40,832 nt of DNA from contig JAHFHG010000016.1 of assembly GCA_023247035.1 (NCBI GenBank), forward strand, positions 1 to 40,832. The letters run 5' to 3'. The position numbers and the translations under genes were made by a program. The notes under the pieces were generated by a model, which did not search any database, had not been told where the DNA came from, and saw nothing but the letters and a program-made list of their open reading frames with translations. Below are positions 1 through 40,832 of the stretch, piece after piece (the stretch's first letter is position 1; each line of letters begins with the position of its first letter). The stretch is from Candidatus Omnitrophota bacterium. Its GTDB lineage: Bacteria > Omnitrophota > Omnitrophia > Omnitrophales > Aquincolibacteriaceae.

Positions 1-369
1 CTGCGGGTCAAGCTCCGAAGCCGCCCCTTCCACCGCCACAACATCGATCCCGTATTCCTTCTCAAAATATCCGATGATCTTCCGAATATTCCTCTGCGCC
101 TCAGGGATCGAGTGCGCGTCTTGAATGAGGGCCACAACCTCTCGCCCCTTTCCTTGAAAAAATTCCTGGACTTTTCCAATAGGGCCGGGGACTTGAATGG
201 CGGCTAAATCATTCGGAAGAGTTTTCGGATTCCCGGAAGTCTGTGCCGCATCAGCGGCATAAGAAGGAATGGAAATGCCGTTAGAAAAAATAAAAGCCGC
301 TAAAACAAAAAAAGAAATGACGCGGTTTAAAAAAAAGTTTTTCCGTCCGGCAGGAAGTTTCTTTTTCAT
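1..369 (-). CDS. Exported protein, N-terminal part only (truncated by window edge); possible ChaN/TraB-like region
   Basis: Manual translation from ATG at 369: MKKKLPAGRKNFFLNRVISFFVLAAFIFSNGISIPSYAADAAQTSG...IGKVQEFFQGKGREVVALIQDAHSIPEAQRNIRKIIGYFEKEYGIDVVAVEGAASELDPQ. Signal peptide-like N-terminus; open to the window edge; not in the ORF track. Confidence 0.7.
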   Translation of the reverse strand, partial: MKKKLPAGRKNFFLNRVISFFVLAAFIFSNGISIPSYAADAAQTSGNPKTLPNDLAAIQVPGPIGKVQEFFQGKGREVVALIQDAHSIPEAQRNIRKIIGYFEKEYGIDVVAVEGAASELDPQ

Positions 370-596
370 AAGTCTCTTTTGTGAAACTTTTATAAAGTAA
401 AAATTAACATGCAAAATACGCAAAAGCAAATAAGCTTAATTCTTAAAATAACTCTTTCTAACATTGATGAATTTCTCAAGGCAAAAGGGAACAGGCTTTT
501 TTAACAAAAACGCCCGAGTTCTAAGGACGAAAAGAAGTCTATCTCAACCTAATGGGCGCACTTATCCCTTGAATTCAGGTTCCTAAAATATTTTCT

Positions 597-2036
597 TTAG
601 GGATGAAAATATTCCCGAACCCGGCGGGCGACGGCGAGATTCATTCCCGGAAGTCCGGCAAGCTGGTCCACCCCGGCGCGTTTTAATTCCGCCAGGGAAT
701 CAAATTGCTCAAGGAGAACCCGTTTACGCTTCTCCCCTATCCCGGGAATTTCGTCCAGCGCCGACCGCCGGAGGGACTTTTCTTTTAAGAAACGGTGGTA
801 AGTGATTGCAAAACGGTGGGCCTCGTCTCTAACTTTTTGAAGAAGGTGAAGCGCGGGAGAGTCGCGCGGAATCTTCAAATCCCCGCCGGTTTTTGCGGAA
901 AACACGGTTTCAAAGCGCTTGGCGATCGAGATCAGTTCCGTATTTTCAAATTCTTGCTCGCGAAGGACCTCCCAGGCTGCATTCAGATGGCCCTTCCCGC
1001 CGTCCATCATGATCACATCAGGGATAAAACACTCCCGGCCTTCTTTGATTCCGACAAGCATCCGCCGCAGCGCTTCCTGGATCATCGCGTAATCGTTGAT
1101 CCCTGTGACGCCGCGAATTTTGTACCGGCGGTATTCGATTTTGTCCGGAAGTTCGCGGTAAAAACTGACCTTCGAAGCCACGGCCGCGTCGCCCTGAATA
1201 TTGGAAACGTCAAAACAAACGACTTTTTCCGGCAGCTTCTCCATTCCCAAAATTTTCTTGAGTTCCAAAGTCGCCGACAGCGCAATCGCTCCGTCGGGCT
1301 TCTTCAATGAAAATCTTTTTTTACGGAGCCGGCTCAAGGCCTCGATTTGTTGCTTGAAAAATTGGGCGTCTTCAAAGCGGAGTTCGCGCGACGCTTCTTC
1401 CATCCGCTCCGTGAGGTATTCGATAAAACTCTTTTTACCGCCGCCGAGAAAATCCCTCACCTCTTTGACGATGTTTTGATAGCCCTCTTCCACTTCGGGC
1501 TTGATGCAAGGGGCCAAGCACTGCCCGATGTGATAATAGAGGCAGGCGGTCTTGGGAAGGCGCCGGCATTTCCGCAGCGGAAACAGAGTGTTGATCAGCG
1601 TAACGGCCTCGCGCAAAAGTTTCGCATCCGTGTAAGGCCCGTAATAAACGGCCTTTTTGTCATTTTTATTCCGCGTGAGGTGGATTCGCGGAAAACGCTC
1701 GGCGGTGATTTTCAATAAAGGAAAACTCTTGTCGTCTTTTAATTCTTTATTGAAATGAGGCCGGTACTTGCGGACGAGCTGGGCCTCGAGGAGCAGCGCG
1801 TCCACCTCGGTCGGCGTTTCCACATAATCGATGTCCGTGACTTTGCTCATCAAAACGGCGGTCTTGGCGAGCACAGCGAGCGCCTCCCGGTTGACAAAAT
1901 AAGAACGCACCCGGTTTCTCAAGACGCCGGCTTTTCCGATATAAAGGATTTCTCCCTCCCGGCCTTTCATCAGATAAACGCCGGGCGCAAACGGCAGTTG
2001 ATTGATTTTTTCACGCAATGAAGCGGAGGAGTTCAT
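597..2036 (-). CDS. uvrC: Excinuclease ABC subunit C (compact form, 479 aa)
   Basis: GIY-YIG motif (GVYLMK...LYIGKA), Cys cluster (CRRLPKTACLYYHIGQCLAPC), UVR helix, RNase H-like motifs (CFDVSNIQG, MMDGGKGH, RDEAHRFA), C-terminal HhH (IPGIGEKRKR). Confidence 0.93.
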   Translation of the reverse strand: MNSSASLREKINQLPFAPGVYLMKGREGEILYIGKAGVLRNRVRSYFVNREALAVLAKTAVLMSKVTDIDYVETPTEVDALLLEAQLVRKYRPHFNKELKDDKSFPLLKITAERFPRIHLTRNKNDKKAVYYGPYTDAKLLREAVTLINTLFPLRKCRRLPKTACLYYHIGQCLAPCIKPEVEEGYQNIVKEVRDFLGGGKKSFIEYLTERMEEASRELRFEDAQFFKQQIEALSRLRKKRFSLKKPDGAIALSATLELKKILGMEKLPEKVVCFDVSNIQGDAAVASKVSFYRELPDKIEYRRYKIRGVTGINDYAMIQEALRRMLVGIKEGRECFIPDVIMMDGGKGHLNAAWEVLREQEFENTELISIAKRFETVFSAKTGGDLKIPRDSPALHLLQKVRDEAHRFAITYHRFLKEKSLRRSALDEIPGIGEKRKRVLLEQFDSLAELKRAGVDQLAGLPGMNLAVARRVREYFHP

Positions 2037-2054
2037 CGCCGGCGATTTTTTAGA

Positions 2055-3806
2055 TTAGGCCTGCTCTTGAGAAGCGGGTGGCTGAATCTTTTTGCGCAAG
2101 GCCCATTCAAAAGCCTGGCGCATTTCGGGAACGCGGAAGATCAGACAAAAGGCGGCGTAAGCCAGAGTGGAAAGTAAAATGCTTCCGAAGACCTGAAGCG
2201 CCAACCGCCCCGCGCTTAGGCCCGGAACAGAGTGTTCTAAAAACCGAAAGCTAAGGATACAACATACGGCCATCACAAGCGAGGCAAGCAAGATCCGCGC
2301 AAAGGATCCCGCCATTTCGCGGAAAGGAAAGCTCGCGATTTTGCGGTGGTAGACATAGATCAAAAGTAAAAATTGCAGGATCCCGGAAAGGGAGGTCGCC
2401 AGCGCAAGCCCGGCCTCTTTTAAAGGAATCATCAGGATGAGATTTAAGAGGATATTGGAAATCAACGCAACGATCCCGAGTTTTACGGGCGTCCTCGTAT
2501 CCTGGACCGCATAAAAACCGGAGACGATAATTTTCTGGCCGGAATAAGCAAACAGGCCGATGGAATAGCAGACAAGCACGGCCGCGGTCCGCGCGGTCGA
2601 GACGGCGTCAAATTCGCCGCGTTCGAAAAGAAGCCGGACGATCGGTTTGCTCAGAATCATCAATCCGATCGAGCACGGGATAATAATCAAGAACACGCTG
2701 CCCAGCGCAAAAGTGAGCGTTTTCTTCAGGGCTTCGAATTCCTTGCGCGCGGCCTGCTGGGAGACAGCGGGCAGGAGCGCGGTTCCCATCGCGACCGCGA
2801 AAACGCCCAAAGGAAACTGCATCAAGCGCGTGCCGTACCACAGGCTTGAATTCGCGCCCGCTCCGAGCACAAATCCTAATGTCATATCCACCAAAAGATT
2901 GATCTGCACGACGGCAAAGCTCAAAATGGCCGGCAAGATAAGCTGGAGAGTCTTTTTCAGCCCCTGATCCCAAAATTCCAATATCCATCTCGGCCTGAAC
3001 CCGATCCGGTAAAGCGGCGGAATATCCACAGCGACCTGTACGATGCCCGAAATAAGGATCACAAGGGCAAGGATTCGGAGCTGATCCTGCGGAAGTCTGC
3101 CTGCCAGCGGGATGCACCAGAGCACTCCTGCAATCCAAAATAAATCCAGGATCACCGGCCCCAGCGAAGGAGAAAAAAAGTGCCCGTGGCAGTTCAGAAC
3201 TCCCATCGCGAGGGCAAAAAAAGAAATAAAAAAAAGATAGGGAAACAAGAACCTCAAAAGGTCGAAGATGAGATGGACGCGCGGCGAAAAATTTCCGAAG
3301 TGAAAAAGGGCGTTCAACCCTCCTTCGAGGAGCAAAAAAAAGCCCAGCAAAACGACGCATAAAACCGTGGCCATCACATTGGCGAAACGGAACGCCTGGG
3401 CGCGGCCGTGTTTTTCGAGGATTTCGCTGTAAACGGGAATGAAGGCATTGGAGAGGGCGCCTTCCCCGACCAGGCGGCGGAAAAAATTGGGAAGCATAAA
3501 GGCATAAATAAAGGCGTCCCACTGCCAGCTCGTTCCAAAAGATTTGGCCGTGATCATGTCCCGGATCATTCCTAAAATCCTGCTGGCGAGGGTCATCAGA
3601 CCGACAATGCCCGCCGCGCGGACGAGATGTTTCTTGGAGTGGGCTTGGGCCGGCGCGGACGCCGCACGAGCCTTGGCCGGGCCGGGTGAGGAAAAATTTG
3701 GGCTCGGTTCCGTGCCTTGAGTATCCCGATTGACAGGACCCGCGCCCTGTGTTAAAGTGTCCGCACTTTTTTCCAAATGAAGATTATCTGAGGTTAGTTT
3801 ATCCAT
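2055..3806 (-). CDS. murJ: Lipid II flippase MurJ (ORF track starts at TTG 3812; ATG at 3806)
   Basis: Polytopic MviN/MurJ protein; GLMTLASRILGMIRDMITAKSFG, NAFIPVYSE, SQQAARKEFEALKKTL. The N-terminal ~60 aa is Pro/Ala-rich and atypical. Confidence 0.92.
   Translation of the reverse strand: MDKLTSDNLHLEKSADTLTQGAGPVNRDTQGTEPSPNFSSPGPAKARAASAPAQAHSKKHLVRAAGIVGLMTLASRILGMIRDMITAKSFGTSWQWDAFIYAFMLPNFFRRLVGEGALSNAFIPVYSEILEKHGRAQAFRFANVMATVLCVVLLGFFLLLEGGLNALFHFGNFSPRVHLIFDLLRFLFPYLFFISFFALAMGVLNCHGHFFSPSLGPVILDLFWIAGVLWCIPLAGRLPQDQLRILALVILISGIVQVAVDIPPLYRIGFRPRWILEFWDQGLKKTLQLILPAILSFAVVQINLLVDMTLGFVLGAGANSSLWYGTRLMQFPLGVFAVAMGTALLPAVSQQAARKEFEALKKTLTFALGSVFLIIIPCSIGLMILSKPIVRLLFERGEFDAVSTARTAAVLVCYSIGLFAYSGQKIIVSGFYAVQDTRTPVKLGIVALISNILLNLILMIPLKEAGLALATSLSGILQFLLLIYVYHRKIASFPFREMAGSFARILLASLVMAVCCILSFRFLEHSVPGLSAGRLALQVFGSILLSTLAYAAFCLIFRVPEMRQAFEWALRKKIQPPASQEQA
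3730..3758 (+). promoter_or_regulatory. Candidate sigma70-type promoter for rpsT
   Basis: TTGACA (3730-3735), 17-nt spacer, TAAAGT (3753-3758); expected start of transcription ~40 nt before the rpsT ATG. Confidence 0.6.
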
Positions 3807-4074
3807 GCCCAATATTAAATCAGCCGCAAAACGGATGCGCAGTGACGCTAAAAAGCGTGCGCGGAATCAAGGCGTCCTCTCTGAGCTTAAAACACTCTGG
3901 AAGAAGCTCGTCCTTCTCGAAAAAGAGCCTGCCAAGGCCGAAGAATTTTCACGGGTCGTGATCTCGCATTATGACTGTGCGGTTTCGCAGGGGATCATGC
4001 CTCGCGGCCGCGCAGATCGAAAAAAATCCCGCATTGCGCAATTTCTTAAAAAATTAAATCAAACCCAGAAGTGA
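3805..4074 (+). CDS. rpsT: 30S ribosomal protein S20
   Basis: MPNIKSAAKRMRSDAKKRARNQ... with the typical basic S20 N-terminus and C-terminal GRADRKKSRIAQFLKKL. Confidence 0.93.
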   Translation: MPNIKSAAKRMRSDAKKRARNQGVLSELKTLWKKLVLLEKEPAKAEEFSRVVISHYDCAVSQGIMPRGRADRKKSRIAQFLKKLNQTQK

Positions 4075-4131
4075 GCGGCAGGGAAAAAGCAGGGGTCGGC
4101 AACCTTCTTTTTTTAAAGGTTCTTACTTCGT

Positions 4132-5100
4132 TCAAGGAACCGTCTGCAATATCCAGCGTTCGATCCCCAGCCGTTCGTCCACCCGGCCGCTTTTGAGTCC
4201 CCAATCAAGCTGGAACAATCCTTCCAGCGCCTCTTCTAATTTGCTGCGTGAAAGCCCCCTGACCTGACGCATCAAAAAGCCGCTTTGTTTAAATGAAATC
4301 CGGCACTTTTTACAGATAAGCGTTTCGGAAACCCCTTCCTCAAGCAGCGCCCTTGCCTGCCAGAGCCTGCGGATTTGCCAATGCAAAAGGCCGATGAGCG
4401 AGGCCGAGTCATGGGCCTCTTCCTGGAAGATTCTTTCAAACAAAACAAGGGCGTTTTCTCTTTTCTTCGAGGCCAAAGCGTCTATAAATTTAAAAACCGA
4501 GGTCTCCTGCCATTTTTCCTCAAAGGCCTCCACCATTGATTCCTGAATTTCACTTTGATCGCCCGTGCAAAGGATCAATTGATCGAGGACGGAATCCAAA
4601 AAAGCAGGGGCTTCAGCCATTTGCTCTTCAAGCCGCCTTAAGGCCTCGGGAGAAATTTTTTTGCCTGCACGCGTCAATTTTTCCCGGATCAAGCGCGCCC
4701 CTGCGCTCTTTTTCTCGACGGGATCTAAAAAATAAACCTTGCCTTTCTGAAGGATCAGGCTGCCTAAAGCAGCGCCCTTTTCCAAAACAGCAGTTTTAAA
4801 AATAAGGAACGAAGCGGCAGGCGGATTTGAAAGATAGTGTTCGAGGACTTCAATACTTTTCTCTTTTAGGCTGTCGGCATTGTGAAGAAAAAAAACCTGC
4901 CCGCCGGCAAAGAAAGGAAGGGTTCTGGCTTCAGTCAAAATCGATTCAAGAGAGGTCTGGGCAAGGTCGGCATTTTTTACAGCCACTTCCCCGGCAAGGG
5001 TCTTGCGGATTTCTTCAGTGAGGGATTCAGACTTTTGCGCGACAAGAAAAGGATCGCCGACAATAAGGTAAACGAAAGGCAGGCCGTGGCCCATCACCAA
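4132..5100 (-). CDS. holA: DNA polymerase III subunit delta
   Basis: FVYLIVGDPFLVAQKSE..., DSLKEKSIEVLEHYLSNPPAASFLIF, SLIGLLHWQIRRLWQARALLEEG: HolA-like architecture. Confidence 0.85.
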   Translation of the reverse strand: MVMGHGLPFVYLIVGDPFLVAQKSESLTEEIRKTLAGEVAVKNADLAQTSLESILTEARTLPFFAGGQVFFLHNADSLKEKSIEVLEHYLSNPPAASFLIFKTAVLEKGAALGSLILQKGKVYFLDPVEKKSAGARLIREKLTRAGKKISPEALRRLEEQMAEAPAFLDSVLDQLILCTGDQSEIQESMVEAFEEKWQETSVFKFIDALASKKRENALVLFERIFQEEAHDSASLIGLLHWQIRRLWQARALLEEGVSETLICKKCRISFKQSGFLMRQVRGLSRSKLEEALEGLFQLDWGLKSGRVDERLGIERWILQTVP

Positions 5101-5630
5101 TCTTCGACAATTCGATCGACGACATTCCGCGCAAGGCGTTCCACGGCGCGCTGGGCGGCTTCTTCGCGGGAAATGGACCGGACCGTATTCACAAAATATT
5201 CGGCGTCCCCTGAAAAATTAGGTTCCTGCCAGAAGATATCCCCCGTCTTGCGGTTGACAAGTTTCATCGACAAAACGACAAAAAATCGGTACTCTTCAAC
5301 GGATTCGAGGCTGGTAAAACGCAGGCCCTCCTGTTCAAAATTGGTAAGAGAACTTTCAAGGACGGCATCGGCCTGTTCTTCCGGAACGACTTTCAAATTT
5401 CCGTCCCGCTCGAGCCGGCGCGTCACGGCATTGGTGATCATCATCTCCAAGCCGGGCTGATAAACATTGACCCGTTCAATAGGGATTTCATTCTTAACCG
5501 TCGCGACGTAAATGGTCTTGATTCCTTGCGGCAGGACGGATTGACGGGTATAGCCGCATCCCGATCCGCCGAAGGCCAGGAAAAGACATGCGGAGGCAGC
5601 CAGAATCCTATTAAGAAATAATTTCATCAT
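5094..5630 (-). CDS. LptE-like LPS assembly lipoprotein
   Basis: Lipobox-like FGGSGCGYT, then LPQGIKTIYVATVKNEIPIERVNVYQPGLEMMITNAVTRRLERDGNLKVVPEEQADAVLESSLTNFEQE, as in the LptE family. Confidence 0.75.
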   Translation of the reverse strand: MMKLFLNRILAASACLFLAFGGSGCGYTRQSVLPQGIKTIYVATVKNEIPIERVNVYQPGLEMMITNAVTRRLERDGNLKVVPEEQADAVLESSLTNFEQEGLRFTSLESVEEYRFFVVLSMKLVNRKTGDIFWQEPNFSGDAEYFVNTVRSISREEAAQRAVERLARNVVDRIVEDW

Positions 5631-8600
5631 GCCCGGGCGGCGGATTCGACAGGTTCAAAGCGTTGGAGTTCTTTGATGAGGAAGTCCCGGCGCGACTGGA
5701 GCTGCGAAAGCCGGCTCTCCATCCGCTCCCGCTCCGTAAGCAAATCTTGCGAGAGCATCCTGGAATGCACCTTGGGAATCACTTGGTCTATCTTTTGTAT
5801 TCTCTTTTCCAGGATCCCGTATTCCTGATTCTCAAGTTTCTTTTCCTTCTCGATCAATTCCACGAGATCACTTTCAATCTCCTGAAGTTCTTTATGGAGC
5901 TTCTTCTCGCGCCCGGCCGGAACCCATTTCAGCGGCTCATACCTTTTAGACAAGCTCTCAATCGTTTTAAGGCCGGTCTGCGAAATCACTTTCTCGCTCT
6001 CCAGCGTTTTTCTTTTGATCTCCAAAGTCTCGCTCAGAGCTTCTATTTCTTTTTTCAAGGTCGCCTCATCCGGCGCCGGCGCGGCCGAATCTTCCCGGGG
6101 AGAAACCGCAGCGGACGCCTGGGTTTTACGCGCTCGTCCGGAGGCCGGCCCGGCCCCCGATTGATCAATTTCTTTTTCGATCTCTTTGAGTTCCGCTTTG
6201 AATTCTTCAAGCCTTTGCGTTTCCCTGTGGAGCCTGTTAATGAGAATTTCAGCTCTATTTTTCCGAGGGATGATACGCTTCGCGCTGTCAATGGCTTCCC
6301 CGATAAAAAGGTAGGGAACGCGGACTAAAACCGATCTGAACTTGTATCCTCCCGCCAGCGAGGCTTTGGTTTTCAAAATTTCCAGCTCCCTTTGGCGGTT
6401 GACGATATTTTTGCTTTTGCCTTCGATCAAAAGCCCCTCAAGTTCTATTTCTTGACGGATTTTTTTGATCTCCTCAGTATTGGGTTTTTCAGTCAACTCT
6501 CTGGCGGCTTCGGTCAGCTCGACCTCGCGGTGCGGAAGGCCGAAAAGAAAAGACCGCACTAATTTCGCCCCGGCGAGGGCAGGCGCACCGGCCGTTTTTC
6601 CAGCCCGCCGGAAAAAAGTATCCTGGGATTTTCTTTCCTTAAGCAAGCCCTCAAGCTCGTCAAGAAGCTGCTTCTGGCGCCGGTGCCGGTCCTCGATTTC
6701 TTCATAGCTTGACCGGACCTCTTTTTCCAGCGTTTTAATCGCTTTACGCAGTTCCATCAAATTAACTTGGTCCCTGCTTTCCAATTTGAAAAGGAGGCGC
6801 CGGCGTTCTTCAAAGGCCAGCTGGGCGTCGAAAGCCTCCGTCAATGTTTGAACAATATTTTGCTGGCTTGCGGTCTTCTCTTTCAGGTGCATACGGCTTT
6901 CCAAAAGCCGCTGCTGCCTTTCCTCCCCTTGGGTTCCGGACCGGTCGAAAGGATTCAGGATTTCCCAAGATTTATCGATCGATTTTGTAAAAGCGTCCGC
7001 CGAGACATTGACCACTTGCGAAGGAATCCGCTTCCACGAAAAGCCGGCCGCCTTTCCGTAATGGGAACGGTAAGAAGCCGTCTTCTGATCCAGCTTCTTC
7101 TGGAGGTTGGCAATCTCTTGGCCCGCCTCTTGAAACATTTCTTGTTCCTTTTTAGAAATTTCCTTTTGCGGCTCTTCCCCGGCTTTCTTTTCCGATGGGC
7201 TCATGCCCTCCATTTCGATCTGCTTCAGAAGAGCGGCGCCTTCACCGTAGCGCTTATAAAGAAATTCTTTTTCTTCGAGAAGAGACTTTTTCTGTTTGGA
7301 TAATTTGTAAAGATTCTTGGCTTGCATACGCCTGACCTTTTCCAGCTCCGTAGACCTCTCGCCCAGGAAAGGCACGAAATCAGGCACCCGGCTTTTATCC
7401 CGGACTCCCAATTCCTGCTGCCAGCCGGCAAGCTGCTCTTTTTCTTTATAAAGAGAGTCCTGCTCGCTCATCAGCGAAGCGTGCCATCTCTCCATCGCCC
7501 TTTTGAAATCTTCGGATTGATTTTTTGCCATTAGCTTCTTTTTCTTCCCGAGATTTTTAAACTTTTCCTTAAGCTCCCTCTGCCGGCGTGCAAGGTCATC
7601 TTTCCGGATTTTGAAGGTTTCCTTTTTACTTTTCTCAACAATCTTCTGGCGCTCTTTGAGGATTTTTCGCTCGGCCTCCAGCCCTTCTTTCCCGGTCTTT
7701 TCCGATTCCTTCTTCAATTCCGTATCGAGGGCCTGAAGCCGCTCGGACAATTCCTTTTCCTGATCGGAAAAATATTTTTCCGGCTCTTTAAGGGTTTTTA
7801 ACTTCCGCGAAGATTTTTCGCCCCACTGAGTATTGGGATAACGGGTAGAAACGTCATTGTAGTAAATCAACGCGCTTTGCACATAGTTTTGCTTTTCGTA
7901 ATAAGCCGCGATCCGATAATTCTTTTCCGCATTTTTTTCATCAATCGCCTGACGGAGTTTGGCGGCCTTTTCGGAGATATTGGAATCCGGATAACGGGTC
8001 AGGAATCGATTCACTTCGGTGGAGGCTTCATCCAGCGCGCGCTGATTGCGGAATTCCGTGGCCGACCTTAAATAAGAAGTCTCGGCAAGCTGATAACGCG
8101 CTTGAGAAACCAGCTCACTCTGAGGGTATTGATCAATCACTTCTTGAAACGCCTTGAGGGCCTCCGCGTAATGGCTCCATTTTCGATAAGTCACGCCGAG
8201 TTGAAATTGGGCCTTGCCGCCGTATTCGCTAAAAGGGGCCTGCGTTCCGATATGCTGGAAAACTTCAGCCGCGCGCGGCAACGAAGGAAGGATCTCCAGA
8301 CCCGCGAATTTCCCTTTCTTGCCGGAGAGAAAAAGATTGCCGATGCGGAATTCCCGCTCGATGACTTCACTGAACCGATCGCTTTGAGGGTAACTTTCAA
8401 CTAATTTTTTATACGCGCGGAAGGCCTTCAGATAATCCCCTTTTTCTTCATAAATGGTCCCGATCCGGTACTGCGCTTCCGGCGCGGTTTTCGAATTCGG
8501 GAATTTCTTCACGATATTCTTAAGCTGCTCGAAGGCCTCATCCAGGTTCTTGTCCTTATAGAATTTCATTGCGTAGTTGTATTGTTCTTCGGCGGAATCC

Positions 8601-8722
8601 TGCCCCTGGCTCTCCGGGTTGACGAACTTTCCGGCCTCCGGGGACCAAACCCAATATCCAAAACCCGTCAAGGAAGGCGCAAAGGCAATCAGGAGGGTTA
8701 TCAAAACTATTTTGATTTTCAT
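5627..8722 (-). CDS. Exported BamD/YfiO-like TPR protein with ~700-residue coiled-coil C-terminus
   Basis: Signal peptide; TPR repeats (EEQYNYAMKFYKDKNLDEAFEQLKNIVKKFPNSKTAPEAQYRIGTIYEEKGDYLKAF...), then long K/E/R/L heptad-like sequence. Confidence 0.8.
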   Translation of the reverse strand: MKIKIVLITLLIAFAPSLTGFGYWVWSPEAGKFVNPESQGQDSAEEQYNYAMKFYKDKNLDEAFEQLKNIVKKFPNSKTAPEAQYRIGTIYEEKGDYLKAFRAYKKLVESYPQSDRFSEVIEREFRIGNLFLSGKKGKFAGLEILPSLPRAAEVFQHIGTQAPFSEYGGKAQFQLGVTYRKWSHYAEALKAFQEVIDQYPQSELVSQARYQLAETSYLRSATEFRNQRALDEASTEVNRFLTRYPDSNISEKAAKLRQAIDEKNAEKNYRIAAYYEKQNYVQSALIYYNDVSTRYPNTQWGEKSSRKLKTLKEPEKYFSDQEKELSERLQALDTELKKESEKTGKEGLEAERKILKERQKIVEKSKKETFKIRKDDLARRQRELKEKFKNLGKKKKLMAKNQSEDFKRAMERWHASLMSEQDSLYKEKEQLAGWQQELGVRDKSRVPDFVPFLGERSTELEKVRRMQAKNLYKLSKQKKSLLEEKEFLYKRYGEGAALLKQIEMEGMSPSEKKAGEEPQKEISKKEQEMFQEAGQEIANLQKKLDQKTASYRSHYGKAAGFSWKRIPSQVVNVSADAFTKSIDKSWEILNPFDRSGTQGEERQQRLLESRMHLKEKTASQQNIVQTLTEAFDAQLAFEERRRLLFKLESRDQVNLMELRKAIKTLEKEVRSSYEEIEDRHRRQKQLLDELEGLLKERKSQDTFFRRAGKTAGAPALAGAKLVRSFLFGLPHREVELTEAARELTEKPNTEEIKKIRQEIELEGLLIEGKSKNIVNRQRELEILKTKASLAGGYKFRSVLVRVPYLFIGEAIDSAKRIIPRKNRAEILINRLHRETQRLEEFKAELKEIEKEIDQSGAGPASGRARKTQASAAVSPREDSAAPAPDEATLKKEIEALSETLEIKRKTLESEKVISQTGLKTIESLSKRYEPLKWVPAGREKKLHKELQEIESDLVELIEKEKKLENQEYGILEKRIQKIDQVIPKVHSRMLSQDLLTERERMESRLSQLQSRRDFLIKELQRFEPVESAARA

Positions 8723-8765
8723 AACTTATTTTTTTAGCTTCACTTAGAGGAATTTAAGGAGGCCC

Positions 8766-8795
8766 AATATATCACGTCCCGACTTGGCCTGTCAA
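8766..8795 (-). promoter_or_regulatory. Candidate sigma70-type promoter for the TPR-lptE-holA operon
   Basis: On the minus strand TTGACA (8795-8790), 18-nt spacer, TATATT (8771-8766), upstream of start at 8722. Confidence 0.6.
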
Positions 8796-8826
8796 TCTCG
8801 ATTTGGGTTCAAAAAATGCTTGGATT

Positions 8827-9156
8827 TTACTTCTTTTTGCCGAGAGCCTGCTCCATCCAGCGAAGATAAGAAACGCTTCCGCTGCGGATCGGAAGAACAA
8901 TGATTTCCGGGACCGAATAAGGGTGGCGCTGGCGAATGGCTTTTTCCAACTCTTTGAGGCGCGCGGCCTTTGTTTTAATAAAAAGAAGATGTTCCCGGGA
9001 CTTTTGCTTCTTCCCCTCCCACCAATAAAGCGAATCAACGGCAGAAGAAATATTGATACAGGCCGCGAGCTTTTTATTTAAAAGGAGGGAAGCGATCTGG
9101 AACGCAGCTTTGCGGGAGGGGGCGGTCGAAAGGACTAAAGCGTAAGCAATGTTCAA
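8827..9156 (-). CDS. cutA: CutA1-like divalent cation tolerance protein
   Basis: VLSTAPSRKAAFQIASLLLNKKLAACINI...SLYWWEGKKQKSREHLLFIKTKAARLKELEKAIRQRHPYSVPEIIVLPI matches the CutA pattern. Confidence 0.92.
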   Translation of the reverse strand: MNIAYALVLSTAPSRKAAFQIASLLLNKKLAACINISSAVDSLYWWEGKKQKSREHLLFIKTKAARLKELEKAIRQRHPYSVPEIIVLPIRSGSVSYLRWMEQALGKKK

Positions 9157-9157
9157 A

Positions 9158-9361
9158 TTAGCGGCGCGTTAAAGAAGCGCGGTAACCGGATTCAGGGCCG
9201 CTTAAGGTCACGTGCCCTTCTCGTGCCAGCCATCCGAGGCTCATTAAAAGAAGTTCGCGCGGTTTTCCGATCCCCTTGGTCAATTGGTCTAAAGTCGCGC
9301 TCCCTTTTTCATCCAGATAATGCCAAATATCGCCTGCGGCAATGCCTATTTCTGTGATCAT
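9158..9361 (-). CDS. Small winged-helix domain protein (DUF2582-like)
   Basis: 67 aa, MITEIGIAAGDIWHYLDEKGSATLDQLTKGIGKPRELLLMSLGWLAREGHVTLSG; typical short wHTH. Confidence 0.75.
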   Translation of the reverse strand: MITEIGIAAGDIWHYLDEKGSATLDQLTKGIGKPRELLLMSLGWLAREGHVTLSGPESGYRASLTRR

Positions 9362-9411
9362 CTTTTGTCCCCTTTCTACATTTCGTGCCGCCAGAAGGAT
9401 ACACCGCTTAA

Positions 9412-9440
9412 ACTATAACAAATCAATTCCAGGCTTTCAA
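9412..9440 (-). promoter_or_regulatory. Candidate promoter for the wHTH-cutA unit
   Basis: Minus strand TTGAAA (9440-9435), 17-nt spacer, TATAGT (9417-9412) in the 91-nt gap upstream of start at 9361. Confidence 0.5.
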
Positions 9441-9452
9441 ACATTTTCATTC

Positions 9453-12254
9453 TTACCCTCCGGCTGCCTTAGGTTCCGCGTCTAAATATCTCCGTAAGAA
9501 CCTGCCGGTATAGGATTCTTTCACCGACGCGACCTCTTCGGGGCTTCCGCAAGCCACAACCCTGCCGCCGTCAGGCCCTCCTTCAGGCCCGAGGTCGATA
9601 AGATAATCCGCCATTTTGATGACCTCGAGATTGTGCTCAATAATGAGGATCGTATTCCCCTGATCCCGCAGGCCCAAAAGCGCGGAAAGAAGATTTTGAA
9701 TATCTCCGAAGTGGAGCCCTGTTGTCGGCTCATCAAGCAGATAAAGGGTCTTTCCGGTTGCCTTTTTACTTAATTCCGCTGCCAGCTTGATCCTCTGGGC
9801 CTCGCCTCCGGAAAGCGTGGTGGAAGGCTGGCCCAGCGTTAAATAGCCCAGCCCGATGGATTTCAGAAGGATAAGCCTATCCTGGATCATCGAAAAGCTT
9901 GAAAAGAAATCGATCGCCTCTTCGACCGTCATCTCCAGCGCTTCGGCGATATTTTTGTCCTTATAACGCACTTCAAGCGTCTGCTCATTGTAACGCCTTC
10001 CGCGGCAATTTTCGCAAAGCACGTAAATATCCGGCATAAAACTCATCTGCAACTTTTCGCACCCTTCTCCGCGGCAATTCTCGCAGCGCCCGCCTTTCAA
10101 ATTAAAGCTGAAACGCGACGGCGAGTAATCCCGCAGCTTGGATTCCGAAAGCGAGCTGAATACTTTGCGGATGAATCCGAAAAGGTCCGTATAGGTTGCG
10201 GGATTCGAGCGAGGCGTTCGGCCGATCGGCGACTGATCGATTTCAAGCACCTTGTCAATCTGTTCAGCCCCCGCAATCGCGCGGAATTTTCCAACGTGAT
10301 CGTGGGTCTTCCAAATCCGATTGTGGAGTTCCTTATACAGGATGTCGTGAACCAGAGTGCTTTTGCCGGATCCCGAAACGCCCGTCACGCAAACCAGGAG
10401 CCCCAAAGGAATCGCGACGTCTATTTTTTTCAAATTGTGCTCTTCGCAGCCCTTGAGGATTAATTTTTTCGCCTTCGAACAATTTTTCCTTTCTTTCGGA
10501 ACAGGAATCGTAAGCCCCCCGGATAAATATTGAACGGTTAAAGAGCGTTGATCAGATCCGTACCGGCCTTCAGAACCTTCGGCGACGATTTCCCCGCCCT
10601 GCCGGCCCGCTCCCGGGCCCAGGTCGATCAAATAATCCGCGCGCCGCATCGTTTCTTCGTCGTGCTCGACGACCAAGACCGTATTCTTCAGATCGCGCAG
10701 CTGCTCGAGGGTATTCAAAAGTTTTTCGTTGTCGCGCGGGTGCAGGCCGACACTGGGTTCGTCGAGGACGTAAAGAACTCCCGTCAGCCCGACTCCGATT
10801 TGCGCGGCCAGCCTGATGCGCTGCAATTCCCCGCCGGCCAGCGTTGCGACAGTCCGGTCCAGCGTCAGATAGCCCAGCCCGACATTGGATAGAAATTTCA
10901 AACGCGAGCGCACTTCTTTGAGAAGCGGGCCCGTAACCGGTTCTTTGCCGGGAAATTCAAGGGTATTAAAAAAACCGGCCGCGTCTTCAACCGACTGTTC
11001 GGTCATTTCAATGATATTTTTTTGCTGAATACGAACCTCCAAACTCTCTTTCTTGAGGCGCCTGCCTTGGCATTCAGGACACGTCTCCTCGCGCAGGAAT
11101 TTCCGCACTTTGCGGCGCACTTCTTCGGAAGCGGTCTCGTGGAATAACCGGTTCAACTCCTCGATCAATCCCGACAAATCATTGTCTCCCCAGAAGAAAG
11201 CCTCTCGAGCTTCTTCGGGCCAGTCTTTCCACGGCGCGTTCCATTCAAAACGATATTTCTTTTTCAGATCGTAAAGCAGATCCTCGATAAAATATTTGTT
11301 GAAGGAAAAAAAAATCTCCTCATTGAGCGCCCCGCTCATCAAGGGCTTTGTCTCATCGCGAATCAATCCGTCCATTAAAATCTGGGAGAGCTTGCCGAGC
11401 CCCCTGCATTTCGCGCACGCGCCGTAAGGGCTGTTGAAGGAGAATACGTTCGGCGTAAGATCCGGCAGGCTCATCTGGCATTGCGGGCAGCTTCGTTTCG
11501 TGGAAAAAAAACGGACGGTATTCTTGCCGGCCTTGGAAAGCGGAAGGATCGAAAGAAAACCTCCCGCGAGATCGAGGGCCGTGTCCAGAGACTGCGTTAA
11601 AAGTTTTTGTTTTTTGGGATCAACCCGAAGATGATCCACAAGGACTTCAATATCGTGGCGCCGGTTTTTGGGAAGCTTCCATTGAGGCTCGATGCGCCGG
11701 AATACGCCGTCAATCCGGGCCTGGCTGAATCCTTTCTTAAGCGTTTCTTGAAATAGTTTCTGGAACTCCCCTTTGCGGCCGCGCACAAGCGGCGCCAGAA
11801 TTTTAATTTCTTCCGCCGCATAAGATTTCAGAACCTCTTTAAAGATTTGCTCCCGGCTTAAGGATTCCAGCGCAATGCGGCACTGAGGGCAGTGCGGCGT
11901 GCCGGCCTTTGCGTAAAGGAGCCGCAGGTAATCGTAAATTTCGGTGACGGTCGCAACGGTCGAACGCGGATTGTGGGTGACCGATCTCTGTTCGATCGCA
12001 ATGCTGGGGGAAAGCCCGGAAAGATAATCGACGTCGGGTTTTTTCAGTTTCTCAAGAAACTGGCGGGCATAAGAAGAAAGGCTCTCAAGATAACGCCTTT
12101 GGCCTTCGGCATAAATCGTATCGAAGGCGAGCGAAGATTTTCCGGATCCCGAAAGTCCGGTAATGACGACCAGCTTATTGCGCGGAATGCTCAAGCTTAA
12201 ATTTTTGAGATTGTGCTCGCGCGCCCCGCGGATTTCAATCGTCGTGCTGGCCAT
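9453..12254 (-). CDS. uvrA: Excinuclease ABC subunit A
   Basis: [27 protein letters not shown] zinc motifs, [16 protein letters not shown], two ABC signatures ([24 protein letters not shown]), [13 protein letters not shown]. Confidence 0.97.
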
Positions 12255-12257
12255 CGC

Positions 12258-13067
12258 TTAGGTTCCGATCCGCACGTTCGAGAGAATTTTTCTCAAAGTG
12301 GCCACGGCCGAGCAGACCGCTAAAAGGCTCGTCTTGGGATTCCCGGGCGAGGGGACATTTTGTGTCAGCGTGCGGATCTCTCCGAAATCCCCTTTTAAAA
12401 TAACCTCGTGCTGGTTGCTCAAGTAACGCTTGGAAGTCCAGATTTCGACCTGCGTCCTCTCAGGCCCGAGTCCGGCAAGACTGAGGATTGCGGCCACGTT
12501 AATATTTTGAGGAAATCCGCGGACAGCCTCAAGAGCGGATCCTTTAAAAACGCAAGCCTCTTTTCGCCCTTCTAAAGGAGGAAATTTTCTTTCGATAAAA
12601 TAAGGCGCCCCGCGCAATCCCAGCGGCGGCTTTCGCGTGATCAGCCGGACCTGCCTGAGTCCGCCTTCCCTGGCCGCCAAAAGGGCGTCGATACCCGCAA
12701 TCGCGCCGGAAGGGATCCAGAGCCTCCCGCGGCTTGGTTTCAGCGCATCTTTGACTTGATTCAATAAACCTCCGACACTCATAATCAAAACGTCTTTGTT
12801 TTGAGATAACCCTTGCTTTGCCGCTTCTGCCGCCACCGGCGGGGCGGCGGCTTCAACCACAATATCCGAAGCCTCGATCAATTTGGAGAGCCCGACGACC
12901 GGGAGGGATTTATTTTTTAATAAATATTTCAGCCGTTCGGCTTTTTCGGGATTGGGGTCGCATAAAAAAGACAATCGCGCTTGACGCGCAAACTGCCCAG
13001 CGACGGCTTGGGCCAAAGCAGAACCGATCACCCCGCAGCCGATGATGCCGACCTTTTGTTTTTTCAT
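12258..13067 (-). CDS. nadX: L-aspartate dehydrogenase
   Basis: [18 protein letters not shown] Rossmann motif; [42 protein letters not shown]. Confidence 0.85.
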
Positions 13068-13112
13068 TGAGTTCTATGATTTTATTTCAGGGCAGGTTCA
13101 ATCTTAGACAAG

Positions 13113-13463
13113 TCAACGGACTATGCGGTTATCGGCATCCACGCGGACAATGCGGGGCTTGTGCTGTTGAACCTCTTCGCCGTTCAAAACCACAAACGTC
13201 ATAATAATGACAAGGTCCCCTTTTTTGCCGTATTTGGCCGCGCCGCCGTTCAAGCAAATTTCTCCCGAACCGGCCGCGCCTTCAAGGGCGTAACTTTCGA
13301 TCCGGGATCCGTTGGTCAGATTGGCAATGAGGACCTTTTCGCCGGGCAGAATATCGGCGTGGCGCAAAAGATCGCCGTCAATCGTAATACTGCCTTCATA
13401 ATCGATCCGGGCATCGGTCACCGTGGCCCGGTGGATTTTCCCGTGCAAAATTTGCCGCTGCAT
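13113..13463 (-). CDS. panD: Aspartate 1-decarboxylase proenzyme
   Basis: MQRQILHGKIHRATVTDARIDYEGSITID with the Gly-Ser self-cleavage site; GAAKYGKKGDLVIIMTF; PRIVRVDADNRIV. Confidence 0.95.
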   Translation of the reverse strand: MQRQILHGKIHRATVTDARIDYEGSITIDGDLLRHADILPGEKVLIANLTNGSRIESYALEGAAGSGEICLNGGAAKYGKKGDLVIIMTFVVLNGEEVQQHKPRIVRVDADNRIVR

Positions 13464-13484
13464 CTGAAATCTTCTCCGCTCTTT

Positions 13485-14336
13485 CTATTTTGAAATTCGA
13501 ATTATAACATTATCGATAAGTCTTGTCTTGCCCACAAAACACGCGGCCAAAGCGACCATTTTCCCCTGAACTATTTTACAGGGTTCAAGAGTTTCCGGAT
13601 CTGCAATTTCAAAATAATCCACCCGGTCCACCTTGGATTTGAGCCGGCGGAATGCTTCTCTTTTCAGCCGCCGGAGATTTTTTCTTCCGAACCGGATTTC
13701 TTTTCGAATCCAAAAAAGCGTTTGGGAAATATGCGAAGCCCTCCGGCGTTCCTCCGCGCTTAAATAAAGATTCCTGGAGCTTAAAGCCAATCCCTCCCGC
13801 TCGCGGGCCGTCGGAATGAAACGCAGGCGGAGGGGAAAATTCAGGTCGCGGACCAGGCGGCGCACAACCGCGCATTGTTGAAAATCTTTGAGCCCGAAAT
13901 AGGCCGTATCCGGGCGGACGATATTAAAAAGTTTCGTGACGACGGTCGCTACTCCGCGGAAATGTCCGGGGCGGAATTTTCCGCACAGAACGCCGGTAAG
14001 CTTCGGATCCATATCCACAAAAGTCGAAAAACCCGGAGGATAAATTTGGCGGGCCGACGGAATAAAAAGATAATCCGCTCCGCCGGCTCGAAGGAGCGCC
14101 TTGTCTTTTTTCAAAGGCCGGGGATATTTTTTAAAATCCTCGTGAGGCCCGAACTGGGCTGGATTGACGAAGATACTCACCACAAGAATATCGTTTTCCT
14201 GAACCGCCTTGCGCACCAGAGCGAGATGCCCCTTGTGCAAGGCGCCCAGGGTGGGGACAAAACCGATCCTTTTATTTTTTTGTCTTAAGCGGGTTATTTC
14301 CCGCTTCAGGACTTCGGAGCTTCGTATCTCTTTCAA
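13485..14336 (-). CDS. panC: Pantothenate synthetase
   Basis: GFVPTLGALHKGHLALV, VVSIFVNPAQFGPHEDFKKYPR, FGLKDFQQCAVVRRLVRDLN, LALSSRNLYLS. Confidence 0.96.
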   Translation of the reverse strand: MKEIRSSEVLKREITRLRQKNKRIGFVPTLGALHKGHLALVRKAVQENDILVVSIFVNPAQFGPHEDFKKYPRPLKKDKALLRAGGADYLFIPSARQIYPPGFSTFVDMDPKLTGVLCGKFRPGHFRGVATVVTKLFNIVRPDTAYFGLKDFQQCAVVRRLVRDLNFPLRLRFIPTAREREGLALSSRNLYLSAEERRRASHISQTLFWIRKEIRFGRKNLRRLKREAFRRLKSKVDRVDYFEIADPETLEPCKIVQGKMVALAACFVGKTRLIDNVIIRISK

Positions 14337-14823
14337 ATTTTGACCAGACCTGCGCCTCGCTTCGCGCGCAAATCTCCTCCCAAAGAAATTTTATTGTTTT
14401 TCCTAACTCAGGGTGTATCCAATCCGGCGCAATGTCCGCAAGCGGCTTTAAAACAAAGGCCCTCTGGTGAAGCCGCGGATGAGGGACCTCCAGCCCGGGC
14501 TCATGAATCACTTGATTTCCATAAAAGAGCAAATCCAGATCGAGCGTCCGCGGAGCGTTTTTTTCTTTTCGCCTGCGCCCCAGCAAAATTTCGACTTTGA
14601 GAAGTTCCCCAAGCAGCTCGCGGGGCTTTAACCCGGCCGCGATCTCCCACACCGCGTTCAGGTATTTGCCCTGCGGCGGCCCTCCGACCGGCTCGGTCTG
14701 GTAAACGGGAGAAAGTTTCACGACCTTGATCCGCCTGTTTTTTTCAAGCCAACTTTTCGCGCTGCTGAGATTGCCCGATCGATTGCCCAGGTTGGAGCCG
14801 ACTGCGATAAAGGCACGAATCAT
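14272..14823 (-). CDS. folK: HPPK (2-amino-4-hydroxy-6-hydroxymethyldihydropteridine diphosphokinase)
   Basis: AFIAVGSNLGNR, VSPVYQTEPVGG-like, RTLDLDLLFYGNQVI, VPHPRLHQRAFVLKPLADIAPDW. Confidence 0.95.
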   Translation of the reverse strand: MIRAFIAVGSNLGNRSGNLSSAKSWLEKNRRIKVVKLSPVYQTEPVGGPPQGKYLNAVWEIAAGLKPRELLGELLKVEILLGRRRKEKNAPRTLDLDLLFYGNQVIHEPGLEVPHPRLHQRAFVLKPLADIAPDWIHPELGKTIKFLWEEICARSEAQVWSKFERDTKLRSPEAGNNPLKTKK

Positions 14824-14857
14824 AGAACGGAAATTTCAAAAACCGCTGGATGTTGAA

Positions 14858-16054
14858 TTATTTTTTGTGAGGATGCGTGTGGCTTTTGGCGATCCGCCCA
14901 ACGGCTTCTTCCAGACGGGTTTCGGAAATCGTAAGTGAGATCCTGAAATACCCTTCCCCGTGAGGGCCGAAACCGTTGCCCGGCGTGACCACAATACTCA
15001 TCTGTTCAAGAAATTGAAGGGCCAGTTCTGCGGACGTATAGCCGGGCGGAACGGGAATCCAGCAATAAAACGTGGCCGGCGGCGGAGCGAAATTCCAGCC
15101 GATATTCCGGAAACCTTGGACTAAAGTATCCCGCCTCTTTTGATAAATCTTTAAAAGCGCCTGATGCGCGCGCTCGCCCTCATCGAGGGCCTTTTTGGCA
15201 GCCCACTGAATGGCCTGAAAAATGCCGGAGTCCACATTCGACTTCACCTTTGCAAGGAGCGCTAAAGCCTCGGTATTGCCGGCCGCAAAACCAACCCGCC
15301 AGCCCGTCATATTGAAGGTCTTTGAAAGCGAATGAAATTCTACGGCGATCTCTTTGGCGCCTTCGATTTCCAGAATACTCGGCGCCTCATACCCTTCGTA
15401 GCCGACTTCGCAATAGGCGGCATCTTGAGCCACGAGGAGCTGATGTTCGTACGCAAAGTCGATCACATCCTCAAAGAACGCCTTGGAGGCAACCGCGGAG
15501 GTCGGATTGTTCGGGTAGTTCATATAAATAAGTTTGGCCTTCTTCAAAATATCGGAAGGGATCGCCCCGAGGTCAGGCAGGAAATCATTGGATTCCAGAA
15601 GGGGCATAAAATAAGGGACGCCGCCGGCAAAAAGGGTTCCCGACCTGTAGGGAGGATAGCCGGGATCCGGGATCAGCGCCACATCCCCGGAATTTAGAAT
15701 CGCAAGCGGGAGGTGCGCAATGCCCTCCTTGGAGCCGATGAGCGGCAGGATTTCTTCGGCCGGATCGAGCCGCGCCCTAAAACGTTTCTGAAAAAAATCC
15801 GCAATGCTTTCCCGGAAAACAGGCATACCGGTGTCCAAAGCATACCGGTGATTTTTGGGATCCTTCGCCGCTTCAGAAAGGGCCTCGACGATAAAATCCG
15901 GCGTCGGCAGATCCGGATCGCCGACTCCCAGATCAATCACGTCCCTGCCCTTTGCGATCAGCTCGCGTTTTTTCCGGTCGATTTCCGCGAAAAGATAGGG
16001 AGGCAATTGCTTCAACCGTTCGGGAGGCTCAAAACGAATGATTTTCTTTTGCAT
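14858..16054 (-). CDS. dapL: LL-diaminopimelate aminotransferase-like class I/II aminotransferase
   Basis: RLKQLPPYLFAEIDRKKRELIAKGRDVIDLGVGDPDLPTP, NYPNNPTSAVA, HSLSKTFNMTGWRVGFAAGN with PLP Lys. Confidence 0.85.
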   Translation of the reverse strand: MQKKIIRFEPPERLKQLPPYLFAEIDRKKRELIAKGRDVIDLGVGDPDLPTPDFIVEALSEAAKDPKNHRYALDTGMPVFRESIADFFQKRFRARLDPAEEILPLIGSKEGIAHLPLAILNSGDVALIPDPGYPPYRSGTLFAGGVPYFMPLLESNDFLPDLGAIPSDILKKAKLIYMNYPNNPTSAVASKAFFEDVIDFAYEHQLLVAQDAAYCEVGYEGYEAPSILEIEGAKEIAVEFHSLSKTFNMTGWRVGFAAGNTEALALLAKVKSNVDSGIFQAIQWAAKKALDEGERAHQALLKIYQKRRDTLVQGFRNIGWNFAPPPATFYCWIPVPPGYTSAELALQFLEQMSIVVTPGNGFGPHGEGYFRISLTISETRLEEAVGRIAKSHTHPHKK

Positions 16055-16080
16055 AGGAGCGGCGATTATAACAGAGGAAA

Positions 16081-16275
16081 TTAAATTTGAAAAGAGAAGC
16101 CGGGGTTCAAAAGACGGAGTTCGTAGGCCTTTAATCTTACTTCTTCTCTGACCCAGGAGCAGCGCGTGGAAATGTAGAGGGAATAAACGTCTAAAAACTC
16201 ATCCTGCTTTTTTTGTATTTCTTCTCTCAGATCTTCTTCGTCCTGAATCTTTAAAATAAGGTACGGCGTTTTCAT
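16081..16275 (-). CDS. Hypothetical 64-aa protein with the shared 39-aa motif (copy 3)
   Basis: Contains QDEFLDVYSLYISTRCSWVREEVRLKAYELRLLNPGFSF, alignable without gaps to the neighbouring ORFs. Confidence 0.6.
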   Translation of the reverse strand: MKTPYLILKIQDEEDLREEIQKKQDEFLDVYSLYISTRCSWVREEVRLKAYELRLLNPGFSFQI

Positions 16276-16299
16276 AGGAATGTCCCCAGACCTTATCTG

Positions 16300-16476
16300 T
16301 TAAAAAGCCTTCTGAAATTCCCGACGCAGGCTGAAATGCGGCTCCGCGGCTAAAATCTCACCCAGAAGATTGAGGCACCGGCGCTGGACATCTTCCCGGT
16401 GGGTTTCGTGCCATAAGGAGTAAAGCTGCAAGAGCTTCTTTGCCTTGATACGGAATCTACGCGCATTTCCTCTCAT
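16300..16476 (-). CDS. Hypothetical 58-aa protein with the shared 39-aa motif (copy 2)
   Basis: Trimmed from track ORF 16300-16662 to internal ATG at 16476, overlapping the upstream stop by 20 nt: MRGNARRFRIKAKKLLQLYSLWHETHREDVQRRCLNLLGEILAAEPHFSLRREFQKAF. Confidence 0.6.
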   Translation of the reverse strand: MRGNARRFRIKAKKLLQLYSLWHETHREDVQRRCLNLLGEILAAEPHFSLRREFQKAF

Positions 16477-17278
16477 CGGTTCCAAACCTCCCGCGTTGAA
16501 ATTCCCGGTCCGGATCAAAACCGAATGCCGGATCCAGGTTTTTGAGTTCCCCAACCAGAGCCGTAATTTTCCTTTCCAAGACTGGATTTTTAGTCTCCAG
16601 CCATTGGGCATAGAGATCCAAGAATTGATCCATTTTGCTCTTTTTTTGATGCTCGACTTCATACTGCCTGAACTCGCCCATAAAGTGATGAAAGACCTGA
16701 TCGCGGAAATTCGTCACAAAGTCAAAATATTCCCGGCGAACGGTCCGGAGCAGCTCCTGGTAGGCGTCAAAATACCGCGAAAGCTTTTCAAGCACGTCGC
16801 CGACCCCGGTTTTTTTGCGGTAAATGCGGTTGTGGTACACGGCCGCTTGATCGTAATAAAGCTGGGCAAGCTCGCGAAAGTGCCTGCCGGAACGCTTGAA
16901 GAAAGCCTGTCTGGGTCTGCGGGTTAAATCATCAAACACGCCGGTGTGGATAAGGATGTGATCGGCATTGACCTTGAAGATAAAATAACGGATGGTACGA
17001 TCTTCGGTTGCTCGCACCCATTTCAAAATATCGCTTGTATCAAGAGACAAATAGGGTTCGGCCATTTCGTGGTATTCAGGCAGCGAAACGGCAAACAGCA
17101 AGTGCGCCAAATAAACGTTTACGTCTTCATCAAAGGTGTAATAGTTGGAGGGAAAATTAGAATCACGGCGGCATTTAATGATCGCCCCTAACAGATAGCG
17201 GATCGCAGAATCCCTTTCCTGCTTTGTCATATCAAAATATAAGCTGTTTTCTTTTAAATTTTCTTTGGGATTGCTCAT
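16457..17278 (-). CDS. Hypothetical 273-aa protein; C-terminus carries the shared 39-aa motif (copy 1)
   Basis: Single long ORF; C-terminal MDQFLDLYAQWLETKNPVLERKITALVGELKNLDPAFGF. No family recognised for the N-terminal ~210 aa. Confidence 0.8.
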   Translation of the reverse strand: MSNPKENLKENSLYFDMTKQERDSAIRYLLGAIIKCRRDSNFPSNYYTFDEDVNVYLAHLLFAVSLPEYHEMAEPYLSLDTSDILKWVRATEDRTIRYFIFKVNADHILIHTGVFDDLTRRPRQAFFKRSGRHFRELAQLYYDQAAVYHNRIYRKKTGVGDVLEKLSRYFDAYQELLRTVRREYFDFVTNFRDQVFHHFMGEFRQYEVEHQKKSKMDQFLDLYAQWLETKNPVLERKITALVGELKNLDPAFGFDPDREFQRGRFGTDERKCA

Positions 17279-17361
17279 TTTCGTTCTCTACCCACGTTAT
17301 TATTTTACTTAATACTTTTAAAAATATTTAGAAAAACTTTACAATTAAAGAGTCTCCAAAA

Positions 17362-17390
17362 ACCTTAACATGATAACTTTATTCTGTCAA
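17362..17390 (-). promoter_or_regulatory. Candidate promoter for the 16.1-17.3 kb hypothetical cluster
   Basis: Minus strand TTGACA (17390-17385), 17-nt spacer, TAAGGT (17367-17362) in an AT-rich 258-nt intergenic region. Confidence 0.45.
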
Positions 17391-17536
17391 ATTAGGGACG
17401 GATATAGTTAAAAATAGTTTTGAATAAAAATTGATATAGAAATATAGCTTTATATATCTCTTTATCATTGAACTTGGGCTGGATTACTGAACAGGAGAGT
17501 ATGCTTTTGGGCGATCGAATTTCTTAAGAGAAAAGA

Positions 17537-18298
17537 TTAAAGCTGGGAAAAGGCGGGTTTTAACTTCTTCAAAAAAACCTTACTCTTGAGCGGCCTTGAT
17601 ATCCTTTCCAGGAAAAATCGGTCCATCATAGTTTCAAGCTCCGCGCCCGCACTCGTCTTGACTAAAAACCGGCTCGACATTTCAAGATCATGCCGCGCGT
17701 AATAACGGATTGCGGCCAAAGTTTCTCGCTGGATCCGGAAGGCATCGGAATAGCGTCCTGCGCAGGCCGGGCACAAAAGAGCGCCTTGGCGGGGGGAAAA
17801 AAATCCCTCCTCCAAATGAGGGTTTGAGCAACCCAGGCAGCGGTCGAGGTACGGGAGCCAGCCGATCTCGTTTAAGAGTTTAATCTCAAAAAGCCGGGCG
17901 ATCCGCCGCCCTGAAAGAGAAGCGAGGTAGCGGAAACAAAAATCAAGCAGGCTGAAGATGTTTTCGTGCGGATCATGGACCTCGCTGAGTTGATCCGCGA
18001 GCTCGGAAAAATAACTGGCGTAGGCAATCGACTCAAGCCGCGAGTGAAGGGACGGGTAACTCTCGAGCAAAAAGGCCTCGGAAATCAAATGCAAATCCGA
18101 GCGCGTTTTTTCGTAATAGACAATTTCAACCAGGGTGAATAATTCATAAAGCGCCCCCCGCGTTTCGCCGGCCTGCCTGACTCCTTTGACCAGCCCGCGG
18201 ATTTTGCCGAAATCCCGGGTAAAAAAAGTGACGATCAGCGAGGTGGAGCGGAAAGGCTGGGTTTTTATAATGATTGCGTGGGTTTTTTGAATCGCCAT
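17537..18298 (-). CDS. recO: DNA repair protein RecO
   Basis: THAIIIKTQPFRSTSLIVTFFTRDFGKIRGLVKGVRQ; Cys4 motif CLGCSNPHLEEGFFSPRQGALLCPAC. Confidence 0.92.
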   Translation of the reverse strand: MAIQKTHAIIIKTQPFRSTSLIVTFFTRDFGKIRGLVKGVRQAGETRGALYELFTLVEIVYYEKTRSDLHLISEAFLLESYPSLHSRLESIAYASYFSELADQLSEVHDPHENIFSLLDFCFRYLASLSGRRIARLFEIKLLNEIGWLPYLDRCLGCSNPHLEEGFFSPRQGALLCPACAGRYSDAFRIQRETLAAIRYYARHDLEMSSRFLVKTSAGAELETMMDRFFLERISRPLKSKVFLKKLKPAFSQL

Positions 18299-18431
18299 TT
18301 TCTATAAACTTTGGGCGCGCTTTTTGAAGATGCCTAAGGACAAATTTCCAAACTCCGAATCAATCCCTCAATTCCAAATCAAAAAAAACCCTTAAAATTT
18401 TTTTCTGATTTGTCATTTCGTGATTCATGGC

Positions 18432-18935
18432 TCATTGGGACTTCCTTGCCGAATTCAATTTAATTTTTCCAAATCCAATCTTTTCTAACACAGCCTTTTG
18501 CCTGCGTTCCATCCGGAGGGCCTGTTTTTTCGTTTGATCCGAATGTCCCATCAAATGCAAAATCCCGTGGCAAAGATAAAAGGCCAGCTCATAAAAAAAG
18601 GGATTCCCATATTCCGGGGCCTGCCGGGCCGTTGTGTCCAATGAAATGACAATATCGCCTAAAAAAACAGCGCCGGCCGCCGGGGCCTTCAGTTTCTTTC
18701 CTTCCAACTGGCTGAAAGCAATCACATCGGCGGAGCGATCGTGTTTCAAGTGTTGTTGATTCAGTCTTCGGATTTGTCTATCTCCTACAAGCCAAAGGCT
18801 GAGGGCCGCTTTTTTCCACCCGAGCTCTTCAAGAATTTTCCCGGCTGTCATTCGAAGATGCCGCATCGAAAAAGGATATTTTTCTTTCAGAGTTTTTGCG
18901 CAGCGGATTTGAATATCAAAAGGAAGCTTAGCCAT
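18432..18935 (-). CDS. ybeY: Endoribonuclease YbeY
   Basis: LNQQHLKHDRSADVIAF, LGDIVIS, HGILHLMGHSD metal-binding motif. Confidence 0.93.
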   Translation of the reverse strand: MAKLPFDIQIRCAKTLKEKYPFSMRHLRMTAGKILEELGWKKAALSLWLVGDRQIRRLNQQHLKHDRSADVIAFSQLEGKKLKAPAAGAVFLGDIVISLDTTARQAPEYGNPFFYELAFYLCHGILHLMGHSDQTKKQALRMERRQKAVLEKIGFGKIKLNSARKSQ

Positions 18936-18976
18936 TAAATCCGTTCAAGCGTGACTCGAGCGGCCGGCATCCTAGA

Positions 18977-21265
18977 TTAAAAATGCCGTTTTGGAAATCC
19001 TACGCGGAACTTTTCAAATTGATCTTCTTCAAAAAGATCCGGTTTGTTGAAGTCCGGCGGAGCAGGGGGGTAGCTGACGCGGGTATGGAAAATGGCCATC
19101 AGGTTATAAACAAAGCTTTCTTGGATCCTGTGAAGGTCTCCGAGCGTCAAGCCGCATTCGTCAAGCTGGCCGTCAATAAACCGGTCATTAATAATTTTCC
19201 GCACCAGCCGGCGGATGCTTTCAGGGGAGGGATCCTTGAGCGAACGTGAGGCCGCCTCGGTGGAATCCGCCAGCAGGGCGAGCGCCGTTTCGCGGCTCTG
19301 CGGCTTCGGTCCGGGATAGCGGAAATCGTCCGGGCTGATCCGCTCCCCCGGCTTGGCGTGATCCAGCGCCTTGCGGTAGAAATAATAAATAATGCCGGTT
19401 CCCTGGTGCTCCGGAATAAACTGCAGGATAGGCCTTTTGAGTTTGTATTGCCGCCCGAGCGCAATCCCGTCCTTGACGTGATTCATAATCACAAGCGAAC
19501 TCATCGTGGGCGCCAGCTTTTCGTGCTTGTTGGAAAATTTGAGGTTTTGATTCTCCGTAAAAAATTCCGCCCGGGGGATTTTCCCGATGTCGTGGAAATA
19601 ACATCCGACGCGGGCCAGGAGCGCGTTGGCGCCGATCGCTTCGCCGGCCGATTCGGCCAGCGTGCTCACGACCAGGCTGTGATGATAAGTCCCGGGCGCT
19701 TCCACAATCATGCGCTTCAGAAGAGGGTGATTCAAATCCGAGAGTTCAAGCAGCGTAATGTCTGTGGTCAAATCAAACACCGATTCCAGAAGCGGGAGTA
19801 AAAGAAAACAAAGGGGCATCGTAATCAAAAGGCCGCTGCCGAGTCCGAGCGCGCTGATCTGAAATGAGTCGACGAGCGGATAGTCGTGGAAAATACGGTA
19901 ACTGAAAAGAACAAAGAAGGCGGCAAGGCCGACCGAGGAACCCGCTTTAAGGAAGTGAATGCGCTTTCTCACCTGCAGGGCGCCAAAGACCCCTGCCATT
20001 CCGGAAATCAAAACCGATAAAAGCCAGTCCCCTTGAAATTCCGCAAGCGGAGCGGCTAGAATCGTCATCATCGCGGCGCTCAAAAATCCGGCCCGGGCAT
20101 TGACGAGAAGGCACATTAAAAGCGGCGCCAGGGCGGCGGGCATCAAGTAAATGGAAGAACCGGGCCAAATCGCGGTCACTTTGGAAAGGATCAGCGTGAG
20201 AGAAAAAATCGTATGGATAAGGATAACCATCCTCAAGGAAGAAATAATTTTCTTCTGAAACTGGGCCAGGTAAATAAAGCAAAGAAAATAAGCCAGCCCC
20301 GCAAGAATCGCCGTCCCAAGCCATTGGCTGAGAACCTTGCGTTCGGTCAGTTTTTTTTGAATGCGGTCCAGATGTTCTTTTGCCGCGGGAGTAATCAGCA
20401 TTCCGTGCTGCACCAAGAGTTCGTTTTTTTTCACCTTCTCCTGCACCGGAGCCGCGGATTCCGCCGCCTTCTTGCGCCGGGATTGCGTCTCTTCTTCAGC
20501 AGGAACGAGGTTCGAGGCAATCACCGCATTGAAAATATCCAGGATTGAATTTTTTAAATGACGATTTTTATTCAACCTTTCCGGCAACATTTGAGCGATA
20601 AACTCACGCGTTTCGCCGGGAGTGATAAGCGTCGCAACTTGAACATTGGACTCTTCTCCGTCCAGCGCGCGGAGGAGCGTAATTTCGTGAATTCTCGTTC
20701 CCAGCAGCTCAAGCTTTTTGCGGTAATCAATCACTCCTTGGGAGGATACGCGCCTCAGAAGGGCCCGCACGGTTTCGCGGATTTGGAGGATATTCGCATC
20801 CTCAAGCAGGAATTTCAAAGACGGCTCGGAAACTTCAAAGGGAAGCTGGCCCGCCTCCGCCGGGCTTCCTTCTCGCCGGCTTTTGCGGACGTCTTGGACA
20901 GCCTCAAAAAAATGGGCGATTTTTTCCTCGGCGTTTTTGAAAACCGACGGATCAATAGAAAAAACCGGCGGGACGTTTTGCGCCTTCTCCTGCTGAAGAG
21001 ACTCCGTGGCCCCCTCATTGACATAGGTGAGTTCAAAGGGAGAAAATAAAGTCCGCGGCGCAGGCTCTCCCACTATAAATTCACGGCCTTCCATTCCCCG
21101 GCTCCACTCCAGGCCCAAAACGGCCGTGGCTAAAATCCACGAGAAGACAAAAATCCCGGACACGGCCCAGGGGACCGGGCCGAAACTTCCCGCCTTCCCC
21201 TGATCCGGATCCCTGCCGAAGGATTGGATAACTTTAGTCCTGATTTTTGCGGCTGTATTTTTCAT
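18977..21265 (-). CDS. 7TM-HD domain phosphohydrolase (PgpH-like)
   Basis: Long extracytoplasmic N-terminal domain, TM cluster, HD domain ([19 protein letters not shown]..., [19 protein letters not shown]). Confidence 0.9.
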
Positions 21266-22202
21266 AGGCCTTAATAATTTCCTGGACCAAGGGGTGCCTC
21301 ACCACGTCAGTCTCATCAAAATAGATAAACTTCATGCCGCGCACGCCGGAGAGCACGTCCCGGGCTTCAATAAGCCCGGACTTTTTACCGCCGGGAAGGT
21401 CGATCTGGGTTATGTCGCCGGTCGCCACGGCCTTTGAGGACTGGCCCAGGCGCGTCAGGAACATCTTCATCTGGATGTGCGTGCAATTCTGAGCCTCGTC
21501 CAAAATCACAAAAGAATCGTTCAACGTGCGCCCCCTCATATAGGCCAAAGGTGCCACTTCGATGACGCCCCGGTCAATGAGCTTGGCGACTTCTTCATAA
21601 TCCATCATATCGTATAAGGCATCGTAAAGGGGACGCAGGTAAGGATTGACCTTCGCGTAAAGATCCCCCGGCAGAAAACCCAAATTTTCTCCCGCTTCCA
21701 CCGCCGGACGGGTGAGGATGATCCGCTGGACCTGTTTTCTTTTCAAATAATCAATCGCCGCGGCCATTGCCAGGTAGGTTTTTCCCGTGCCGGCCGGGCC
21801 GATGCCGAAAACGATATCAAAATCGCGGACAGCCTCCAAATAATCCGATTGATTTTTGCTTTTGGCTTGAATGACCTTGCCGCGATGAAAATAACGGACA
21901 GCGGAGAGCGGCTTTCGTTCAGGCTTTTCATCCGATCCCTTGAGGCCGACCGTGCGATCCCGTATCTCTTGAAGATGGTTGAGAAAGTACCGGTAGGCCT
22001 TTTCAATATTCGCCTTTTCCCCCACTATTTTGAGGCGGTAATTCCGGGCCGAAATCCGGACGTGGTATTCTTTTTCCGCAAAGCGGAGATTTTCATCAAG
22101 GCTTCCGTAAAGCGCGATCGCCTCGTCATTCGAATTCAATTTAAGTATTTTTTCCAAGGATATTGCCTCCCCATCCTCAAGAGCAAGGGCGCGCAGGCGC
22201 AC
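21234..22202 (-). CDS. phoH: PhoH-like ATPase
   Basis: [67 protein letters not shown]. Confidence 0.95.
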
Positions 22203-22246
22203 CCTTACCGGAAATTGCCAAGAAACCTTTTAATCTGGGCGCGGCT

Positions 22247-24010
22247 TTAAGTTCGTATATTTAAATTCAATTCCTTCAACTGCCTCGGGCTGACACTCGA
22301 AGGCGCCTCCGTCATCAAGCAAGCGCCCTTTTGCGTTTTGGGGAAGGCAATCACTTCCCGTATCGATTCGCGGCCCAGCAAAAGCGTCACGAACCGGTCC
22401 AGCCCGATCGCCAATCCGCCGTGAGGAGGGGCGCCGAAACTCAATGCTTTCAAGAGAAACCCGAATTTTCCCTCCGCCTCTTCGGGCCCGATGCTGAGCG
22501 CTTTGAAAACTTTCTCCTGAATCTCCCGGGAATGAATACGGATACTCCCTCCACCGATTTCCGTGCCGTTCAGCACAAGATCGTAGGCGCGCGCCCTTAC
22601 CCTTAAAGGATCCGTTTCCAGAAATTCCATATCTTCCGGTTTGGGAGAAGTAAAGGGATGATGAAGAGCCTGATACCGCTTGTCTTCCTCGTTCCATTCC
22701 AGCAGAGGAAAATTTTTGATCCACAAGATCTCAAATTTTCCGGGCGGAAGCGCAAGATACTCCTCCGCCAGGCGGACGCGGAGCGCGCCGAGGGAAATCG
22801 CCGACGTGGAAACGTCGCTGGCGACCAAAAACAAAATATCGCCGGCCTTCGCGCCAAAGGCATTCACCATTTTTGCAATCCGCTCCTCCTCGAAAAATTT
22901 TTGGATGGGCGATTCCACTTTGGCCGGCCCTGCGACCCGGAACCACGCCAGCCCTTTGGCCCCGTAATTTTGGATCCACTGCGTCATCTCCTCAAAATCT
23001 TTGCGCGAGAATTCCTGTTTGTTGGGCGGAGTAAAACAGAGGCCGCGAATTTTTCCTTTTTGGGACAGGCAATCCTCGAAAATCTTGAACTTGCTGCCTT
23101 CAAAAACAGGGTTCATGTCCCGGAGTTCCATTCCGAAGCGCATATCCGGCTTGTCGGAACCAAAACGCGAAAGGGCCTCGTCATAATTTAAGGAGCGGAA
23201 AGGCCGTTCCAATCGAACCTGAAGGGCCTTTTCAAAGACCTCGGCCACCATTCCTTCGACAATTTTCATCACGTCGTCCTCGTCCACAAAGGACATTTCC
23301 AGATCAATTTGGGTGTGCTCGGGCTGCCGGTCGGAACGGAGGTCTTCATCACGGAAACAGCGGGCGAGCTGAAAATAGCGGTCGTAGCCGGCGACCATCA
23401 AAAGCTGCTTAAAAAGCTGCGGCGACTGGGGAAGGGCGTAAAAACTTCCGGGATTAAGCCGGGAAGGAACGAGAAAATCGCGCGCGCCTTCGGGCGTGCT
23501 GCGCGTCAGATAAGGCGTTTCTATTTCAAGGAATTCCTGGCGGTCCAGATAATCGCGGACGATTTTTGAAACGCGGTAGCGAAAACCGAGCGCCTCGACC
23601 ATTTCCTTGCGCCGGAGGTCAATAAACCGGTACCTCAGGCGCAGCTCCTCGCTGACCAGCTTTTCACTGAGTTCAAAAGGCGGCGTGGGGCAGGGATTCA
23701 AAATTTTCAGCTCGCTTACCAAAACTTCCATTTCCCCTGTCTTGAGTTTTTTATTCACCGTCCCTTCAGGCCGTTTGCGCACGACTCCCTTGATCTGGAT
23801 CACGTATTCGGAACGCAAATGCTTGCCTCTCCGGTGCGCTTCCGGCTTTTCCGAGGCGCTGAAAACAATCTGCGTCACTCCCCAGCGGTCGCGCAAATCG
23901 ATAAAAATAAGATCGCCGTGATCCCGATAAGTGTCCACCCAGCCCGCCAAGATCACCTCTCGGTCCAAAGATTTCAAGTCGAGCTGGCCGCAATTCGAAG
24001 TCCGCATCAT
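22247..24010 (-). CDS. aspS: Aspartyl-tRNA synthetase
   Basis: WVDTYRDHGDLIFIDLRDRWGVTQIVF, FLEIETPYLTRSTPEGARDFLVPSR, GLAIGLDRFVTLLLGRESIREVIAFPK. Confidence 0.97.
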   Translation of the reverse strand: MMRTSNCGQLDLKSLDREVILAGWVDTYRDHGDLIFIDLRDRWGVTQIVFSASEKPEAHRRGKHLRSEYVIQIKGVVRKRPEGTVNKKLKTGEMEVLVSELKILNPCPTPPFELSEKLVSEELRLRYRFIDLRRKEMVEALGFRYRVSKIVRDYLDRQEFLEIETPYLTRSTPEGARDFLVPSRLNPGSFYALPQSPQLFKQLLMVAGYDRYFQLARCFRDEDLRSDRQPEHTQIDLEMSFVDEDDVMKIVEGMVAEVFEKALQVRLERPFRSLNYDEALSRFGSDKPDMRFGMELRDMNPVFEGSKFKIFEDCLSQKGKIRGLCFTPPNKQEFSRKDFEEMTQWIQNYGAKGLAWFRVAGPAKVESPIQKFFEEERIAKMVNAFGAKAGDILFLVASDVSTSAISLGALRVRLAEEYLALPPGKFEILWIKNFPLLEWNEEDKRYQALHHPFTSPKPEDMEFLETDPLRVRARAYDLVLNGTEIGGGSIRIHSREIQEKVFKALSIGPEEAEGKFGFLLKALSFGAPPHGGLAIGLDRFVTLLLGRESIREVIAFPKTQKGACLMTEAPSSVSPRQLKELNLNIRT

Positions 24011-25278
24011 AGGCCTAGGACTCCTTCCAAATAGGAAACAAGCCGTGCTTTTTCCACTTCAACTTGTTTTTTTTCATTCAGATCTTTAACCGCCCATTTG
24101 CCTTTTTGAAACTCCTCCGCGCCGAGGATTAATGCAAAACGAATGCCAAGCTGATTGGCTTTCTTCAAATGCCGCGACAAAGAATTCTCCCCGTGCAAGG
24201 TCTCAATCCGGATGCCTTTTGCCCTCAATTCCAGAGAAGCTTTTTGGCATAATCCGAGAATCTCACAACTGGATTCAAGCGGCGCCAGATAAATTCTCCG
24301 GCTGTCTAAAATTTTGGAAAAGGCCCCGCCGCTTTTTTCAAGGGCCGCCAGCAGGCGTTCGATTCCGATACTAAAACCCGTGCAAGGCGTCGGCGCCCCG
24401 CCCAATTCCTCATAAAGCCGGTCGTAGCGGCCGCCGCCGGCGACGGCGTCCTGCGCGCCCAGGCCTTCGGCCGACGCTTCGAAGACGCTTCCGTTATAAT
24501 AATCCAGGCCGCGGACAAGGCGGCGCTTGATCTCAAAAGGAATGCCGTGGGTTTGCATCTGGTCTTTAAGATGATTGAAGTTTTCACTTTGAGGCGCGAT
24601 TTTTTCCCAAGGAGCGGATTGAATGACCGGCTGGCAGCTCTCATTTTTGCAGTCGAAAATCCGCAGGACATTTTTTTCCAACCGCCATCGGCAATCCTCG
24701 CAGAGTCTTGATTTTTCGCCTTGAAAATAATCTTTCAGCGCCGCCGCCCTTTTCCCCTGATCTTCAGGAGCTCCCAAATCATTCAGCCGGAGCATTGGAT
24801 TTTTGATGCCTGCGTAATTCAAAAACCGGTAAAGGAGCGCGACCGCCTCAAAATCTGCAGAAACCCCCGGCTCATTGATGATTTCAATCCCGATCTGATG
24901 GAACTGCCGTTTTCGTCCGGCCTGCGGGCGCTCGGCGCGGAACATAGGCCCCAAATAATAGAGCCGCAAAGACTTGGCCTGGCGGAGCAGGCCTTTTTCA
25001 ATTACGGCGCGCGCGACGGAGGCGGTCATTTCCGGGCGAAGCGAGACATTCCGCTCACCGCGATCTTGGAAACTGAACATTTCCTTATGAACAATATCGC
25101 TCGACTCTCCTACCGAGCGGACGAAAAGATCGGTCAATTCCAGGACGGGAGTGCGGATTTCCTTAAAGCCGGCGGCCTCGAAATAAATGCGGGCCTTTTC
25201 TTCAATCCACTGCCATTTTTCCACCTCGCCGGGAAGGATATCTTCCATTCCGCGAAGGGCTTCGTATTTCTGCGCCAT
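24007..25278 (-). CDS. hisS: Histidyl-tRNA synthetase
   Basis: LRGMEDILPGEV, LRPEMTASVARAVIE, LGAQDAVAGGGRYDRLYEELGG, GFSIGIERLL. Confidence 0.97.
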   Translation of the reverse strand: MAQKYEALRGMEDILPGEVEKWQWIEEKARIYFEAAGFKEIRTPVLELTDLFVRSVGESSDIVHKEMFSFQDRGERNVSLRPEMTASVARAVIEKGLLRQAKSLRLYYLGPMFRAERPQAGRKRQFHQIGIEIINEPGVSADFEAVALLYRFLNYAGIKNPMLRLNDLGAPEDQGKRAAALKDYFQGEKSRLCEDCRWRLEKNVLRIFDCKNESCQPVIQSAPWEKIAPQSENFNHLKDQMQTHGIPFEIKRRLVRGLDYYNGSVFEASAEGLGAQDAVAGGGRYDRLYEELGGAPTPCTGFSIGIERLLAALEKSGGAFSKILDSRRIYLAPLESSCEILGLCQKASLELRAKGIRIETLHGENSLSRHLKKANQLGIRFALILGAEEFQKGKWAVKDLNEKKQVEVEKARLVSYLEGVLGL

Positions 25279-25279
25279 T

Positions 25280-25636
25280 TTATCTTAGGATTTCACGGAT
25301 TCGTTCGGCGGGGCGGGCCAAGATTGCCTTGGAGCCTTTTTCCACAATCGGACGCTGAATGAGGTCAGGATGCTTGGTCATCAGATCAATGATCTCGCTT
25401 TCGGAAAGTTTTTTCTTGGCCAGATTGAGTTCCTTATAGAGGGGCTCCTTGGCACGCAGAAGCTCGGCGGCTGGAATTCCCATTTTCCCCAGGAGTTCTT
25501 TAATTTTGGCCTTGGGCAAAGGATCGAGGTAATAATTCACGCTGTCAAAATCCACGCCGCTTTCTTTGAGGACATTGAAAACGGTGCGGCAGGCGGTGCA
25601 CGTTGGTTTTTGATAGATCGTTATTTTCGTCATCAT
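25280..25636 (-). CDS. ArsC/Spx-family thioredoxin-fold protein
   Basis: ITIYQKPTCTACRTVFNVLKESGVDFDSVNYYLDPLPKAKIKELLGKMGI; LIQRPIVEKGSKAILARPAERIREIL. Confidence 0.88.
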   Translation of the reverse strand: MMTKITIYQKPTCTACRTVFNVLKESGVDFDSVNYYLDPLPKAKIKELLGKMGIPAAELLRAKEPLYKELNLAKKKLSESEIIDLMTKHPDLIQRPIVEKGSKAILARPAERIREILR

Positions 25637-26179
25637 TTACTCCGAAAATTTTTCAACTTCGTAACGGTAAACTTCCGCCCGCGCGCATTCGTCAGGATCA
25701 AGCCCCGCTTTTCCCTTCGCGCAATAGGTCACGAATTCAGGAACGGTCCATTTTTGTTCGACCGCCACTTCAGGAAGAAAAGTCCCAACACGCGAGTCCA
25801 GTTTAACATAAATGCCATGCCTGCCTATTTCTATTTCTTCTAAAGAACGGGCCTTCTCCAGCGCTCCCAGCACGGAAATTTCAATCCGGATCTGATCTAA
25901 TTCCTGCTTCACGATCGGAGAAAAGCGGAGGTCCTGAAACGCAGCGGCAATCGCCATCCGGATGAGATTTTGGGAAAGAGGAAACTGGGTATCAAACGTT
26001 CCCACGCAGCCCCGCAACGCCCCGTTTTTCTTCAGCGTGACAAAACACCCTCGTTTAAAATTGCATTCCGGCGATTCCGTTTGGAAAGCAAGATGATCTC
26101 CCGTTTCAAGGTAGTTTCCAATCGCCTTTCGGGCGAGTTCCAGAAGTGATTTTTTGCTATTCGAAGATAAATCCGGCAT
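25637..26179 (-). CDS. AMMECR1-domain protein (AmmeMemoRadiSam system protein A)
   Basis: ALRGCVGTFDTQFPLSQNLIRMAIAAAFQDLRFSPI, IEIGRHGIYVKLDSRVGTFLPEVAVEQ. Start trimmed from track start 26236 to internal ATG at 26179 (MPDLSSNSKKSLLELARKAIGNYL), which reduces overlap with the upstream gene. Confidence 0.88.
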   Translation of the reverse strand: MPDLSSNSKKSLLELARKAIGNYLETGDHLAFQTESPECNFKRGCFVTLKKNGALRGCVGTFDTQFPLSQNLIRMAIAAAFQDLRFSPIVKQELDQIRIEISVLGALEKARSLEEIEIGRHGIYVKLDSRVGTFLPEVAVEQKWTVPEFVTYCAKGKAGLDPDECARAEVYRYEVEKFSE

Positions 26180-26963
26180 ACCCGACAACCCGCTCCGTAT
26201 CTCCTGTAGCGTCCGCACTGGTGGTGTAATCCACAAGGGTTGCGCTTTTGATCCCCAGCGCCTCCTTCATCACAAGAAGCATATAAACCGGCACAAAACC
26301 GCACATCGTAACGCGGTATTTCTTGACCGCTTTCACGAGAGCTTCCTCATCCAAATTTTCAATAGCGTCCAAGGCATACCGGTCTTTTCTCCGCGTGGCC
26401 TCGTCGGATTCATAATGGCTCATATCATTGGAAATGACGGCGAGAAATCGTTCCTTTCTGACGGCAAGCATCGTCCCGATCGCCAAAGCCGCTTCACGCG
26501 CAAGACCGAGATCCAGGGTTCCCACAATCAAAGGCGCAATTTGAGCCGCAGGATTTTTGAATTGCAGGAAAGGGATCAGGACCTCCAAAGAATGCTCAGA
26601 ACCGTGCGCCTGCTCGTCATTTCTCAAATCGTGGGAGGCTTCAAGAAGCGACATTGCAAGATCGCCGGCTACCGGCGCCTTTCCCAGAGGAGTCTGCCAT
26701 TCTCCGCGGCAGAAGAGCGCAAAATCCGATCCCGATCTTTTATGATTAGGCCCGATCAAAATATTTTTTTCCGGCACGGCGACGCGCGAAAGGACCCGGC
26801 AGGCCGTCTGCCCGGAATAAACATATCCGGCGTGAGGCAGAATCACGGCTTTGGCGTGAACCTGCTTCGAAGACGTCTCAAGATAAGTCCGGCAGAACTG
26901 AAACAACTCTTCGCGGCTGGAAGGATAAAAGCTACCCGCTGCGCAAGGATTGCGGATGAGCAT
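26157..26963 (-). CDS. Memo family protein (AmmeMemoRadiSam system protein B)
   Basis: AVILPHAGYVYSGQTA, ILIGPNHKRSG, VISNDMSHYES, TMCGFVPVYMLL: Memo/extradiol dioxygenase-like ligand positions. Confidence 0.93.
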   Translation of the reverse strand: MLIRNPCAAGSFYPSSREELFQFCRTYLETSSKQVHAKAVILPHAGYVYSGQTACRVLSRVAVPEKNILIGPNHKRSGSDFALFCRGEWQTPLGKAPVAGDLAMSLLEASHDLRNDEQAHGSEHSLEVLIPFLQFKNPAAQIAPLIVGTLDLGLAREAALAIGTMLAVRKERFLAVISNDMSHYESDEATRRKDRYALDAIENLDEEALVKAVKKYRVTMCGFVPVYMLLVMKEALGIKSATLVDYTTSADATGDTERVVGYAGFIFE

Positions 26964-26989
26964 GGAGAGAACCTGAGGGTTGAGACGCG

Positions 26990-27169
26990 CTAGAATCTTT
27001 TCTTTTTATTCTTTGAGGAGCGCTGCTTGCGGCGTCGTTTTTCGCTGGGCTTCTCGTAATGTTTTCTCTGTTTGAGAATCTTCAAAATGCCTTCGCGTTC
27101 AAGTTTTTTCTTTAAACGCTTCAGGGCTTTATCTAAAGGTTCGTTTGCGGTAACCTCGACTCTCGTCAC
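26990..27169 (-). CDS. rpsU: 30S ribosomal protein S21 (GTG start; absent from the supplied ORF track)
   Basis: Manual translation: MTRVEVTANEPLDKALKRLKKKLEREGILKILKQRKHYEKPSEKRRRKQRSSKNKKKRF (59 aa); GAAAGGAT ribosome-binding site just upstream. Confidence 0.92.
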   Translation of the reverse strand: MTRVEVTANEPLDKALKRLKKKLEREGILKILKQRKHYEKPSEKRRRKQRSSKNKKKRF

Positions 27170-27214
27170 TCGGTATCCTTTCGGTTGAGTTTCATCCCTT
27201 GTAAATCAGGCCGT

Positions 27215-27242
27215 ATTATACGTTATTCAAAGTCAGGGTCAA
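27215..27242 (-). promoter_or_regulatory. Candidate promoter for rpsU
   Basis: Minus strand TTGACC (27242-27237), 16-nt spacer, TATAAT (27220-27215), ~50 nt upstream of the rpsU GTG. Confidence 0.65.
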
Positions 27243-27249
27243 GCGAGAG

Positions 27250-28005
27250 ATGGATTTGCTTTTTTCCTTTGCAGCCGCCAGATTATTCCCTAGAATAGCC
27301 GTCATGATAAAGTCCTTTGCCGGCTTGAACCTTTACACTGAAGCTTTTCTAAGGTTGATTTATCCTGCAGCGTGCGGCGTTTGCCGGGCGCCGCTTGAGC
27401 TTGAGGAAAAAGGGATATGCTCCGGCTGTAAAATAACTCTCAAGGCCCTTCGCTTTTCACCGGAAGAAGCCGCGATCAGCCAAAATTTTGAATTCCTAGA
27501 CGGCGCCTGGGCCCTTTATCCTTACAAGTCGCCTGTCAAAGAAATCATTTCCGGCATCAAGTTTTTAAAAAAAAGGTGGCTTGTTTCTGTCTTCGCCGAA
27601 GACATCTCCGAAATGGCGCTCCGGATTACGGGCGACACTTCTTATCACGCTGTGATTCCCGTTCCCATCCACCGGAGCCGGCTCATTGAGCGGGAGTTTA
27701 ATCAATCCGAATTGATTGCGGCAAGGATTGCCGAATCTTCGGGGGTTCCGCTCAGGTCCGGCAGGCTCCGAAAACGGTTTCAAACGCCTCCGCAGAATCA
27801 GCTTTCCCGCCAGGAAAGGAAAACGAATCTTTATAGGGCTTTTGAGCTTTTAAAATCCCAGGCTGCCGAAGGAAAACAGCTGCTCCTGGTCGATGATATC
27901 TTCACCACCGGAGCTACCGCCGAAGAAACTGCGCGCGCTCTGAAGGAACACGGCGCCCGCCGCGTGGATCTTTTTACGCTGGCCAGGACGGAGATCCGTT
28001 CATGA
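27250..28005 (+). CDS. ComF family protein / phosphoribosyltransferase
   Basis: LIYPAACGVCRAPLELEEKGICSGC zinc motif; REFNQSELIAARIAESSGVPL; QLLLVDDIFTTGATAEETARAL PRPP motif. Start may be the internal ATG at 27304. Confidence 0.9.
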   Translation: MDLLFSFAAARLFPRIAVMIKSFAGLNLYTEAFLRLIYPAACGVCRAPLELEEKGICSGCKITLKALRFSPEEAAISQNFEFLDGAWALYPYKSPVKEIISGIKFLKKRWLVSVFAEDISEMALRITGDTSYHAVIPVPIHRSRLIEREFNQSELIAARIAESSGVPLRSGRLRKRFQTPPQNQLSRQERKTNLYRAFELLKSQAAEGKQLLLVDDIFTTGATAEETARALKEHGARRVDLFTLARTEIRS

Positions 28006-29099
28006 AGGTGCTCGACCGCTACCTTACCCGCGAACTTGCAGTCCCCGTTTTTTACTCCAGCATTGCTTTAGTTTTTCTGATCCTGATTGCCGATCTTTTC
28101 GACAACCTGGACGAACTGTTGCGCTACCAGGTCGAATTCAAAACTATTTTGACCTACTACCTCGCGCTCATCCCCTTCGCCTTTAGCGAAACCATTGCCT
28201 GGGCGGCGTGGCTCGGCGCTCTTTTTCTCCTTGTCAACCTTGGATTTCACAATGAAATTACGGCGATGAAGACTGCGGGGCTTAAAATTACGACGATTAT
28301 TAGACCGGTCATTTTCTTTGGATTCCTTCTGGGCGTGGGCACTTTTCTTGTCAACGACAGGATCGTCGCCAAAACTTTCCGCACGGCTTATGAGATCAGG
28401 GAAATTCACATTGAAAAAAAGAAAAGCAGCGCCCTCGAAAAAACGCTTCAGAATGTCACCTATCACTCTAAAGACAGCGAACTTTATTACTTCCAGACTT
28501 TCTCAAAGGGCAAAGAGGAGGTGCAGGGCGTGGTCGTGCTTTGGCTGGATCCAAAGGATGGCAAAACACGGAAAAAAATGGTGGCCAGACGCGGCGTTTG
28601 GAAAGACAACCTTTGGGAGTTTGAAGGCGTCAGCGAGTATTTGATGGACTCGAGCGGGAGAATCCTGGGCGAGCCGAAAAGTTTCGCTAAAAAAATTTAT
28701 CCTGAAATTAATGTCCCGCCGCTTGAGCTGGCCTTGGCCTCAATGGAAAGCAGCTTTCTGACCTATCGAGAGCTGAAAGGCTCCATCCAGAAGCTGAAGC
28801 AAAACGGCGTCAATGTTTCTTCGGAAATCGTGGATATGCACGAACGCTTGGCCGTTCCCTGGAAAGGCCTTGTGATGATGTTTATTACGGTGCCGATTCT
28901 GGCCCGGACCACCTCCCGCAAACTTATCGCCGTGAATGTCCTGCTTTGCGTGGGTTTAGTCTTTCTTTATCACGTCGTCGGCGCAATCGGGCTTGCGCTT
29001 GGAAAGGCGGGAAAGCTTTTCCCGTTCTTTAGCGCGTGGGGCACAAATATTATTTTTGCCGCCGGGTCCCTGATCAGGCTTGAAAGAGCCAATCATTAA
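28002..29099 (+). CDS. LptF/LptG (YjgP/YjgQ) family permease
   Basis: KVLDRYLTRELAVPVFYSSIALVFLILIADLFDNLDELL; NEITAMKTAGLKI; C-terminal TM block. Confidence 0.9.
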   Translation: MKVLDRYLTRELAVPVFYSSIALVFLILIADLFDNLDELLRYQVEFKTILTYYLALIPFAFSETIAWAAWLGALFLLVNLGFHNEITAMKTAGLKITTIIRPVIFFGFLLGVGTFLVNDRIVAKTFRTAYEIREIHIEKKKSSALEKTLQNVTYHSKDSELYYFQTFSKGKEEVQGVVVLWLDPKDGKTRKKMVARRGVWKDNLWEFEGVSEYLMDSSGRILGEPKSFAKKIYPEINVPPLELALASMESSFLTYRELKGSIQKLKQNGVNVSSEIVDMHERLAVPWKGLVMMFITVPILARTTSRKLIAVNVLLCVGLVFLYHVVGAIGLALGKAGKLFPFFSAWGTNIIFAAGSLIRLERANH

Positions 29100-29205
29100 G
29101 CGTCTATCAGAAAATTCCGGATCTCGCCTTCGTATAACACGGCAGGTGAGGGACTGAAATTCCACGCCATTTTTTGGGGATTGCGGAAGCCGGCCCCTAA
29201 TAGGA

Positions 29206-29871
29206 TTATCCCTTAAGAACAACCACCTTCTTCATCGTCACGGGCTCCAGCGGTTTATCCCATTCATTCCGCGGCACGCGGGCGATCCTCTTAACAATCT
29301 CGAGGCCTTCCGTCACCTGCCCGAAGATGGAATGAAGCCCATCCAGCCAAGGCGTTGGAGCTTCCGTAATGAAAAACTGGCTGCCGTTGGTGTTGGGGCC
29401 GGAATTGGCCATTGAAAGGCTTCCCGCTTTGTCGTGTCTTAATTGAGGTGAGAACTCATCGGCAAAACTATAACCGGGTCCCCCGCTGCCGGTCCCCGTC
29501 GGATCCCCGGTTTGAATCATAAAACCGGGGATGACGCGGTGGAAAATGAGCCCGTCATAATACCCTGACTTCGCCAGTTGTAAGAAATGCTCAACTGTTT
29601 TAGGGGCCTCCGTAGGAAAAAGATCTGCGTAAATATCGCCTTGGCTGGTATCAATTTTTATCTTCACGACGGCCGTGTCCCTTTGTTCGGGTTGGGGAAG
29701 TCGGGGCGTTGAGGCTGCTTCCGGCGCAGCTTTAGATTTCGTCTCTCGAGAAGCGGCTTGCCGGCCCGAGTCTGTATCCTTTGCCGCGGACGAATCTTTC
29801 ACGGCGGCGGATTTTGAGGCGCAGCCGTTAAGCAAAATCAAAAAAATAAAAAAGCAGCTTTTTAAAATCAT
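29206..29871 (-). CDS. Cyclophilin-type peptidyl-prolyl isomerase lipoprotein
   Basis: From ATG at 29871: [21 protein letters not shown] (lipobox LNGC); cyclophilin core [61 protein letters not shown]. Confidence 0.92.
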
Positions 29872-29896
29872 TGCTCCTCCTTTTAGGCAATGAAAA

Positions 29897-30184
29897 TTAT
29901 TTTTCCGGATCCGGCGAGACCTTCTTTTTTTTCTGCGAAGGACCGCTCGCCCAAGCAGGAATTTCAAGGGTCTGATTCAAAACCGGGAGCTCGGGCATCT
30001 TGTCCAAACTCCGGGAAAGCTCCTGCATCCGGCTCACGATCATTTCCAGGCCGTCGCTTGACTGCTCCGCTTCGCGTTTCAAAACATCTCCGGCAAACGC
30101 GGCGGAGGCGTAAAAAATCGAAAGCAAATACGGAATCCCCGCGGCCATGAGGAAAAACCACGGCCGGAATTTCAGAGGCTGCAC
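29897..30184 (-). CDS. Hypothetical small exported/membrane protein
   Basis: 95 aa with N-terminal hydrophobic segment ([25 protein letters not shown]), fitted between glgC and the cyclophilin gene. Confidence 0.55.
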
Positions 30185-30185
30185 T

Positions 30186-31460
30186 TCAGATGACCGCCCG
30201 GTCGGGAATCACGGTCCCTTTCGGGATAATCACAACGCCGTCCCGGATGCAGTAATTCTTCCCGTTTTCTTCGCGAACGCCGCGGCGGTTTGAAATGACA
30301 ACGTCATTGCCGATGCAAACATTCTTGTCGAGGATACAGTTTTCGATCCGGCAGTCCCGGCCGATTCCCAGCCGGCCCCGCGAGCCGGGCTGTTCCAGCC
30401 TGTAAAAATCATTGCCCATCAGAACGCTTCGCCGGATCACCGTGCCTTTCGAAATCACAGACCGGAGTCCAATGACCGAGTTTTCAATCGTCGCGCCTTC
30501 GAGAATGCAACCTTCCGCGATTAAGGCGTTTCTCAGTTTCGCATCGATGATTTTGGAAGGAGGAAGAAAACGGGCGCGCGTAAAAACAACGCCCTTCGGG
30601 GTAAAGAAATTAAAAGAAGGGTTGTCCTTCGTTAAATCAATGCTTGCCTCATAAAAGCTCTTGATCGTTCCGATGTCCCGCCAATAGCCGTTAAAAATGT
30701 AGCCGTATACTTTGTGCTTGTGAATGGCCTTGGGAATGACTTCCTTGCCGAAATCCGCCTCGCGCCCGGCAAGCGCTTCAATGAGCACCTTGGCCTTGAA
30801 AACATAAACCCCCATGGATGCCAGATAAAGTTCTTTGGGGCCGCGGACCTTGAACGTGCTGCGGATCGTTTCCGGGATAATGAAAGAGTGAATATTTTCC
30901 TTCGGCGAAGGTTTTTCGCGGAATGCCGTGATTTGGCCGCTCGTGCGCACCTGCATGATCCCGAAATGCCTGACTTCTTTTTGAGTCACAGGCGCCGTCG
31001 ATACCGTCACATCCGCTCCCCTCTCCTCGTGGAAGCGGAGAATATCCCGGTAATCCATCCGGTACAAATGATCTCCCGAAAGAATCACAACCGTATCCGC
31101 CTCTTCCAAATGATAATGAGGGATGTGCTTGCGGACGGCGTCTGCGGTCCCCTGAAACCAATCCGTCGTCGAAGGAGTTTGCTCGGCCGCCAGGAGCTCG
31201 ACGCTGGTTTGATGAAAATATTCGTAAGGATAGGTCCGGTGAATATGCCGGTGAAGGGAAGTGGAGTTAAATTGCGTCAGCACAAAAATGCGCCGGAATC
31301 CCGAATTGATCGAGTTGGAAATCGGAATGTCCACCAGGCGGTACTTTCCGCCCATCGGAACCGCGGGTTTCGAACGGTAACTTGTCAAAGGAAAGAGGCG
31401 CTTGCCCTGGCCGCCTCCGAGAATCAAAACAGTGACATTATTATTATTCATCGAAGGCAA
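30186..31460 (-). CDS. glgC: Glucose-1-phosphate adenylyltransferase
   Basis: LILGGGQGKRLFPLTSYRSKPAVPMGGKYRLVDIPISNSINSG, LSGDHLYRMDYRDIL, GYWRDIGTIKSFYEA, C-terminal left-handed helix. Confidence 0.95.
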   Translation of the reverse strand: MPSMNNNNVTVLILGGGQGKRLFPLTSYRSKPAVPMGGKYRLVDIPISNSINSGFRRIFVLTQFNSTSLHRHIHRTYPYEYFHQTSVELLAAEQTPSTTDWFQGTADAVRKHIPHYHLEEADTVVILSGDHLYRMDYRDILRFHEERGADVTVSTAPVTQKEVRHFGIMQVRTSGQITAFREKPSPKENIHSFIIPETIRSTFKVRGPKELYLASMGVYVFKAKVLIEALAGREADFGKEVIPKAIHKHKVYGYIFNGYWRDIGTIKSFYEASIDLTKDNPSFNFFTPKGVVFTRARFLPPSKIIDAKLRNALIAEGCILEGATIENSVIGLRSVISKGTVIRRSVLMGNDFYRLEQPGSRGRLGIGRDCRIENCILDKNVCIGNDVVISNRRGVREENGKNYCIRDGVVIIPKGTVIPDRAVI

Positions 31461-31761
31461 ACGTCCTCGTGACGACGTGTTCGCTTTGAACGTGATTCCA
31501 CAATACCTTTCGGAAGGTGTCGTTTTCTTCCATTAAAAGCTCAAGCCGCCTGCGGATTTTATGGATAAAAACCGCATGCCCCGGATAACGCTCCTTGTTG
31601 ACCAGCAGATCCAGGCGCGACACATATTGATTGATCAAGGAAGAATTCTGGCGGATCTGGCGCTTCAAAATCCGGATTTCCTCTGAAGTCAAATCGGGAG
31701 AATCGCTGTTAAGTTCAGTGGAAACTTTCACGGGAAGTTCAAAACCGAAATGGAAGATCAT
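31444..31761 (-). CDS. Hypothetical 105-aa protein
   Basis: ORF overlapping glgC start and the stop of the upstream receiver-like ORF in operon-like fashion; no family recognised. Confidence 0.55.
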   Translation of the reverse strand: MIFHFGFELPVKVSTELNSDSPDLTSEEIRILKRQIRQNSSLINQYVSRLDLLVNKERYPGHAVFIHKIRRRLELLMEENDTFRKVLWNHVQSEHVVTRTFAFDE

Positions 31762-32240
31762 TGAGCGTACCGCGTTAAAATATCATTTAAATTTTTGAGA
31801 AAATCCGATTTGGAATAAACCCTGTGGCAGCCTGCTCTCTGGGCGTCCTCCTTGAGCGCGATTTTGGCTTGCGAAACGTAACCTACGGTCGGCAGTTTTT
31901 TCATGCCCTCATCGTGTTTGATTTTTTCGAGCAGCTTGAATGCCTCGGCCTCGCGCTCGTCCCAATCTAAAACAATCAAGACCGGAAGCTTTTGTTTGCT
32001 GTGGGCAAGCAGGGGCTCGGCTTGGTCAAAATTGTGAATCGAGAGGTGACAGTATTTCGCGGATTGAGCGATTTTAGAAGCGACCAGAAGATTGGAGACC
32101 AGGCCGAAGACTGCGCCGCCCTGCCGCGCCCCCTCCCGTACCTCCGAAAAGTTTTTATCCAAACTCTCAGCCCGTCGGTAGGGCCTCAAGCTCGCTTTCA
32201 TCTGAATCAGTTTGTTTTGACGATTGTCGATTTCCTTCAT
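31758..32240 (-). CDS. Degenerate CheY-like receiver domain protein
   Basis: LPVLIVLDWDEREAEAFKLLEKIKHDEGMKKLPTVGYVSQAKIALKEDAQRAGCHRVYSKSDFLKNLNDIL resembles a receiver C-half; the N-terminal acidic pair is not evident. Confidence 0.6.
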   Translation of the reverse strand: MKEIDNRQNKLIQMKASLRPYRRAESLDKNFSEVREGARQGGAVFGLVSNLLVASKIAQSAKYCHLSIHNFDQAEPLLAHSKQKLPVLIVLDWDEREAEAFKLLEKIKHDEGMKKLPTVGYVSQAKIALKEDAQRAGCHRVYSKSDFLKNLNDILTRYAQ

Positions 32241-32291
32241 CGCAGAAACCCTTCAAAGTTCAGCAAAGCTTAACCGGATTTTTGCGCCAAA

Positions 32292-33632
32292 TCAAGCGTC
32301 CGGCGTTTTTTGAAGCTTCTTGAGAATCCTTATTTTATGCTCGGCGTCTTCCGCCAGGGCAAGAGGAAGATCCACGCCGCGAAGTTTTTTTTCAGCCTCC
32401 GCCCACTCGCTGCGCTGAATGTGATCCCGCGCTTCATTATAAACCTCTTGTACAGCGTGAAGACGTTCCGGGATAAAACTCTCAAGGACTTTTCGTTTGG
32501 CCAGGATATCCGCGTGCAGCGGTTCGGCGTCCGCAAGGGCCGGAGGCGGCACCTGCAAAAGCTCAAAAAGCGTCGCCGCGATGCCTTCATCGGCCTGATT
32601 GACGGAAGCCGGATAAGGCGCTGGCGCTCCGGCGATGCGCTCCGGCCTCGCCAATTCGTCCAGCCCTTTCTCGATTGCGGCAATCGCGTTTAAAGCCTCT
32701 TTCCACGACTTTTTTTCGACAAGCGAGAGGAGGCGTTCGTAGCTTTCGCTGATGTTTTTTTCTTTCTCCCTTATTTTCTGCTCGATCAAAATTCCGTTTA
32801 TGACCCCGATCTTCGACAAGGTGTCGGTAATAAAAGGACGGAGCATCGTCAAAACCACGCCGCGGTGTTTCTCAACATTGTTTGCATAAATCGGAAAGGC
32901 TAGAGATTCCACCCAAAGGTTGCGCGCTTGAAGCAGGTCCCCGTTTTTAAATGCCTCAGCCCCCGGCGCATATTTTTTTTCGAAGTGATCGTAAAGCTTG
33001 TTTTTGTAACTGCGGGGAAGCGGGACTTTATAAAATTTTTCCTGCTCGGCAAGCCTTTCTTTAAAGGATTGGATCGTCCAGGCCTGGGAGGGAAGTTTTT
33101 CAACCCATCCGGTCTGAAAGGAGGCGCGTTTCCCCAGCACTTTTTTTTCTTCCTCGGAAGGCGGACGGCCGGGATCAAACTCGAGCCTGCGCTCTAAAAG
33201 ATTCTTTTCCTCCGGAGTCAAAGGATCCTGGAGGGCTGCGGCGGACGGTGAGGCCTTTTGCGCCTTGCCTTTTCCTTTTAACGAAATCCCCTCCGGTTTT
33301 ACACGCGGCAATTTTTCAATCAACCGGACGGCCCAATCCTTTTGGATTCCTATCAAATTTTTAATTCCGGGCCGGAAAAAAATCGCCGCGAACGCGAAAA
33401 GGGCGAGAGTCAATACGGCAGAAACAAATTGGATGAAACCCGGCGCGAGGGAAAACCGGCGGGAAGTTTCTTTTTTCGAAGGAACCTCCGGCGCACGGCT
33501 TAGTTCGGATTGGAGATCTTCTTCCTTTTTTACGGAAGTACTCCAAAAACAGCCCGGGCATTCGAGGATTTCCCGTTCCTCAGCCTCGAAACGCCGTCCG
33601 CAATGAGTACAAACGTAGCGTGTCGCTTGCAT
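32292..33632 (-). CDS. Zinc-ribbon, single-TM protein with helical C-terminus (unknown function)
   Basis: CTHCGRRFEAEEREILECPGC zinc ribbon; TM LAPGFIQFVSAVLTLALFAFAAIFF; remainder predicted helical. Confidence 0.7.
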   Translation of the reverse strand: MQATRYVCTHCGRRFEAEEREILECPGCFWSTSVKKEEDLQSELSRAPEVPSKKETSRRFSLAPGFIQFVSAVLTLALFAFAAIFFRPGIKNLIGIQKDWAVRLIEKLPRVKPEGISLKGKGKAQKASPSAAALQDPLTPEEKNLLERRLEFDPGRPPSEEEKKVLGKRASFQTGWVEKLPSQAWTIQSFKERLAEQEKFYKVPLPRSYKNKLYDHFEKKYAPGAEAFKNGDLLQARNLWVESLAFPIYANNVEKHRGVVLTMLRPFITDTLSKIGVINGILIEQKIREKEKNISESYERLLSLVEKKSWKEALNAIAAIEKGLDELARPERIAGAPAPYPASVNQADEGIAATLFELLQVPPPALADAEPLHADILAKRKVLESFIPERLHAVQEVYNEARDHIQRSEWAEAEKKLRGVDLPLALAEDAEHKIRILKKLQKTPDA

Positions 33633-33719
33633 AGGGTTTAATTATGGCCTTTGAACTAAAAAATTTCCACTAAAATGCTTGGGCTTTCTTTCGTCCCTCT
33701 TGCGGCAAGCCGACTTTGT

Positions 33720-34109
33720 TCAGGCGGCGTCGGGAGGAGGCGGGGCGAGGAGCTGATCGATCTCGTCCTTGAGGCGGGTCAGGTCAAAGGGCTTGGTAAG
33801 GAAGGCGTCGCGGCCGAGTCTTTCAGCCTCGTCAATCAGATGCTGGTCCACGTAGCCCGTATTGACAATGACCTTGATCCAAGGGTAAGAGGCCTTGCAC
33901 ATTTTGAGCACGGCCAGGCCGGACATATCGGGTAGTTTCATATCCAGGAGCACGAGGGCGGGCTTGAGTTTTTCGATAAGCTCGATTCCCATTTTGGCCG
34001 TGTCCGCGGTGTGGACCTCGTAGCCCTCCTCTTCGAAAAAAGATTTTATTTCTTCGACAATTCCCGGCTCGTCGTCAATGATGAGTAACTTCTTCATTCC
34101 CAGCTCCAA
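33720..34109 (-). CDS. Stand-alone response regulator receiver protein
   Basis: KLLIIDDEPGIVEEIKSFFEEEGYEVHTADTAKMGIELIEKLKPALVLLDMKLPDMSGL...FLTKPFDLTRL. Confidence 0.95.
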   Translation of the reverse strand: MELGMKKLLIIDDEPGIVEEIKSFFEEEGYEVHTADTAKMGIELIEKLKPALVLLDMKLPDMSGLAVLKMCKASYPWIKVIVNTGYVDQHLIDEAERLGRDAFLTKPFDLTRLKDEIDQLLAPPPPDAA

Positions 34110-34141
34110 GCTTCAAGCTGCCTGTGGCCTGCAGCTTCTTT

Positions 34142-36472
34142 TCAGCTCGACACGCTTATCGGCGGATAAGCGCTCGTTCCCTCGCCTGCCGTATCTTCAT
34201 AGGCCGGCAGGGTCACGGTGAAGGTCGTGCCCTCTCCCACTTTGCTTTTCACCGTAACGTCGCCGCCGTGAAGCTCAATAATGTATTTGCACATATAAAG
34301 GCCCATTCCTGAGCCGCGGCCGGGCGGTTTTGTCGTAAAGCCGTAATTGAAAATTTTTTTCATAATCTCTTCGGGCATCCCGCAGCCGTTGTCGGAAAAA
34401 TGGACGGCGACACGGGTCGAATTCTGGGGATCGGGTTCTGCCGTGACACGAATCCTGCGGTTGCGGCGGCCCGTCATTGCGTGGTAGGCGTTGATAAACA
34501 AATTCAGGAAGACTTCCTGCAGGCGTTCGAGATCGCCGCGAACGAGCGGGATGCCGCCCGGGACATCGAACTCCACCTCCGTGCCGCTCAGGTTGTCGAG
34601 ATAAGTTTGAAATTGAACAAGCGGAAGCGTTTCTTCGAGGATCAGTTTGAGTGAAAGCGGCTCAAATTTTCCTTTCTCAGAACGCTTCAAAAGTCCCGTT
34701 AAAGTGTTCACAACAGCTTTGATCCGGCCGATATTTTGCTCCATTTTCTGGAAAAGTTCGAGGACTTCGGCGACCTTGAGGTCGGGATTTTTGCGGTATT
34801 TTAAAATCGCGCGCGACACGTTCATCGAAAGAATCGTTAAGGGATTATTCACCTCGTGGCCGACCGAGGCCGCAAGCCGCCCGAGCGTGGCCATTTTCTG
34901 TTCGTGAATGAGCTGGACCTGGGTGTCCTGGAGCTGCTTGTTGGCGATTTCCGTTTCGTGGAGGGCATTCATCAAAAGGTTTTTGGAATACTCAAGCTGC
35001 TCGTTGATTTTTTCAAGCTGTTTCGATTTGTTGACCGCTTCGTCAAAGAGTTTGGCGTTCTCGATCGCGATTGCGGATTCCTGGGCCAGGGTGAAAAGGA
35101 TATTGAGGTCGTCGGTGGTGTAGTAGTCGCCTGATTTTTTTTCGCCCAAAATCAGAATATTGCGCAGCTCGGGGCCAAGGAAGCTCGGCACGCAGCAGGC
35201 CGATTCAAGCTCCTGCATTGTCAGCAAGATAGCCTGAAAGTCGTAGTGGCGCGGCTCCTGGCCGCGGACTTTCTTCTTATTGCCAGCCTCCATATATTCC
35301 TTGGCGCGCTCGAGGTCGATCGCCTCTTTTTCCCGGATCAGGTACATAATGAGCGGGTTGGCGTCGTCGAGCCGGTATTCCAGAAAATTTTTCGTATACC
35401 CGCGCTGGTAGCCGAGCTCGTACTCTCCGGCTTCCTTGACCTTGATCATGACCGCCGCGTTGCGCACGCGCATTTTCATCGTGATAAAGTGGACGACCAG
35501 GCCGAGGAGGTGGCGCAGGCTCTCGATCTTCGACATTCCCCGCGTGGCGTCTTTCAGGAGCTGCTGGTAATTGTATTTTTTCTGGAAGAGAAAGCGGTCC
35601 GTGAGATTGACGAGGAGGTTGCGTATCGGATCATATCCAAGGACGATCAGGAAAAGCGATATCGCGTACGTCCAAACATTGCTCGCGCCGAAGTAGACAT
35701 TCAGCACTTCGCGGACTAAAAATGTAGCTGCCGAAAAAACCCCGAACACAAATGCCAAAATACCAGCGAATACAAGGGTTTTCTTAATAATAAATTCGAT
35801 ATCGAACTCGCGATAACGAACAATCGTATAACTCATCACAAAAGGGTAAAGCACGATCAATGTGCTAGCATATGGAGGAAAAGGAATGTTGAAAATTAAC
35901 AAGAAAAGGGAAATCCCACCTACAAATCCCAAGAATGAAGAAAACATAAAGAAAAGGATACGCTTGCGATAATTTTCTTTAGCAGACGCGAAAGCTTTAA
36001 ATAAATAAAAGTTAGCGAAGCTGATTGCAAAAACAAAATATAATGCGACATAGAATGGATAGAGCACCCCCTTTTCTGGATAAAAGCGCATATCCATTTT
36101 AGGAAGGAGATCACTCACTACCAGAGGTGTTAATGCCGCCAAAAACATTAGAGTCGAAATAATGTAAGAAAAAATTAACAACTTCCGGCGCCGCCGATCA
36201 TGGCGATGAGTGAATGCAAGTGTCATGTGAAGAAAAATGACAGGGATATAAGCTCCGACAGCATGCGAACAACGGCTCGCGATGATTGCTATTTGATAAT
36301 TTACGATAGGAAGAAGAGTAAGAAAATAGCCGAAAGCCCAAAGTGCAACGGCTGAACAAAACAGCATGAAAATCTGATGAAGGAATTGGCTACGGTTATG
36401 CGAAAAAACAAAAAAACCCAAACAAAAATAGGATATTGTAGTTAAAAAAGTAACAACTATATAAAATGTCAC
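34142..36472 (-). CDS. Sensor histidine kinase: multi-TM N-terminal sensor, GAF-like region, HisKA, HATPase
   Basis: N-terminal TM helices; DDLNILFTLAQESAIAIENAKLFDEA (GAF end); ATLGRLAASVGHEVNNPLTIL (H box); NLFINAYHAM, FSDNGCGMPEEI, GSGMGLYMCKYIIELHGG. Confidence 0.95.
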   Translation of the reverse strand: MTFYIVVTFLTTISYFCLGFFVFSHNRSQFLHQIFMLFCSAVALWAFGYFLTLLPIVNYQIAIIASRCSHAVGAYIPVIFLHMTLAFTHRHDRRRRKLLIFSYIISTLMFLAALTPLVVSDLLPKMDMRFYPEKGVLYPFYVALYFVFAISFANFYLFKAFASAKENYRKRILFFMFSSFLGFVGGISLFLLIFNIPFPPYASTLIVLYPFVMSYTIVRYREFDIEFIIKKTLVFAGILAFVFGVFSAATFLVREVLNVYFGASNVWTYAISLFLIVLGYDPIRNLLVNLTDRFLFQKKYNYQQLLKDATRGMSKIESLRHLLGLVVHFITMKMRVRNAAVMIKVKEAGEYELGYQRGYTKNFLEYRLDDANPLIMYLIREKEAIDLERAKEYMEAGNKKKVRGQEPRHYDFQAILLTMQELESACCVPSFLGPELRNILILGEKKSGDYYTTDDLNILFTLAQESAIAIENAKLFDEAVNKSKQLEKINEQLEYSKNLLMNALHETEIANKQLQDTQVQLIHEQKMATLGRLAASVGHEVNNPLTILSMNVSRAILKYRKNPDLKVAEVLELFQKMEQNIGRIKAVVNTLTGLLKRSEKGKFEPLSLKLILEETLPLVQFQTYLDNLSGTEVEFDVPGGIPLVRGDLERLQEVFLNLFINAYHAMTGRRNRRIRVTAEPDPQNSTRVAVHFSDNGCGMPEEIMKKIFNYGFTTKPPGRGSGMGLYMCKYIIELHGGDVTVKSKVGEGTTFTVTLPAYEDTAGEGTSAYPPISVSS

Positions 36473-36490
36473 CCGACGGGTTTCCTCGCT

Positions 36491-37153
36491 TTAGCAGGTG
36501 AGTATTTTTTCATATTCCTCTGTAAAATCAAGATGCAGATCCAACGTTTTTAAAAATTCCAATATGTTATGCGCAATAATTCTATGTCCTTCATTGTTGG
36601 GGTGAAGGCCGTCGGGCGCCATAACCTTATCCATCTTCTTTTCAAGATCAGTTCGAATATCTATCCATTTAAATTTCATTTCAGTAGCAACATTCTCAAT
36701 CTCATCATTATATTGTTCCTGAAGAAGAACGGAGTTGGGGTAGCCGGATTCTTGGCATTGTTTGAGATCGGGCCGTGCCTTAAACAATCTGACCGAATCG
36801 ATCGGTTGGAGATTACAAAAAATAGGCGTTTGGTTATTATCATTTATGCGAAGCCCCATCTCCATTAAATTCTTCTTCATTTGTTCAAGAGTAATTTGCG
36901 GGTGTCCTTTTGGACTAAACCAACAATCATTATTTCCAAACAAAATTAAGACGTGTGAAAATTCATGTTGCATAATTACATCGTTTTCTAGACGCCTTAA
37001 CCCATCCTCGCTAGTATTCCAATTTCTTGCTCGCAAGGAAATGGGTATTGTTAATGCGCTTTTAATAAGTTTCGCACAGCAAAGATGACGATCGGAAGCA
37101 CCGGTCCCCGCCAGAATGCTATCACCAAATAAAATTAACCCTTTAATTGCCAT
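36491..37153 (-). CDS. SGNH/GDSL-family hydrolase
   Basis: ILFGDSILAGTGAS (block I), LFGNNDCW (block III-like GNND), DGLHPNNEGHRIIA (block V D-x-x-H). Confidence 0.88.
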   Translation of the reverse strand: MAIKGLILFGDSILAGTGASDRHLCCAKLIKSALTIPISLRARNWNTSEDGLRRLENDVIMQHEFSHVLILFGNNDCWFSPKGHPQITLEQMKKNLMEMGLRINDNNQTPIFCNLQPIDSVRLFKARPDLKQCQESGYPNSVLLQEQYNDEIENVATEMKFKWIDIRTDLEKKMDKVMAPDGLHPNNEGHRIIAHNILEFLKTLDLHLDFTEEYEKILTC

Positions 37154-37162
37154 AAAGCTACT

Positions 37163-37972
37163 CTATCGATTCTTATATTGTGGAATCCGTTTTTCTTTAT
37201 AGGCTTTAAGTCCTTCTTTCATATCTTCTGATCTACAAACCTCTTGAAAACATTCAATCTCTTTCCTCAACCCTTCCTCAAGAGAGCCGCTCTTCAATCC
37301 CTCGCTAATTGCCCTTTGAGCCATTCTCACACAAATCTGACTATTTCGTAAAATCTTCTCTGCCAACTCCAAAGCAACCTCAGCAAGTTTTTCAGGTTTT
37401 GTAATTATGTCAATTAGTCCAATCTCTAAAGCTTCCTGCGCCGAAATTAGATCTCCTGTTAAGATTAATCTTCTAGCCCTTGAAGAGCCGATAAGTCGCA
37501 CTAGTCGTTGTGTACCGCCAAATCCAGGAATTATGCCTAAGTTAACTTCTGGTTGCCCAAATTTTGCCCGTTCAGAAGCTAGTCGTATATGACAAGCCAT
37601 CGCTATCTCATTTCCACCTCCAACACATAACCCATTAATAGCTGCAATTATAGGTTTGTCTAGATTTTCGATTTTGTCGCATAGTTTTTGACCGCCCCGT
37701 GCCAAGATGGCTCCTTCATTTGGCGAAGAGATTGCCATAATTTCATTGATATCGACGCCTGAAGAGAAAGCTCTTTCACCCGTTGCCGTTATGATAAGAA
37801 TCTTTGCACTTTCATCACAGTTAAAATTATCAATGGAGCAATCCAATTCATTAAGAAGGTCCATTCTAAGGGCATTTACTGGCGGGTGATCAATAACCAA
37901 AAGCCAGGCATTTCCATTTTTTTGTTTTTGTATTTCTAAATATTTGAGTTTTGATTTAGCAATTAAGTCCAT
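37163..37972 (-). CDS. Enoyl-CoA hydratase/isomerase family protein
   Basis: FSSGVDINEI, INGLCVGGGNEIAMACHIRLAS, FGQPEVNLGIIPGFGGTQRLVRLIG; both catalytic Glu positions retained. Confidence 0.95.
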   Translation of the reverse strand: MDLIAKSKLKYLEIQKQKNGNAWLLVIDHPPVNALRMDLLNELDCSIDNFNCDESAKILIITATGERAFSSGVDINEIMAISSPNEGAILARGGQKLCDKIENLDKPIIAAINGLCVGGGNEIAMACHIRLASERAKFGQPEVNLGIIPGFGGTQRLVRLIGSSRARRLILTGDLISAQEALEIGLIDIITKPEKLAEVALELAEKILRNSQICVRMAQRAISEGLKSGSLEEGLRKEIECFQEVCRSEDMKEGLKAYKEKRIPQYKNR

Positions 37973-37977
37973 TGGAC

Positions 37978-38268
37978 TTATTTTCCAATCTCAATAATAT
38001 AATCGACTATTTGACTAATTTTTCTCTTTGTATTGGCTTCGCTTATATTTGGGTTAACTTGAAATTCCTCTTCAATTGCATTTAATAAATCTAACGTTTC
38101 AACAGAATCAATTCCCAGATCATCGACAATGTCAGTTCCCCAATCGATTTTCGGCTGGCTATCAATACTCTTTTCATGAAATACTTTTAACAAATTCATC
38201 AAAACTTTCCTAAGACGTTTGAAGACTTCTTCTCTATCGAATGCCATTAGTATATTGACCTTCCCCAA
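37978..38268 (-). CDS. Acyl carrier protein
   Basis: DIVDDLGIDSVETLDLLNAIEEEF with phosphopantetheine attachment motif GIDSVE; true start may be the internal ATG (MAFDREEVF). Confidence 0.93.
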   Translation of the reverse strand: MGKVNILMAFDREEVFKRLRKVLMNLLKVFHEKSIDSQPKIDWGTDIVDDLGIDSVETLDLLNAIEEEFQVNPNISEANTKRKISQIVDYIIEIGK

Positions 38269-38310
38269 TCCAGTGGACGTTTTGTTAAGCAGAAATAGTA
38301 GCCGTGTTTT

Positions 38311-38343
38311 CTCTTTCTTTTTTTGCTGCTTTTTTTCTTTCTC
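38311..38343. repeat. Perfect 14-nt mirror repeat in a homopyrimidine/homopurine tract (spacer GCTGC)
   Basis: ctctttcttttttt-gctgc-tttttttctttctc: the right arm is the exact letter reversal of the left arm. Confidence 0.9.
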
Positions 38344-38346
38344 CTA

Positions 38347-39159
38347 TTATTTCCTTACTGTAAATAAATTGTACATACCCCATTGATCAGTATTAATATT
38401 AATATTTTTGAACCCGGCTGCGATTAACCATGTCTGAAGAATATTTGGTAATCGATAGTGAAGAATCCATGCTCCTTCTCTTGTCGTACAAACTTTCTCC
38501 ATTAATTTTTTGCTTGGATTATTTTGTTGGTTAACAAAAAGAAATAAGCCCTCATCATCAAGCCCTTCGTAAATCTGTCTAAAAGCGTCTCGAACTTTAT
38601 CATCTTCTAAATATTCAATTAATCCAGATGCAATTATAATATGAGGACGCCAATCAATCTTATTACCAAATTTTTTTAAATGCCCAAGGCGGAATACATT
38701 TCCTTTAAAAAAACGAAGCCTTGTTTCCGAAATTTCATAAGCCTTGGCAATGGACCGCCCCAATTCTAATGATTTATTATCATAATCTACCCCTATGATT
38801 TCAATTCCATCTTGATTAAAAATTGCTTCTAATTCCGCCAAATATCTTCCAGCACCACAAGCAACATCTATTATTCTCATTGTTTTTCCTTCATTTTTTC
38901 TTTGTCGGATTTTTTCTCCAACAATTCTAAGTATATTTTGCTTTCTCGACTGAGTAGCCTTAACTGCGGGTAATCGTAATAAGAAGTAGTCAATGATCTT
39001 CCCAACGCCATAGTATCCCTCTGCTTTCTTTACATACATATGATCAAAATTATACCCTGTTGAAGCTTCTCCCAATACGCTTTGCCTACCCAACTTACTC
39101 ATAAGCAATATCCTTCGAATGATTTTCTTATAGATAAAATCTTCTAATGACTGCTTCAT
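38347..39159 (-). CDS. Class I SAM-dependent methyltransferase (resembles Methyltransf_20-type proteins, from memory)
   Basis: RIIDVACGAGRYLAELE (SAM motif I), IIGVDYDN (motif II), PHIIIASGLIEYLEDDKVRDAF, LLFLFVNQQNNP-like segment, AAGFKNININTDQWGMYNLFTVRK. Confidence 0.85.
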   Translation of the reverse strand: MKQSLEDFIYKKIIRRILLMSKLGRQSVLGEASTGYNFDHMYVKKAEGYYGVGKIIDYFLLRLPAVKATQSRKQNILRIVGEKIRQRKNEGKTMRIIDVACGAGRYLAELEAIFNQDGIEIIGVDYDNKSLELGRSIAKAYEISETRLRFFKGNVFRLGHLKKFGNKIDWRPHIIIASGLIEYLEDDKVRDAFRQIYEGLDDEGLFLFVNQQNNPSKKLMEKVCTTREGAWILHYRLPNILQTWLIAAGFKNININTDQWGMYNLFTVRK

Positions 39160-40398
39160 CTAATCGACCTTTCTAAAAACTAAGACGGAATTATTTGAAC
39201 CGAAACCAAAGGAATTGGACATTGCGTAGTCGATCTTACATTCTAAGGCTTTTTTTCTTACAACATTAATGTCGCACTCTTCATCAAGCTCGTCACAGTT
39301 AATAGTGGGTGAAATAATCTGATCTCTAACGGATAAAACTGTCAATATTGCCTCGATAGCCCCAGCTGCCCCTATCATGTGCCCTGTTTGTGATTTCGTA
39401 CTGGATACATAGGGTGTTTTATTACCAAATACTTTTCGAATAGCTTTCGCTTCTGCAATATCATTCATTTTCGTCGCTGTTCCATGTGCATTTATGTATT
39501 GCACTTGATCTTTAGCTATGTCACTTTTTTTTAGGGCATTTTCAATCGCAATCGCCGCATCCTCACCATTAGGCTCTGGGATTGCCATGTGATAGGCTCC
39601 GCAGTTGCTTGAATATCCACTGAGTTCTGCATAAATTTTGGCTTTGCGAGTAACGGCATTTTCATAAGTCTCGAGTATCAAAATACCTGCACCTTCCCCT
39701 AATACAAAACCGTCTCTCTTCTTGTCAAAAGGTCTGGGCGTATTAAAACCTATTTTACCGTTGCCTTTCGAAAGCACTCGCAATGATTGATAAGCTGCAT
39801 AAGTAAACGGTGTAATCGGACATTCAACGCCACCCGTAACAACAACATCAGCTATTCCCAATTCTAAAAGCTGGGCAGCTGTTGCTATTGCATTTCCTCC
39901 GGACGAACAAGCGGTTGAAATAGTTAAGTTTTCTCCTTTCAGCTTGAACTCCATAGCAATATATGCAGACACGGCATTGGGTGCAATTCTCAGCACTGAA
40001 CTCGACAAAACACGGCGCGGATCCTTGCCTCCAATGAGTTTAAAGATCTGTTCCTCATGAAAAAGGCTTCCACCCAGTCCAGAACCTATTACAACAGGCA
40101 CCTGATCGTGTTTCGCTTCAAGATATGAGTTTATATCTGCATCTTCAACGGCCATTCGTGCAGCAGCGATTCCCATTTGTGCAAACCGGTCTGTTTTTCT
40201 AAATAGTTCAGAAGACATGAAATTTTTAGGATCAAAATTCTTGACCTCGGCTGCAATGTTTGTCTCATAATTTGTAGCATCAAAAAGCGTGACGTTACCC
40301 ACCCCTGACTTTCCGGCTAAAGAGGACTGCCAAGTTTCTTCAATTCCAATGCCGATGGGTGTAATGGCCCCTAAACCTGTGACAACAATTCTCTTCAT
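39160..40398 (-). CDS. Beta-ketoacyl-ACP synthase II-type ketosynthase
   Basis: VVTGLGAITPIGIGIEETW, ISTACSSGGNAIA (active Cys), NAHGTATKMND (His), SSTKSQTGHMIGAAGA (Lys/His), SFGFGSNNSVLVF. Confidence 0.96.
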   Translation of the reverse strand: MKRIVVTGLGAITPIGIGIEETWQSSLAGKSGVGNVTLFDATNYETNIAAEVKNFDPKNFMSSELFRKTDRFAQMGIAAARMAVEDADINSYLEAKHDQVPVVIGSGLGGSLFHEEQIFKLIGGKDPRRVLSSSVLRIAPNAVSAYIAMEFKLKGENLTISTACSSGGNAIATAAQLLELGIADVVVTGGVECPITPFTYAAYQSLRVLSKGNGKIGFNTPRPFDKKRDGFVLGEGAGILILETYENAVTRKAKIYAELSGYSSNCGAYHMAIPEPNGEDAAIAIENALKKSDIAKDQVQYINAHGTATKMNDIAEAKAIRKVFGNKTPYVSSTKSQTGHMIGAAGAIEAILTVLSVRDQIISPTINCDELDEECDINVVRKKALECKIDYAMSNSFGFGSNNSVLVFRKVD

Positions 40399-40437
40399 AA
40401 TGGCACTTGCTATATTCCTTAATTAGGCAGCTCTATT

Positions 40438-40832
40438 TTATTGAGATTTAGAATTTACATTTACAATTTGTGCTTCTTGGCTTCTAGAAGAAAATAGGTT
40501 GTCCCATTTATAAGTCAAGCTGATAGTGAATTCCTGAAGGAAAGTAAAATAGTTACCGTCCACAGATTGACCCAAAGCTTCTGAAGTCGCACTTTTAATT
40601 TTTCTACGAAGATTAAAAAGCGAGAGATGTGATATATCCAAGACTAAATTTTTATTGATCTGATAGCCTAATCCAAGACTAAAACCTAAACGGTTGCTGT
40701 CTGGTACTGCAGGAATAAAATGGTCCGCCGGCACAACAAAGGTGTAAAATAAGCTTCCCGCGCGCAAAGAAATTTTATCCGTCAGTTTGTGATTTCCGCC
40801 AAGATGCATACTAAAACTATTGGAGTAATCTT
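40438..40832 (-). CDS. FadL/OMPP1-like outer membrane beta-barrel protein, C-terminal part (runs off the window)
   Basis: Frame stays open through 40832 (DYSNSFSMHLGGNHKLTDKISLRAGSLFY...NRLGFSLGLGYQINKNLVLDISHLSLF...FTISLTYKW); alternating beta-strand pattern and terminal aromatic-rich strand. Confidence 0.75.
   Translation of the reverse strand, partial: DYSNSFSMHLGGNHKLTDKISLRAGSLFYTFVVPADHFIPAVPDSNRLGFSLGLGYQINKNLVLDISHLSLFNLRRKIKSATSEALGQSVDGNYFTFLQEFTISLTYKWDNLFSSRSQEAQIVNVNSKSQ

Follow-up and report, generated by a model that had tools for sequence, protein, structure and literature searches.

Architecture of the locus

The window, by which we mean the whole stretch of DNA analysed, is a complete contig of 40,832 bases from an Omnitrophota draft genome of 1.85 Mb in 64 contigs. 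Towards its right-hand end lies a histidine kinase gene, with a response regulator gene on one side and a cassette of biosynthetic genes on the other:

33720–34109, reverse strand: single-domain response regulator (PF00072), directly after the kinase
34142–36472, reverse strand: histidine kinase, 776 aa, comprising a 7TM sensor, two-helix linker, GAF-like region, HisKA and HATPase_c
34142–35539, reverse strand: kinase core, conserved (65–75% identity across the family), GC3 ~0.70
35588–35794, reverse strand: linker, aa 227–295, two more membrane helices, of the resident type common to G003, G017, G005 and G015
35698–35722, reverse strand: composition change point, codons 251–259 (best 253), from GC3 likelihood
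35759–35794, reverse strand: protein-level junction, aa 227–238 (FIIKKTLVFAG), where the nearest relatives switch in an identity scan
35816–36472, reverse strand: sensor, aa 1–219, AT-rich and, as argued below, exchangeable; a membrane module of seven helices, the fourth and fifth separated by a beta hairpin
36491–37153, reverse strand: GDSL hydrolase (PF13472), in the same position in G016, G006, G038 and G041
37163–37972, reverse strand: enoyl-CoA hydratase, crotonase family (PF00378)
37978–38268, reverse strand: acyl carrier protein (ACP; PF00550), with counterparts also in G038 and G041
38347–39159, reverse strand: methyltransferase (PF12147)
39160–40398, reverse strand: FabF-type ketoacyl synthase (PF00109/PF02801; TIGR03150 just below cut-off)
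40438–40832, reverse strand: C-terminal part of a FadL/TodX outer-membrane channel (PF03349, profile positions 321–419 of 421)

The cassette genes upstream of the kinase are all AT-rich. The FadL/TodX frame is open to the contig edge, and the gene is cut by the contig end. The crotonase finds its best NCBIfam and PDB matches in ordinary enoyl-CoA hydratases, with no RpfF among the best matches listed. A role in anti-phage defence was considered and rejected, with only weak, generic methyltransferase hits returned. At L066/L052 (L052:12435–13535; G016), the gene directly after the kinase is flanked by two AT-rich ORFs of 93 and 109 aa that are 78% identical to each other.

In Pfam, HisKA_7TM (PF16927) matches residues 9–225 of the kinase with 60 bits (cut-off 28.6) and HATPase_c matches residues 646–757 with 90 bits. 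The HisKA match at residues 530–591 scores 24.7 bits, slightly below its cut-off of 26.9, and the GHEVNNP motif is invariant in 18 of 18 aligned cores. By these matches, the protein is predicted to combine the seven-TM N-terminal domain and the kinase catalytic domains of the HisKA_7TM class. AlphaFold2, run on 23 sensors (mean pLDDT 87), predicts a module of seven helices that ends at residue 219, in which a beta hairpin follows the fourth helix; beyond it are a low-confidence hinge and long helices at residues 227–261 and 265–295.

The layout of the predicted sensor (window 35540–36472), seven helices with a hairpin after helix 4, resembles that of GPCRs. Homology to GPCRs was nevertheless set aside: the best Foldseek hits are all GPCRs, with E ≥ 0.007 and TM scores of ~0.3–0.5, which is too weak. 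A sequence search of the PDB returned no relatives of the sensor, and a viral origin was rejected, as viral contigs held no relative.

A composition break within the kinase gene

Across the whole contig, GC content is ~0.52 up to 35.5 kb and 0.34–0.42 beyond, and the AT-rich side reaches the contig end, as the original prediction had held. Because the contig stops at 40,832, the outer border of the AT-rich block lies outside our view. The step falls within the kinase gene, whose reading frame is unbroken across it. Synonymous GC3 changes at codon 253 (window 35716), from 0.34 before to 0.69 after, with a likelihood interval of codons 251–259 (window 35722–35698); the composition background comprised the window and ~95 kb taken from other contigs. 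At a 2lnLR of 83, the kinase gene ranks top of 76 ORFs of at least 250 aa from the same genome (runner-up 20.6), and none of 2000 codon shuffles matched this value (shuffle maximum 16.7). The GC break within one intact gene, the central claim of the original prediction, is therefore confirmed as real and far past chance.

The drop had been predicted near residue 240. This is ~13 codons off the composition step, but it agrees with the protein-level switch of relatives described below. The composition break sits where the seven-helix module ends in the AlphaFold2 prediction.

Sensor and core have different relatives

The kinase core shows 65–75% identity in ~20 genera, most of them members of the same family; it was recovered from 28 Omnitrophota records. 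Its tree contains a tight group of eight genomes (G006, G011, G016, G018, G019, G021, G023 and G025), and the UvrA tree, used as a species proxy, recovers the same group for its seven included members. The core tracks the species tree across ~28 Omnitrophota loci, and we read this GAF-type kinase as resident and vertically inherited. A sensorless form of the same core, ~500 aa in length, occurs in several genomes, and in L070 it begins at a motif just ahead of the GAF region. At L084 (G041 contig 22, 6.9–14 kb), a sensorless core kinase of 561 aa lies beside a cassette with its own complete 7TM kinase; this arrangement could be the state preceding fusion of a sensor onto the core.

Sensors on the family cores are mostly 26–38% identical to the window sensor, and at least seven unrelated types are present on these cores. 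The window sensor is nearest to those of G016 and G006 (61% identity) and groups with them in the sensor tree (support 100/99), followed by G041 and G038, kinases whose cores are only 29–35% identical to the window core. The core tree rejects a clade of the window, G016 and G006 (dlnL 129) as well as the five-member sensor group (window, G016, G006, G041 and G038; dlnL 162), and the linker rejects the former (dlnL 53, p 2e-5). The sensors of the eight close cores are scattered, with a cost of dlnL 464 for forcing them together. For all orthologous-core sensors as one clade, the AU test gave a formally non-significant p-AU of 0.068 despite a dlnL of 407. Built separately, the sensor and core phylogenies thus conflict in their placements, bearing out the domain swap that had been predicted.

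The identity scan places the switch of relatives at residues 227–238, where identity to the sensor relatives falls from 77% to 25% and identity to the linker relatives rises from 44% to 85%. The FIIKKTLVFAG motif is common to both sides. The switch is 15–25 codons away from the composition step and falls just where the seven-helix module ends. The protein junction, at a conserved motif, is also a predicted domain boundary. In G016, G011, G021, G025 and G018 the AT-rich stretch continues towards residue 300, where there is a second conserved motif. Exchange was probably by recombination within such conserved motifs.

We are close to certain that sensors have been exchanged as modules. The break is best explained as the seam of such an exchange, in which a resident core with its linker acquired, in frame, an AT-rich 7TM sensor of a type that belongs to a class of biosynthetic cassettes. 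Exchange has taken place repeatedly, in or close to this one domain boundary; it recurs in many genomes and is not peculiar to the window genome.

This recurrence also bears on an assembly or binning chimera joining two organisms at a conserved motif, which the original prediction had named as the alternative. A draft genome in 64 contigs, an abrupt change and an AT-rich part at the contig end are what such a join would produce. However, the reading frame is intact, the estimated contamination of the source genome is 0.92%, and the cassette with this sensor type is found in a single-cell genome, G038, which the contig number and position of the core hit in L078 identify as Ca. Omnitrophus fodinae. 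The independent genome G016 has the same sensor-to-core fusion (GC3 0.28/0.71), and GC3 drops by at least 0.25 near the same place in seven relatives, which makes a chimera very improbable. Slighter still is the chance that there was no transfer, and that membrane segments and relaxed codon selection lowered GC in a fast-evolving sensor while the core kept optimal codons: core GC3 is above that of its neighbours in several genomes and sensors are everywhere the less conserved part, but synonymous GC3 itself breaks, ~7 orthologs of the same architecture lack the step, the upstream genes are low in GC too, and the conflict between sensor, linker and core phylogenies refutes this as a full explanation, although such an effect may have enlarged the step.

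A within-gene GC step, readily dismissed as an artefact, can flag loci of this kind in metagenomes, and the natural junction at residues 227–238 marks a site for sensor swaps in laboratory experiments.

Neighbouring enzymes follow sensor type

The FabF–methyltransferase–ACP–crotonase–GDSL set lies ahead of the same sensor type in four other genomes: in G016 and G006 the kinase is the same, whereas G038 and G041 have another one. The recurrence of the pairing on other kinases upholds the suggested link between the sensor and the lipid operon, as a link by type. Other sensors adjoin other enzymes:

L060, L073 and L084 (sensor clade): acyltransferase and PigE/AAR-like reductase
L068, L083 and G027 (sensor clade): HAD phosphatase, with or without acyltransferase
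L069, L074 and G032 (sensor clade): ICMT-type methyltransferase
L064, L072 and L075 (sensor clade): PF12147 methyltransferase and alpha/beta-hydrolase gene (the L072 hydrolase carries a fused receiver domain)
L058, L062, L067, L078, G018 and G039 (sensor clade): PF12147 methyltransferase alone
L071: FabF–ACP–thioesterase–HpaB

An upstream enzyme family is shared by all 18 pairs with a sensor identity of at least 40%, compared with 92 of 276 pairs overall; where sensors are at least 40% but cores less than 50% identical, 12 of 12 pairs share one. In label shuffles, the association with enzymes gave p = 0.0002 for the sensor and p = 0.44 for the core. The AUC across all pairs is only modest (0.67), since several types of cassette have PF12147 enzymes in common; for this reason, and because the pairs are non-independent, the size of the enzyme-sharing effect needs care. 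Sharing the PF12147 family alone is weak evidence, since it is present in many cassettes.

As a prediction test, the surroundings of four other-core kinases were examined after the trees had been built. The cassette forecast from the sensor clade was present for three of the four (G032, G018 and G039) and absent for L120_11. One sister pair, L058 and the G027 kinase, does not share a cassette, and the sensor-bearing cores of L059 and L065 have no adjoining one. Overall, the adjacent enzymes can be predicted from sensor type and not from core similarity.

Two further gene arrangements were observed. The conserved upstream gene of cluster 4 (L059:4590–6221, L058:3–1628 and 11 more loci) encodes SRPBCC, a polyketide cyclase-like domain, together with an acyl-ACP-reductase/PigE-like domain. 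A class III aminotransferase gene comes next in L058, L081 and L084, as though PigE had been split. The alpha/beta hydrolase of L072 (6957–8249; relatives in L064 and L075) forms, with the adjacent PF12147 methyltransferase, a pair resembling a split YnbC, and in L072 the receiver fused to it is of the response-regulator kind.

A locus of mixed ancestry

The four enzymes of the window are nearest to those of G038 (64% identity over the concatenation), and the sensor is nearest to G016 and G006. The enzymes reject the sensor topology (dlnL 43, p 5e-5) and the sensor rejects the enzyme topology (dlnL 62, p 2e-4). Because these nearest relatives conflict, a single-event swap is too simple, and the proposal that the sensor was acquired together with the lipid operon needs correcting on this point. 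The locus is a mosaic of at least three parts: the enzymes, the sensor, and the linker with the core. The sensor and cassette of the same type in G006 have a near-host GC3 (0.55–0.66), so AT-richness alone neither proves nor dates a foreign origin.

Proposed signalling function

From the families of its enzymes, we infer that the cassette produces a hydrophobic molecule resembling a fatty acid. Its chain would be built or carried by FabF and ACP, tailoring would fall to the crotonase and methyltransferase, and the GDSL hydrolase would release or edit the product. The product would be exported, possibly re-entering via the FadL channel, and bound by the adjacent 7TM module, which would switch the conserved kinase; the kinase would in turn phosphorylate the small response regulator next door. 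Swapping the synthase and sensor while keeping the kinase would change the signal made and heard under a constant output, as in the pherotypes of comQXP and agr. FadL-type channels are found in or beside the window locus, L074, L079, L083 and L123, and would fit the entry of a hydrophobic molecule from outside; in Sinorhizobium, FadL takes up long-chain AHL signals (PMC9938287).

The main rival to signalling has the cell privately monitoring a lipid that it makes for itself. On this view exchange does occur, but the cassette serves to make or remodel a lipid of the membrane, or a pigment, and the 7TM module reports the product or the membrane state as feedback. We consider this a doubtful, if credible, possibility. 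The enzymes are of lipid type, no exporter is annotated in the window cassette, and an association between sensor and enzyme types is expected of any cognate product–sensor pair; yet rapid replacement of product and sensor under a constant kinase output would be more typical of receptor–signal pairs than of structural lipids, and FadL-type channels adjoin several loci.

An exchanged sensor-cassette on a resident core, with a signalling role, is overall the best explanation and, in our judgement, a fairly probable one. By analogy, a cell–cell (quorum-sensing) function for it is evenly poised. We advance only tentatively the fullest version, a multi-allelic Omnitrophota locus for cell–cell signalling. 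In it, six or more lipid-type synthase sets of differing chemistry, each with its own 7TM receptor, would share one core, having been plugged in time and again by recombination at a fixed domain boundary. Omnitrophota occur widely and have hardly been cultured, and our literature search found no description of such a signalling system in them. If sensors and enzymes are cognate, the locus supplies a list of natural receptor–ligand pairs that covers several chemistries, all on a single kinase chassis, and the ligands of 7TM histidine kinases become directly testable.

Comparison with known systems

Domain shuffling is a known origin of new histidine kinases (PMC8895600). The Omnitrophota loci differ from this general process in that the sensor is tied by type to neighbouring biosynthetic genes, and in the repeated refitting of a single core within one lineage.

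In the DSF system, the crotonase-family enzyme RpfF is encoded near the multi-TM sensor kinase RpfC, which carries receiver and Hpt domains. The window likewise has a crotonase-family gene near a multi-TM sensor kinase gene; its product, however, matches ordinary enoyl-CoA hydratases, and, unlike RpfC, the window kinase has neither a receiver nor an Hpt domain in Pfam.

In the Phc system of Ralstonia, the methyltransferase PhcB makes a fatty-acid methyl ester signal for the PhcS kinase, with soluble receiver-domain regulators downstream (PMC11960443). The window similarly pairs a methyltransferase gene with a neighbouring gene for a sensor kinase, whereas its FabF, ACP, crotonase and GDSL genes are without counterpart in the described phcBSR operon (PMC11960443). 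PF12147 was rejected as a marker for PhcB, as plasmid PF12147 matches are YnbC-like (~25%).

In the agr system of Staphylococcus, the signal genes and the membrane half of the receptor vary, and the kinase half and the regulator are conserved. In comQXP, too, variation is concentrated in the genes that make the signal and in the membrane half of the receptor, against a conserved kinase half and regulator (PMC6334282, PMC4008528), and the 5′ part of Bacillus comP varies along with comQ and comX (PMC6334282). The window locus is alike in that, in most orthologs, its sensor half is 26–38% identical compared with 65–75% for the kinase half, and in that the sensor allele is associated with the adjacent synthesis genes (18/18, p 0.0002), with conflicting trees within a type. 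The signals of comQXP and agr are modified peptides, whereas the Omnitrophota loci carry fatty-acid/polyketide-type enzymes of several unrelated chemistries; the genes recognised from the kinase to the contig end all encode an enzyme, ACP or FadL, with no peptide precursor among them. The Omnitrophota exchange also differs in spanning genera and families, with the same sensor found on other kinases as well. We suggest that the locus works like comQXP and Phc, claiming membership in neither, and its best reading, by analogy, would be a multi-allelic locus of synthase and receptor, organised like the comQXP and agr pherotype loci but with lipid-type enzymes.
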